Assembly: GCA_030595795.1 (NCBI GenBank)
Contig: JAUVCH010000024.1
Location: forward strand, 1 to 39,520
Length of the DNA stretch: 39,520 nt
Reading direction: 5' to 3'
DNA from: Gammaproteobacteria bacterium
GTDB taxonomy: Bacteria > Pseudomonadota > Gammaproteobacteria > GCA-001735895
The notes under the pieces are model-generated. The model made no database searches, was not told the origin of the DNA, and saw only the letters and a program-made list of their open reading frames with translations. The position numbers were made by a program, and so were the translations under genes. Positions 1 to 39,520 of this stretch are shown here, piece by piece (within the stretch, counting starts at the first letter, position 1; each line of letters begins with the position of its first letter).

Positions 1-1
1 C

Positions 2-592
2 GCCTACTTCGTTTCTTCCTGTCTCGCAGATATGGGGACCGTCCACTGGCTGGAAGGTGGAACTCTTCTGGGCGCTGTACGAGAAAATGGCAACCTGCTG
101 GCCTGGGAAGACGATGTCGATATCTCATTCTTGTTAGACGACCAGTCAACCTGGATTTCGGTCGTCAAAGGCATCTCCGATCGCGGTAAGCGCCACGGAT
201 ATTTCGTGGAAGTAAGCGAGAACAGTGCGTATCTGGGTGTCTCCTACGACCGCCCACAGCCATGGCCTTTCAGATGGGAACGATACCGAATGCGCGGGGA
301 AATCCGGCTAGACCTGGTCGCCTACCGGCGCGCCGTGAGCCATGGCCAGTCCGTCCTTGAAAGGCAAACCCACAAGGGAGTTTTGCCTATGACCGAAAGT
401 GGATGGTATGGCATGCCTGAAGACATGGTGCTGCCGACCTCAACCATTCGATTTCTTAACGATGACATCCCTTGCCCGAATCAACCTCAGTCTTACTTGC
501 GCAACATCTATGCTGATTATCAGAAAGTTGAACTCACCTATGTGAATTCAAAAGCAGCTGAGGCCCGGCGTTCAGCCGACGAAATATCATAA
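2..592 (+). CDS. LicD-family phosphotransferase-like protein (5' partial)
   Basis: The reading frame is open from base 2, so the true start lies before the window. What is visible is 196 residues. The stretch HWLEGGTLLGAVRENG, followed by AWEDDVDIS, is the signature of the LicD/fukutin family, with the GTLLG motif and the acidic D-D-x-D metal site. Family members transfer phosphocholine or similar phospho-groups onto surface glycans, so a role in decorating cell-surface polysaccharide is inferred. No signal peptide or membrane segment is visible in the part present. A perfect 8-bp inverted repeat overlaps the stop codon. The gene converges on the deacetylase-like gene downstream, with about 110 bp between them. 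Substrate cannot be told. Confidence 0.75.
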   Translation, partial: AYFVSSCLADMGTVHWLEGGTLLGAVRENGNLLAWEDDVDISFLLDDQSTWISVVKGISDRGKRHGYFVEVSENSAYLGVSYDRPQPWPFRWERYRMRGEIRLDLVAYRRAVSHGQSVLERQTHKGVLPMTESGWYGMPEDMVLPTSTIRFLNDDIPCPNQPQSYLRNIYADYQKVELTYVNSKAAEARRSADEIS

Positions 593-600
593 CGTCGGCT
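574..600 (+). terminator. Hairpin over the licD-like stop codon
   Basis: AGCCGACG (574-581) and CGTCGGCT (593-600) are perfect 8-bp arms around an 11-base loop that contains the TAA stop. The sequence after it is TTCCCCCC and not a T-run, so it is not a textbook intrinsic terminator. A 3' end stabiliser or weak terminator between the convergent genes is possible. Confidence 0.3.
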
Positions 601-703
601 TCCCCCCAGCCGAATGGTCAAAAACTCCCATGTTAGGTTGAAATAACTAAAGAGTTAAAAAATAACCAAACGAAGCAACAGCATGGCACTGTCAAGTTAT
701 GGT

Positions 704-1657
704 TCAACCGACACTAACCATAGAATTAACCACGGCAGTCCAGCCACGAGCAATATTATCGTGATTATATCCACCACCTCCCATACCCAGCATACGTCCC
801 TGGCAGTGACGATCGGCAATGTCGCGTAAGCGTTTGGCAGCATGAGCGTGTGATGCTGGACTGAATGCCATATTGGTAATCGGATCACCTTCGATACTAT
901 CTGCACCGCATTGTAGTAAAATAAATTCAGGTTGACCTGCTTCGAGATAGGCCTCAACCTGCGGCCAGACCGACTGGAATACGGCATCATCGGCATATGG
1001 CGGTACTGGTATATTTAGTTTAGTACCTTCTGCGGAGCCTTTGCCTGTTTCTTCTACAAATCCCGTACCCGGATATAAAGTACGGCCATCCTGATGGATA
1101 TCGGCGAATAGTAAATCGGGGTCGTCTTCAAAACTGTAAAACACGCCATCGCCGTGATGGGCATCGATGTCAATATAAGCAACGCGTTTTATGCCGTATT
1201 GAGCGCGCAGGTATTCGATGGCGATACCACAGTCATTGAATACACAAAAACCGGCGGCTATGTCTCGACGCGCATGATGTAATCCGGCGATAGGAGAGAA
1301 GGCACGACGAAATTCACCTTTCATAATTCTATCTATAGCATCCATGACCGAACCGCTGACGTGACCGGCGGCTTCGTACATGCCGATGAAGGAGGGCGTG
1401 TCACCGCCATCAAGAAACCCTGTTCCGAATTTTGAAAAATCCTGTACTTTCTCGATGTAATCGGTGGTATGGAATAACTCGATACTATCAGGCGCTGCCA
1501 TCACGGGTTCCTGAATAACGAGGTGTTGATCCAGCCCCTGTCGAAGTAGCTCGGCCTGAAATACATCGTGTCGCTGCGGGCCGAAAGGATGGCCATCCTT
1601 AAAGCCATAGTCGGCCAACGGTTGTCCCAGATATATGCAGGTTTCCTTGGAATTCAT
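704..1657 (-). CDS. Histone deacetylase-like (AcuC/HDAC family) amidohydrolase
   Basis: A 317-residue zinc deacetylase of the arginase/HDAC fold. Visible catalytic features are the His pair in GLHHARRD (H127, H128), zinc ligands in DIDAHHGDG (D165, H167), the third ligand in CGADSIEGDP (D253) and the transition-state Tyr in GGGGYN (Y297). Bacterial relatives remove acetyl groups from acetylpolyamines, small amides or acetyl-lysine. The substrate here is not determinable. The start at 1657 was preferred over an in-frame ATG 42 bases upstream because GAAGGTGA lies just before it and the protein then begins as the family does. It is cytoplasmic, with no signal peptide. It is divergent from the SPFH gene across about 185 bp. 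Confidence 0.88.
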   Translation of the reverse strand: MNSKETCIYLGQPLADYGFKDGHPFGPQRHDVFQAELLRQGLDQHLVIQEPVMAAPDSIELFHTTDYIEKVQDFSKFGTGFLDGGDTPSFIGMYEAAGHVSGSVMDAIDRIMKGEFRRAFSPIAGLHHARRDIAAGFCVFNDCGIAIEYLRAQYGIKRVAYIDIDAHHGDGVFYSFEDDPDLLFADIHQDGRTLYPGTGFVEETGKGSAEGTKLNIPVPPYADDAVFQSVWPQVEAYLEAGQPEFILLQCGADSIEGDPITNMAFSPASHAHAAKRLRDIADRHCQGRMLGMGGGGYNHDNIARGWTAVVNSMVSVG

Positions 1658-1842
1658 ATATTCACCTTCATGCCAGCGAATGAAACTGAGTTTCTGCATG
1701 ATTCAGGTTTAGCTGTTGTTTGCAAAACAGTATAATCTCTGGGTTTCAGAAATGAAGCAAATTCGAATCCAAATTGGTGGCTCCCCTAATAAGGCATAAT
1801 GCTAGCAATGACGTCGAATAAAACAAAAAGGAGTCAAAATTC

Positions 1843-3519
1843 ATGTTAATGGTATTTTTATCCGTAGCCGCTTTGATAGCCGCCGCCGTACTCGCTAAAA
1901 GATCATTATTTAGTCGCCCTCTGTATGACCGCATTTTAAAAGGCTCGTTAGTTATATTCGCTTTAATTGGGTTTTTATCGCGCTCATTTGTGATTGTCGA
2001 TGGTAACGAGATTGGTGCGTTGAAACGGATCTACCTTGGCGATAATTTGCCGTCGGGGCGGATCATTGCTCTGGATGGACAAAAAGGCCCACAGGCTGAA
2101 ATTCTTGGCCCCGGATTTCATCTTAAATTATTCGTACGCGTCCTGTACGATGTGGAATATTTCCCGGTGCAGGAAATACCCGAAGGGCAATATGGACTAA
2201 TCCTGACTACTGATGGAAGGTCAATTGACGAGGGCGATTATTTGGCAAATCCCTGGACTGATGGCGAGGAGGATAAAATGCTCGATGCCACTTACTTCCT
2301 GGAAAATGGTGGTCAGAAAGGTCCTCAATTCAACGTGCTTAAACCAGGCAAGTACCGAATTAACCCCTACTTATTCAGACTTAAAAAGTTGCCCGCAACT
2401 GATGTTCCGACCGGTCATGTCGCGGTTATTCGAAGTAATGTCAAAACATCTATTGGGGAATGCCCTAATCCGTCAATTACGGTTGGCACTGCGGATAATA
2501 CGGTCGCATTACCGCTGGTGCCGAAAGGTTGTGTCGGTGTCTGGGAGTTACCCATCCCGCCAGGGCGTTATTACTTAAATGAAAAAGCATTTGTTACAAC
2601 AATTATTCCAACCCGACTACAGACCTGGGTGTACAAAGGCGGTTATACCGCCAGACGGATTAATCTAACGGTATCTGACGAAGGCAAAATAACTCAGCAG
2701 GAAATTTCCGAAAAAATTGCCGTACCACCTAATGCCGCAGACAAAGCGATTAATGTACGTGTCGAAGGTTGGACCGTGCCGGTCGATATGCGCATTGTTG
2801 TTGCGGTTAATCCGGCTCACGCTGCCAAGGTTGTCGCTTCGGTCGGTGGTCTTGTACAGGTGGAAGATAATATTATTACCCCTGCGATTCGGGATATTTT
2901 GCGCACCATCGGTGGTCAGCCCGGACGAAAGGTGCTCGACTTTATCGAGAAGCGTGCGGAAATTGTCGCCGCGGTCGAAAAGGCCATCGTGCCAGAAGGG
3001 CTCAAGGCAGGTGTTACTATTCAGGAAGTGAGAATGGGCGAACCTGCGATTCCGCCGGAGCTGCTAGTAGCAACACTTCGTGAGCAGCTGGCAATCCAGT
3101 TACAGGCGACTTACAAAAAGGAACAGGATGCACAGCGAGAACGTATTAAAGTTGAGCGTGAACGCGCGACTGCAGACCAGCAGGCAACACTGGTAGCCGC
3201 CGAAATCCAGAAAAAAGCTGCCGAATTCACCAAGGAACAACTGCGATTATTAGGTGAAGGCGAAAAACTCAAGCTACTCGAAATAGCGAAAGGTCAGGAA
3301 GCTCAGGCATTAGTTCTGGGTAAGAGAGCCGCGCTACAACTGGCCGCACTAGAGAAGATTCTCGAAGCTGCCAAACAAAACGATAAAATAGTCAAAGTAC
3401 CTATGGTGCAGGTAATCGGCTCCGAGGCAGGAACTTTTGAAGGGGCTGCGGCGATACTAGGTTCGTCGAATATAATTCGTTCGCTCGAAGGGCTAGATAA
3501 ATCGACCGATAAAGAATAG
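1843..3519 (+). CDS. SPFH/band-7 domain membrane protein
   Basis: 558 residues. Two hydrophobic segments (about 1-18 and 32-50) anchor the N-terminus. A long beta-rich region follows, containing two similar modules, each with a GQKGPQ motif (about 80-84 and 157-162) and a Gly-Pro/Lys-Pro-Gly turn. Then comes an SPFH-like region (about 290-410, with VRVEGWTVPVDMRIVV) and an Ala/Glu/Lys/Gln-rich helical stretch (about 410-510) typical of flotillin-like scaffolds. SPFH proteins form large oligomeric cages on membranes and often hold proteases or organise lipids. AGGAG 10 bases before the ATG supports the start. No partner such as an NfeD or FtsH-like protease lies nearby, so the function stays open. 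The gene converges on the ProC-like gene with an 8-base gap. Confidence 0.8.
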   Translation: MLMVFLSVAALIAAAVLAKRSLFSRPLYDRILKGSLVIFALIGFLSRSFVIVDGNEIGALKRIYLGDNLPSGRIIALDGQKGPQAEILGPGFHLKLFVRVLYDVEYFPVQEIPEGQYGLILTTDGRSIDEGDYLANPWTDGEEDKMLDATYFLENGGQKGPQFNVLKPGKYRINPYLFRLKKLPATDVPTGHVAVIRSNVKTSIGECPNPSITVGTADNTVALPLVPKGCVGVWELPIPPGRYYLNEKAFVTTIIPTRLQTWVYKGGYTARRINLTVSDEGKITQQEISEKIAVPPNAADKAINVRVEGWTVPVDMRIVVAVNPAHAAKVVASVGGLVQVEDNIITPAIRDILRTIGGQPGRKVLDFIEKRAEIVAAVEKAIVPEGLKAGVTIQEVRMGEPAIPPELLVATLREQLAIQLQATYKKEQDAQRERIKVERERATADQQATLVAAEIQKKAAEFTKEQLRLLGEGEKLKLLEIAKGQEAQALVLGKRAALQLAALEKILEAAKQNDKIVKVPMVQVIGSEAGTFEGAAAILGSSNIIRSLEGLDKSTDKE

Positions 3520-3527
3520 AACTAAAT

Positions 3528-4319
3528 TTATTTAGCGTCGCTAGTCTGGTTGAGCTTATCGCTTAGTAACTGACAGGCCTGTTGCCAGGGCTCGAATGCG
3601 TCATGCTCTTTGAGCAGATCGAGCCCAAGTTTGGAAAAAGTGCCGTCAGTGGCAATTGCTTCGGCGATTTCACCCGCTGATCTGGCTTTATCCTGTAAGG
3701 CTAGGCTGGAGGCACCTTTTGCCATACCCAGCACTAGCTCTGACGCCAATTCGGTTGACAGGAAATGGCTACTAGTGGCCTGGATTAATTCGTTAAATAG
3801 TTCGAAATACCAGGTATAGACACAGGCGATAATACTGCCCTGATCAAACGCGGCTTCACTGTCTGCAATAACGCTATTACCACAATAATTGAATAAATCA
3901 CCAACTACAGGATGATGAGGAAAAATTAGTGTGGGACTGGCTCCCGCCTGTGCACTATTAACCGGCATGGCACGTACGATATGGACATCCATATCACCTG
4001 TTTGTTCGCGCAGTTTTTCGATACTAACTCCAGCAACAACACTGATGAGTAGATGATTTGACCTGAACTTCAGACTCGCCAATGCATCGAGGCAATGTGC
4101 AGGCCGGGTCGACAGGATAAATTGATCGCAGGCATCGACAACCGCCTGATTACTCTCCATGACTTCGCACTGCCAGTCTGCGGCCAGCTTTTGTGACATG
4201 ACCTGATTACGCGGACTTAACATGATTCGACCCTGGTAGCGGCCTCGCCGAAGTCCTTTGATGGTGTATTCGGCCAGATCTCCGACACCGATAAATCCGA
4301 GATTCTTTGACTCGAGCAT
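3528..4319 (-). CDS. Pyrroline-5-carboxylate reductase-like (ProC-related) oxidoreductase
   Basis: 263 residues. The N-terminus LGFIGVGDLAEYTIKGL is a ProC-type Rossmann NADP-binding loop. LISVVAGVSIEKLRE and VRAMPVNSAQAG also match ProC landmarks (ISxxAGv, xRxMPN). The C-terminal dimerisation domain is divergent: the SGSGPA segment that lines the proline-reductase active site is not seen; the corresponding place reads QATSSHFLSTELA. It is therefore better called a ProC-like imine or ketone reductase than a confirmed proline biosynthesis enzyme. Its ATG follows the TGA of the upstream dioxygenase gene directly, so the two are probably translationally coupled. It is the last gene of a four-gene minus-strand run. 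Confidence 0.7.
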   Translation of the reverse strand: MLESKNLGFIGVGDLAEYTIKGLRRGRYQGRIMLSPRNQVMSQKLAADWQCEVMESNQAVVDACDQFILSTRPAHCLDALASLKFRSNHLLISVVAGVSIEKLREQTGDMDVHIVRAMPVNSAQAGASPTLIFPHHPVVGDLFNYCGNSVIADSEAAFDQGSIIACVYTWYFELFNELIQATSSHFLSTELASELVLGMAKGASSLALQDKARSAGEIAEAIATDGTFSKLGLDLLKEHDAFEPWQQACQLLSDKLNQTSDAK

Positions 4320-5129
4320 TCAGTTATGCCCCCTTACAAAATCGTTTTTCCCTGACTTATCTTTTCCGCGTAAAAGAAATAATGCCCGGTTCGAATAGCC
4401 ATGCGGGGACCCAGCATCCTCCTTGATCTTTCCGCTTTGATGATTATAAAAACTGATCGCCGGCATAATACGAAGCACCAGGCCCATGCGGCGTCGATCC
4501 GACAAGTTTGGCCCGGAGCCGTGCACCAGATAGACATCGTGCAACGAGATTTGTCCTGGTTCGAGTACAATATCGCGCGCCTGGGATAAATCGACCTGAT
4601 TGTCGTCGATGACCTGCGCCAGGGTGTAATCATCGCGGTGTTCGAAGTGATGCGAATATATCTGATGACTTTTGTGCGAACCCGGTATGAATTTCATACA
4701 GCCCTGTTCGGGTGTCGAGCCATCGAGTGATATCCACACGGTGCAGGTTTCTAACGGTTCTATTGGGTAATAGTCACCGTCCTGATGCCAGGGTGTGGCT
4801 TTGCCAACTTTAGCGGGCTTGCCGAATATGGTCATGCCCCAGAGTATAAAATCGCTGCCAATGAGCTGCTCGACCATATCGAGTATTTCAGGGAATTTGG
4901 CAAATTCCAGCCATTCTGGACACCCCTTGATGCCATACGTGCCATTGGCGTCCAGATGAGGTCCGAGTATGAAATCAGCCGAGAATTCCGGATTGGCTTG
5001 ATTGTCTTCGAGCAACTGCTGATAAAGTTGATCGATTCGTTGCAGGGTCGCTTGTGGTAAACGGTAATCAGACGGTATGACAAGGCCATCATTCCGATAT
5101 TGCTCGATTTCGGCGTCGGTAAGCGGCAT
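4320..5129 (-). CDS. Phytanoyl-CoA dioxygenase (PhyH) family hydroxylase
   Basis: 269 residues, the usual size for PhyH enzymes. The non-haem iron facial triad is readable: H115-x-D117 in PWHQDGDYYP and the distal H203 in VYLVHGSGPNLS. The Arg cluster just after it (DRRRMG, about 211-216) is placed to bind 2-oxoglutarate. The enzyme should hydroxylate a small metabolite using O2 and 2-oxoglutarate in the cytoplasm. PhyH relatives act on ectoine, amino acids, lipids and secondary metabolites, and the substrate here is unknown. The gene lies 3 bases after the BKACE gene and abuts the ProC-like gene, so its substrate is likely shared with that pathway. Confidence 0.85.
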   Translation of the reverse strand: MPLTDAEIEQYRNDGLVIPSDYRLPQATLQRIDQLYQQLLEDNQANPEFSADFILGPHLDANGTYGIKGCPEWLEFAKFPEILDMVEQLIGSDFILWGMTIFGKPAKVGKATPWHQDGDYYPIEPLETCTVWISLDGSTPEQGCMKFIPGSHKSHQIYSHHFEHRDDYTLAQVIDDNQVDLSQARDIVLEPGQISLHDVYLVHGSGPNLSDRRRMGLVLRIMPAISFYNHQSGKIKEDAGSPHGYSNRALFLLRGKDKSGKNDFVRGHN

Positions 5130-5132
5130 GGT

Positions 5133-6008
5133 TTAGCGATTAATACCGAGTCTTTTCGACGCCTGGGCTGCTGTCGCTGGTTCGCGGCCTACCTCACGGA
5201 TGATCCTCACCGCGCGCTCGACCAGTAGCAGGTTACTGGCGAATTCACCCTTGTTTAAATAGAGATTATCTTCCAGTCCAACTCGGCAGTTGCCGTTCTG
5301 GCTCGCCGCCTGTGCGACGATTGAAAATTCGAAACGCGAAATACCAAAAGCACTCCAGTTGGCATTCTCGGGTAGCAGGTTCTTCATTACGGTTAGAATC
5401 TCCGGCGTCGCAGGAGACGCGTGGGGAATACCCAGACAGAGCTGGAACATCGGGTCGCCATCGATTAAACCATCCTCAATTAAACTCCGTGCAAACATGA
5501 TGTGACCGGGTTCGAAAACTTCTATTTCAGGTTTGACACCCAATTCCTGAATACGGCGCGCCATTATGCGTAGATGCTCAGGGGTATTCACAAAAATGGT
5601 TTCACCGAAATTGAAGGTACCGACGTCGAGTGTGCAGATATCTGGCATCAGTGCTTCGATATGCTTCAGACGATCCAGGGGTTGGATCAAAGTGGTGCCT
5701 GGACCTCCAACAGCCGCATCGACTTCACCGGGGCTAAAACGCGCGCCCTCGCTGGTGGTCAGATTAATGAGTACATCGCTACCGGAATCGCGAATTCGTT
5801 CGACGACTTCCCGGAACAGTGCCAAATCTCCAGAACGCATTCCAGTGATTGGGTCACGAACATGAATATGCGCAATTGCTGCGCCTGCTTTGCCCGCATC
5901 AATGCAATCATTGGCGATCTGCTCAGGCGTGATCGGGTAGTTCGGATGTTTACCCTGGTTGTTGTGCCCACCGCTTACCGCGCAGGTTAAAATGACTTCG
6001 TTGATCAT
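5133..6008 (-). CDS. Beta-keto acid cleavage enzyme (BKACE, formerly DUF849)
   Basis: 291 residues. The family condenses a beta-keto acid with acetyl-CoA to give acetoacetate and a new acyl-CoA; the founder is 3-keto-5-aminohexanoate cleavage enzyme (Kce). Visible family features are the zinc-binding HIHVRDP at about 47-53, the segment LINLTTSEGA, the barrel strand FGISRFEF and the conserved Glu in CRVGLEDN near residue 247, which supplies the third metal ligand. Substrates across the family include 3-keto-5-aminohexanoate and dehydrocarnitine, and motif reading alone does not choose among them. It sits 7 bases after the DUF3461 gene and 3 bases before the PhyH gene, in one probable operon. 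Confidence 0.87.
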   Translation of the reverse strand: MINEVILTCAVSGGHNNQGKHPNYPITPEQIANDCIDAGKAGAAIAHIHVRDPITGMRSGDLALFREVVERIRDSGSDVLINLTTSEGARFSPGEVDAAVGGPGTTLIQPLDRLKHIEALMPDICTLDVGTFNFGETIFVNTPEHLRIMARRIQELGVKPEIEVFEPGHIMFARSLIEDGLIDGDPMFQLCLGIPHASPATPEILTVMKNLLPENANWSAFGISRFEFSIVAQAASQNGNCRVGLEDNLYLNKGEFASNLLLVERAVRIIREVGREPATAAQASKRLGINR

Positions 6009-6015
6009 AAGACTG

Positions 6016-6402
6016 TTATTTTAAATCATCGAGCAGTGATTCGATATACGCCATACGGCTACTCATTTCCTGATGCAGGCGTTGCAGTTCATCTTTGATC
6101 AGCTTACCTTGTTCTATCGAAGATTTTTTGGAATCCAGTATATGATCCAGCTCCGTTATCGCTTTTTGTACAAATGGTGAAATATCATGAACGATATCAG
6201 TTTCCTGAGTGCCACTGTCAGCCATGATAGTCCTTGAAGCTCGCCCGAATTCAAATCGTTTACTGGCGGGTAGTAAAGAGCCTTTTTTACGTTTGTAGAT
6301 GACTCGGATGATATCGAGATTGTTCACCGTGTTCAGGGAGTAACGCTCGATTTCTCCAGGATTATTAATGCCCATTTCGGTCAGGGTGGGGTAGTTCGAC
6401 AT
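6016..6402 (-). CDS. DUF3461 family protein
   Basis: 128 residues. The opening YPTLTEMGINNPGEIERYSL, the basic IYKRKKGSLLPASKRFEFGR and ISPFVQKAITELD match the small conserved proteobacterial DUF3461 family, whose function is not established. The last 35 residues look like an amphipathic helix or short coiled coil. There is no signal peptide, so the protein is probably cytoplasmic. It is the first gene of the run leading to the BKACE, PhyH and ProC-like genes, but DUF3461 is widely conserved without them, so co-transcription need not mean a shared pathway. Confidence 0.8.
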   Translation of the reverse strand: MSNYPTLTEMGINNPGEIERYSLNTVNNLDIIRVIYKRKKGSLLPASKRFEFGRASRTIMADSGTQETDIVHDISPFVQKAITELDHILDSKKSSIEQGKLIKDELQRLHQEMSSRMAYIESLLDDLK

Positions 6403-6458
6403 GAGTTATTCCTTAGTGAGTTGTTATTCTGTCCGGGCATGATACATTAAAATTGCGC

Positions 6459-6821
6459 TTATGGTCTTTCCAGAATGGATTGGCACGCCATGCAATTGGG
6501 TGACTGAGGCTGAACCTGTAATCGAGCGTAGCCTATCGGTTCACCGCACTCGAGACAATAGCCGTATTCTTCTGCTCCAATTCGTTCCAGGGCTGAATTA
6601 ATCAACTTCAGAATAGTATTGGCCTGTTCACGATTAGCGACCGCCATTTGCTGTTGTTGAATCGCATCGATACGTGAAACTCGCCCCACCGATTGCTGAT
6701 CCAGGGTGACCGGTGCAGTGCTTTGTTGACTATCCTGCAGTTGCTGTTCTAGAGCCTGTTTTTGACCTTTTAGCTCTTGGGCAAGCTCTTCGATCTGGTT
6801 AGCGGTCAGTTCCTGATTCAT
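6459..6821 (-). CDS. DksA/TraR-type C4 zinc-finger protein
   Basis: 120 residues from the ATG at 6821. The C-terminal finger has C89-x2-C92, a 17-residue spacer and C110-x2-C113 (YCLECGEP to NCMACQS), the spacing seen in DksA. Before it lies a Gln/Glu-rich helical hairpin region (about 1-80). DksA-type proteins enter the RNA polymerase secondary channel and change promoter choice. This one is shorter than E. coli DksA (151 residues) and resembles the short paralogues. A longer in-frame reading to 6959 would overlap the divergent HIT gene and adds residues unlike the family, so the internal start is preferred, although no strong Shine-Dalgarno is visible before it. Confidence 0.8.
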   Translation of the reverse strand: MNQELTANQIEELAQELKGQKQALEQQLQDSQQSTAPVTLDQQSVGRVSRIDAIQQQQMAVANREQANTILKLINSALERIGAEEYGYCLECGEPIGYARLQVQPQSPNCMACQSILERP

Positions 6822-6901
6822 AAAGCGAATGTTTGTGGAGATGATATGATGAGCGTAGTGTAGAGTAATCCATAATTTACGAACAGGATAAACAAAAGGA
6901 A

Positions 6902-7318
6902 ATGGCCGATATCCATCCGCAATTACTGAATGACTGTCGTGTGCTGGGGCGCTTTTCACTGTCGCATTTATTGTTATCGAACGACTCGAATTATCCCTGG
7001 TTTATTCTCGTTCCAGACCGGGAAGGCATTAGCGAGATATTCCAGTTGCCCGACCAGGATCAAGCGCAGTTACTCGCCGAGTCTTCACTATTGTCGGAGC
7101 ACTTAATGTCACGCTTCAAAGGTGATAAATTAAACGTGGCGGCTTTAGGTAATGTGGTGCCACAGTTACACCTTCATCATATCGTACGTTTCCGTACAGA
7201 CTCTGTCTGGCCTGCACCGATTTGGGGCGAAGTGGAAGCCAGGCCTTATAGCGAGGCTGAACTGTCAAAGCTAATGCAACAACTGGATATCGAGGTATTG
7301 CCAGGTTTCACCCTATAG
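6902..7318 (+). CDS. HIT-domain protein
   Basis: 138 residues. The core reads VVPQLHLHHIVRF, the histidine-triad strand, with Gln in place of the first His of the classical H-x-H-x-H pattern. That variant is common in a group of proteobacterial HIT proteins. The N-terminal FILVPDREGISEIFQL is the usual strand and helix before it. HIT enzymes hydrolyse or transfer nucleotide phosphates such as dinucleoside polyphosphates and AMP-lysine. The exact reaction here is unknown. AAAGGAA directly before the ATG supports the start. The gene ends 7 bases before the EEP-family gene, and both are probably one transcript. Confidence 0.85.
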   Translation: MADIHPQLLNDCRVLGRFSLSHLLLSNDSNYPWFILVPDREGISEIFQLPDQDQAQLLAESSLLSEHLMSRFKGDKLNVAALGNVVPQLHLHHIVRFRTDSVWPAPIWGEVEARPYSEAELSKLMQQLDIEVLPGFTL

Positions 7319-7325
7319 CCTGCTG

Positions 7326-8066
7326 ATGCTCAAAGTATTAACCTATAACATCCACAAAGGCTTCAACCGCCGTAATCGTGAATTCGTATTGCATGAAATA
7401 CGACAACAAATCGAATCTATTGATGTCGATGTTGTATTCCTTCAGGAAATTCAGGGACGCCATTTCCATCATGAAAAACGTATATCGGGCTGGCCGACGG
7501 TGTCGCAGTTCGAGTTTCTAGCCGACCGACTTTGGCCACATTTCGCTTATGGAAAAAATGCGATTTACGATGAAGGCCATCATGGTAATGCGATATTGAG
7601 CAAACATGCCTTTGAAGACTGGCAAAATATTAATTTTTCCCGCTTCAGGACTGCAAGTCGAAGTTTATTGCATGGTGTCGTCAATATGCCGAATCAAGAT
7701 ACCCGCTTACACCTCATTTGTACTCATCTGGAATTAATAGGCTTTGAGCGTAAAAGGCAGATAGAAATAATTAGACGTCATATGAGTAAGCATATTAAAT
7801 CGGGTGAACCCGTTATCTTAGCGGGTGATTTTAACGACTGGCACGGTCGAATGGGGCAGCATTTCGAGTCACAGCTTTCGCTCGAAGAGGCCCATAAGAC
7901 CACGCATGGTAAATATGCAAAAACATTCCCAGCAAACTGGCCGATATTGCAAATGGATCGAGTTTATTATCGTCAGTTGAAGTTACTCGAATGCGAGTGC
8001 CTGAATTCGCATCCCTGGGGGCGTTTGTCGGATCATCTACCTTTGTATGCGCAATTTTCTCTGTAG
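7326..8066 (+). CDS. Endonuclease/exonuclease/phosphatase (EEP) family hydrolase
   Basis: 246 residues covering one complete EEP domain. Motifs run in order: LTYNIHKG (N8), FLQEIQG (metal Glu E41), ICTHLEL, AGDFNDW (about 167-170) and the C-terminal LSDHLPL (D236, H237). All are metal and catalytic residues of the DNase I/APE1-like fold. Members cleave phosphodiesters in nucleic acids, lipids or sugars, including cardiolipin-related and inositol phosphates. No signal peptide is seen, so a cytoplasmic location is likely. It follows the HIT gene with a 7-base gap and converges on the P-type ATPase gene. Confidence 0.85.
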   Translation: MLKVLTYNIHKGFNRRNREFVLHEIRQQIESIDVDVVFLQEIQGRHFHHEKRISGWPTVSQFEFLADRLWPHFAYGKNAIYDEGHHGNAILSKHAFEDWQNINFSRFRTASRSLLHGVVNMPNQDTRLHLICTHLELIGFERKRQIEIIRRHMSKHIKSGEPVILAGDFNDWHGRMGQHFESQLSLEEAHKTTHGKYAKTFPANWPILQMDRVYYRQLKLLECECLNSHPWGRLSDHLPLYAQFSL

Positions 8067-8103
8067 GGTTACCATGCCTTAGAGTCAACGCTTTACTTTT
8101 CTA

Positions 8104-10779
8104 TCAACTCACACCCACCGAATAACGCGCATGTATTAACTTATGCAACTCGTCGACAATAATCAAACATAACGCAATACCTAACAACTGACTCCACAGT
8201 ATGATCGAGACGGGCTCTATCTGCAGGACTTCCCGTAACCCAGGCGTATACATCGCAGCGATATGTATCGCCTGCGCGCCGAGCATACCGAAAATTAATA
8301 TTGGATTACCAAAAAAGTACTGCCGAAACATCGACCGGGTTTCGGATCGGCTATTAAGCACATGTACATTTTCGAACAGTACCATTAACAATAAAGTGAT
8401 ATTTCTGGCATTTTCCACACTGGCACCATGTTGTATTTGCCAGCTGAAGGTTGCGAATGCCAATACGCCCATCACCAGCGCATTGACGAGTACCCGTTGA
8501 ATCATCAGGCGATCAAAAATCGGTTCATTCGGTGGCCGTGGTGGATGCTTTAACTCGTCGCCTTCTTCGGGTTCGAATGCTAGCGCAATATCCTGAATGC
8601 CATTGGTTACCAGATTGAGCCAGAGTAACTGGAGTGGAAATAATGGCAGCGGCAAGCCAGAAACTATGGAAAGTAATACTAGTGTTATCTCGGCTGCGCC
8701 AGTAGAGATGAGTAGGAATATAACCTTGCGGATATTGTTGTAAACGATTCGTCCCTGTTTTACACCTTCAACAATGGAACTAAAACGGTCATCGGTGAGA
8801 ATGATATCTGCGCTTTCGCGAGCGACATCAGTACCGTGCTTGCCCATCGCGATACCGACATGGGCGTGACTGAGGGCGGGCGCATCGTTGACACCATCGC
8901 CGGTGACTGCGACAAACTCGCCGTCCTTTATCAATTGTTCTACTATTTGCTTTTTCTGGTGAGGTTCGACCCGAGCGAACACCCTTGAACTATGTACCAG
9001 TGAACGAAAAGCCAGGGGGGCACCGTCGGACGCTTCCGCGAGCTGAGAACCGGTAATCGGGGTCATTGATGGATCGGCTATCCCAAGCGATAACGCAAGC
9101 GTCCTGGCAGTCTGAGGATGATCACCGGTGATCATGCAGACATCAATTTGAGCATCGCGGCAACGTTGTATCGACTCGATTGCATCTGGTCTCAGTGGAT
9201 CTATCATGCCAACCATGCCGATAAATTCGAGTTTTCCCAGGCTGGTCTGTGGATCGGAGGGCAGTTGGTCAAGATGTCGATGCGCCAGACCCAATACGCG
9301 ATACCCCTGTTTTGCGAGGGTGTCGACCTGTTTCTCGATAGAAGTAAAATTATACTCGGGGAGTCCTGCCATGCTGTCGCTCATCGCTAGCAGGTGCTCG
9401 ACGCTACCTTTCACCTGTAATTCGATCCCCTCGGGACAGCGATTAATACTGGCGGCATAGGCGTTTTCTGATTCATAGGGGATCTTGGCGAGTTCAGGAT
9501 TCTGCTGTCTAAGGCTTGCAAAATCAACTCCCAGCTTTTCCGCCATAACCAGAAAGGCAACATCGACCCGGTCGCCCTGGCCGACCCATTCATCGGCTTC
9601 GTATTCCAGACTGGCTTCGTTGGCAAGCACGGCAGCACTACACAATCGCCTTAAACTGACAGCATCATCTTCCGATGGCACAGGATTGATAGTGCCATGC
9701 AAATCGATACCCTCTCCGCTGATTTCGTATCGATTGCCGTTGGGCAGCAGGATTCGCTGGGCAGTCATTTCATTGACCGTCAGCGTTCCAGTTTTGTCCG
9801 ATGCGATATAGGTGCAGGAACCTAGTGATTCTACCGCCAGCAGGCGGCGTATTATGACGCCGCCACGAGCCATGCGGCGCATGCCTATCGCGAGTGCTAC
9901 GGTAATTGCAGCGGGTAAACCTTCGGGGATTGCCGATACTGCCAGTGCTACGCCTAGTAGGAACACATTAGTTAAATCGTCACCCCGTAAAACGGTAATT
10001 AAAAATATCAACGCGATTAATAACAAAATGCCATAGGTGATTTTTTCTGTGAATTGCTCTATGCGTACCAGCAGAGGCGGCTTGACATCATCTTCGCTAC
10101 CGACCTCGCTGGCAATTTTGCCTATTTGTGTATCTGCCCCGGTAGCAATTACCATACCTTCGCCACGGCCTCGAAGAATGACACTACCGGCGAAGCAGAC
10201 ATTCAGACGTTCGCTGAGTGGCGCCTCATCCAGACTAGCCTGCATGGCCTGCTTATGCGCTTCGATGGACTCTCCCGTCAACAATGATTCGTCGACGTCC
10301 AGATTATGCGCGGAGGTCAGGCTGATATCAGCAGGGATCTTGTCACCTGAGGCCAGCAAGACAAAGTCCCCAACAACAATATTAATTGTATCGATACGGA
10401 TCGCTTTACCATCGCGCACCACTGTCGCCTGCATCGGCACCATTTGCTTCAATGCCTCAGCAGCGCGTTCGGCGGCATATTCCTGAATTGTGCCTATAAG
10501 GGCATTTAAAAATAATACAATTGTGATGAATACGGCATTGATAGTCTGTCCCAGAGCGAGAGAAACCACGGCTGCGGCCAGCAGTACATAAATAAACGGG
10601 CTTTGAAATTGATGGATGAAAATCTTTAACGGGCCTGACTTTGGCTGTTCAGGCAGTGTATTCAACCCAGTTTTTACGAGTACTGCGGCTGCTTCTGCGG
10701 TACTTAGACCCGATGCCGAAACAGTTGCTGCTGCCTGACTGGGGTTCTTATTAATTTCGTTCATTATTGAAGGAGCCAC
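8104..10779 (-). CDS. P2-type cation-transporting P-type ATPase
   Basis: About 891 residues. All cytoplasmic motifs are present: LLTGES in the actuator domain, the phosphorylated Asp in SDKTGTLTVN (about D328), and VTGDGVNDAPAL in the hinge. PEGLP in TM4 (AVSAIPEGLPAA) is the calcium-pump-like P2A sequence. TM6 reads LLWLNLVTNGIQDIALAFE, so the Asp that follows N-L-V-T in SERCA-type calcium pumps is Asn here, and ion choice is therefore uncertain. The N-terminal cation-ATPase domain and four C-terminal helices are intact. The reading begins at a GTG; an ATG 15 bases in (10764) is equally possible, and neither has a clear Shine-Dalgarno. It is divergent from the transporter gene across about 200 bp. 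Confidence 0.88.
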   Translation of the reverse strand: MAPSIMNEINKNPSQAAATVSASGLSTAEAAAVLVKTGLNTLPEQPKSGPLKIFIHQFQSPFIYVLLAAAVVSLALGQTINAVFITIVLFLNALIGTIQEYAAERAAEALKQMVPMQATVVRDGKAIRIDTINIVVGDFVLLASGDKIPADISLTSAHNLDVDESLLTGESIEAHKQAMQASLDEAPLSERLNVCFAGSVILRGRGEGMVIATGADTQIGKIASEVGSEDDVKPPLLVRIEQFTEKITYGILLLIALIFLITVLRGDDLTNVFLLGVALAVSAIPEGLPAAITVALAIGMRRMARGGVIIRRLLAVESLGSCTYIASDKTGTLTVNEMTAQRILLPNGNRYEISGEGIDLHGTINPVPSEDDAVSLRRLCSAAVLANEASLEYEADEWVGQGDRVDVAFLVMAEKLGVDFASLRQQNPELAKIPYESENAYAASINRCPEGIELQVKGSVEHLLAMSDSMAGLPEYNFTSIEKQVDTLAKQGYRVLGLAHRHLDQLPSDPQTSLGKLEFIGMVGMIDPLRPDAIESIQRCRDAQIDVCMITGDHPQTARTLALSLGIADPSMTPITGSQLAEASDGAPLAFRSLVHSSRVFARVEPHQKKQIVEQLIKDGEFVAVTGDGVNDAPALSHAHVGIAMGKHGTDVARESADIILTDDRFSSIVEGVKQGRIVYNNIRKVIFLLISTGAAEITLVLLSIVSGLPLPLFPLQLLWLNLVTNGIQDIALAFEPEEGDELKHPPRPPNEPIFDRLMIQRVLVNALVMGVLAFATFSWQIQHGASVENARNITLLLMVLFENVHVLNSRSETRSMFRQYFFGNPILIFGMLGAQAIHIAAMYTPGLREVLQIEPVSIILWSQLLGIALCLIIVDELHKLIHARYSVGVS

Positions 10780-10825
10780 GGCGATTGTATTTGCAATAAT
10801 GCGGCTATACCATAAGTAAAGTATT

Positions 10826-10845
10826 GACCTGTATCAGCACAGGTC
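10826..10845 (+). promoter_or_regulatory. Interrupted palindrome in the ATPase/transporter divergent region
   Basis: GACCTGT and ACAGGTC are perfect 7-bp arms around ATCAGC. The left arm overlaps a TTGACC hexamer (10824-10829). Twenty bases after that hexamer is AATAAT (10850-10855), so a palindrome fills an over-long spacer, as at MerR-family promoters. The layout would drive the transporter on the plus strand. No MerR-type regulator is encoded in the window. A plain hairpin is the alternative. Confidence 0.35.
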
Positions 10846-10910
10846 TTTGAATAATAAAACTTTATAATTCCACCTACTTTAGAGTAGTGTAGCCTAAAGC
10901 GGTCTCCGAT

Positions 10911-10947
10911 CTGCCCCAGGATTGCCAAGCTCATAGGCCTGTGGCAG
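10911..10947 (+). promoter_or_regulatory. Leader hairpin before the FBT-like transporter
   Basis: CTGCCCCAGG (10911-10920) pairs with CCTGTGGCAG (10938-10947) with one mismatch in ten, leaving a 17-base loop. It lies 36 bases before the ATG. The sequence after it (TCTCTTTG) is only weakly T-rich. It could be a leader attenuator or RNA stability element. No known riboswitch class was recognised. Confidence 0.3.
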
Positions 10948-10983
10948 TCTCTTTGAATAAAATTTCCTGAAGTTAGGGTAATA

Positions 10984-12609
10984 ATGCTAAATAAAATAAG
11001 CCACTGGCTTGAAGTTAATATTTATTCCCTCGGCAGGGAAATGCGGTTGTCATATCTGCCGCCTTTAATGGTTTATATGGCGGCTGGAATCTCTGGACTG
11101 ACTGCGATAGTCGGCAGTTTTTTCGTCAAGGAGTATCTTGGCCTGTCGGCCGCTTTTATGTCGGCTCTGGGTTTCTGGGTGAATATTCCCTGGGCCCTAA
11201 AAATGCCGATGGGGCATCTGGTGGATTTAATCTGGCGCTGGAAAAGCATTCTGGTTTATGTTGGCGCCTTATTTATCGCCGCTAGTTTACTGATAATGGT
11301 CGGCCTGTTAGGAGAACGTCAGGCCATGACCGCCGTTATGCCGGCGGGTGCCTGGTTTGTCCTCAGTAGCCTGCTGGCACCGATTGGTTACGTGATTCAG
11401 GATACGGTGGCCGATGCCATGACTGTCGAGGCGGTGCCGCATTTTGATGATAATGGTGAAGCGCTAGATCCGGCCACCCTGAAGCTCATGCATACCACCA
11501 TGCAGACTTTGGGGCGGGTTGCGATCATTGGTGGTTCGGTACTTGTAGCATTGATCAATGTCTATATGTTTAGCGATGTCCAGGACTTGTCTGAAATAGA
11601 AAAAGCACAGGTCTATAGCGACATTTATCTGATGGCCCTGGTCATTCCGCTAATATCCATAGCTGGCGTTTTATTTGCCAGCTATATCAAACGTCAGGAT
11701 ATTCGGCACAAGCTCGAGCAAGGTATGAGCCTCGAATCGATCAATGCGCAATTGCATGAGAATATCGAAAAAACCCCGCCCAACTGGTGGATACTCGGTG
11801 GCAGCCTGGTATTCGTTATCTTTACCCTAAGTATGGGATTTAGCGGTTATACCTATAATCAGGAAATCATATTTGTTGGGTCGTTTGCCATAGTCACATT
11901 TTTAATCTTCAAACTAACGCGCGAGCTCGACCCTCTGGCAAAGCGAACATTAATCGGTACTGCGGTCATTATTTTCGTTTTCCGCGCCGTGCCATTACAG
12001 GGTGTCGGTCTAACCTGGTGGATGATGGATGACCTACAGTTTGATCAGGAATTTTTTTCGGTGCTTTCCCTCATCGGTAGTGCATTAACCCTGGCCGGTA
12101 TGTTTATCTTTCGCCGCTTCATGGCGGAGCGATCTATAGCCTATGTGATTATCGCGCTAACGATTGCTGGCACAGTATTAACTCTGCCATTTCTTGGTAT
12201 GTTCTACGGCTTGCATCAATGGACCGCTTCGATGACTGGTGGTGTTGTCGATGCGCGCTTTGTCGCGATTGTAAATACCGCGTTAGAATCGCCACTCGGA
12301 CAAATTGCGATGATTCCAATGCTGGCCTGGATAGCAAATTCAGCACCGAAAAATTTAAAAGCGACGTTTTTTGCGGTGATGGCTTCCTTTACTAATCTGG
12401 CGCTATCCCTGTCACAACTCGGTACCAGATATCTGAATGAGATTTTTGTCATAACCCGTGAAGTGAAAGATCCGGTTAGCTACGAAATTCAGGTAGCCGC
12501 CGACTATAGTCAGTTGGGTGACATTATCTGGGCGACGATTATTCTCGGCCTGTTGTTGCCAGTCGCTGCCGTATTAGTGGTGCGTGTTAGCCGGCTGCGA
12601 TGGGCGTAG
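10984..12609 (+). CDS. Folate-biopterin-type (BT1/FBT) MFS-related transporter
   Basis: 541 residues with roughly twelve hydrophobic segments. Two features point to the folate-biopterin transporter branch: LGFWVNIPWALKMPMGHLVD after the second helix, matching the P-W-x-x-K-P-x-G-x-x-x-D pattern, and IQDTVADAMTVE in helix 4-5, matching the family VaDAmvve. A charged cytoplasmic loop lies in the middle (about 230-270). Substrate is not determinable; eukaryotic and cyanobacterial members carry pterins and folates. TTAGGGTAATA precedes the ATG. Its stop overlaps the start of the phospholipase D gene by 10 bases, so the two are co-translated. Confidence 0.7.
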   Translation: MLNKISHWLEVNIYSLGREMRLSYLPPLMVYMAAGISGLTAIVGSFFVKEYLGLSAAFMSALGFWVNIPWALKMPMGHLVDLIWRWKSILVYVGALFIAASLLIMVGLLGERQAMTAVMPAGAWFVLSSLLAPIGYVIQDTVADAMTVEAVPHFDDNGEALDPATLKLMHTTMQTLGRVAIIGGSVLVALINVYMFSDVQDLSEIEKAQVYSDIYLMALVIPLISIAGVLFASYIKRQDIRHKLEQGMSLESINAQLHENIEKTPPNWWILGGSLVFVIFTLSMGFSGYTYNQEIIFVGSFAIVTFLIFKLTRELDPLAKRTLIGTAVIIFVFRAVPLQGVGLTWWMMDDLQFDQEFFSVLSLIGSALTLAGMFIFRRFMAERSIAYVIIALTIAGTVLTLPFLGMFYGLHQWTASMTGGVVDARFVAIVNTALESPLGQIAMIPMLAWIANSAPKNLKATFFAVMASFTNLALSLSQLGTRYLNEIFVITREVKDPVSYEIQVAADYSQLGDIIWATIILGLLLPVAAVLVVRVSRLRWA

Positions 12610-13709
12610 AAACCTTATTCTTCGATCCAGACCGTTATTTCAGCCAGCTTCTTATCGATATTGAGCAGGCGAAGTCGGAAGTAATTCTGGAAACCTATAT
12701 TTTCAAACTCGACGAAGTCGGACAGCAGTTTGTCTCGGCATTGCAGCAGGCCTGTCGCCGATCTGTAAAGGTAAGGCTGTTAGTGGATGGGGTCGGGTCA
12801 TACATGGATACCAGGCGACTAGTCAGCGAGCTAGAGTCCGAGAACTGTGAAATTCGTATATTCCACCCTTTGCCCTGGGACTTTAATGTGTATAAAAATG
12901 GATTAAGCGCCGGACAAAAATATAGCCAATTGCTGTATTACATCGCTTCGATAAACCATCGAGACCATCGTAAACTTTGTCTTATCGATGGGACAATCGC
13001 CTGGTTAGGCAGCTTTAACATTACTGCTGGGCATTATAATCGACAGTTAAATCAGCCTGAAGATCGATGGCACGACACTGGTTTGCGTACAACCGGAGAT
13101 GTTGTTGAAGAGCTGAAAGAGAATTTTGAACAAGTCTGGCAACGTAAAGGTGAAACCCGCAGTCGACGTACGCGACAGTTTCTGGCGATTCATGCAATAG
13201 GTACGCGAAAACAGCGCGGTCGGGAAATCATAGAAGTACTACAGCAGGCGAAAAACCGTATCTGGATTACCAACGCCTACTTTAACCCCTCGAACCGACT
13301 TTTAAAGAGTCTGAAAAGAGCAGTCAGGCATAATGTGTCAGTCATGTTAATAGTACCCAGTCGATCTGATGTTAGCTGGTTCCCGTATTTCGCCAGAACC
13401 TACTACGCCGATTTGCTAAATGCAGGTATTCGAGTATTCGAGTATTCGGTACAGGTAATACATTCGAAAACCATGCTAATCGACGAAGCGGTCCTGGTGG
13501 GTAGTACCAACTTAAACTATCGCAGTTTTGTTCATGACCTGGAGGTCGATGCGCTGGTCTCTGACACCGATACGGTTAGACAAATGGAGGATAAATTCGA
13601 GGTCGATATCGAGCAATCTACCGAAATTACCTTACGCCGCTGGCGAAATTATCCACTGATTTTAAAGTTGCTAGGATGGTTACCCCGAATGTTGCGTTAC
13701 TGGTTGTAA
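12600..13709 (+). CDS. Phospholipase D-type cardiolipin synthase (ClsB-like)
   Basis: 369 residues with two HKD motifs. The first is HRKLCLID (H123, K125, D130) followed by GSFNIT, and the second is HSKTMLID (about H288, K290, D295) followed by GSTNLNYRS. The N-terminus lacks the two membrane helices of ClsA and begins directly with the domain (VILETYIFKLDEVGQQF), as in ClsB. It should join two phospholipids, or a phospholipid and an alcohol, into cardiolipin or phosphatidylglycerol at the inner membrane. The start overlaps the end of the transporter gene. DUF3301 and SDR genes follow in the same direction. Confidence 0.85.
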   Translation: MGVETLFFDPDRYFSQLLIDIEQAKSEVILETYIFKLDEVGQQFVSALQQACRRSVKVRLLVDGVGSYMDTRRLVSELESENCEIRIFHPLPWDFNVYKNGLSAGQKYSQLLYYIASINHRDHRKLCLIDGTIAWLGSFNITAGHYNRQLNQPEDRWHDTGLRTTGDVVEELKENFEQVWQRKGETRSRRTRQFLAIHAIGTRKQRGREIIEVLQQAKNRIWITNAYFNPSNRLLKSLKRAVRHNVSVMLIVPSRSDVSWFPYFARTYYADLLNAGIRVFEYSVQVIHSKTMLIDEAVLVGSTNLNYRSFVHDLEVDALVSDTDTVRQMEDKFEVDIEQSTEITLRRWRNYPLILKLLGWLPRMLRYWL

Positions 13710-13727
13710 TTGTGAAGAAAGCTTAAA

Positions 13728-14048
13728 ATGCAATTTCTACTTAATATTATACTATTAGGCCTGATCGGGTTTGCGCTCCATTACTGGTGGCAAAGTGGCG
13801 AATACAAAGGCAGGGCACTAAAATTGGCTGCCCAATATTGCCAACAGCATGATCTACAACTACTCGATCAAAGTATGGTAATTAGTGGCTACTGGCCCTA
13901 CAGAAATTCGCGCAAAGTCTGGGTTATTCGCCGAATTTATGATTTCGAATTTACCTCGACCGGGCATCATCGTTATCGGGGAAAGTTAACACTCATGGGG
14001 CTTCAGATCGATGTCATTGAGCTAGAGGCATATCAGTTACCCGAATAA
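13728..14048 (+). CDS. DUF3301 family membrane-anchored small protein
   Basis: 106 residues. One N-terminal membrane helix (about 3-19) is followed by [21 protein letters not shown], the characteristic W-x-x-x-x-x-K-x-x-A-L pattern of DUF3301. The remainder is a small soluble domain with several aromatic and basic residues ([15 protein letters not shown]). DUF3301 has no known function and is widespread in gammaproteobacteria. It lies between the phospholipase D and SDR genes with short gaps on both sides, in a probable operon. Confidence 0.78.
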
Positions 14049-14061
14049 TGGTGAATATTTT

Positions 14062-14823
14062 ATGAATTCAAAAACTAAAAAAGTCGCACTAATCACTGGT
14101 GCTGGCAGTGGTATTGGTCGAGCAGTAAGTCTGGCCTTACTGGAAGTGGGTTACTCGGTAGTGCTTACAGGTAGACAATTGTCGAAGCTTGAAGCCACCG
14201 CAGAATTGGCTGGCGAATACGAGAAAGCCTGTCTTTGTAAAACTTGCGATGTTGGTAATCCGCAACAGGTCGAAGAATTGTTTAACAAAACCAGAGACAC
14301 CTATGGTCGACTCGATTTGCTGTTTAACAATGCGGGCCTGTTTACCCCCGGCATAACAATGGAAGAATTGACATATGAGCAGTGGCAGGCTGTGGTCGAT
14401 ACAAATTTGACAGGTGCATTTCTCTGTTCGCAACAAGCCATCAAAATGATGAAATCACAGCGGCCGCAGGGTGGTCGGATTATTAATAATGGATCGATTT
14501 CAGCACATGTGCCGCGTCCGAATTCCGCGCCTTATACCGCCACCAAACATGCGATAACAGGGCTCACCAAAAGCATATCGCTCGATGGTCGCGAGTTTAA
14601 TATCGCCTGTGGTCAAATCGATATCGGTAATGCCGAGACGCCAATTACCGAAAGCATGCCTAAAGGCGTACCGCAGGCGAACGGTAGCATTGCTATCGAA
14701 CCGGTTATGGATGTTAACCATGTCGCGCAGGCTGTTTTGAATATGGCTGAATTGCCACTCGAATCAAATATTCAGTTTATGACGATTATGGCGACTAAAA
14801 TGCCGTTTATCGGGCGTGGTTAG
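14062..14823 (+). CDS. Short-chain dehydrogenase/reductase (SDR)
   Basis: 253 residues, a classical SDR. The cofactor loop TGAGSGIGR is at about 13-21, the NNAG strand motif follows [13 protein letters not shown], the catalytic Ser is in NNGSISA and the Tyr/Lys pair is in YTATKHA. The Thr/Gly-rich loop followed by [11 protein letters not shown] suggests NADP(H), with Arg as the phosphate contact. Substrate is unknown. GGTGA lies 9 bases before the ATG. It is the last gene of the plus-strand run beginning at the transporter and converges on the bacteriohemerythrin gene. Confidence 0.88.
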
Positions 14824-14851
14824 AAGACAGGGTGAGATTCGAAGATAAGAC

Positions 14852-15217
14852 TTATTTCGAACTAGACCGGAGAATATAATCTTCCAGCTTCTTATCGATA
14901 CCCAGGACATGCAAACGTAACCATTCGAATAAAAATAAAGAAAGGGAATCCTGTAAGACTTTATTCATACTGACCTGTGTATCGACCATAGCTCTGAGTT
15001 CCTCGCGAAATCGATCATGCGCTCGTACATGATCTGCGATACCAGGGTAGTTTAACTCTTTCATGTAAGTTTCTTCGAGGCTAAAGTGGTGTTCTGCATA
15101 CAACTGCAATTTTTTGAGAACTTCGCGATCAAAAGGCTCGATTTTTATTTCATCGATTAGTTTGAACAGCATTTGATGCTGCGTATCCTGCCATATTAAA
15201 TCGCTGGTTTTAATCAT
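14852..15217 (-). CDS. Bacteriohemerythrin-like di-iron oxygen-binding protein
   Basis: 121 residues. All seven di-iron ligands can be assigned: H14, H44, E48, H63, H67, H103 and D108. The intervals from H44 onward (4, 15, 4, 36, 5) equal those of characterised bacteriohemerythrins such as McHr. The gap between the first and second ligands is six residues shorter. Such proteins bind O2 reversibly and serve in oxygen delivery, storage or sensing. There is no fused signalling domain. The gene is divergent from the motor operon, with about 210 bp between the starts, so shared regulation is possible but not shown. Confidence 0.85.
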   Translation of the reverse strand: MIKTSDLIWQDTQHQMLFKLIDEIKIEPFDREVLKKLQLYAEHHFSLEETYMKELNYPGIADHVRAHDRFREELRAMVDTQVSMNKVLQDSLSLFLFEWLRLHVLGIDKKLEDYILRSSSK

Positions 15218-15312
15218 GGAGTCTGGCGCTTCATTGGACCGTTTCGCAACAATAATAATTTATCGGAAATTTCACATTATCTTTATACAGGTAATAGTGC
15301 AACTTAGATTCG

Positions 15313-15340
15313 TTGATAGTTGTCAGATAGGGAATAGAAT
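15313..15340 (+). promoter_or_regulatory. Candidate sigma-70 promoter of the motor operon
   Basis: TTGATA (15313-15318), a 16-base spacer and TAGAAT (15335-15340) make a reasonable sigma-70 promoter pointing to the motor genes. It would leave a leader of about 80 bases before the GTG start. Found by eye only. Confidence 0.35.
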
Positions 15341-15429
15341 TTTTTACGGGCATTACCCTTTGTTGGAATGCTTAATTTAGTGTACTTTGTTTATTTTATT
15401 TGTAGATATTGCAAAGTCAGGGATCAGAT

Positions 15430-17874
15430 GTGAGCTTCGATTACGATACTATTCGAGTAAAAAAGCAATCTCATGGCACACAGTGGGCTTCTTACAGCGA
15501 TCTGTTTATGGTGCTGGCATTTGTTTTTTTACTCATGTACATGGTTGCCAGTCTTCGTTCAGGCATGGTTTCGGCGGCCAGTCATGCCGAAATTAAGGAG
15601 GTAAAGCAGGAGCTGGAATTATACGAGTCGGTTAAGTCTCAATACCTTGCCGAGCAGGCAAACCCCATCGAAAAGCAAATATACCAGAAAGTACTCGAGC
15701 AAATTACTCTGCTAGAAAGCGAAGCCAGCCAGAAAAAGCAGATACTCGAACAGGAATTCAACGACCAAAAGCAGCGGGAATCGTCCTTAAACGAATATCA
15801 GCAAATGATTGTTGCGATGATCAATGCCAACGCCGTTGCAAAGGCAGAAGCGACACGAAAGTTCAACGCAGAACAACAGCAGAATGTGAAGCTTTCGAAA
15901 GAAGTCCAACAAAAAGGTGAGAACGTTGCGACTCTGGAAAATAAACTCGAAGTAGAAGCGGTTGAACTGGCCGTGTTAAAACAGTCCCATTCCGAACAAA
16001 CTAAAAATCTTGAAGGTAAATTCGAACAGCTAAAGGATCAATATGAAGACGGCCAGGGAAAGCTCACACAATTAGAGCAAAAATTAGACACTGAAGAAAT
16101 TGAAAAGAGGTCACTAGAAGTAAAGCAGACTCAGGAAGCTGAAGCCCTGGAAAATAAATTTAAAACTTTGAAAGAGGAGTACAACAAAGGGCAGACCCAG
16201 ATAGTTTCTTTGGAAGAAATATTACAAATGGAGAAGTCCGAGAAAGAAGAATTGCAAAGCTCGTTTTCACAGCAAAGTGAAAGCCAGCAACAACGGATTA
16301 GTGAGCTAAAAAATCAGCAGTCGGAAGGACAGGAAAAACTGGCGTCTCTTGAGCAAAGGCTGGCGACTGAGGAGAATGAGAAGGCAGAATTAAAATCTAC
16401 TCATAGCGAGGCGAGTCGAAACCTGCAAAGTAAAATTGAAGAGTTGACCGAACAGCAAAGTCAAAGCCAGGTCGAATTAACCGAACTCCAGGAAAGAATA
16501 AAGGCTGAAGAAACTCAAAAGCTGGCCCTACAGAAAACATTATCTGAAGAAACTGAAAACCTTCAAGGACAGATCGAACAGTTATCCGGTAAACAAAATG
16601 AGGCACAGATTAAACTGGCTTCGTTAGAGCAGGATTTAGCGGCAGAAAACGCGGAGAAGTCTGCATTGGAACAGTCGTTGTCTCAACAGTCGAAAAAATG
16701 GCAAAACGAAATTGACACGTTATCGCAATTGAAGAACCAGCGTGAGAATGAGTTATCAACCCTAGAGCAACAATTTGCTGCGGAAGCCGCAGAAAAGGCA
16801 GCACTTGAAAGTACCCTGGTTCAGCAAACCGGCGAGCTCGAAGGAAAAATCAAGGAACTTTCGGATCAACAATCTCAAAGCGAGGGCGAGCTAGCCGGTT
16901 TGAAGGAGCAGCTGAATAAGGCTGAAGTTGATAAAGCCGCATTAGAAAATGCCAGCGCTGCCGAAGTTGGAGAACTGGAGGGGAAATCCAGGCAGTTGCA
17001 GGATGAATTAGAGCAAAAGTTAAAAGAGCTGGCCGGACTGGAAGGAGATATTAAAGCCAGTGAGGATAAAATTGCAGGGCTCGAAAAGGGCTATGGCGAT
17101 CAGATTATGGACTTGTCCGATAAATATAGCGACCTGAAAAATGAATATGAAACGAGTGGAAAACAGGTGGGTAAACTGGCCGACGAATTAGCGACCGCGC
17201 AGCAGGCGTTAGAGGATACAAAGGACGAGCTAGGAAAAACGAGAGCTAATTTAAAAGAAACTGCTGGAGAGCTCGAAGAAGCGCTTGAGCTAGAAAACCG
17301 GCGGCGGGATGTCGCCAAACAAATCGAGGACGAATTTAAAAGGCACGGCATAGCAGCCGATGTCGATAGCGGCACGGGTGACGTCATTATAGATTTTGGG
17401 AAAGACTATTTTGATTCTGATAGCGCCGAATTAAAACCAGGCATGGAGCGCACAATACGCAAGGCTATCCCACTTTACGCAAAGAGTTTATTTGCTACCG
17501 ATTCTGATGTGGCAAATATTTCCTCGGTCGAAATTATCGGGTTCGCTTCGCCGACCTACGGTGGCGAACCGGTTAATCCAGTCGGCTTATCTGAAGAAAA
17601 TCGAATCGCAGTTAATTATAACCTCGATTTAAGTTATGAACGCGCGCGTTCCATTTTCGAATACGTATTCGACACTAACAAGATGGATTTCCCCCATCAG
17701 GATATTATGTTGCCGTTAATTAAAGTCACCGGACGGAGCTTTTTTACAGAAAAAATTGACGTGGCGGATACTGGGAACTTAAGCAAGAAAGAATTTTGTC
17801 GACAGTATAATTGTAATCAATCACAACGTGTCATCATCAAATTCGGGTTATCCGAAAAAGGAGGTTCTCAATGA
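15430..17874 (+). CDS. MotB/ZorB-like motor subunit with a giant repeat coiled coil and OmpA-like domain
   Basis: 814 residues from a GTG preceded by CAGGGA; a TTG 21 bases upstream is the alternative. The basic N-terminus (about 1-20) leads into one membrane helix with SYSDLFMVLAFVFLLMYM; the Asp (D24) sits where MotB, ZorB and ExbD carry the ion-binding Asp. Then comes a long predicted coiled coil (about 55-635) including ten consecutive 46-residue repeats at 148-607 without one insertion or deletion. The C-terminal domain (about 648-808) is OmpA-like, with YFDSDSAELKP and NYNLDLSYERARSIFEYV. The usual HTD Asp that binds peptidoglycan is replaced by FAS (about 705-707), while the Arg is kept. 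Two Cys near the end could form a disulfide, fitting a periplasmic location. The TGA overlaps the next ATG. Confidence 0.82.
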   Translation: MSFDYDTIRVKKQSHGTQWASYSDLFMVLAFVFLLMYMVASLRSGMVSAASHAEIKEVKQELELYESVKSQYLAEQANPIEKQIYQKVLEQITLLESEASQKKQILEQEFNDQKQRESSLNEYQQMIVAMINANAVAKAEATRKFNAEQQQNVKLSKEVQQKGENVATLENKLEVEAVELAVLKQSHSEQTKNLEGKFEQLKDQYEDGQGKLTQLEQKLDTEEIEKRSLEVKQTQEAEALENKFKTLKEEYNKGQTQIVSLEEILQMEKSEKEELQSSFSQQSESQQQRISELKNQQSEGQEKLASLEQRLATEENEKAELKSTHSEASRNLQSKIEELTEQQSQSQVELTELQERIKAEETQKLALQKTLSEETENLQGQIEQLSGKQNEAQIKLASLEQDLAAENAEKSALEQSLSQQSKKWQNEIDTLSQLKNQRENELSTLEQQFAAEAAEKAALESTLVQQTGELEGKIKELSDQQSQSEGELAGLKEQLNKAEVDKAALENASAAEVGELEGKSRQLQDELEQKLKELAGLEGDIKASEDKIAGLEKGYGDQIMDLSDKYSDLKNEYETSGKQVGKLADELATAQQALEDTKDELGKTRANLKETAGELEEALELENRRRDVAKQIEDEFKRHGIAADVDSGTGDVIIDFGKDYFDSDSAELKPGMERTIRKAIPLYAKSLFATDSDVANISSVEIIGFASPTYGGEPVNPVGLSEENRIAVNYNLDLSYERARSIFEYVFDTNKMDFPHQDIMLPLIKVTGRSFFTEKIDVADTGNLSKKEFCRQYNCNQSQRVIIKFGLSEKGGSQ
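15871..17250 (+). repeat. Ten in-frame 138-bp (46-residue) coiled-coil repeats
   Basis: Each unit is exactly 138 bp, starting at 15871, 16009, 16147, 16285, 16423, 16561, 16699, 16837, 16975 and 17113. Hydrophobic positions line up in every unit at about residues 1, 5, 8, 19, 22, 26 and 36, with Q at 16 in most and E-K at 32-33 in most. Units 4-8 are most alike (for example ELAGLKEQL, KLASLEQRL, KLASLEQDL at positions 18-26), and the first and last two are degenerate. DNA identity is much lower than the protein pattern, so the array is old and maintained by selection, not a recent slippage product. Confidence 0.85.
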
Positions 17875-18770
17875 ATTCAAGTATTGTCGAAATGGTCAAT
17901 TTTATCGTGCAGTACGCGACAGATTTTTTGATGCCATTCCTTCTCATCGCATTTATTCTGGCGGTCGTAGTTCGCGTTTTAATTACTATTATCATTAATA
18001 GACAAAGGCTCTTCGTCAAAGAATTCTGTAAGCGTGTGGATAAGGATCTCTATTTAAATCCTGATACGCATGGTTCTTTTTACAATGTATTAAAAAGCTA
18101 TCTGGCTCGAACTTATTTCGAATGCTTCGAATTGCGTGCGAAATATAAACGTAGAAATGCAGATCATGTGATGACCATCGGTGATCGAGTATTTTTAATC
18201 CAGGATGGTATCATCCGTTTAATCGATGACTTTCTCAAACACGCTCGCTATTTACGAAAAGATGCCAGCCAGCAGCCAAATTTCGGCGAAATATCGAATA
18301 ATGTATTCAGTTCGAACCCTGTTTTTAACCGGGTCTTCGGTCTATTTTCGATGAGTCGGGCCAATGAAATTCTCAATCTTTTGCCAGGAATTTTCATTGT
18401 GCTGGGGATATTTGGTACCTTCCTCGGTATCATGCGGGCCCTGCCCGAATTAACCGCGATGGACATCACCAATGCTGAAGCCAGCAAAGTCGTAATCGAT
18501 AACTTTCTAATCAGAATTTCCTTTGCGCTGACCACATCAATACTCGGTATTGTGTTATCGGTGCTCATGAGTTTCCTCAATACATTACTCTCCCCGGAGA
18601 GTGCCTACATGGAAATCGTAGATTCTTTTAAATCTGCTACGGAAATATTGTGGAATAAATCCGAAAATAATCAGATTAACGATCTGGAGCCAGTCGATAC
18701 TGACAGGGAATCAGAAGCAGTGAATTCATTTGAATTGGCGATCGCTAATATGTATTCGAGGCGGTTATAA
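17871..18770 (+). CDS. MotA/TolQ/ExbB/ZorA-like proton-channel subunit
   Basis: 299 residues with three membrane helices: about 18-43, 168-190 and 212-240. TM2 reads LLPGIFIVLGIFGTFLGIM and TM3 contains ISFALTTSILGIVLSVL. These are the channel-lining helices of the TolQ/ExbB/MotA superfamily, with polar Thr at 183 and 221-222. A 125-residue cytoplasmic loop lies between TM1 and TM2. Three helices match TolQ, ExbB and ZorA, not four-helix MotA. The long cytoplasmic tail of ZorA is absent, with only about 58 residues after TM3. The ATG overlaps the stop of the MotB-like gene (ATGA), so the two are coupled and should form one ion-driven complex. Confidence 0.82.
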   Translation: MNSSIVEMVNFIVQYATDFLMPFLLIAFILAVVVRVLITIIINRQRLFVKEFCKRVDKDLYLNPDTHGSFYNVLKSYLARTYFECFELRAKYKRRNADHVMTIGDRVFLIQDGIIRLIDDFLKHARYLRKDASQQPNFGEISNNVFSSNPVFNRVFGLFSMSRANEILNLLPGIFIVLGIFGTFLGIMRALPELTAMDITNAEASKVVIDNFLIRISFALTTSILGIVLSVLMSFLNTLLSPESAYMEIVDSFKSATEILWNKSENNQINDLEPVDTDRESEAVNSFELAIANMYSRRL

Positions 18771-18785
18771 ACGTATAATCGCAGG

Positions 18786-18884
18786 ATCAAAGGGGCGGGT
18801 TCATTCGATTCTATAAAAAGAGTTTAAACAAAAAAAGATAAACAAAATATCAAAATCGACACGCCATACAGAAATCAAAGGGGC
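18786..18884. repeat. Repeated ATCAAAGGGGC motif between the motor and the TA pair
   Basis: ATCAAAGGGGC occurs at 18786-18796 and again at 18874-18884, in the gap between the motor operon and the toxin gene. The gap is otherwise A-rich with no gene. The copies may be remnants of the insertion of the toxin-antitoxin cassette or small dispersed repeats. Two copies of 11 bp are suggestive only. Confidence 0.3.
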
Positions 18885-18889
18885 CACTT

Positions 18890-19192
18890 CTATTGATCTC
18901 TCGGAATCTCCTCCGCCTCCAGGTGTTGCCGTTTATGGATCACGGCCAGCACTTCAATCAGGCTATCAGATTTGATTTCATACAAAATTCGGTAGGAGTA
19001 CAGACTCAACTCCCGTACAGCATCCACGTTCAGCTCGGGTAATTTCTTGCCCTTGCGGGGTAACGTATCCAGACCAATGGTTTTCTTAACCAGCGCTTCA
19101 CTGACCCGCCTGGCATAGAGTACCGAATCCTGGGCAATGTAATCATGGATGTGGCGAACCTGGGATTTGGCGTGAGCCGTCCACTTCACCAA
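18890..19192 (-). CDS. ParE/RelE-superfamily toxin
   Basis: 100 residues. The helical hairpin AHAKSQVRHIHDYIAQDSVLYARRVSEAL, with GLDTLPRKGKKLPEL, is the ParE-type N-terminal half; RELSLYSYRILYEI followed by EVLAVIHKRQ is the C-terminal beta-sheet of the RelE/ParE fold. ParE members poison DNA gyrase, while close relatives cleave mRNA; which applies here is not determinable. The start overlaps the end of the antitoxin gene by 7 bases, the usual antitoxin-first arrangement. Confidence 0.85.
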   Translation of the reverse strand: MVKWTAHAKSQVRHIHDYIAQDSVLYARRVSEALVKKTIGLDTLPRKGKKLPELNVDAVRELSLYSYRILYEIKSDSLIEVLAVIHKRQHLEAEEIPRDQ

Positions 19193-19365
19193 GATTGGAT
19201 ATCCTTGAGCACCTCTTCGGCGGATTCGGTTTTGCCTTCGGCAGCATCCTGCTGACCCCGGCGGATATTCTCCAGTACATAAAGCCGGTAAATCATTTCT
19301 TCGGTATCAGCATTGTCCGGTAGCTGCTGGATCGTGTTGAGTGCGTCTTGTTTAGCGGTTTGCAT
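19186..19365 (-). CDS. Antitoxin of the ParE-type module
   Basis: 59 residues from the ATG at 19365, chosen because GGAG lies 9 bases upstream; a longer frame to 19404 would read through the tandem repeat. The acidic C-terminal half (DTEEMIYRLYVLENIRRGQ, then ESAEEVLKDIQSW) is of the type that wraps around ParE toxins. A DNA-binding fold is not obvious in the short N-terminus, so the family is not named. It immediately precedes and overlaps the toxin gene. Confidence 0.75.
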   Translation of the reverse strand: MQTAKQDALNTIQQLPDNADTEEMIYRLYVLENIRRGQQDAAEGKTESAEEVLKDIQSW

Positions 19366-19381
19366 AATCGTTCTCCAACAT

Positions 19382-19413
19382 GAATCAATAAGGTCAGGAA
19401 TCAATAAGGTCAG
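19382..19413. repeat. Perfect 16-bp tandem repeat upstream of the antitoxin
   Basis: GAATCAATAAGGTCAG occurs twice back to back (19382-19397 and 19398-19413) with no spacer. It starts 16 bases before the antitoxin ATG. It may be an operator for autoregulation by the toxin-antitoxin complex or the scar of a cassette insertion. Confidence 0.6.
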
Positions 19414-19540
19414 TAACGATTGACTCAGGCAAAATACGTAGTCTTCGGCTGCAAAGAATATCTTTTATCACTTGGCACCGCGCACTATTGTTACAGAGTC
19501 TATGAAATAAGAAAATAAAACATTATCAAAACAATAACTC

Positions 19541-20209
19541 TCAACAATAAAACCCAACCAGTTCACTAGAACTAACAACATGACAGTAAATCATATTAAT
19601 GCTCATGAGTTCGTTACGGTGGAGTTCGTCGGTTGCGGCGGCGCAGCAGTCTTCGACCACAACAACGTTAAAACTCTCGTCTGCCAAACTGCGCACACTC
19701 GATGAAATACACTGGTCGGTAAATATCCCGGCGACAACGACGTTCTTAATAGCCATATTATGCAATATCAGGCGCAGGTTGGTGCCGGTTAGTGCACTGT
19801 CGGTTGTTTTGGTGATTGTTATTTCGTCCCCCTGAGCCGAAAGCTCGGGTACGAACTGACTTTCCTCACTGTTCGCTGGCAATAACAAATAGTTAAATCC
19901 GGGTTTCTTCTGACTCAGGGAGCGATCACGCCCATCGGTTTTGAGACAGGCAATCCGTGCAAATATTACTTCAACGCCACGTTTCCTCGCATCCTCGATA
20001 AGCTTCGCTGTCCCTGGGATTACCTGCTGATTCATCCGATCATAAAAAGGTTGCCACCTGGCAGCCTCCAGTGGATCATCTACCGGTTGCATATAGGTGT
20101 TCTGGATATCGATGACTAGTAGCGCGGTTTCTGATGCTGGCAGCGTTATGTCATCGGGTTCTTCGGCATTTTTATAGTAAAACGATCGGAAGTGGGTTTT
20201 CCAGTTCAT
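19541..20209 (-). CDS. Isochorismatase-family cysteine hydrolase
   Basis: 222 residues. The catalytic triad is visible: D34 in LLVIDIQNTY, K134 in ITKTTDSAL and C167 in GIFTDQCISSSVRSL. A non-proline cis-peptide region precedes the Cys, as in the family. Relatives include isochorismatase, nicotinamidase, biuret and N-carbamoyl amidases; the substrate here is open. The start at 20209 was chosen because GAGGTGACA directly precedes that ATG, 18 bases inside a longer reading. It follows the rhodanese gene after a short gap and is the last of three minus-strand genes. Confidence 0.85.
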   Translation of the reverse strand: MNWKTHFRSFYYKNAEEPDDITLPASETALLVIDIQNTYMQPVDDPLEAARWQPFYDRMNQQVIPGTAKLIEDARKRGVEVIFARIACLKTDGRDRSLSQKKPGFNYLLLPANSEESQFVPELSAQGDEITITKTTDSALTGTNLRLILHNMAIKNVVVAGIFTDQCISSSVRSLADESFNVVVVEDCCAAATDELHRNELMSINMIYCHVVSSSELVGFYC

Positions 20210-20242
20210 TGTCACCTCGCATATCAAAACACTAATAGATGA

Positions 20243-20893
20243 CTAAGGTTTGGCAGTCGTCAGGCCGAGTATTTCCCAATCCTGCATACCGCCACGATAC
20301 CACTTGATTTTGTGTGCTGGGTAGCCGAACTTGAGCAGATTCTTTATATTGTTTGGTGTTTGTCCACACCACATGCCGTTACAAAACATGACCAGGGTTT
20401 TTGCGTCGCTATAGTCCCAGAGTCCACCCAGATTTTTAGCATTGAATTGATCTTGCAGAATTCCGCCCATCGAAATAGGATTAGCGCCTTCGATGGGGTT
20501 TAATGCTGTCCAGGGTATATTGATAGCCCCCGGTATAGTGCCTTTGACAACCCAGTCTGGCGTGCGCGAATCGACTACTAGTATGTTGTCATCCCCATCA
20601 CTCATACGTTTCAAATAATCGAGAACTTCAATCTCGGCGATGGTTTCAACACCTGGTGCCAGGACTGACGGCTGTATACAAAATGGCGGGCATTTACGCG
20701 ATGTCTTTGCAAAAGCCGGACTCACTATATTTTTCTGATCCTGATTTCGCATGATGGTGATCATCGACTCACCATGCATCACAGAAACACTTTCAATCTC
20801 CGGGGTAATATTCACTTCGGCAGAATAACTAGCACCACTAATCGACAGAATGGCGGTTGCCAATCCTGCCTGTAATATTTCAGGCATTTTCAT
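20243..20893 (-). CDS. Exported rhodanese-domain protein
   Basis: 216 residues. The N-terminus has a signal-peptide-like helix (about 5-22) with a probable cleavage after ASYSA (residue 25). A rhodanese domain follows (about 85-212), with DSRTPDWVVKGTIPGAINIPW and the active-site loop MFCNGMWCGQT (C171, and a second Cys at 176). Before the domain there is a Cys pair in CPPFC (C68, C72). Rhodaneses move sulfur or act in thiol redox chemistry. A periplasmic location and four Cys suggest an exported thiol function, which is inference. The gene starts 3 bases after the small exported protein gene. Confidence 0.82.
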   Translation of the reverse strand: MKMPEILQAGLATAILSISGASYSAEVNITPEIESVSVMHGESMITIMRNQDQKNIVSPAFAKTSRKCPPFCIQPSVLAPGVETIAEIEVLDYLKRMSDGDDNILVVDSRTPDWVVKGTIPGAINIPWTALNPIEGANPISMGGILQDQFNAKNLGGLWDYSDAKTLVMFCNGMWCGQTPNNIKNLLKFGYPAHKIKWYRGGMQDWEILGLTTAKP

Positions 20894-20896
20894 TTT

Positions 20897-21190
20897 TTAT
20901 TTCGGAAATATCAGGGTATTTAGATTAATCGAGTGTAATACAGTTTCATGTTCGAAATAGACTCTAAATTCACCATATACCCACTCAGTGATTGGCGGCT
21001 CGCCAACCGGGCCGAAGCGCTCGTCGGGCTGACCGAATTCGTCGATGACTGCATCCATGTTGATGCCGCGTCTGGGCATAACCTGAACTTCGTCAGTTTC
21101 GGAATGCCCAGGAATAGCTAAGTTCTGTGCCTGTAATACAGGGGCGACCAGTAAACTGGCAAGTATTAAAAAATAATATCTGTTGAGCAT
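20897..21190 (-). CDS. Small exported protein of unknown function
   Basis: 97 residues with a signal peptide (MLNRYYFLILASLLVAPVLQAQ, cut after about residue 20). The mature part, with MDAVIDEFGQPDERFGPVGEPP and WVYGEFRVYFEH, resembles the short beta-alpha modules of BamE/OmlA-like periplasmic proteins, in which a G-x-P follows a helix. This resemblance is weak and the family is not named. It is first in a three-gene run with the exported rhodanese and the cysteine hydrolase, so it may be a periplasmic partner of the rhodanese. Confidence 0.6.
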   Translation of the reverse strand: MLNRYYFLILASLLVAPVLQAQNLAIPGHSETDEVQVMPRRGINMDAVIDEFGQPDERFGPVGEPPITEWVYGEFRVYFEHETVLHSINLNTLIFPK

Positions 21191-21370
21191 GTTCTCTGAT
21201 CTCCTGGAGCTCGTTACTTTGTTAGCCGCGTGAAAGCGCCGACGCCTGTCTCCGTTAATTAAGGATAACTATATCATGCTATATTATTCAGGCAACCAGT
21301 GATAATAAACAGGTGAAATTTCCCCACTTCAGTGGTGGTGACAGTTATATATTCATGGTTTAATCCGCGC

Positions 21371-22618
21371 ATGAATTTACCCCTTGAACTTTTTATAGGC
21401 CTTCGCTATACCCGAGCGAAAAGGCGCAACCATTTTATCTCTTTCATCTCTTTGATATCGATGCTCGGCATCGCGCTTGGCGTGATGGCTCTGATTGTTG
21501 TTTTGTCGGTAATGAACGGATTCGAAAATGAACTCAGAGGCCGCATCCTTGGCATGGTCTCGCATGTCACGGTGAGTAGCTATGATGGTCGTTTGCAAAA
21601 TTGGCAGGTATTGAACGATCAGGTGAGGGAAAATACTGCGGTGATTGGCAGCGCACCTTATGTCGAAGCCGAGGCAATGCTGTCGAATCGCTCCTCGGTT
21701 AGTGGTGCTGTAATACGCGGTATAGACCCGGAGCTCGAACCTCAGGTTTCGAAAATCGATCAGCATATGACGTTTGGCAAGTTCTCCGATTTAAAGCCCG
21801 GCGAATACGGCATTATTCTCGGTACCGGGTTGGCCAACTCACTGGACGTGGTTCCAGGTGATCGGATTACCATGATCACGCCGCAGTCAACTGCATCACC
21901 GGTAGGCTTTCTGCCGCGCTTACGCCGATTCAAAATTATCGGACTGTTCGAAATTGGGGTTTACGAATATGACCGGAGCAGTGCCATCATTCATAATCAG
22001 GATGCCAGTCGGCTGTTTCGACTCGATGGCGCTGTGAGTGGGTTGCGCCTCAAACTCAATGATATGGATAAAGCGCCTGTGGTACGAACCGAATTGCGCG
22101 AAAGCCTGAGTTTTGATTATTGGGTTTCTGACTGGACCTTGCGTCATGCCAACTATTTCAAAGCCGTGCAAACTGAGAAGACCGTGATGTTTATTATTCT
22201 ATCGCTAATCGTTGCGGTGGCAGCCTTTAATATTGTCTCGACACTGGTGATGGTAGTGACCGACAAGCAATCCGATATTGCGATATTACGCACCATCGGT
22301 GTCTCACCGTTGTCGATCATGTGGGTGTTTATGGTGCAGGGTACGTTAATTGGTTTGATAGGCACTCTGTTTGGCCTCGCTAGTGGCGTGCTGTTGGCAT
22401 CGTATATCGATGTGATTATCCCTGCACTGGAGCAGTTTTTCCAAACTCAGTTTTTACCCACAGGCGTCTATCCAATTACCGATTTGCCTTCCGATTTGCA
22501 ACAGTCCGATGTGATTAAGATTACCGTGTTATCGTTTTTCATTTCGATAATCGCAACCCTGTATCCTGCCTTGCGCGCATCCAAAACCCGTCCCGCTGAG
22601 GCCCTGAGTTATGAATAA
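21371..22618 (+). CDS. lolC: Lipoprotein-releasing ABC permease LolC/LolE type (possibly LolF)
   Basis: 415 residues. The start MNLPLELFIGLRYTRAKR at 21371 matches the family N-terminus; an in-frame GTG 39 bases upstream was rejected. Four membrane helices flank a large periplasmic domain (about 40-265). The domain contains a LolC-like Hook segment (about PQSTASPVGFLPRLRRF) that in LolC hands lipoproteins to LolA. The second half (FNIVSTLVMVVTDKQSDIAILRTIG) is closer to LolE. The protein pulls lipoproteins out of the inner membrane together with LolD. Only one permease gene is adjacent to lolD, which suggests a homodimeric LolF-type system. The lolD ATG overlaps the end of the gene by 8 bases. 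Confidence 0.87.
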   Translation: MNLPLELFIGLRYTRAKRRNHFISFISLISMLGIALGVMALIVVLSVMNGFENELRGRILGMVSHVTVSSYDGRLQNWQVLNDQVRENTAVIGSAPYVEAEAMLSNRSSVSGAVIRGIDPELEPQVSKIDQHMTFGKFSDLKPGEYGIILGTGLANSLDVVPGDRITMITPQSTASPVGFLPRLRRFKIIGLFEIGVYEYDRSSAIIHNQDASRLFRLDGAVSGLRLKLNDMDKAPVVRTELRESLSFDYWVSDWTLRHANYFKAVQTEKTVMFIILSLIVAVAAFNIVSTLVMVVTDKQSDIAILRTIGVSPLSIMWVFMVQGTLIGLIGTLFGLASGVLLASYIDVIIPALEQFFQTQFLPTGVYPITDLPSDLQQSDVIKITVLSFFISIIATLYPALRASKTRPAEALSYE

Positions 22619-23309
22619 TTCAAGTGCAACGGATCCTGTTATCGAAGCGCGTGACTTACATAAAACCTATCGACAGGGGAAACTGGATGTGTCGGTACTC
22701 AAAGGCATTAATTTCCGCGTAGATGCCGGTGAGAGCCACGCCATTATCGGGGCCTCAGGTGCAGGTAAGAGTACGCTAATGCATTTACTCGGTGGGCTAG
22801 ATCATAGCTCTGCGGGTGAAATTCAGGTCGTTGGACAGTCGATTTCAAACCTGTCAGAAAGAAAACTAGGTGATTTACGCAATCAGCATCTGGGGTTTAT
22901 CTATCAATTTCATCATTTATTACCAGAGTTTTCTGCGCGGGAAAATATCGCGATGCCTTTGCTGGTCAGGCGGCTACCTCGGCAACAGGCGATGGTCGAA
23001 GCAGACGAATGGCTGGAAAGAATTGGTTTGCAACAACGTGCTGAACACAAACCCGGCGAGCTTTCTGGTGGTGAGCGCCAGCGAGTCGCACTGGCTCGTG
23101 CTCTGGTAACACGTCCCGATTGCTTATTGGCCGACGAACCGACCGGGAACCTGGATAGCCATACCGCCGCCCAAATGCTTGAATTAATGCTCGATTTTAA
23201 TCGAAATTTAAATACCGCGTTGGTGATTGTGACACACGATCTAGATATCGCCGCGAAGATGCAAAATCAATGGCGCATGCAGGATGGATTATTGGGTAAG
23301 GAGTCCTGA
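22611..23309 (+). CDS. lolD: Lipoprotein-releasing ABC ATPase LolD
   Basis: 232 residues, a complete ABC ATPase of the MacB/LolD group. Walker A is GASGAGKST (47-55), the signature is LSGGERQRVA (151-160), Walker B is CLLADEPTG (171-179) and the switch His lies in IVTHDLD. The VHLLGGLD-like loop after Walker A (LMHLLGGLDHSSAGE) is LolD-typical. It powers release of outer-membrane lipoproteins through the upstream permease. The start overlaps the permease gene. It converges on the gamma-glutamyltransferase-type gene with a 7-base gap. Confidence 0.93.
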   Translation: MNNSSATDPVIEARDLHKTYRQGKLDVSVLKGINFRVDAGESHAIIGASGAGKSTLMHLLGGLDHSSAGEIQVVGQSISNLSERKLGDLRNQHLGFIYQFHHLLPEFSARENIAMPLLVRRLPRQQAMVEADEWLERIGLQQRAEHKPGELSGGERQRVALARALVTRPDCLLADEPTGNLDSHTAAQMLELMLDFNRNLNTALVIVTHDLDIAAKMQNQWRMQDGLLGKES

Positions 23310-23316
23310 ATTATCC

Positions 23317-24909
23317 TTAGATTGCACAAGCAGCTCCATCTGATCGGGGGTCAAAGGCACCTTCGATAAGGCCATTCGGATGCGCAACCAATGCTCCGGC
23401 ATGACCCATTGCCTCTTCGAATTCACCTATAATTTCAACATCATGACCTACCGAACGAAGCGCTTCGTATAATTCATGATCAAACCGTGACTCCATACGT
23501 AAATTTGTTTTTGTGCTACCCCAGGTTCGGCCCAACAGCCAACGCGGTGATGTAACCGCTTCCTGCAACGGAACATTGGCTAATACGTGACGGGCGAAAA
23601 TCATCGCCTGGGTTTGCGGCTGCCCTTCACCACCCATGGTCCCATATGACATGACGCGTCCATCGGAAAGTAATGCAAGGGCCGGCTGGATAGTATGGAA
23701 AGGCCTCTTATATGGCATTAGCTTATTGTGGTGTGCTTCATCCAGACTAAAACTAGTTCCCCGGTTTTGCCAGCTAATCCCGGTAGATGGAAGTATTACA
23801 CCTGAGCCAAACTCCCAATAGATACTTTGAATAAAACTAACAGCACGCCCTTTGTTATCGATCGCACCAAGCCAGACAGTGTCGCCATTTGCATTGGCCT
23901 CTGGCCAGGGTGAAGCATTTTCCATATCAATTTCTGCTGCAAGTGTATCAAGAACTTTGTCAGTCAAAAAAGATTGCGCCTCAATGCTCATATTGGATGG
24001 ATCGCAAATCTGTTCATCGCGAATTTTAAACGCTGCTTTAGTGGCCTCTATTAATCCGTGAACAAATTCAAAACTGTCGATGGTTTGAATACCAAGCCGC
24101 TCAAACATTCCGAGTATCATCAGAGAAGCAAGCCCCTGAGTTGGCGGCGGCATGTTATACAGCTCGTGACCTCTCAGTAATAACTTGAGGGGTTCTACTT
24201 CTAATGCCTGATGGCGTTCAAAATCTGACAGGCGAAGTGGGCTACCTACAGCCTCCAGTTCAGTTGCCAGGCCACGCGCTATATCTCCGCGGTAAAAATC
24301 GTCCAGTCCGGTATGGGTGAGGGATTCGAGAGTGCTGGCTAGTTCAGGTTGTGTCAGTAATTCACCAAATTTGATCGGTTGTCCATCAGCTAAGTAACGA
24401 TTACCAAAGCCGGGATGATCGCGTAACTCAGATAATTTTGCCAACGCATTGTTTGCCAGTGTCTGAGTTACCGGTACACCTTCCCGTGCATACTCGATAG
24501 CAGGTGCCAACAATCTTTTAAGTGGAATTCGCCCACCCCAGGCTTTTCTACTGTACTCCAATGCTTTTTGCCAACCCGATACAGCACCCGCCATTGTTAA
24601 GGCAGCCAATGGCCCACGACTCGGAATTGCCCCCATCGCCTGATCGCGGTAGAAACCTATACTGGACAAACCGGCAGACGCACCGCAGGCATCGATTCCA
24701 ACAGGCGCTTCTCCTTTGCTGTGAATCAACCAGAAGTTATCACCGCCAAGTCCGTTCATGTGGGGATAGCACACGGCTATCGCGGCTGCAGACGCCACCA
24801 TTGCTTCAATGGCATTACCGCCATCGCGTAAAACATCCGTACCGATTGAAGCGGCTAAATGATGTGGGGCCACGACCATTCCTCGACGGCCCATCACTGT
24901 TTTCAGCAT
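23317..24909 (-). CDS. Gamma-glutamyltransferase-family Ntn hydrolase
   Basis: 530 residues, the full length of the family. The N-terminus MVVAPHHLAASIGTDVLRDGGNAIEA and AVCYPHMNGLGGDNF are family landmarks. The nucleophile is the Thr in NGDTVWLGAIDNKGRAVSF (T344), where self-cleavage would give the large and small subunits. GEGQPQTQAM is the C-terminal Gly-rich strand. No signal peptide is visible, unlike periplasmic E. coli Ggt, so a cytoplasmic relative such as an acylase or oxamate-amidohydrolase type is possible. It is convergent with lolD and interrupts the usual lolCD to DUF2062/comEC neighbourhood. Confidence 0.85.
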   Translation of the reverse strand: MLKTVMGRRGMVVAPHHLAASIGTDVLRDGGNAIEAMVASAAAIAVCYPHMNGLGGDNFWLIHSKGEAPVGIDACGASAGLSSIGFYRDQAMGAIPSRGPLAALTMAGAVSGWQKALEYSRKAWGGRIPLKRLLAPAIEYAREGVPVTQTLANNALAKLSELRDHPGFGNRYLADGQPIKFGELLTQPELASTLESLTHTGLDDFYRGDIARGLATELEAVGSPLRLSDFERHQALEVEPLKLLLRGHELYNMPPPTQGLASLMILGMFERLGIQTIDSFEFVHGLIEATKAAFKIRDEQICDPSNMSIEAQSFLTDKVLDTLAAEIDMENASPWPEANANGDTVWLGAIDNKGRAVSFIQSIYWEFGSGVILPSTGISWQNRGTSFSLDEAHHNKLMPYKRPFHTIQPALALLSDGRVMSYGTMGGEGQPQTQAMIFARHVLANVPLQEAVTSPRWLLGRTWGSTKTNLRMESRFDHELYEALRSVGHDVEIIGEFEEAMGHAGALVAHPNGLIEGAFDPRSDGAACAI

Positions 24910-25269
24910 GATAAAAATTGGATACCTGGTCTGAAATTAATTATTGTAAGGTTTTTGCTGCGACAATAACTAAAATTATTTATGACTCTAATTTTTCCGC
25001 ATGCAGAAGAAATCATACAAAACAGAAGCCGTGTAATTACTCAGTTTGTTTTACACCCTCAGAATTATTGCAAGAAGAAATGAGTTCCTATCCTGTCAGA
25101 CTAGACTTGGCACAATTGGAAAACCTTGGTTTACCTGCCAAATACATTCAGTCAATTGAAATCGAGGCAAGAGGCAATAGCAGAAGCACAGGCGGCCAAA
25201 GCGACAGGATCGTGCCGTTCATCCCGTCGAATCAATTTGAGCCACTTATTAACTGTTGCCGATTGTTAC
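24910..25269. other. Intergenic stretch with one doubtful open frame
   Basis: No convincing gene. A plus-strand frame opens at an ATG at 25080, beginning MSSYPVRLDLAQLENLGLPA, after a weak AAGAAG. It runs to 25412, but its second half is antisense to the 48-residue gene and reads as low-complexity shadow. The first 45 residues could be the remains of a small protein. No family was recognised. Confidence 0.3.
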
Positions 25270-25416
25270 CTATTTATCGTCGTTTTCCGATACAGGTTGG
25301 ACGTCCTGCGGCTGACTATCGTCTATCCCTGCTTTTTGCAAACGCTTCTCTTCCTTCTTTTTCTTTTTGGCTATTTCTTTCTGGCGCTTTTCGAAAGCGT
25401 AATTGTGCTTAGCCAC
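25270..25416 (-). CDS. Small conserved basic protein (48 residues)
   Basis: A GTG start with GAGGAG seven bases upstream leads into a 48-residue protein. It begins VAKHNYAFEKRQKEIAKKKK and continues with KEEKRLQKAG and an acidic tail (about 31-48) ending SENDDK. The AKHNY-EKRQKE-AKKKKKEEKR pattern is a short protein I recall as widespread in proteobacteria and usually annotated as hypothetical. The strongly basic helix and acidic tail suggest nucleic acid or ribosome contact, which is inference. It stands alone between the gamma-glutamyltransferase-type gene and the DUF2062 gene. Confidence 0.75.
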   Translation of the reverse strand: MAKHNYAFEKRQKEIAKKKKKEEKRLQKAGIDDSQPQDVQPVSENDDK

Positions 25417-25719
25417 TCGTGTTCTCCTCTACATGATTTCAGAATTGGAGCCTCTAGAATACGGTATTTTGCAAACGATTGCGCTCTTCATAGCATCGAT
25501 AGTACTCAATGGTCACGAGAGAGTACTGGATCCATGGGGAATGATCGTCGCTCCTCAGGAACCGCTGATTATGTGACACAAAAATATTGTAATATGTTAC
25601 ACGTACGAATATGACTTATTGTTGCAGCTTGTTCTCACCATATTTTCAGGAATTAATTTATATGAGAATGCCCGCACCCTGGTATTAGTGGTTAATTAGG
25701 AATGATCAAATATCAACCA
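25417..25719. other. Intergenic stretch, no gene seen
   Basis: About 300 bases upstream of the small basic gene and downstream of the DUF2062 gene. No frame on either strand has a start with a Shine-Dalgarno and a protein-like composition. It should hold the promoter of the 48-residue gene on the minus strand. No clear hairpin terminator was found. Confidence 0.4.
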
Positions 25720-26253
25720 TTACAACTTAGTTTTTTTAAGCTGCCGACGTAGCCGACGCCGCTGAATATGCGTCCAGATATGATACCGCCACATCAATCT
25801 TACAAAAGCAAAACCAATAGCCGCTGAAGCCGCACCGACTACGAAACAACCAAGCAGAAATGGCTGCCAGATGTCTAGCAATCCGGACATAAGCCACTCG
25901 AAGGTTAGTTCAAAATGAAATTCGCCAATTTTGATGCCAAGTAAGAGTGTACCCACCCAGTAACAGAAATAAAAAATAGGCGGAATAGTTACCGGGTTAC
26001 TGAGCCATACCATAGGAATAGCTATCAGAATATTATAACGAAAATAAATGGCACCGATAGCAGCCAGCAGCATCTGAAATGGAACCGGCATGAAGGCGAA
26101 AAACAGGCCGATAGCCACCGCGCCCGAACAGGATTTTCGATTAATATGCCATAGATCGGGCTCCTGCAATCGGGGGCCCAACATCTTGATCAATCGGTTA
26201 TCGGTGATTTTTTTCCGGTGGGGGAGATACTTCTTTATAAACTTCTTTGGCAT
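25720..26253 (-). CDS. DUF2062 membrane protein
   Basis: 177 residues. After a basic N-terminus, WHINRKSCSGAVAIGLFFAFMPVPFQML is the typical DUF2062 start (R-x-S-x-A-x-x-x-G-x-F-x-x-x-x-P-x-P). WLSNPVTIPPIFYFCYWVGTLLLG is the second conserved membrane segment, and a third helix lies at about 132-152. The C-terminal tail is very basic (RRRLRRQLKK). The function is unproven. In pseudomonads a gene of this kind sits next to comEC downstream of lolCDE, and the arrangement here is the same apart from the inserted genes. It is divergent from comEC. Confidence 0.82.
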   Translation of the reverse strand: MPKKFIKKYLPHRKKITDNRLIKMLGPRLQEPDLWHINRKSCSGAVAIGLFFAFMPVPFQMLLAAIGAIYFRYNILIAIPMVWLSNPVTIPPIFYFCYWVGTLLLGIKIGEFHFELTFEWLMSGLLDIWQPFLLGCFVVGAASAAIGFAFVRLMWRYHIWTHIQRRRLRRQLKKTKL

Positions 26254-26336
26254 GTTAATAGTATTATCAGTGCTAATAGCCTAATGTGTAAAGGATTGTG
26301 TAAGATCTGGTAAAAATATTTATTAAAGGGACAGGA

Positions 26337-28646
26337 TTGAGCAGGAAGCAAAGCATGATTAGTATCAGTATCGCCATTGTATTCGGTTCAGCATTAGCTT
26401 TCTGGGGTTATCAATTACCCGATCCGTTGTGGTTGAGCTTTCTTCCTGTCCTACTCCTTCTTGCAAGATATCAACCAGCTTATCGGGTGATACTTCTGTT
26501 TTTTGCGGCATTCCTGTGGGCTAGTTTCCACCTACAGCTACAGCTTGATAAGCGATTGCCAGGTGATCTCGATGGCGAGATTTTCCAGATCTCAGGGGTG
26601 GTCGATGACATCGTCGAATTACGTAGTCAGTCGATCCGTTTCCTGTTAGCACCCGATGGCATCTCGAATGATCGTGTCGTTTTGCCGGACAAAATAAGGT
26701 TAAGCTGGTATCGCAGCAATCAATTTCCGCGTGCCGGTGAACGCTGGCAATTTGAAGTCAAGTTACGAAGCCCTTCCGGATTTGCGAATCCGGGCGGTTT
26801 CGATTACGAACGTTGGTTATTAGTGCAGGGTATTGGCGCTACGGGTTACGTCAGAAAGTCGATTAGAAATCAAAAACTGGCAGATTCATCCTGGTGGGAT
26901 ATCGACAACATTCGCAGCAATATTGCAAACGCAGTCGAGCGTCATTGCCAGGTTTGCCGCCATACCGGTTTATATCAGGCTCTTACAATTGGCCATAAAG
27001 GCAATATAGAGCTTCAACAAAAAAGCGTTTTACAGGAAACGGGTACTGCCCATTTGCTGGCGATTTCCGGCCTTCATGTTGGTTTGGTCGCTGCGCTATT
27101 TTATGGCTTAGGGCAAATTTTTTGGCGACTCTGGTGGCACCGATATCGCATTAATCGACTCGAAGCTTCCGCGGCTTTGGCTATTCTTGGCGCGGTTTTC
27201 TATGCGGCTCTGGCTGGTTTTAGTATCCCGACCATTCGCGCTCTGGTGATGCTGGCGGTGGTATTCCTAGCACTGTTACTAAGGCGGGGAATTAATTTAC
27301 TGAACAGTATAGCGATCGCCCTGAGTTTAATTTTGATATGGGATCCACTGGCCGTCGGTTCTGCTTCTTTGTGGCTGAGTATATCGGCCTTGTTGATCAT
27401 CGCTCTTGGGCAGTACCTATTAGTCAATCAACCCGGTCGGCTCAGGCAGCTACTAACGATACAACTATTATTTTCACTATTATTTATTCCTCTGAGCCTG
27501 ATGTTGTTTAACCAGGCGAGCCCAGCCGGATTCTTCGCCAATATTGTCGCAATCCCCTTGCTTAGTCTGGTAATTCTACCTGCGGTATTGTTAGCCAGTA
27601 CTTTGGCATTTTTTGAGCTGTCTATCGCAGAATGGCTGTTCAAAGGAATAGACTGGTTAATGGGGCTGTTATTCGACTACCTGTCGTTATTACTCGAGTC
27701 TGGCCTTGGAGTTTATCAAAATGGGAATACGCCGATACTATTATTGTTATCTGCGACTATCGGTTTATTGCTGCTATTACTGCCACTGGGTAAAACAACT
27801 ATAAAGCCCGCATTACTGTTGATTGTCGTGCCATTTTTCTGGCAAAGCAAAGGACTTGATCAAGGAGAATTTCGAGTTGCCGTTCTCGATGTTGGCATGG
27901 GAACCTCAATCGTTGTCGAAACAAAATACCACAGTCTAATTTACGATTTTGGCTCGGGCAGGAAACAGGGATTTAGTGCGGGAGAATGGGTAGTAAAGCC
28001 TTATCTGCGATACCGCTCGATTGACGCCCCTGATTTGATGGTTATCAGTCATGCCGATCAGGATCATAGCGGCGGATTTTACAGTTTTGTCGATGACGTT
28101 TATCCTGCATTGTTATTATCAGGCACGCCATCCGAGGTTGGTGAATTGTTTGAATTTGAATCAAAAGTTCGAGATTGTCACGATTATCAAGTCTGGCGCT
28201 GGGATGGGGTCGATTTCGAGTTTCTGAGTACTAACGAATCTATCGCGGGTCAGTCCGACAACAACCGTTCCTGTGTTTTAAAGGTCAGCGGCTACCAGTC
28301 AGTTCTACTAAGTGGTGATATCGAAGCTGAACAAGAAAGGCGACTTATAAACGTTTATGGGATAAATCTCAAATCGGATGTCCTGGTCGCGCCGCATCAC
28401 GGTAGTCTGACATCCTCTACCGAGGCATTTGTTAATCAGGTTTTGCCAAAGGTTACTGTATTCACCCTGGGCAGGAATAACCGCTGGGGATTTCCGAAAA
28501 CGGCAGTAACGGATCGCTATGTGGAGATAGGTAGTAGTGTCTACCGTTCGGACCGTCATGGTGCAGTGACTGTATATAGTCAGGCGGGGGGTATGAGTAT
28601 TGACAGTTACCGGCAGGGGCGTAATCGGTTATGGAATCGAGACTGA
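26337..28646 (+). CDS. comEC: ComEC/Rec2-type DNA uptake channel
   Basis: 769 residues. An N-terminal pair of hydrophobic segments is followed by a soluble OB-like domain (about 70-195). The competence domain then has about nine membrane helices (about 210-500), opening with HLLAISGLHVGLVAALFYG. The C-terminal metallo-beta-lactamase domain (about 520-755) keeps VLDVGMGTSIVVE, HADQDHSGG (about 570), SGDIE and APHHGS. The protein forms the inner-membrane channel for single-stranded DNA during natural transformation, and the MBL domain is thought to degrade or process one strand. The TTG start follows AAAGGGACAGGA; an ATG 18 bases in is the alternative. It precedes exbB by about 110 bp. Confidence 0.92.
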   Translation: MSRKQSMISISIAIVFGSALAFWGYQLPDPLWLSFLPVLLLLARYQPAYRVILLFFAAFLWASFHLQLQLDKRLPGDLDGEIFQISGVVDDIVELRSQSIRFLLAPDGISNDRVVLPDKIRLSWYRSNQFPRAGERWQFEVKLRSPSGFANPGGFDYERWLLVQGIGATGYVRKSIRNQKLADSSWWDIDNIRSNIANAVERHCQVCRHTGLYQALTIGHKGNIELQQKSVLQETGTAHLLAISGLHVGLVAALFYGLGQIFWRLWWHRYRINRLEASAALAILGAVFYAALAGFSIPTIRALVMLAVVFLALLLRRGINLLNSIAIALSLILIWDPLAVGSASLWLSISALLIIALGQYLLVNQPGRLRQLLTIQLLFSLLFIPLSLMLFNQASPAGFFANIVAIPLLSLVILPAVLLASTLAFFELSIAEWLFKGIDWLMGLLFDYLSLLLESGLGVYQNGNTPILLLLSATIGLLLLLLPLGKTTIKPALLLIVVPFFWQSKGLDQGEFRVAVLDVGMGTSIVVETKYHSLIYDFGSGRKQGFSAGEWVVKPYLRYRSIDAPDLMVISHADQDHSGGFYSFVDDVYPALLLSGTPSEVGELFEFESKVRDCHDYQVWRWDGVDFEFLSTNESIAGQSDNNRSCVLKVSGYQSVLLSGDIEAEQERRLINVYGINLKSDVLVAPHHGSLTSSTEAFVNQVLPKVTVFTLGRNNRWGFPKTAVTDRYVEIGSSVYRSDRHGAVTVYSQAGGMSIDSYRQGRNRLWNRD

Positions 28647-28754
28647 GTTCTTCCATCACGGAATTGTGCAGTTGTTGGCGAATCGGGGAAAACACTTCTC
28701 ATAGCCAAGTCGATTACAGTATGATGTGCGGCATTCGAAAAAGAGGATTTTAAT

Positions 28755-29372
28755 GTGTACGAACTGGTTCAGGCGGGTGGCTGGCTAATGGTCCCGATTC
28801 TACTGTGCTCGGTACTGGCATTGGCTATTATCACCGAACGCCTGTGGACTCTGCGGCAGAAAAAAGTCATTCCCACCAAGTTGGTGACGGGCATCTGGAA
28901 TTTGCTCAATAATGATGCATTAACCGAAAGACATATCGTCGAAATCGAAAAGGGATCTCCGTTGGGCCGGGTATTGGCAGCGGGTTTGATTAATCGTCAC
29001 CTGTCCCGTCAACAGGTGCGCGAAAGCATCGAGGAGACTGGGCGTTTCGTGGTTCACGAAATGGAACGTTTTCTAAATACCCTGGGCACGATATCTACCA
29101 TCACCCCGTTGCTCGGCCTACTAGGGACTGTCATCGGCATGATTAAAGTATTTACCGCGATTACCATCATCGGCGTGGGAGACCCCGGACAACTCGCTGG
29201 CGGTATTTCAGAAGCGTTGATTACCACCGCCGCCGGGCTTACGGTAGCCATTCCTAGCCTGATATTCCACCGTCATCTAAAACGTAAGATCGACGAACTG
29301 GTGGTTGGTATGGAACAGGAAGCAATGAAGCTGGTGGAATTCATACACGGTGACCGCAAGAAGCTTTCCTGA
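28755..29372 (+). CDS. exbB: ExbB/TolQ-type proton-channel protein
   Basis: 205 residues with three membrane helices. The N-terminal MYELVQAGGWLMVPILLCSVLALAIITER and the channel helices TITPLLGLLGTVIGMI and EALITTAAGLTVAIPSLIF are textbook ExbB/TolQ. The GTG start has GAGG nine bases upstream. With the ExbD protein encoded two bases downstream it should form a proton-driven energiser. The comEC-exbB-exbD-lpxK-kdsB order is conserved in many gammaproteobacteria, where the partner of this ExbBD is not well established. It may drive a TonB-type protein encoded elsewhere. Confidence 0.92.
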   Translation: MYELVQAGGWLMVPILLCSVLALAIITERLWTLRQKKVIPTKLVTGIWNLLNNDALTERHIVEIEKGSPLGRVLAAGLINRHLSRQQVRESIEETGRFVVHEMERFLNTLGTISTITPLLGLLGTVIGMIKVFTAITIIGVGDPGQLAGGISEALITTAAGLTVAIPSLIFHRHLKRKIDELVVGMEQEAMKLVEFIHGDRKKLS

Positions 29373-29374
29373 AA

Positions 29375-29791
29375 ATGAAGTTCACCAGCCACAGCACCGA
29401 GGAAGAAGCAACGATCAATATGACACCGTTAATCGACGTCGTATTTTTGTTGTTGATATTTTTTATGGTTTCAACCACCTTTGATACAACCTCCGAACTC
29501 AAGATCAGGCTGCCCGAGGCGAGTCAGAATAAGGTGGTAGAAAAGCCGCATACGCTCAGTATCCTGATCGATGCCAAGGGTCGTTTTTTTCTTAATTCAC
29601 GTGAGCTGACTAGCCAGAAGAGCGACGCGTTAATGGCTGCTCTAGAGCGCGTGCTGCAAGGTGCCGACCGGCCCGTGGTTATCCAGTCCGATGCGGAATC
29701 TCCGGTGCAGTCTCTCGTCACAGCAATGGATGTGGTCGGTCGACTGGGATTGACCCAGGTTTCAATCGCGACCACTCGTCCAATCGAGTAG
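29375..29791 (+). CDS. exbD: ExbD/TolR-type protein
   Basis: 138 residues. EATINMTPLIDVVFLLLIFFMVSTTF is the single membrane helix of ExbD with its ion-carrying Asp (in PLIDVVF). The periplasmic domain follows and ends with AMDVVGRLGLTQVSIAT, the usual ExbD C-terminus. It pairs with the ExbB protein encoded just upstream. The gene ends 40 bases before the msbA-lpxK start, and the genes read as one operon. Confidence 0.93.
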   Translation: MKFTSHSTEEEATINMTPLIDVVFLLLIFFMVSTTFDTTSELKIRLPEASQNKVVEKPHTLSILIDAKGRFFLNSRELTSQKSDALMAALERVLQGADRPVVIQSDAESPVQSLVTAMDVVGRLGLTQVSIATTRPIE

Positions 29792-29831
29792 CATTCCCCA
29801 TGTCGATTTGTTTGTTATCAAGGCTTTACCG

Positions 29832-32651
29832 ATGAAAATGGTGCATGGTGAATTGACCGGGGTGAAAGCCTATCGTGCGTTATTGTCACTCGCATTCGAA
29901 CATAAATCCTATTTCCTGCTCGCGATTATCGGTATGTTTATATTCGCGGCTTCGGATGCAGCCTTCGCCTACCTGATGAAACCAATGCTCGACGATGGTT
30001 TCATCGATGGTGATCCGCTGATTATCAAACTCATACCGCTGGCAATCATTGCGATATTTCTGGTGCGCATGGTCGCGGTATTTCTTCGAACTTATTGCAT
30101 GGATTACATCGGTCGAAATGTCATCAATTCGATGCGCCAGAAAATGTTCGAAAAACTGTTAACCCTGAGTAGTTCTGCGTACGACCAATCCTCGTCTGGT
30201 ACCATGACGACTCGGTTCTCCTACGATGTCGAGCAAATAGCTCGTTCGGTATCGAACTCGCTAACTGTGTTTATTCAGGACAGCTTACGCATTATCGTAT
30301 TGCTGGCTTATATGTTCTGGTTGAACTGGCAATTAACCATGATCTTTCTGATTGCCGGCCCCATTGTTTTTATCATCGTCGTCAGAGTCTCTGGCCGTTT
30401 CAGAATTATAAGCAAAAGCATTCAAACCTCGATGGGCAATGTGACCCAGGTCGCGCAGGAAGTGATCGATTCCAATCGAGTGGTGAAGATTTTTGGCGGA
30501 GAAGAATTCGAGCGCGAGAAATTTTCAGTTATTAATCAACGCAATTTAAGATTGCATTTAAAAATGTCGGTGGCGCAGGCGATTAGCAACCCGCTGATTC
30601 AACTCATTGTCGCGATCGCGTTTGCGGCCATCGTCGCCTTCGCGACGTCGACTTCGATGCGTGGCGTTGTTACCACAGGTGATTTTGTCTCGTTTATATT
30701 CGCGCTCACCATGCTGTTTGCACCGATGCGTTCGTTATCTTCGATAAACGCCAGTATTCAAAAAGGCATTGCAGCAGGCGAAAGCATATTTAAGTTTCTG
30801 GCTGGCGAGGACGAAGTCGATGAGGGTGAATTAACGCTGGATCGCGCCAGGGGTGAAATTAACTTCGATAAAGTGGATTTAAATTATCGTGAGGGTAGCC
30901 AAAACGTTCTCGATCAAATTAGTTTTAAGGTTGAGCCTTGTCAGACCATCGCTATAGTGGGTCGTTCGGGTAGTGGCAAATCGAGTTTGGTGAATTTAAT
31001 ACCGCGTCTATACGAGTGCGATAGCGGAGAAATTCAACTCGATGGTCAGTGTATTAAGCATTACAAACTTGAGGATCTACGTAGGCAAATAGCCTATGTC
31101 GGACAGGATGTGCGTCTATTTAACGATACCATTCGTAATAATATTGCCTATGGCAGTGACGCTGACCAGGATGAGGCAGACATCATTCAGGCCGCGAAGC
31201 AGGCTTATGCCTGGGAGTTTATAGAGGACTTACCTGATGGGCTTGATACCCAGGTAGGCGAGCGCGGTGTGTTGCTATCCGGTGGTCAGCGCCAACGTAT
31301 CGCGATTGCACGGGCGTTACTAAAAGATGCGCCGATACTGATCCTGGACGAAGCGACCTCGGCGCTGGATACCGAATCGGAACGTTACATACAACATGCG
31401 ATCGAAAACCTGATGACGAATCGGACGACGTTGGTAATCGCTCATCGATTATCAACCATCGAACACGCAGACCGTATTCTGGTACTCGATCAGGGTGAAT
31501 TAATAGAGCAGGGCACGCATGAAGAGTTGCTCGATCAGAACGGTATTTACTCTAAATTACACTCGATGCAGTTCCGTGATGGCAGTCAAATCGGAGAGGC
31601 GACGGCAATACGAATACCCGCAAAATCCAAACGGGTACAACTCGAAAAAGTTGTTCTCAGTAACTGGATCAGCGCCTCATCGCAAAAGCGTCAGGGTTGG
31701 TGGCTATGGTCGATGAACCCGATGTCGATTCTTTTAATGCCTCTGTCGCTACTCTATTATGGATTATCCGGCATGCGTCGGCTGGCTTATCGGCTAAAGC
31801 TGCTAAAGTCTTCACGGTTGCCGGTAACAACCGTTGTGGTTGGTAATATTACGCTCGGTGGCAATGGTAAGACACCGGTTGTGGTAGCGATCTACCAGTT
31901 GCTGGAAAGTAAAGGTTATAAACCCGCCATTATTACCCGAGGTTATAAAAGCGGTAACGAGAAAAAACTACAGATTTTGAATGCTGGCCAAACCAATGCC
32001 GGGGTTGGCGACGAAGCCAATATGATCTCCGAAATATGCCGTTGTCCGATCGGCGTCGGCTCTAACCGAATCGGTGCTGCCGAACAAATTCTCACCGCCT
32101 ATCCGCAAACCAATATCATTATTTCGGACGATGGGTTGCAACATTATGCCTTACGTCGTGATATAGAGATTGCCGTATGCCGCTATGTCGCGTTCGGTAA
32201 TGGTTTAATCATACCAGCCGGTCCTTTGCGCGAACCGCGAGACCGTTTGAAAGACTTCGATATCATCATTAATCGCGACAGTGATCAAATCATCGAGTCG
32301 CTTGGACAGGTATGGAATTTGACTGATCCTGATCAAACGCGTCACATAACTGAATTCCAGGGCCAACAGGTTCATGCCCTGGCAGGCATCGGTTTTCCTG
32401 AAACTTTTTTTGCGAGCCTGAAACAACTCGGCATCGACCCGATTGAGCACGAATTTCCCGATCACTACGAGTTCAGTGCCCAGGATCTGGCCCTGAGAGC
32501 CGAACTACCAATACTGGTAACCCACAAAGACGCGGTAAAATTACGCGGCATCGCCAAGGATAATGTCTGGGTAGTGCCATTGACACTGGAACTGTCAAAG
32601 TCGTTACAGGATCAGTTATTTCAACTACTGGAGTCCAAACACCATGGATAA
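29832..32651 (+). CDS. MsbA-LpxK fusion: lipid A flippase joined to tetraacyldisaccharide 4'-kinase
   Basis: One uninterrupted frame of 939 residues from the ATG at 29832, with AAGG ten bases upstream; a TTG 24 bases earlier is also open. Residues 1 to about 575 are a whole MsbA: six membrane helices, Walker [10 protein letters not shown] (about 377), signature [12 protein letters not shown] (about 482) and Walker [14 protein letters not shown] basic, Ser-rich linker of some 40 residues follows. From about 620 it is a whole LpxK: hydrophobic N-terminus [18 protein letters not shown]-loop [13 protein letters not shown] (about 669) and catalytic [12 protein letters not shown] (about 765). MsbA flips lipid A-core, and LpxK adds the 4'-phosphate at the cytoplasmic face. 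These are normally separate neighbouring genes. The stop overlaps the Trm112-like gene by 8 bases. Confidence 0.88.
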
Positions 32652-32832
32652 ATACCTGCTAGATATATTGGTAGATCCCGTCACCAAAGGGCCGTTGATA
32701 TACGATAAAAAGAACCAGGAATTGGTATCCAGAGCCTCACGCCTGGCCTATCCGATTCGTGATGGTATACCGGTCATGTTACCCGAAGAAGCACGCGAGC
32801 TATCCAGCGAAGAAATCGAACAGCTGAAATGA
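32644..32832 (+). CDS. Trm112/YcaR-family small protein lacking its Cys pair
   Basis: 62 residues. [21 protein letters not shown] and [20 protein letters not shown] match the YcaR/Trm112 family found between lpxK and kdsB in gammaproteobacteria. The family motif CPxCKGPL reads DPVTKGPL here, so both Cys of the small zinc site are gone. Trm112 proteins are small adaptors that activate methyltransferases; the bacterial role is unknown. The gene overlaps the end of the fusion gene and is 10 bases from kdsB, in one operon. Confidence 0.87.
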
Positions 32833-32842
32833 AGGACAGGGC

Positions 32843-33577
32843 ATGAGCGTCGATTTCCATATAGTCATTCCCGCGCGATACGCCTCGACGCGGCTGCCAG
32901 GTAAACCCTTACGCTTAATACATGGCAAACCCATGATTCAGTGGGTTTATGAAGCGGCTTCAAAAAGCGATGCCCGCGAAGTGATTGTAGCCACCGATGA
33001 TCAGCGGATATTCGATGCTGTACGCGAATTTGGTGGCCAGGCCTCGATGACTTCCAGTCAGCATCAAACTGGTTCTGATCGCATACTCGAAGTTGCTGAA
33101 CAGCGAAACTGGGATGATCAGACCATTGTTGTCAACTTACAGGGCGACGAACCGCTAATACCCGCTGCCAACTTGACCCAGGTAGCCCAAAATCTGGATA
33201 GCTCTTTGTGCGACATGGCTACCTTGTATAAAAATATCGATGAGATTGAGGCCAGGAATCCAGACCTGGTCAAACTGGTACATAATAGCCAGGGTAGGGC
33301 ATTATATTTTAGTCGCTCGATTATTCCATTTGATCGTGATGGCGGTTATCAGGGGTATTGCGGGCACATCGGTATATACGCTTATCGAGTTAGCTTTCTG
33401 TCCAGCTTCAGTCAGTTACCGAACTGCGAACTGGAAGTAACTGAAAAACTGGAGCAGTTGCGCGCACTCTGGAATGGCTATCGGATTCATACCGAATTAG
33501 CCGTCGAGCTACCCGGCCCAGGTGTCGATACTGAAGAAGATCTGGAAACTGTAACCCAACTTATGGGCCAACAATGA
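32843..33577 (+). CDS. kdsB: 3-deoxy-manno-octulosonate cytidylyltransferase (KdsB)
   Basis: 244 residues. The CTP-binding start IPARYASTRLPGKPL, then VNLQGDEPLI and HIGIYAYR, are KdsB landmarks, and ELEVTEKLEQLRALWNGY is the family C-terminal segment. The enzyme makes CMP-KDO for the inner core of lipopolysaccharide, so an LPS-bearing outer membrane is expected. AGGG precedes the ATG. The TGA overlaps the ATG of the Nudix gene (ATGA). Confidence 0.95.
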   Translation: MSVDFHIVIPARYASTRLPGKPLRLIHGKPMIQWVYEAASKSDAREVIVATDDQRIFDAVREFGGQASMTSSQHQTGSDRILEVAEQRNWDDQTIVVNLQGDEPLIPAANLTQVAQNLDSSLCDMATLYKNIDEIEARNPDLVKLVHNSQGRALYFSRSIIPFDRDGGYQGYCGHIGIYAYRVSFLSSFSQLPNCELEVTEKLEQLRALWNGYRIHTELAVELPGPGVDTEEDLETVTQLMGQQ

Positions 33578-34170
33578 ATTACAGATGGAAACTCAATAAT
33601 CACGAAGTTTTATTCGAAAAATACTTTCGGCTCGAAGAATACAGTATCTCTCACGACTTATTCGCCGGCGGCGAAAGCAACGTATTCACACGAGAGATTT
33701 TCGAACGCGGAACGGTAGTCGCAATTCTGCCCTACGATCCAGAGCGACGTAAGGTCGTTTTAATCGAACAATTTCGTGTGGGTGCTATCCATGACAGCGA
33801 TTCCCCGTGGCTAATGGAATGCGTCGCAGGTGTAGTCGAAAGCGGTGAAGCAGAAGACGAGGTAGCCATCCGCGAAAGTCAGGAAGAAGCTGGTTGTGAC
33901 ATTAAACAATTACATCAAATCTGTAAGTACTATGTCAGCCCCGGTGGCACGACTGAAACCTGCGCACTGTATTGTGGAATAGTCGATAGCGAAGGTGTTG
34001 GTGGTATCCATGGACTGCCAGAAGAAAACGAAGATATTCGCGTAGAAGTCGTCGATGCCGAGCAAGCCTATCAGTGGGTTCGTGAAGGGGTGATTAAGTC
34101 TTCTGCCACGATTATGGCTTTGCAGTGGCTGGAGTTGAATGAGGCGAAGGTTCGAGGCGGTGAGGGATAA
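33574..34170 (+). CDS. nudF: ADP-ribose pyrophosphatase-type Nudix hydrolase
   Basis: 198 residues. The Nudix box runs from G86 to about G107: GVVESGE, then REsqEEAG with R100, E101, E104 and E105. The N-terminal RGTVVAILPYDPERRKVVLIEQFR and the C-terminal YVSPGGTTETCALYCG are ADP-ribose pyrophosphatase features, where the Pro-Gly loop after the box marks the NudF subgroup. It should cleave ADP-ribose to AMP and ribose-5-phosphate. It is coupled to kdsB by a 4-base overlap and closes the envelope operon. Confidence 0.88.
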   Translation: MNYRWKLNNHEVLFEKYFRLEEYSISHDLFAGGESNVFTREIFERGTVVAILPYDPERRKVVLIEQFRVGAIHDSDSPWLMECVAGVVESGEAEDEVAIRESQEEAGCDIKQLHQICKYYVSPGGTTETCALYCGIVDSEGVGGIHGLPEENEDIRVEVVDAEQAYQWVREGVIKSSATIMALQWLELNEAKVRGGEG

Positions 34171-34371
34171 TTTTTAGCTCGATGTGCTCCGGTTGAAATA
34201 TAATCATCCCATAACTGTTTAAGACGATGATCTTCGGGGGATATGATAGGCTCCATGCTAGGTTATGCACCCTTATTAATCGGTATGAGAATTTCATGAG
34301 AGCAAACTGCAATATTAAGTCAATAATCGTGTGTGTTACATAATCAGTTGCTGGGCTCTAATGAGAAATTG

Positions 34372-35061
34372 ATGCGCTTTGAATTAGATAAATTTCATAG
34401 AAATATAAGCGATGAGGACTTGCTTGAAGACCTTAGAAATATTTATGCACGATTATCTAAGCACGACGAAGCAATGACTTTTAGAGCATATACAGATAAT
34501 GGTAAATATTCAGCAAGTACAATAACTGCACGTTTTGGATCATGGAACGAAGCTTTGAGAAAGGCTGAACTTGAGGTAAATGAAGAAAAAAATATCACTG
34601 ATAGAGACCTTTTCATCAATTTGGAAAATGTATGGGTAGCCCTAGGTCGTCAACCTGTCACGAGAGATCTAAAGAAACCACTGTCAAAATATACTCACCA
34701 TGCATACATGGAGAGATTTGGTGGATATAGGAAAGCATTAAATGCATTTGTTAATTACATAAATGAAGAGGATTGTGAATCAACAGATATAGAACATAAA
34801 ACCAATGCGATTGAAGTAATCAAAGGAAAACAGAAAGGAAGAACCGGCAGAAATATATCTGACAGAATGCGATTTAGAATTCTTTCAAGAGGTGGTTTTA
34901 CTTGCCAATCATGCGGAGCTAGCCCCATAAAAGAGCGTGGAGTACAGCTACATGTTGATCATATTAAGCCATGGTCTAAAGGAGGTGAGACTGTTGAGGA
35001 AAATCTAAATACGAAATGTAAACAGTGTAATTTAGGTAAGGGAAATGCGTTCGATACATAA
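34372..35061 (+). CDS. HNH endonuclease with homing-endonuclease-associated repeats
   Basis: 229 residues from the ATG at 34372; a GTG at 34333 is open but the protein repeats begin right after the ATG. Two related helical modules (about 10-65, from ISDEDLLEDLRNIYARL to FGSWNEALRKA; and 75-130, from ITDRDLFINLENVWVAL to FGGYRKALNAF) match the repeats that accompany HNH homing endonucleases. A C-terminal HNH domain follows: CQSCG, LHVDHIKPWSKGG, ENLNTKCKQCN. The gene is much richer in A+T than its neighbours, which suggests recent transfer. No intron or intein was seen beside it, so it may be a free-standing homing or defence nuclease. Confidence 0.82.
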   Translation: MRFELDKFHRNISDEDLLEDLRNIYARLSKHDEAMTFRAYTDNGKYSASTITARFGSWNEALRKAELEVNEEKNITDRDLFINLENVWVALGRQPVTRDLKKPLSKYTHHAYMERFGGYRKALNAFVNYINEEDCESTDIEHKTNAIEVIKGKQKGRTGRNISDRMRFRILSRGGFTCQSCGASPIKERGVQLHVDHIKPWSKGGETVEENLNTKCKQCNLGKGNAFDT

Positions 35062-35136
35062 GCCTATCAAGCGGCTGTATAGAATCCTTCCACGTCCCCC
35101 ACGGATGGGCGTTATGCGACACACAGGAATTGTATA

Positions 35137-35397
35137 ATGCCTGAAATAAGTCGTTTTCTTGGAATCGTAATTGCTATGTACTATAACGATCATTCGCCAC
35201 CCCATTTTCATGCTCGGTATGGTGATAGCGAAATCCGAGTAAATATAGAAAATGGTGAAATAATGTCAGGCGAGCTCCCTCGACGCGCTTCTCGACTAGT
35301 ATTAGAATGGTTCGAGCTTCATCGTGCGGAACTTTTAAAGGACTGGGGTCTCGCCCAGGATAGGAAACCGCTAATTAAAATCGAACCATTGGAGTAA
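35137..35397 (+). CDS. DUF4160 family protein
   Basis: 86 residues. MPEISRFLGIVIAMYYNDHSPPHFHARYGD is the DUF4160 signature, with the PPHFHA His pair, and LVLEWFELHRAELLKDW is the C-terminal helix. DUF4160 genes usually precede DUF2442 genes, and the pair is listed among toxin-antitoxin-like modules, though activity is unproven. AGGA eight bases upstream supports the ATG. The DUF2442 gene begins three bases after its stop. Confidence 0.88.
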   Translation: MPEISRFLGIVIAMYYNDHSPPHFHARYGDSEIRVNIENGEIMSGELPRRASRLVLEWFELHRAELLKDWGLAQDRKPLIKIEPLE

Positions 35398-35400
35398 GTA

Positions 35401-35643
35401 ATGACGCCGAAACTAACTAATGCCGAATATGCTGGAGACTATCGGATTAAAGCCTATTTTGAAGATGGAACCAATGGCATCATAGATATGGAGCAAGAAC
35501 TATGGGGAGAAGTTTTCGAGCCTCTTAAAGATCTTTCGAAATTTCAAAAATTCGTTCTCGATTCTGAACTTAAAACTATCGTCTGGCCCTCCACTGGCGC
35601 TGATCTTGCACCAGAATATCTATACGAAAAAGCAGCCTCATAG
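35401..35643 (+). CDS. DUF2442 family protein
   Basis: 80 residues. The family pattern is seen in YRIKAYFEDGTNGIIDMEQELWGEVFEPLKD and IVWPSTGADLAPEYLYEKA. It is paired with the DUF4160 gene three bases upstream in the usual order. It is probably the DNA-binding or neutralising member of a toxin-antitoxin-like pair. The gene converges on the HigA-type gene. Confidence 0.88.
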   Translation: MTPKLTNAEYAGDYRIKAYFEDGTNGIIDMEQELWGEVFEPLKDLSKFQKFVLDSELKTIVWPSTGADLAPEYLYEKAAS

Positions 35644-35672
35644 ACTATCAAAGTGAGAAGTCATTATTAGCT

Positions 35673-35966
35673 TCACCCAAACTTCAACGCCTGGTAATCA
35701 TCAAGGTTCACTATCCGTTTAGCTTGCCATAAATCGTAGTTATCTTGCATCGACATCCAGCTTTCCGGGGAGCGCCCCAATACTTTGGATAGCTTGAGCG
35801 CCATTTCTGAAGAAATGCCGGTTTTCTCCTTGACTAATCGACTTACCAGGCCAGTACTGACTTTCAACTGCCTGGCTAGTTCATTAGAGCCAATACTATT
35901 GGGTTTCAGATATACGCGCTTGATAAATGCCCCTGGGTGCATAGGGTTATGCTGTTCTATGCTCAT
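35673..35966 (-). CDS. higA: HigA-family antitoxin without an adjacent HigB
   Basis: 97 residues. MHPGAFIKRVYLKPNSIGSNELARQLKVSTGLVSRLVKEKTGIS is the HigA helix-turn-helix (about 22-60), followed by MALKLSKVLGRSPESWMSMQDNYDLWQAKR, the standard C-terminus. HigA represses its own operon and binds the HigB toxin, which is normally encoded just upstream. The 159 bases before this gene hold no HigB-like frame. It is a solitary HigA or a relic of a broken module. It lies convergent to the DUF2442 gene, in the same accessory patch. Confidence 0.85.
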   Translation of the reverse strand: MSIEQHNPMHPGAFIKRVYLKPNSIGSNELARQLKVSTGLVSRLVKEKTGISSEMALKLSKVLGRSPESWMSMQDNYDLWQAKRIVNLDDYQALKFG

Positions 35967-36125
35967 TAGTGGTAATCCTGGTAATGACGTTTTCTTTATT
36001 TTATCAGTGTAGTTCTGAATACAGAATAAAAAAGTCCAGTCAGAAACGAAACCTGACCGAGCTTATATTTATACAGTTGTGAAAATTATCGCGTCGCTAA
36101 CACGCCTCACAATGATGGCTTAAAT

Positions 36126-37628
36126 CTAAAACGCCACCGATATAGCAATCATACCAACAGAACTTAATACGATGGTATAAGGCAAAGCCATCCACATCAT
36201 CGTGCCATAAGACAATCGAATTAATGGTGCCAATGCCGAAGTCAGTAGAAACAGGAATGCGGCCTGACCATTCGGTGTGGCAACACTGGGCAGGTTGGTA
36301 CCGGTGTTGATCGCAACCGCGAGTACATCGAATTGCTCTCGATCGATGGTACCGTCTTTTAGCGCCTGGGCAATTTCGTTGATATAAACCGTGGCGACGA
36401 ATACGTTGTCGCTAATCATCGATAAGACACCATTGGCTATAAAGAACATCAGTGGCTGAATTTCTCTATCCATGGCTAAAACCGCATTAATGACTGGCGA
36501 GAACAGATGTTGCTCGTGAATCACGGCGACTATGGCAAAAAAGACGACTAATAGCGCTGTAAACGGCAGGGCCTCTTCGAAAGAATGACCGATTTGATGT
36601 TCCTCGACTATACCGTTAAAGGCCGTCAGCAGAACAATAACCATTAAACCTACCAGGCCCACCGAAGCGACATGGAAGGCGAGTGACAGTATTAATATAA
36701 TACCGACCAGGGCCTGCACCACCAGAACGGCATTGGTTTTATTATTACGCTTCTTGTCCTGTTCTTCACTGTACTCAACCAGCACAGAGGCGACGGCTTC
36801 GGGCAGTGTTGCACCATAACCAAACCATTTTAGCTTTTCGAGTAATACACAGGTAATCAGACCAAAAAACAGCACTGGCATCGTTACCGGAGCCATGCGC
36901 AGGAAGAATTCAATGAAGTCCCAGCCCGCGCGTTCGGCAATCAGCAAATTTTGCGGTTCGCCAACCAGTGTGCAGACACCACCTAAAGCGGTACCAACCG
37001 CACCATGCATAATCAGGCTACGTAGAAACGAGCGGAACTGATCGAGTTCTTCGCGACTGAACTCGTGCACTTCATCGTCGTGGCTATGGTCGTGGTCATC
37101 GTGGAAACTTTTGCCGGACGCCACTTTGTGGTAAACCGAATAAAAACCGACCGCTACCGAAATTAATACGGCGGTTACGGTCAGCGCATCGAGAAAAGCG
37201 CTAAGGAATGCCGCAGTAAAACTAAACAAAAATGACAAAACCATTTTTGATTTAACGGTTAATAATATTTTGGTAAAGGTAAACAGCAGCAGGTCACGCA
37301 TGAAGTAAATACCAGCAACCATAAACATCAATAACAGAATAACTTCGAAATTAGCGACGGTTTCGAGGTAAACCGCCTCGGGAGATGCCATGCCGATAAC
37401 TATCGCTTCGATAGCGAGTAATCCGCCTGGCTGCAATGGGTAACATTTTAGCGCCATTGCCAGTGTTAATATAAATTCGATGATGAGCAACCAGCCTGCA
37501 ACAAACGGGCTAACCATGAAGAAGACAATTGGGTTAACGATCAGGAATGCAATGATTAATTGCTTGTACCAGGTAGCCGAATGCCCCAGGAAGTTGTCTA
37601 GAAACCCCTTGCCTAAATTTGCTGTCAT
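36126..37628 (-). CDS. nhaB: Na+/H+ antiporter NhaB
   Basis: 500 residues (E. coli NhaB is 513) with about twelve membrane helices. [54 protein letters not shown] and [20 protein letters not shown] are the NhaB hallmarks. A His/Asp-rich loop ([13 protein letters not shown], about 175-190) faces the cytoplasm. The protein exports sodium using the proton gradient. A 21-bp interrupted palindrome lies 31 bases before the ATG. The neighbour dsbB upstream is the same as in E. coli, so the pairing is old. Confidence 0.93.
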
Positions 37629-37658
37629 GGTGGATATTTCCCCACAGTTAAGATAGCT

Positions 37659-37679
37659 TGATTATAGTGATAATAATCA
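37659..37679 (-). promoter_or_regulatory. Interrupted palindrome before nhaB
   Basis: TGATTAT (37659-37665) and ATAATCA (37673-37679) are perfect 7-bp arms around 7 bases. It sits 31 bases upstream of the nhaB ATG, where an operator would overlap the promoter. Part of it, GATAAT, recalls Fur-box hexamers, but the match is partial. An AT-rich dyad of this size can also arise by chance. Confidence 0.3.
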
Positions 37680-37738
37680 GTTATGCCGATTAATTAACCC
37701 TTTAAGCGCCAAAAACTATAGATTCGGCAAAGCCTGGC

Positions 37739-38245
37739 TTATCGTTCGGTGAGGCTATGCGCTATAAGGAGTGCAAGACTTAGCAGAAGCAGGCCTGACG
37801 ATGTCGCCATTAATATTTCAGCCATGGAAATTTTGAAGATAATAAACGGCGTATAGCCGCAAGAAGTCTGTACTTCAAAAATCAACGGGAACCACTTGTC
37901 CAGCGCAAACCAGGTAGGCAGACCGGACTCCATCGTACAATCGCCAAAAATCCAGCCGCGTTCGATTGCTAGCACTTGCCAGCTGCGTTCGACGAAACCG
38001 AGCATTAAAAGGCTGTTCATCAAGTGGAAGATTCGAGTTCCCCAGCCGCTGTGCCTGATTAGCAAAGCCAGTAAAGCCAGCAGAATAAAGCCAAATACCC
38101 AAATCCGAACATGAATGCACAGTACGCAAGGCCATTCGCCGAGCACGTATTGGTAATAAAGCGCAGCAGCTTCCATCGCTAAACCACCAACCAGAATTAG
38201 CGCCCAATACGACTTACTTTGGCTAAATAATTTTAAATTTTGCAT
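37739..38245 (-). CDS. dsbB: Disulfide bond formation protein DsbB
   Basis: 168 residues with four membrane helices. Both redox pairs are present: C40-V-L-C43 after the first helix (PCVLCIHVRI) and C103 with C129 in the second periplasmic loop (GDCTME, QTSCGY). DsbB reoxidises DsbA and passes electrons to quinones. No DsbA gene is in the window. The gene lies upstream of nhaB on the same strand, separated by 110 bases, and two bases after the M20 gene, suggesting cotranscription with the M20 gene. Confidence 0.94.
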   Translation of the reverse strand: MQNLKLFSQSKSYWALILVGGLAMEAAALYYQYVLGEWPCVLCIHVRIWVFGFILLALLALLIRHSGWGTRIFHLMNSLLMLGFVERSWQVLAIERGWIFGDCTMESGLPTWFALDKWFPLIFEVQTSCGYTPFIIFKISMAEILMATSSGLLLLSLALLIAHSLTER

Positions 38246-38247
38246 AG

Positions 38248-39414
38248 TTAAATAGGTAATTTGTTTTCGACGAGGTTGACCCAGTAACTGGCACCCTTCA
38301 TCAATATTTTATCGTTAAAATCATAGTTGGGGTTGTGCAAAGCGCAGCCACTTTCAGCGTCGCCACCGTTACCCAACAGGCCATAACATCCGGGGCGAAC
38401 TCGTAGCATATTAGCGAAATCTTCCGAAATTGTATAAGGGTCGCAACTACCATTAACCCGGTCTGAGCCAAGAGTATCAATGGCAGCCTGTATGGCGTGC
38501 TGAGTTTCCTCAGGATGATTAATCGTCGAGGGGAAGGTGGTGACAAAGTCGAATTCGTAGCTGGCACCCGCTGCCGCACAGATACCGGATATTATGCGCT
38601 CCAAAGAAGTGTTGATTTTATCCAGAACCTCGTCGGTAAAACACCGACAGTCACCTTTCAGGGTTACATGAGTCGGGATGACATTAACGGTGCCGTCGGT
38701 AACAAATTCGGTTACTGAGACGACCGCAGTTTCGTGCAGGGCACTCAGGTTTCTGGAAACTATCGATTGCAGGGCGACCACTATTTGTGAGCCAACTAGC
38801 ATGGCGTCTACTCCCATATGCGGCATGGCGGCGTGTCCGCCGTTGCCGGTAATTCTGATTTCAAATCCGGTTTCGCTGGCCATGATCGAATCAGGCCGAA
38901 TCGCAAATTCGCCTTCAGCCAGGCCGGGGAGATTATGCAGCCCGAAGACCGAGTCGATTTGCCATTTTTCGAATAAGCCGTCTTCAATCATCGATAGCGC
39001 ACCCTTGCCATGCTCTTCGGCGGGCTGGAATATTAAATAGACAGTACCGTCAAAATTGCCCTGTTCGATCAGGTGTTTGGCAGCACCGAGCAACATAGTC
39101 GAATGACCATCGTGGCCACAGGCATGCATCAGGCCATTATTACAGGATATATAGTCAAAGCTATTCTGTTCGTTAATTTTTAATGCATCCATGTCGGCAC
39201 GCAAACCGATGCTGCGTTTGCTATTCCCTTTTTTCAGGATCCCTATTAAACCAGTTTGACCAATATTGCGTACGACCTCGATGCCAAAGCTTTGCAGTCG
39301 CTCTGCGATAAAATTTGAAGTGCGGATTTCCTCAAAGCCAAATTCGGGGTAGCGATGCAAATCGTGTCGCCACTCGATCATTTGGGCTTCGAGCTTGAGG
39401 TTTAGCTTATCCAT
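38248..39414 (-). CDS. M20 family amidohydrolase (hippurate/N-acyl amino acid hydrolase type)
   Basis: 388 residues from the ATG at 39414, which overlaps the stop of the gene before it; an ATG 15 bases earlier is the alternative. Metal-site motifs are MHACGHDGH (C99, H101), QPAEEHGKG (E133, E134), GLHNLPG (H160) and the C-terminal ALHNPNYDFND, placing it in the M20D/IAA-amino acid hydrolase group. A lid domain (about 180-295) contains GNGGHAAMPHMGVDA. It should cleave an N-acyl or aryl amide of an amino acid in the cytoplasm. It follows a maleate-isomerase-type gene in a translationally coupled pair, so a catabolic role is likely. Confidence 0.87.
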   Translation of the reverse strand: MDKLNLKLEAQMIEWRHDLHRYPEFGFEEIRTSNFIAERLQSFGIEVVRNIGQTGLIGILKKGNSKRSIGLRADMDALKINEQNSFDYISCNNGLMHACGHDGHSTMLLGAAKHLIEQGNFDGTVYLIFQPAEEHGKGALSMIEDGLFEKWQIDSVFGLHNLPGLAEGEFAIRPDSIMASETGFEIRITGNGGHAAMPHMGVDAMLVGSQIVVALQSIVSRNLSALHETAVVSVTEFVTDGTVNVIPTHVTLKGDCRCFTDEVLDKINTSLERIISGICAAAGASYEFDFVTTFPSTINHPEETQHAIQAAIDTLGSDRVNGSCDPYTISEDFANMLRVRPGCYGLLGNGGDAESGCALHNPNYDFNDKILMKGASYWVNLVENKLPI

Positions 39415-39520
39415 TGAGCAATAATCCATAACCTTTTACGGCACCCGAGTAATTGATTAGTTTAAGACTATGCCAGATTAGTGCCTGATTGCTGGTGACA
39501 ACGGGTTTATTAATGGCTTT
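39407..39520 (-). CDS. Maleate isomerase/Asp-Glu racemase-type enzyme (C-terminal end only)
   Basis: Only the last 37 residues are in the window. They read KPVVTSNQALIWHSLKLI, then VKGYGLLLNG before the stop. The PVVTSNQA-W-L pattern ending in GYGxLL is that of maleate cis-trans isomerases and arylmalonate decarboxylases of the Asp/Glu racemase fold. The TAA overlaps the ATG of the M20 gene by three bases (ATGGATAA), so the two are coupled. Identity beyond the family needs the rest of the gene. Confidence 0.65.
   Translation of the reverse strand, partial: KAINKPVVTSNQALIWHSLKLINYSGAVKGYGLLLNG

Follow-up and report, generated by a model that had tools for sequence, protein, structure and literature searches.

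The window, a stretch of 39,520 nucleotides, is one of the 189 contigs of a draft assembly (genome G000; 4.12 Mb, 92% complete) and was read gene by gene over its first 12.6 kb. Three intact minus-strand open reading frames, all with ATG starts, were confirmed at the coordinates given by the earlier note, with gaps of 3 bases between the BKACE and PhyH genes and 0 bases between the PhyH and P5CR-like genes (Table 1). Chance open reading frames were excluded, since orthologs of each gene are present in sibling species. The families assigned in that note (a beta-keto acid cleavage enzyme, BKACE; a 2-oxoglutarate dioxygenase; a ProC-like protein) and the operon-like layout were in agreement with Pfam and with AlphaFold/Foldseek. 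A scan for promoters and terminators was uninformative, returning 1 promoter-like site against 4.9 expected and 3 terminator-like sites against 3.2 expected. The DUF3461 gene, missing from the earlier note, may be the first gene of the BKACE-PhyH-P5CR-like transcription unit; it also precedes the BKACE gene in genomes G021 and G010 and not in G009.

Table 1. Coordinates of the three-gene locus and its landmarks in the window.
Feature	Position	Strand	Product length and start	Remarks
BKACE (PF05853)	5133-6008 (6008-5133)	-	291 aa, ATG	Pfam E=4.8e-89
PhyH-family Fe(II)/2-oxoglutarate dioxygenase	4320-5129	-	269 aa, ATG	Pfam PF05721 E=1.4e-29
Divergent P5C-reductase-like (P5CR-like) NAD(P) oxidoreductase	3528-4319	-	263 aa, ATG	Pfam F420_oxidored 1.8e-08; second copy in the genome
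DUF3461 protein	6016-6402	-		Pfam; 7 bases upstream of BKACE
Small protein, presumably DksA/TraR-like	6459-6959	-		Landmark beyond the PhyH/P5CR-like pair in many relatives
Histone-deacetylase-family (HDAC) protein	704-1699	-		Downstream landmark of the locus

The iron triad of the PhyH protein (H115-x-D117 and H203) was invariant in 20 aligned rows. The HxD motif is the usual means of distinguishing hydroxylase-type from halogenase-type enzymes; with H115-x-D117 kept, the protein is predicted to be hydroxylase-type. The AlphaFold model of PhyH had a mean pLDDT of 39 and was unusable.

The P5CR-like protein was modelled with a mean pLDDT of 90.3, and a Foldseek search with this model returned P5C reductases for 50/50 of the matches listed (query TM 0.77-0.87), which supports retention of the P5C reductase fold in the predicted structure. 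Its Pfam P5CR_dimer match was below cut-off, as were 6/6 of the NCBIfam P5CR-type models matched (TIGR00112, 89.8 against a cut-off of 196.75; NF005063, 127.3 against 254). With none of these cut-offs reached, the term 'imine reductase' used previously is an assumption.

The BKACE protein scored 298.8 bits against PF05853 (gathering score 24.8). Its nearest relatives with structures were 3c6c and BsfD of the Burkholderia flavophos cluster (PDB 9zsc); the zinc ligands H47, H49 and E246 aligned with BsfD H48, H50 and E247, Phe165 aligned with BsfD Phe166, and Arg90 aligned gap-free with BsfD Arg91. In the preprint PMC12871164, BsfD Arg91 is placed near the phosphonate, and in other characterised BKACEs the loop is said to be shorter and to lack a basic residue at this site.

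Residue 90 was compared across an alignment of 66 BKACE rows, in which two pairs represent the same gene (L061 = L102, L063 = L133). Arg was found in the window's BKACE and in 25/25 genus orthologs; the 41 rows from outside the genus carried Arg (8), Val (1), Asp (30) or Glu (2). An unrooted tree that included 7 of the 25 genus rows set 16 Arg/Val rows apart from 32 Asp/Glu rows with support of 100/100, and eight of the nine non-genus members of the clade of the window's BKACE had Arg at this position. A carnitine-dehydrogenase homolog was found in the fetched flank of 29/32 Asp/Glu rows versus 0/34 Arg/Val rows, the flanks being up to ∼1.5 kb for L036-L064 and L181-L205 and larger for L102, L105, L106, L131, L133 and seven plasmid regions; with small flanks only, the counts were 20/23 and 0/31. 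One such homolog, a distant one (29-32% identity), was located ∼7 kb from the Arg-type BKACE of L206 when 22 larger regions were searched, comprising the window, nine regions with other Arg/Val BKACEs and twelve with genus BKACEs. None was found across the whole window or in the flanks (up to ∼1.5 kb) of the 25 genus orthologs.

An acidic residue 90 together with a carnitine-dehydrogenase neighbour was defined in the present analysis as the marker of carnitine-type (positive-charge) BKACEs, and the window's BKACE has neither. BKACE group G4 takes negatively charged and group G5 positively charged substrates according to PMC4922564, where promiscuity between groups is also noted. Because Arg90 stands where the carnitine-dehydrogenase-linked sister clade has Asp/Glu, the window's BKACE probably takes an anionic beta-keto acid, and not an amino or betaine one. 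In the rows examined residue 90 was thus a one-residue marker parting carnitine-dehydrogenase-linked BKACEs from the Arg clade, and it offers a testable prediction of substrate charge for enzymes that carry the annotation '3-keto-5-aminohexanoate cleavage protein'.

Neighbours of other BKACEs were read in seven plasmid regions, taken from 40 matches listed and chosen before residue 90 was known; 3/7 proved to be Arg-type. In Agrobacterium fabrum and Paracoccus the gene beside the Asp/Glu-type BKACE is annotated as carnitine 3-dehydrogenase; in Parasedimentitalea and Aminobacter the neighbours of the Asp/Glu-type BKACE are a 3-hydroxyacyl-CoA dehydrogenase and a carnitinyl-CoA dehydratase or enoyl-CoA hydratase. 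The Arg-type BKACE of Cupriavidus necator NH9 neighbours a tripartite tricarboxylate substrate-binding protein, an SDR and an amidohydrolase, and that of Sinorhizobium mexicanum an NRPS/PKS gene. Judged by eye from the sequences, the Arg-type BKACEs of L208 and L209 have candidate tricarboxylate or TRAP transporter genes among their neighbours.

Conservation of the locus was assessed in 41 genomes of the order, 31 of them in the window's genus (its own counted), with MAG completeness of 62-100%. BKACE orthologs (at least 81% identity) were present in 26/31 genus genomes, P5CR-like orthologs (at least 51%) in 20/31 and PhyH orthologs (at least 74%) in 19/31, two of the latter being partial or split. 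No ortholog of any of the three genes was found at those identities in the other 10 genomes of the order, two of which have a BKACE of 44-45% identity. Among the 369 class genomes and 398 phylum genomes sampled, no BKACE from outside the genus exceeded 56% identity, and none did so above 53.4% among the 40 plasmid matches listed.

The earlier note had made its reading depend on the three genes being conserved together. The complete trio was adjacent in 2/31 genus genomes only, G000 and G021, and in G021 the P5CR-like gene ends at a contig edge after 183 residues; the three-gene operon is thus not conserved across species. PhyH and P5CR-like genes were adjacent in 17/31 genus genomes and form a linked pair; in the 15 of these beyond G000 and G021 the BKACE gene, where present, is located elsewhere. 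Across the 31 genomes, in Fisher tests that disregard phylogeny and MAG incompleteness, PhyH and P5CR-like genes co-occurred (17 both, 2 and 3 with one only, 9 neither; p=0.0005), and no association was detected between BKACE and P5CR-like genes (18 both, 8 and 2 with one only, 3 neither; p=0.32) or between BKACE and PhyH genes (p=0.35). In G008 the genes for a PhyH ortholog, a B12-binding protein and a different P5CR-like protein (25% identity) come one after another, a second pairing of PhyH and P5CR-like functions.

What lies upstream of the HDAC gene varies by species: the PhyH/P5CR-like pair, BKACE plus the pair, BKACE plus the P5CR-like gene, the P5CR-like gene alone or BKACE alone. In G009 and G010 the BKACE gene directly abuts the P5CR-like gene and PhyH was not found at E<=1e-30, so PhyH is not essential there. 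G007 and G008 also carry a BKACE gene upstream of this HDAC gene, adjacent to neither a PhyH nor a P5CR-like gene. Two HDAC copies are present in G007, whose contamination is 6%, and its BKACE contig resembles G008; the two cases may therefore not be independent, and material from a G008-like genome may be mixed into G007. In an HDAC-gene tree of 24/31 genus genomes and 3/6 other-genus matches, the four genomes in which the BKACE and P5CR-like genes are neighbours (G000, G009, G010 and G021) formed one clade with support of 98/92, the bootstrap being not fully settled. With all four species in a single clade, one origin of the arrangement is most likely. PhyH plus P5CR-like is the more widespread functional unit; an Arg-90-type BKACE adjoins it in no clade but that of the window's species, most likely through one event.

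Elsewhere in the genus the BKACE gene abuts a histidine phosphatase gene (17/26 BKACE genomes). In the regions of this type that were read it is preceded by an enoyl-CoA hydratase gene, and its variable neighbours are RidA, a second PhyH, YCII, UspA, an amidase and a HalD-like oxygenase. Homologs of the histidine phosphatase and amidase (67% and 65% identity) sit on other contigs of the window's genome, without other members of the common BKACE cluster except for a 48% match to a Rieske fragment on the phosphatase contig. All of the gene families are known, and the arrangement of the trio is lineage-specific, a local rearrangement.

We tentatively favour reading the three genes, possibly with DUF3461, as a small lineage-specific catabolic operon of an uncultured gammaproteobacterial genus, whose enzymes act in turn on a route through an anionic beta-keto acid. 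From the anatomy, families and residue pattern observed, we infer a joint action, a substrate, an order of reactions and a direction for the P5CR-like enzyme as follows. PhyH, with O2 and 2-oxoglutarate, would hydroxylate a small carboxylate. The P5CR-fold enzyme, with NAD(P), would oxidise the product of PhyH or act on its C=N. The resulting beta-keto acid would have the negative charge at its far end held by BKACE Arg90, and BKACE, with acetyl-CoA, would convert it to acetoacetate and a shortened acyl-CoA. Such a pathway is favoured by the 3- and 0-base gaps, by the abutting BKACE and P5CR-like genes (PhyH between them or not) across the G000, G009, G010 and G021 clade, by the co-occurrence of PhyH and P5CR-like genes and their second pairing in G008, and by the match of Arg90 with BsfD Arg91. 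Against it stand the lack of co-occurrence of BKACE with its partners, the histidine phosphatase neighbour in most BKACE genomes, the PhyH-less G009 and G010, the partnerless BKACE of G007 and G008 and the lack of BKACE or PhyH matches around the P5CR-like relatives examined. Nor did a P5CR-fold beta-hydroxy-acid dehydrogenase turn up in the literature searches, which were directed at BKACE and the trio.

No described pathway with exactly this trio was found in the open-licence literature searched, as the earlier note had held. The proposed order of 2-oxoglutarate hydroxylase, NAD dehydrogenase and BKACE would follow the logic of gamma-butyrobetaine/carnitine breakdown with the opposite substrate charge. 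As described in PMC12421898, an Arctic SAR11 island similarly holds a 2-oxoglutarate dioxygenase, a carnitine dehydrogenase and a BKACE. The rhizobial and Paracoccus plasmid clusters read here combine a dehydrogenase with a BKACE. The present locus differs in having a P5CR-fold candidate in place of a member of the 3-hydroxyacyl-CoA dehydrogenase family, and Arg90 in place of Asp/Glu. The BKACE of the deoxyribonate pathway is likewise adjoined by a dehydrogenase on an acetoacetate route, but as described in PMC6365646 that dehydrogenase is an SDR and the substrate a sugar acid.

Nearly equal weight is given to two unrelated activities under one promoter. The region upstream of the HDAC gene would be a slot prone to insertions, BKACE and the PhyH/P5CR-like pair having arrived there in separate events, and their tight spacing would reflect only the compactness of the genomes. 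This is what the species-to-species variation of the slot and the lack of co-occurrence of BKACE with either partner would suggest, but BKACE and P5CR-like genes abut in 4/4 species of the one clade.

A stricter form of the three-step pathway makes it a mirror image of carnitine breakdown: PhyH would make a beta-hydroxy acid, the P5CR-fold dehydrogenase would oxidise it and the Arg90-type BKACE would cleave the anionic keto acid, with residue 90 switching the charge preference throughout this BKACE branch. We regard this form as rather unlikely.

The proposal of the earlier note, in which an amino acid derivative or osmolyte would be broken down and BKACE would take a beta-keto acid of the amino or betaine type, was considered improbable. 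Relatives offer it some encouragement: a ProVWX/choline-type ABC transporter lies near the BKACE cluster in four of them (L088, L089, L090, L092), two of which also have a weakly GbcA-like Rieske oxygenase nearby (L088, L092), and RidA is often near. Further encouragement comes from remote relatives of the P5CR-like protein, whose gene contexts suggest amino-acid-like substrates for the family. The closest named plasmid relatives among the matches listed (32-35% identity; Rhizobium, Mesorhizobium; PRK06476/NF005063-type) are encoded in rhizobial clusters alongside ehuABCD, an ectoine-type transporter, and a Xaa-Pro peptidase family protein, an amidase, an aspartate dehydrogenase and GntR (6/10 regions). 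Those of Shinella (two, ∼30%) and Neorhizobium (29-31% for both genera) lie by GntR and a branched-chain amino-acid transporter, the Shinella pair also by a cobalamin-dependent protein, and a Pantoea relative has efflux genes alongside. Unlike the window, the ten plasmid regions examined (∼17 kb each, of 25 matches listed) had no BKACE or PhyH match. The named contigs with relatives of the protein are gammaproteobacterial MAGs, two of them labelled Thiotrichaceae and Leucothrix, and no BKACE or PhyH match was found in the contig sequence of these two (12.6 kb and 3.3 kb, respectively). Amino-acid-like contexts are harder to reconcile with a trio whose common substrate would be acidic and free of nitrogen.

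The amino or betaine proposal is opposed by Arg90 in place of Asp/Glu, by the near-complete lack of carnitine-dehydrogenase homologs around Arg/Val BKACEs (the distant one of L206 being the only case) and by two carnitine-type BKACEs already present in the same genome. Those two BKACEs, 50% and 46% identical to the window's (L105, L106), lie with carnitine-dehydrogenase-like and crotonobetainyl-CoA-hydratase-like genes, named from best NCBIfam matches that are all below cut-off, and with acyl-CoA dehydrogenase and CoA-ligase genes (L106 by family search, L105 by eye). With two such clusters elsewhere in the genome, the dehydrocarnitine role is probably theirs, and cleavage of dehydrocarnitine by the window's BKACE was rejected on this ground and on Arg90. 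The interpretation of the earlier note is therefore partly supported: a nitrogen-containing substrate is disfavoured for the BKACE step and possible upstream, for PhyH and the P5CR-like enzyme, in view of the ehuABCD clusters.

It is very unlikely that the window's BKACE acts as BsfD does, acetylating a phosphonate-bearing beta-keto acid without cleavage. The two proteins are alike in the Arg after strand beta-3, the long loop, the zinc ligands and the Phe in place of Kce Tyr145, and no closer relatives with structures were found than BsfD and 3c6c. The setting of BsfD is, however, a phosphonate biosynthesis cluster, whereas the partners here are PhyH and P5CR-like genes. PEP mutase was over cut-off in 0/41 genomes (best match in G000, 111 bits), with strong sub-cut-off matches (281-289 bits) only in G005, G011, G014, G020 and G028, which weakens a phosphonate pathway. 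The Phe, tied to the new chemistry in PMC12871164, was found at residue 165 in 66/66 BKACE rows, carnitine-type included; Tyr-to-Phe is therefore no marker of BsfD chemistry in this branch and was rejected as non-discriminating. Two features tied to BsfD in that preprint are thus more widely shared in this BKACE branch.

Plain proline synthesis by the P5CR-like gene, its position being incidental, fits the P5C reductase fold but was rejected as scarcely credible, since a canonical ProC is over cut-off elsewhere in the genome (G000:C105, 250 bits against 196.75) and in 38/41 genomes of the order, and the SGSGPAY stretch of canonical ProC is replaced by ACVY-TWYF in the P5CR-like protein.

The window BKACE carries Phe at residue 165, the position of Tyr145 in the reference enzyme Kce, and the same position is Phe in all 66 aligned BKACE rows, carnitine-type enzymes among them. 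The preprint describing BsfD (PMC12871164) places Tyr there in all BKACE sequences, a statement that the 66 Phe rows contradict.

In relatives, the common home of the BKACE ortholog (region L088, G029:C6:89000-108999, with further examples in L089, L090 and L092) was built on a core of enoyl-CoA hydratase and BKACE, usually with a histidine phosphatase and a second PhyH gene. RidA, YCII, UspA, amidase, a HalD-like oxygenase and a ProVWX-type betaine/choline transporter were encoded around BKACE, and a Rieske oxygenase was present in 2 of these regions. The genome of the window also contains two separate carnitine-type clusters (L105, G000:C136; L106, G000:C58); a BKACE gene and a carnitine-dehydrogenase-like gene are present in each.

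P5CR-like genes were also located in other clusters. In rhizobial plasmids (L219-L222, L225, L228) a P5CR-like oxidoreductase is encoded in an ectoine-like catabolic cluster, together with ehuABCD, an Xaa-Pro peptidase family protein, amidase, aspartate dehydrogenase and GntR. The C-terminal part of a second copy of the P5CR-like gene of G021, in L127 (G021:C139), was followed, by eye, by a GntR-like regulator and a branched-chain-type ABC transporter, then by aconitase-family genes and an isocitrate-lyase/PEP-mutase-family gene. In G008:C52 (L132, 571-4081) the PhyH ortholog, a 591-aa protein with a C-terminal B12-binding domain and a divergent P5CR-like gene were consecutive. A cobalamin-dependent protein was also encoded close to a P5CR-like gene in Shinella plasmids (L223, L226).

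The LicD-family protein of the window is possibly truncated. Only in certain relatives (L013, L015, L016) does the SPFH/Band 7 gene adjoin the PhyH/P5CR-like pair.

Other genes of the window
Feature	Position	Remarks
Short LicD-family protein	32-592	Near contig start; E=6.9e-10
SPFH/Band 7 protein	1843-3519	Convergent with the operon end; 8 bases separate both ORFs

Follow-up and report, generated by a model that had tools for sequence, protein, structure and literature searches.

Ion-driven A/B motors with known jobs number a handful (flagella, Tol, Ton, gliding, type 9 secretion and Zorya). The closest described system, the ZorAB motor of Zorya types I and II (PDB 8qyd, 8vvn, 8vvi), has the gene order zorA-zorB, a long cytoplasmic tail on ZorA and a ZorB subunit made of a helix, a short linker and an OmpA-like domain. 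The flagellar stators MotAB and PomAB carry an ion-site Asp in the single B helix and an OmpA-like wall domain and have four helices in A, while TolQR and ExbBD combine a three-helix A containing a large cytoplasmic loop with short B subunits which have no OmpA-like domain. A survey of generic ion transporters (GIT) that have large periplasmic domains (PMC12505986) covers A/B motors other than the flagellar ones, equipped with additional appendages, and reports compact wall domains on B.

The 39,520-nucleotide stretch analysed here (contig JAUVCH010000024.1 of the Gammaproteobacteria bacterium assembly GCA_030595795.1, hereafter the window) carries two coupled reading frames, B followed by A, which are joined by an ATGA overlap as a preliminary description of the DNA had stated (Table 1). 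With the GTG at 15430 as the B start the acidic residue of its helix is numbered Asp24, and the alignment of relatives agrees with this start; a TTG at 15409, absent from the preliminary description, is a possible longer start. Relatives at 65%–94% identity keep both genes intact, and dN/dS is approximately 0.04 in both A and the B end domain, indicating purifying selection, so that the two are more than chance open frames.

Table 1. Features of the B-A gene pair, with positions in the window.
Feature	Position	Strand	Basis or remark
B subunit gene	15430-17874	+	GTG start, 814 aa plus stop; one TM helix, long predicted periplasmic coil, ZorB/MotB-like C-terminal domain
B TM segment, residues 19-47, with ion-site Asp24 (codon 15499-15501)	15484-15570	+	Alignment of B subunits
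Conserved periplasmic region of B next to the membrane, residues 48-135	15571-15834	+	L120, N121, Y123 and Q124 nearly invariant
B proline-free stretch, residues 80-669, predicted coiled-coil rod	15667-17436	+	Composition, hydrophobic period
Nine tandem 46-residue rod repeats, B residues 171-584	15940-17181	+	Self-comparison at lag 46
B C-terminal ZorB/MotB/OmpA-like domain, residues ~625-814	17302-17871	+	Profile, structure-sequence and fold matches
Ser707-Pro708-Thr709, where the canonical peptidoglycan-binding loop has its Asp	17548-17556	+	Ser707 and Thr709 48/48; Pro708 46/48
Arg738, corresponding to the Arg of LSxxRA in the canonical OmpA-type peptidoglycan-binding helix	17641-17643	+	48/48
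Cys790 and Cys795, sole cysteines of B, invariant	17797-17814	+	Alignment
ATGA overlap, A start and B stop	17871-17874	+	Reading frames
A subunit gene	17871-18770	+	ATG start, 299 aa; MotA/TolQ/ZorA-type channel with three helices
A Thr183, ion-ring residue of TM2, aligned to ZorA1 Thr147	18417-18419	+	59/59
A Ser223, ion-ring residue of TM3, aligned to ZorA1 Ser184	18537-18539	+	59/59
A short C-terminal helix, residues 278-298	18702-18764	+	No long Zorya-type tail

The B protein contains a single hydrophobic segment, and its Asp24, kept in all 60 aligned B subunits, aligns with Asp26 of ZorB1. The A protein contains three hydrophobic segments (residues 11–47, 164–194 and 207–242), scores 24.7 bits against the MotA_ExbB domain PF01618 of Pfam, above the cut-off of 22.9, and terminates approximately 57 residues beyond TM3. 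Thr147 and Ser184 of ZorA, with Asp26 of ZorB, we take to be functional residues of the Zorya motor. The ion-site Asp and the Ser/Thr ring of ZorAB were confirmed in PMC11890865. By the PF01618 match, the B Asp and the A Ser/Thr ring, the pair is of the MotA/TolQ/ExbB–MotB/TolR/ExbD kind. The best solved relative of A by sequence was ZorA (E = 2.7e-7), which was also its best fold match, although a weak one (Foldseek E = 1.1e-3) with a large rmsd. Both the one-helix B with Asp24 at the ion-binding place and the 3-helix TolQ/ZorA-like channel of the preliminary description were therefore upheld.

The predicted rod of B contains no proline over approximately 590 residues, where about 26 would be expected, and its hydrophobicity has a strong period of 3.54 residues, in agreement with the very long coiled coil proposed earlier. 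The preliminary description had not mentioned the 46-residue tandem repeat within the rod, for which 141 of 434 self-identities were observed at lag 46 as against a mean of 44 and a maximum of 70 in shuffled sequences. This period is common to members of the genus and is not present in Bdellovibrionota relatives. A tandem repeat at the DNA level was looked for in the rod and not found, indicating that the repeat is old. As one straight helix the rod would measure about 86 nm, far exceeding a periplasm, so that it would have to fold back or follow the wall.

Pfam gave no detection of the OmpA-like end claimed for B, but this end matched the ZorB1 profile of PADLOC (E = 2e-25) and solved ZorB by sequence (E = 5e-6), and its fold resembles ZorB, MotB and OmpA, with ZorB as the best fold match (E ~1e-6), so the claim stands. 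Where the canonical peptidoglycan-binding loop has an Asp, this domain has an invariant Ser, so its binding to the wall is uncertain. The two invariant cysteines, which may form a Cys790–Cys795 disulfide, fit the oxidising periplasm and were counted in favour of a periplasmic B end.

Although ZorAB was nearest to both subunits by sequence and fold, profile searches placed the pair inside no characterised family, in keeping with the uncharacterised two-gene motor proposed at the outset. The ZorA family models gave 34 bits for A against a curated cut-off of 500 (ZorA_4) and 32.7 against 100 (ZorA_2), and the ZorB2 model gave 22.7 bits for B against 400. Membership of Zorya was rejected, since these scores are far from the cut-offs, no zorC, zorD or zorE lies beside the pair, A has no tail and the gene order, B then A here and in relatives, is the reverse of zorA then zorB in three reference Zorya loci. 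A search for the ZorA1 family in 229 gammaproteobacterial genomes gave zero matches, but control queries likewise matched nowhere. The preliminary description was mistaken that no known motor has this domain order, since MotB and ZorB likewise run from helix through linker to OmpA-like domain; the linker is hugely expanded here, to approximately 600 residues. It was right, however, that the long tail is on the OmpA-bearing subunit and not on the ZorA-like one, and the true differences from the Zorya layout are the B-before-A order and the tail-less A.

Other identities were also rejected. As for a flagellar stator, the pair matched no MotA/PomA or MotB family model, while two other pairs in the genome match PomA/MotB. 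For TolQR/ExbBD, A matched no TolQ/ExbB equivalog model and no TolA or TonB partner adjoins. The single B subunit differs from AglRQS, which has one TolQ-like and two TolR-like subunits, and no glt-like neighbours recur. Since TolQ, ExbB (ExbB2) and two PomA/MotB sets are encoded elsewhere in the genome, the pair is an additional motor. A second ZorAB-like pair occurs in the same genus and family (e.g., L059, 577 aa and 350 aa) which is also stand-alone, with B before A, a ZorB-like end domain and a ZorA-like channel, but its A is about 24% identical, has loop inserts and falls in a separate clade of the tree.

The pair belongs to an undescribed family which occurs in approximately one third of the Bdellovibrionota genomes; of 369 gammaproteobacterial genomes, those of the window's genus alone have it. 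There it was found in most, not all, genomes; about one third of the sampled members gave no strong match, some perhaps being incomplete assemblies. Bdellovibrionota usually have a third gene, T, in the order B-A-T, and B lies immediately before A at almost every Bdellovibrionota locus. Most T proteins carry an FHA domain, and T typically combines this with a long coil, a single membrane helix and a C-terminal domain that is small and conserved and would lie in the periplasm. Among sampled Bdellovibrionota genomes T occurred in 40 of the 47 that encode full-length A and in none of the other 97, and 39 of the 40 T-bearing genomes have it linked to A. In the survey of gene neighbours suggested in the preliminary description, run over 59 Bdellovibrionota loci, no other neighbour recurred in more than 7. 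The B-A-T family was not found in the literature searched, including the parts of PMC12505986 covered.

No T gene is adjacent to the window pair, and the T C-terminal domain was absent in the genome of the window (G000) and its order save for a weak match in one genome (G023); nine FHA matches were observed in the window's genome. An ankyrin protein beside locus L142 has an FHA-like start, yet it was rejected as T as Pfam shows ankyrin repeats only. A short-chain dehydrogenase lies near the pair in many members of the genus but its position and side vary, and it was taken as leftover synteny rather than a third gene. In the tree the window clade (support 100/100) is nested in Bdellovibrionota beside five without T, and T presence is explained by one change. 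The window clade is thus placed among the only Bdellovibrionota that lack T, which points to horizontal acquisition of a T-less version, probably from relatives of predatory Bdellovibrio, and the window pair represents a branch of the B-A-T family without T.

We consider it likely, with a probability of roughly 0.7, that the pair is an ion-driven envelope motor related to ZorAB which works via a periplasmic rod. It would be an inner-membrane motor of the MotAB/ExbBD/ZorAB kind, on the ZorAB side, probably with five A and two B subunits. Ions would cross between TM2 and TM3 of A (Thr183, Ser223) and the B helix (Asp24), and this crossing would drive rotation of A relative to B. The B dimer would bear the long proline-free coiled-coil rod in the periplasm, and at the tip of the rod the OmpA-like domain would grip the cell wall or a partner bound to it, directing the work into the envelope. 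In most Bdellovibrionota relatives T may provide a second, cytoplasmic rod for the motor, and the lineage of the window, whose rod is made of 46-residue repeats, probably goes back to a Bdellovibrionota version without T that a single gammaproteobacterial genus acquired. Tentatively, this could be a distinct motor class that has a rod on either side of the inner membrane: B would bear a drive rod in the periplasm, and an FHA-capped T, ancestral and cytoplasmic, would link the motor to phospho-signalling. The gammaproteobacterial branch would then have lost T and lengthened its rod with phase-keeping units of 46 residues, maybe setting mechanical reach.

Many Bdellovibrionota are predatory gliders, and a family centred on them in which most T proteins carry an FHA domain could instead be a surface-motility or predation motor like AglRQS/Glt, with T as a cytoplasmic adaptor that would connect the motor with the cytoskeleton or with phospho-signalling during the predatory cell cycle. 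The coiled-coil gene Bd1167, reported to be down-regulated on predation entry (PMC2797640), may be B or T, going by map position only. We regard this reading as unlikely, however, since no glt or agl gene recurs among the 59 loci, a separate AglRQS/Glt core has been described for Bdellovibrio (PMC3169522) and T is missing from the gammaproteobacterial genus.

An unrecognised Zorya-related anti-phage system, in which the B end would sense phage wall damage and open the A/B motor with effectors elsewhere or unneeded, is improbable. Such a system would agree with ZorA and ZorB as the nearest proteins, with horizontal transfer into the genus and with the incomplete presence there. The neighbours of the window pair are, however, metabolic genes; no ZorC, ZorD, ZorE or other defence gene lies beside it or recurs in the 59 loci, plasmid, phage and viral collections gave no match, and the missing A tail and the B-A order also differ from Zorya. 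The preliminary description was correct that no ZorC, ZorD, ZorE, tolA, tonB or flagellar gene is adjacent (nor is pal), and of its suggested defence relative the descent near ZorAB is supported, while a defence role finds no support, given the lack of defence neighbours and of plasmid, phage or viral matches and the presence in most genomes of the genus.

In siiA-siiB the wall subunit comes first, as in B-A. SiiAB is of the same motor kind (PMC12204202), but a secretion energiser like Salmonella SiiAB, with a wall-binding subunit and a MotA-like channel aiding type I secretion, is very improbable and SiiAB identity was rejected, as no type I secretion gene (secretion ATPase, membrane-fusion protein or giant adhesin) adjoins the window pair or recurs in the 59 loci. 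That the pair is a decayed piece of another motor operon or stems from the assembly, Bdellovibrionota contamination being one example, is hardly credible: the genomes are MAGs and the nearest relatives outside the genus are Bdellovibrionota, but the genus forms a clade of its own across many independent MAGs, with its own repeat rod, strong purifying selection and argS, priA or cytochrome neighbours.

In this pair a ZorAB-like core forms a chromosomal operon of its own that has no defence effectors, which bears on a possible origin of the Zorya core in a housekeeping envelope motor. It also cautions that a ZorB profile match alone (E about 1e-25) is insufficient to call Zorya. The repeat rod, with 46-residue units in varying copy number, is a natural series on rod length in motors. 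As the family is widespread in Bdellovibrionota, apparently including the laboratory species Bdellovibrio bacteriovorus, its role is accessible to deletion of the genes.

The gene pair encoding a ZorB/MotB-like subunit (B) and a ZorA/TolQ-like channel (A) is real, conserved and previously uncharacterised. Both open reading frames and their ATGA overlap were present as laid out in the preliminary description, and its reading of a one-helix B with Asp24, a very long coil and a three-helix channel was borne out by a single membrane segment in B (residues 19–47, containing Asp24), the absence of proline from residues 80 to 669 with a hydrophobicity period of 3.54 residues, and three membrane segments in A. 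The two cysteines of B (790 and 795) were both invariant. The C-terminal domain of B, described there as an OmpA-like end, gave no Pfam match but matched the PADLOC ZorB1 profile (E = 2e-25).

Coordinates of the gene pair, its neighbours and related loci
Feature	Location	Strand	Remarks
B	15430-17874	+	GTG start, 814 aa; longer TTG start at 15409 possible
A	17871-18770	+	299 aa; ATGA overlap with B
Small hemerythrin gene	14852-15217	-	divergent from B
ParE-type toxin-like ORF	18890-19192	-	PF05016, E=2e-15; convergent with A
MotA_ExbB gene + ExbD-like partner	28755-29791		ordinary ExbB/ExbD layout; downstream of lolCD-like block; second MotA_ExbB gene in window
B-A-T operon, G485	L181:3725-8617
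Second ZorAB-like pairs	L059:4954-7779; L060:5785-8842; L061:5381-8202; L062:2547-5375; L063:7095-10173

In L039 and L056, too, the hemerythrin gene is close to the pair, and it is thus kept among the nearest relatives. The second, distinct ZorAB-like pair, found elsewhere in the genus and in a sister genus, is stand-alone in the order B-A (B 577–662 aa, A ~350 aa), forms its own clade and matches PADLOC ZorB1 at 5e-23.

A scored just above the PF01618 cut-off (24.7 bits against 22.9), and matches of the pair to the NCBIfam Zorya models fell far under the cut-offs. Searches with alignments of relatives gave ZorA (2.7e-7) and type II ZorB (5e-6) as best solved relatives of A and B, respectively. 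AlphaFold models covered A (mean pLDDT 80) and the B end domain (pLDDT 85), and their first Foldseek matches were ZorA, with a weak E-value (1.1e-3) at probability 1.00, and ZorB. Service in defence is a rival reading of a pair with such relatives; by the tests made, profile searches against Zor, Tol/Exb and Mot families placed the pair inside none, and identity as Zorya, Mot, Tol or Exb was ruled out.

Thr183 and Ser223 of A, invariant in 59 aligned subunits, align with Thr147 and Ser184 of ZorA1, and Asp24 of B, invariant in 60, with Asp26 of ZorB1, numbers which we take to be those of the functional residues. In Zorya the ion site consists of the Asp together with a Ser/Thr ring (PMC11890865). 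The pair is predicted to work like a 5:2 ion motor. At Arg738 (48/48) the B end domain retains the arginine of the OmpA-type motif for wall binding; the GHTD-loop Asp is replaced by an invariant Ser707, and wall binding is therefore putative.

In the rod, the long coil of B, residues 171–584 of the protein form nine units of 46 residues, with identities at lag 46 in 141 of 434 positions (shuffle mean 44, maximum 70); Tandem Repeats Finder did not detect the repeat at the DNA level. Thirteen turns per 46 residues give 3.54 per turn, in agreement with the periodogram. Lag 46 or its double occurred in every complete B examined from the genus, where total length is 675–973. Bdellovibrionota rods are shorter and just as proline-free, with a period mostly near 3.55, and the 46-residue repeat was not seen in those examined. 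A continuous helix of the rod's length would reach ~86 nm, exceeding a periplasm, so that the rod would have to follow the wall or fold back.

An order-level search found A at high identity, whole or partial, in about 22 of 31 genus genomes and in none of 10 from sister genera, and among 369 gammaproteobacterial genomes A was confined to the genus except for one weak match. The best 80 matches of an 84,980-species scan were the genus, then Bdellovibrionota at 38–51% identity, where full-length A (E < 1e-50) was present in 47 of 144 genomes. Plasmid, phage and viral collections gave no match.

In Bdellovibrionota a third gene, T (mostly 700–1440 aa), comes after A and encodes in most cases an FHA domain (absent, by reading, from L112, L122 and L093). 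The protein continues with a long coil and a single membrane helix and ends in a conserved domain of ~130 residues. This C-terminal domain was found in 43 of 59 fetched loci, most others being broken or stopping at a contig edge. Besides T, no neighbour recurred in more than 7 of the 59 loci. T was present in 40 of 47 Bdellovibrionota genomes with full-length A and 0 of 97 without, lying within a few kb of A in 39 of the 40; in the exception, G504, they are ~0.9 Mb apart (C1:1196396-1196923 and 2113575-2114375), and L182 has no large T frame after A. T was absent from the window's own genome and the whole order, bar one weak match to its C-terminal domain (E=0.003, one internal stop) in G023, a genus member lacking A (G023:C1:174881-175111, L153).

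The 83-row tree of A recovered the gammaproteobacterial clade as monophyletic (100/100) and nested within Bdellovibrionota, adjoined by L132 and L144 (98/81), then L128, L142 and L137 (99/99). Exactly these five lacked T when their whole genomes were searched, and one change suffices for T presence across 60 scored rows. The B-domain tree agrees on the gammaproteobacterial clade and its L132/L144 neighbours but disagrees, with weak support, on L137/L142. Because the clade nests beside five T-less Bdellovibrionota, we conclude from these sequence comparisons that the T-less pair probably passed horizontally from Bdellovibrionota to the ancestor of the genus. As most of these genomes are MAGs, the overall pattern is firmer than any single absence.

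G485, presumably B. bacteriovorus HD100, has a single chromosome of 3,782,950 bases with B-A-T at about 1,107,724–1,112,616. From the position of dnaK (Bd1298), the tag Bd1167 is expected near this operon, and of the proteins encoded in the 70 kb around it, B, T and SMC alone have a long coil. Bd1167 is a published attack-phase coiled-coil gene (PMC2797640), and by map position it may be the B or T gene. A role in predation or motility is a further rival reading; secretion is another.

Selection is strong on the pair in the genus, with dN/dS of ~0.04 for A and the B end domain and 0.08 for the B N-terminus. The genome has separate genes for TolQ, ExbB2 and two PomA/MotB sets, which makes the pair an extra motor. 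On the best reading it is an envelope motor, with B transmitting work through the periplasm.

Follow-up and report, generated by a model that had tools for sequence, protein, structure and literature searches.

Ion-driven motors of the 5:2 type power flagella, gliding, nutrient uptake, outer-membrane upkeep and phage defence. In Zorya the ZorAB pair (PMC11890865; PDB 8vvi, 8vvn, 8qyd) has a B subunit with an aspartate-bearing helix and a ZorB-type wall domain, and the long helix of the system is the cytoplasmic tail of ZorA. MotAB and PomAB (PMC12505986) likewise carry the channel aspartate in the N-terminal helix, and their B subunit ends in an OmpA-like wall domain; the plug and linker of MotB measure about 50 residues. 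TolQRA/Pal and TonB-ExbBD (PMC10666116, PMC12204202) are motor relatives of the 5:2 type with a long periplasmic helical element; domain II of TolA, a third protein which reaches the outer membrane, often exceeds the width of the periplasm (PMC10666116, PMC12204202) and ranged from 110 to 335 residues in a survey (PMC12204202). The AglRQS/Glt gliding motors of Myxococcus and Bdellovibrio (PMC3169522) are also envelope motors, whose AglQ and AglS are of the ExbD/TolR type and have no OmpA-like domain.

The stretch of DNA analysed here, 39,520 nucleotides in full and called the window below, carries two adjacent genes which, judged by homology, are a motor pair. Residues of the B subunit are numbered with TTG 15409 as residue 1. 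The pair is composed of the following features.

15430..17874, forward strand: gene of the motor B subunit, 814 amino acids from GTG (the listed open reading frame, from TTG 15409, has 821).
15484..15558, forward strand: MotB-type transmembrane helix, residues 26-50, WASYSDLFMVLAFVFLLMYMVASLR, recognised in the sequence, its aspartate conserved in the relatives.
15499..15501, forward strand: Asp31, the expected ion-channel aspartate, conserved across two phyla.
15577..15870, forward strand: conserved non-repetitive helical segment, residues 57-154, from the membrane helix to the repeats, seen in the alignment and, in the AlphaFold model, as a helix briefly interrupted at 83-85.
15871..17112, forward strand: nine coiled-coil units of 46 residues and 13 turns (residues 155-568), from the in-register profile test, the periodogram and the unit spacing.
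17113..17343, forward strand: distal coil, residues 569-645, with the same seam and no repeat unit (profile score -9.6), helical to residue 645 in the AlphaFold model.
17344..17871, forward strand: ZorB/OmpA-type peptidoglycan-binding domain with the NLDLSYERARS motif and cysteines 797 and 802, from PADLOC, profile and structure matches.
17871..18770, forward strand: motor A (ring) subunit, 299 amino acids, MotA/TolQ/ExbB family, from PF01618 and its structural neighbours, ZorA and then ExbB/TolQ.

The reading which we prefer, with a probability of roughly 0.68, takes the two genes to encode an ion-driven 5:2 motor akin to ZorAB and MotAB, whose B subunit has in its repeats an extended shaft or tether within the periplasm. 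The pair combines an A subunit of the MotA/TolQ/ExbB family (PF01618, 24.7 bits against a cut-off of 22.9) with an adjacent B gene whose N-terminal helix bears an aspartate, and the start of A overlaps the stop of B by 4 bp (ATGA). The closest structure to the A-subunit model is ZorA, followed by ExbB and TolQ, all below Foldseek significance, and the sequence similarity to ZorA is weak (E about 0.004-0.02). The A subunit has the three-helix layout of TolQ and ZorA and not that of MotA, and ends about 60 residues past its last membrane helix, with no long cytoplasmic tail. An arrangement of five A subunits around two B subunits, together with ion flow, we infer from PMC11890865 and PMC9389320.

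The true start of the B gene is probably GTG 15430 and not the listed TTG 15409, since the gamma relatives share the context of the former, a ribosome site of the GGGA type together with GTG AGC TTC/TTT GA[TC] TA[CT]; one gamma relative has TTG instead of GTG at this conserved start. Automatic start choice would miss the GTG. The N-terminal MotB-type membrane helix (WASYSDLFMVLAFVFLLMYMV) contains Asp31, and wherever the motif was found in a relative the aspartate is there, in the form of YSDL (60), NSDL (2), YADL (2) or YSDM (1); an NADL string in one relative was rejected as a false motif match within a coil. By position and motif Asp31 is expected to be equivalent to the channel aspartate of MotB and ZorB (for ZorB, PMC11890865). 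The sole proline of the coil, residue 87, falls in the non-repetitive segment which follows.

At the other end of the protein, the C-terminal domain (residues 646-821) matches PADLOC ZorB1 (E 2.2e-25), and each of 38 relatives is matched by ZorB profiles. Against solved structures the domain as a single sequence gave chance matches only and the family profile was required, which finds the ZorB structure chain 8vvi (E 2e-6); the AlphaFold model of the domain also has 8vvi as its best structure match (Z 14.1), followed by other ZorB and MotB domains. Cysteines 797 and 802 are invariant in the alignment, across phyla, and are compatible with a periplasmic disulphide. The loop at 17539-17571 (residues 711-721, GFASPTYGGEP) has the conserved motif GF[AS]S[PS]T[YF] throughout the family, in two phyla. 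At the GFASPTY position the wall-binding loop of OmpA usually has a G-x-T/A-D motif with the canonical aspartate; with this residue replaced, wall binding could be altered.

Between the two ends lies the array, in which a period of 46 residues (138 bp) runs without insertion or deletion through nine consecutive units (15871-17112). Identity within the coil is 0.28 at lag 46; neighbouring lags give 0.07-0.14, and the other coil-compatible lags 0.09-0.15. When each unit was scored in 46 registers against a profile of the remaining ones, the expected register was the top one of the 46 in each of the nine units (residues 155-568). The earlier note had counted ten exact repeats; nine of these hold, and the last block (residues 569-614, 17113-17250) is coil but scores -9.6 and is out of register, so that there is no tenth unit. 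The note had overlooked the motor itself, with its aspartate-bearing MotB-type helix, its wall domain and the overlapping gene of the ring subunit. That the DNA has diverged between the units, as the same note said, is borne out by a mean unit-to-unit identity of 44.5% for DNA and 28% for protein, from which we take the units to be old. Tandem Repeats Finder, run on the DNA, did not report the array, and protein-level tests were required. In 97 units of the family the core layers are positions 1, 5, 8, 12, 15, 19, 22, 26, 29, 33, 36, 40 and 43/44, with mostly leucine at 8, 22, 26 and 36, and two polar pairs recur in each unit, 12/15 and 29/33 (Glu29, Lys33). Pfam and NCBIfam matches of the coil to IFT57, SMC and Rad50 were discarded as generic coiled-coil similarity.

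The hydrophobicity periodogram of residues 57-640 shows one sharp maximum, at 3.54 residues per turn (46/13), with a power of 38; the power at exactly 3.5 is 3.0 and the maximum among 100 shuffles about 9-10. The peak is thus within the 3.5-3.67 residues per turn of a long stuttered coiled coil, with a full-length seam, and confirms that a unit of 46 residues carries one stutter and makes about 13 helical turns. If straight, the nine units would measure about 61 nm, instead of the 69 nm first estimated, and the helical stretch of about 585 residues (57-640) about 87 nm, so that the original remark that the coil is longer than a usual periplasm stands for a straight coil. A coil of 87 nm whose end is bound to peptidoglycan cannot stand upright and would therefore lie along the wall or fold.

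The second possibility leads to the first alternative, which we regard as unlikely: the coil would fold back into three helical legs, hinged at the polar layers 12-17 of the unit, and form a compact bundle of about 25-35 nm spanning the periplasm. The AlphaFold monomer of the B subunit does give three helices (86-258, 266-487 and 494-645), and their breaks, at 259-265 and 488-493, fall at the same polar layers of the unit, which makes hinging of the coil at these recurrent layers possible; the model is however that of a monomer, and its confidence is low (mean pLDDT 58.5). In a simple core-matching score, which separates the two arrangements poorly, the best antiparallel pairing (0.53) comes close to the parallel one (0.60), and electrostatic scores likewise left the pairing undecided. 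Against folding back, the hydrophobic seam keeps one phase over the full length with no slip at the would-be hinges, and the gain of a whole unit at one place would shift one leg only.

Homologues differ in the number of such units. In sixteen homologues of the same genus, with 132 spacings between units, the spacing is 46 in 117 cases, 57 in eight, 60 in four, and 71, 81 and 92 in one each. The spacing of 92 (G022) is a skipped unit and that of 81 (G006) an assembly or frame problem in a broken-frame protein, and neither was accepted as a unit size. The membrane helix and the wall domain are 591 to 797 residues apart, and the recognised units number 8-12; the nearest relative of the B subunit described here is colinear with it unit by unit and carries one additional unit of 60 residues.

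These figures bear on a second alternative, a molecular ruler in which selection on total length would account for the strict unit size. It can call upon the prevalence of the 46-residue spacing and upon six relatives which share an identical membrane-to-anchor distance of 591 residues, but within one genus both the distance and the number of units vary and spacings other than 46 occur, so that we hold it to be quite improbable. The additions to 46, of 11, 14 and 25 residues, are coil quanta which keep whole turns, and among lengths from 1 to 45 only ten have a phase error as small as the observed additions. Four register-keeping events would occur by chance with a probability of about 0.002, a value which assumes that the events are independent and that the threshold was set without regard to the data; as it was in fact chosen on the data, the value is indicative only. 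Since the additions keep whole turns while the lengths differ, register is kept and length is not, and selection looks to be on the helical register and not on total length. Of the earlier claim that a strict unit length implies selection on length or register, the constraint on register is retained; the strictness itself is contradicted by the homologues. The family constitutes a natural experiment in changing the length of a coiled coil, in which gains of 46, 60, 57 and 71 residues always keep whole turns, and such gains allow selection on register to be told apart from that on length.

In order to describe the distribution of the pair, genome contigs were scanned with an A-subunit profile. 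The scan returned about 20 loci of the gamma clade, including two labelled by their depositors as Moraxellaceae and Spongiibacteraceae, and about 57 further loci with 36-51% identity, nearly all from Bdellovibrionota or from Proteobacteria grouping with them. A gene with the B architecture stands just upstream of the A gene in the gamma loci, as it does at almost every Bdellovibrionota locus. A full-length A-subunit match (more than 250 bits) was present in 74 of 191 Bdellovibrionota genomes; among 370 sampled Gammaproteobacteria only two genomes gave matches, both of the genus of the source organism. A tree of 79 A subunits was rooted at the midpoint, distant paralogues serving as outgroup. 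The 18 gamma rows form a single clade in it (100/100), which several well-supported branches place inside Bdellovibrionota; one transfer into the gamma lineage is the simplest reading.

The 46-residue period was sought in 49 Bdellovibrionota coils of 255-484 residues and is absent from them (mean identity at lag 46 of 0.101, background 0.094). The pitch of 3.54 is coherent in all 14 gamma coils, and 47 of the 49 Bdellovibrionota coils have a significant single peak, with a median of 3.54 (interquartile range 3.528-3.55); in five complete Bdellovibrionota genomes it is 3.50-3.53, two of the peaks being weak. The coils of a neighbouring FHA-domain protein served as a control; most of them peak at 3.64-3.69 and some near 3.51. 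The pitch of 3.54 is thus a family trait with some spread. As the Bdellovibrionota coils share the pitch without the repeat, the 46-residue unit looks like a cassette which fits the family pitch and was gained in the gamma lineage, and the median coil length goes from 366 residues in Bdellovibrionota to 568 in the gamma lineage.

The gene of this FHA-domain protein follows the motor pair as a third gene in at least 48 of 57 Bdellovibrionota loci. The protein has an FHA domain, a long coil of cytoplasmic type, one membrane helix and a conserved C-terminal domain (YTDNVIYT) with no Pfam match, and its size varies from about 730 to 1445 residues (L109:2980-7314, L124:7187-9970, L154:6997-9480 and others). 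All 31 genomes of the source genus were searched for it and none has it, while six of six Bdellovibrionota control genomes were positive.

The gamma loci are surrounded by unrelated metabolic genes, and the flanks in the window contain hemerythrin, SDR, PLD-like, ParE toxin, isochorismatase and rhodanese genes. The ParE-type toxin gene (18890-19192, reverse strand) is found directly behind the motor operon. Further along, downstream of ComEC and an ExbB-like gene, a single open reading frame of 947 residues (29808-32651) fuses an MsbA-type ABC exporter to LpxK. A second, distant motor pair is present in other genomes of the genus (L022, L023, L053-L056), composed of an OmpA-ended coil protein of 460-707 amino acids, rich in KQELAAQQARLEAQKAQE-type sequence, and an A subunit of about 350 amino acids; it had no match in the source organism's own genome.

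Two further alternatives concern the function of the motor. A Zorya-type anti-phage defence, with the coil moved from the tail of the A subunit to the B subunit, would account for the match of every B subunit to ZorB profiles and for ZorA and ZorB as the closest structures. However, the neighbouring genes scanned with Pfam and PADLOC gave no match to ZorC, ZorD or ZorE, the A subunit is without the long cytoplasmic tail, the neighbours are metabolic and the occurrence within the genus is steady and vertical, and we consider this very improbable. We say the same of a spare or alternative flagellar stator, which the MotB-like helix, the wall domain and the existence of flagellated species in the genus would suggest, but which is at odds with the layout of the A subunit, with the lack of flagellar genes among the neighbouring genes scanned and with a presence of the motor independent of flagellin (motor without flagellin in G008, 96% complete, and G007; flagellin without motor in G023, 99% complete). 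A surface fibre or adhesin stalk projecting the coil from the cell, which would suit a coil longer than the periplasm and which the earlier note had admitted in the form of a coil reaching out of the cell, is very unlikely, given the ZorB/MotB-type peptidoglycan-binding domain at its far C-terminal end and the gene of a proton-channel subunit paired with it in both phyla.

In the extended shaft or tether which we prefer, the A subunits would form an inner-membrane ring around two B helices with the channel aspartate, and the two B chains would continue, presumably as a parallel dimer, in one very long coiled coil up to the C-terminal domain, which by homology would bind peptidoglycan. Ion flow would then turn the ring of A subunits against an axle anchored to the wall, the long coil serving as a flexible drive shaft or as a long-reach anchor which runs along the wall or is folded, and is not upright. 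The motor family, widespread in Bdellovibrionota, would have entered the gammaproteobacterial lineage once, and there the coil would have been lengthened by tandem gain of the 46-residue cassette; because 46 residues make almost exactly 13 turns of the family pitch, units could be gained or lost without breaking the hydrophobic seam.

A wider proposal, which we put forward tentatively and regard as possible at best, is that of an undescribed class of ZorAB-like envelope motors, widespread in Bdellovibrionota and passed once to marine gammaproteobacteria, whose unusually long coiled-coil shaft, of about 50-110 nm when straight, ends in a wall anchor. Its pitch would be under selection and its length would change via register-keeping cassettes, and the coil would serve torsional or lateral transmission and not be a simple linker. 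The motor type itself is already known; for a B subunit with such a coil no description was found in the open literature searched, most subscription papers being outside it, nor was any experiment on a member of the family found. The pair would add a branch to the 5:2 motors, widespread in predatory bacteria and present in some complete Bdellovibrionota genomes. Should the coil transmit torque, the living cell would offer a testable case of the mechanics of a long, flexible drive shaft.

Among the described systems, ZorAB is alike in the aspartate-bearing helix and wall domain of B and in having the structure nearest to the A subunit, and differs in that the long helix, which here is periplasmic and part of B, is there cytoplasmic and part of A; here, in addition, the A subunit has only 299 amino acids and none of ZorC, ZorD and ZorE was found alongside. 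From MotAB and PomAB, with which it shares the position of the channel aspartate and of the wall domain, the pair is distinguished by about 600 residues in place of the short plug and linker, by an A subunit without the four-helix layout of MotA and by the missing link to flagella. The AglRQS/Glt gliding motors are found in the same predatory lineage and have another set of genes, in addition to their B-type subunits being of a different kind. In distinction to the Tol system, the gamma two-gene cassette has no TolA-type third protein; the coil is built into the B subunit itself and ends in an OmpA/ZorB-type wall-binding domain, and it is roughly twice as long as the longest domain II of TolA surveyed (PMC12204202).
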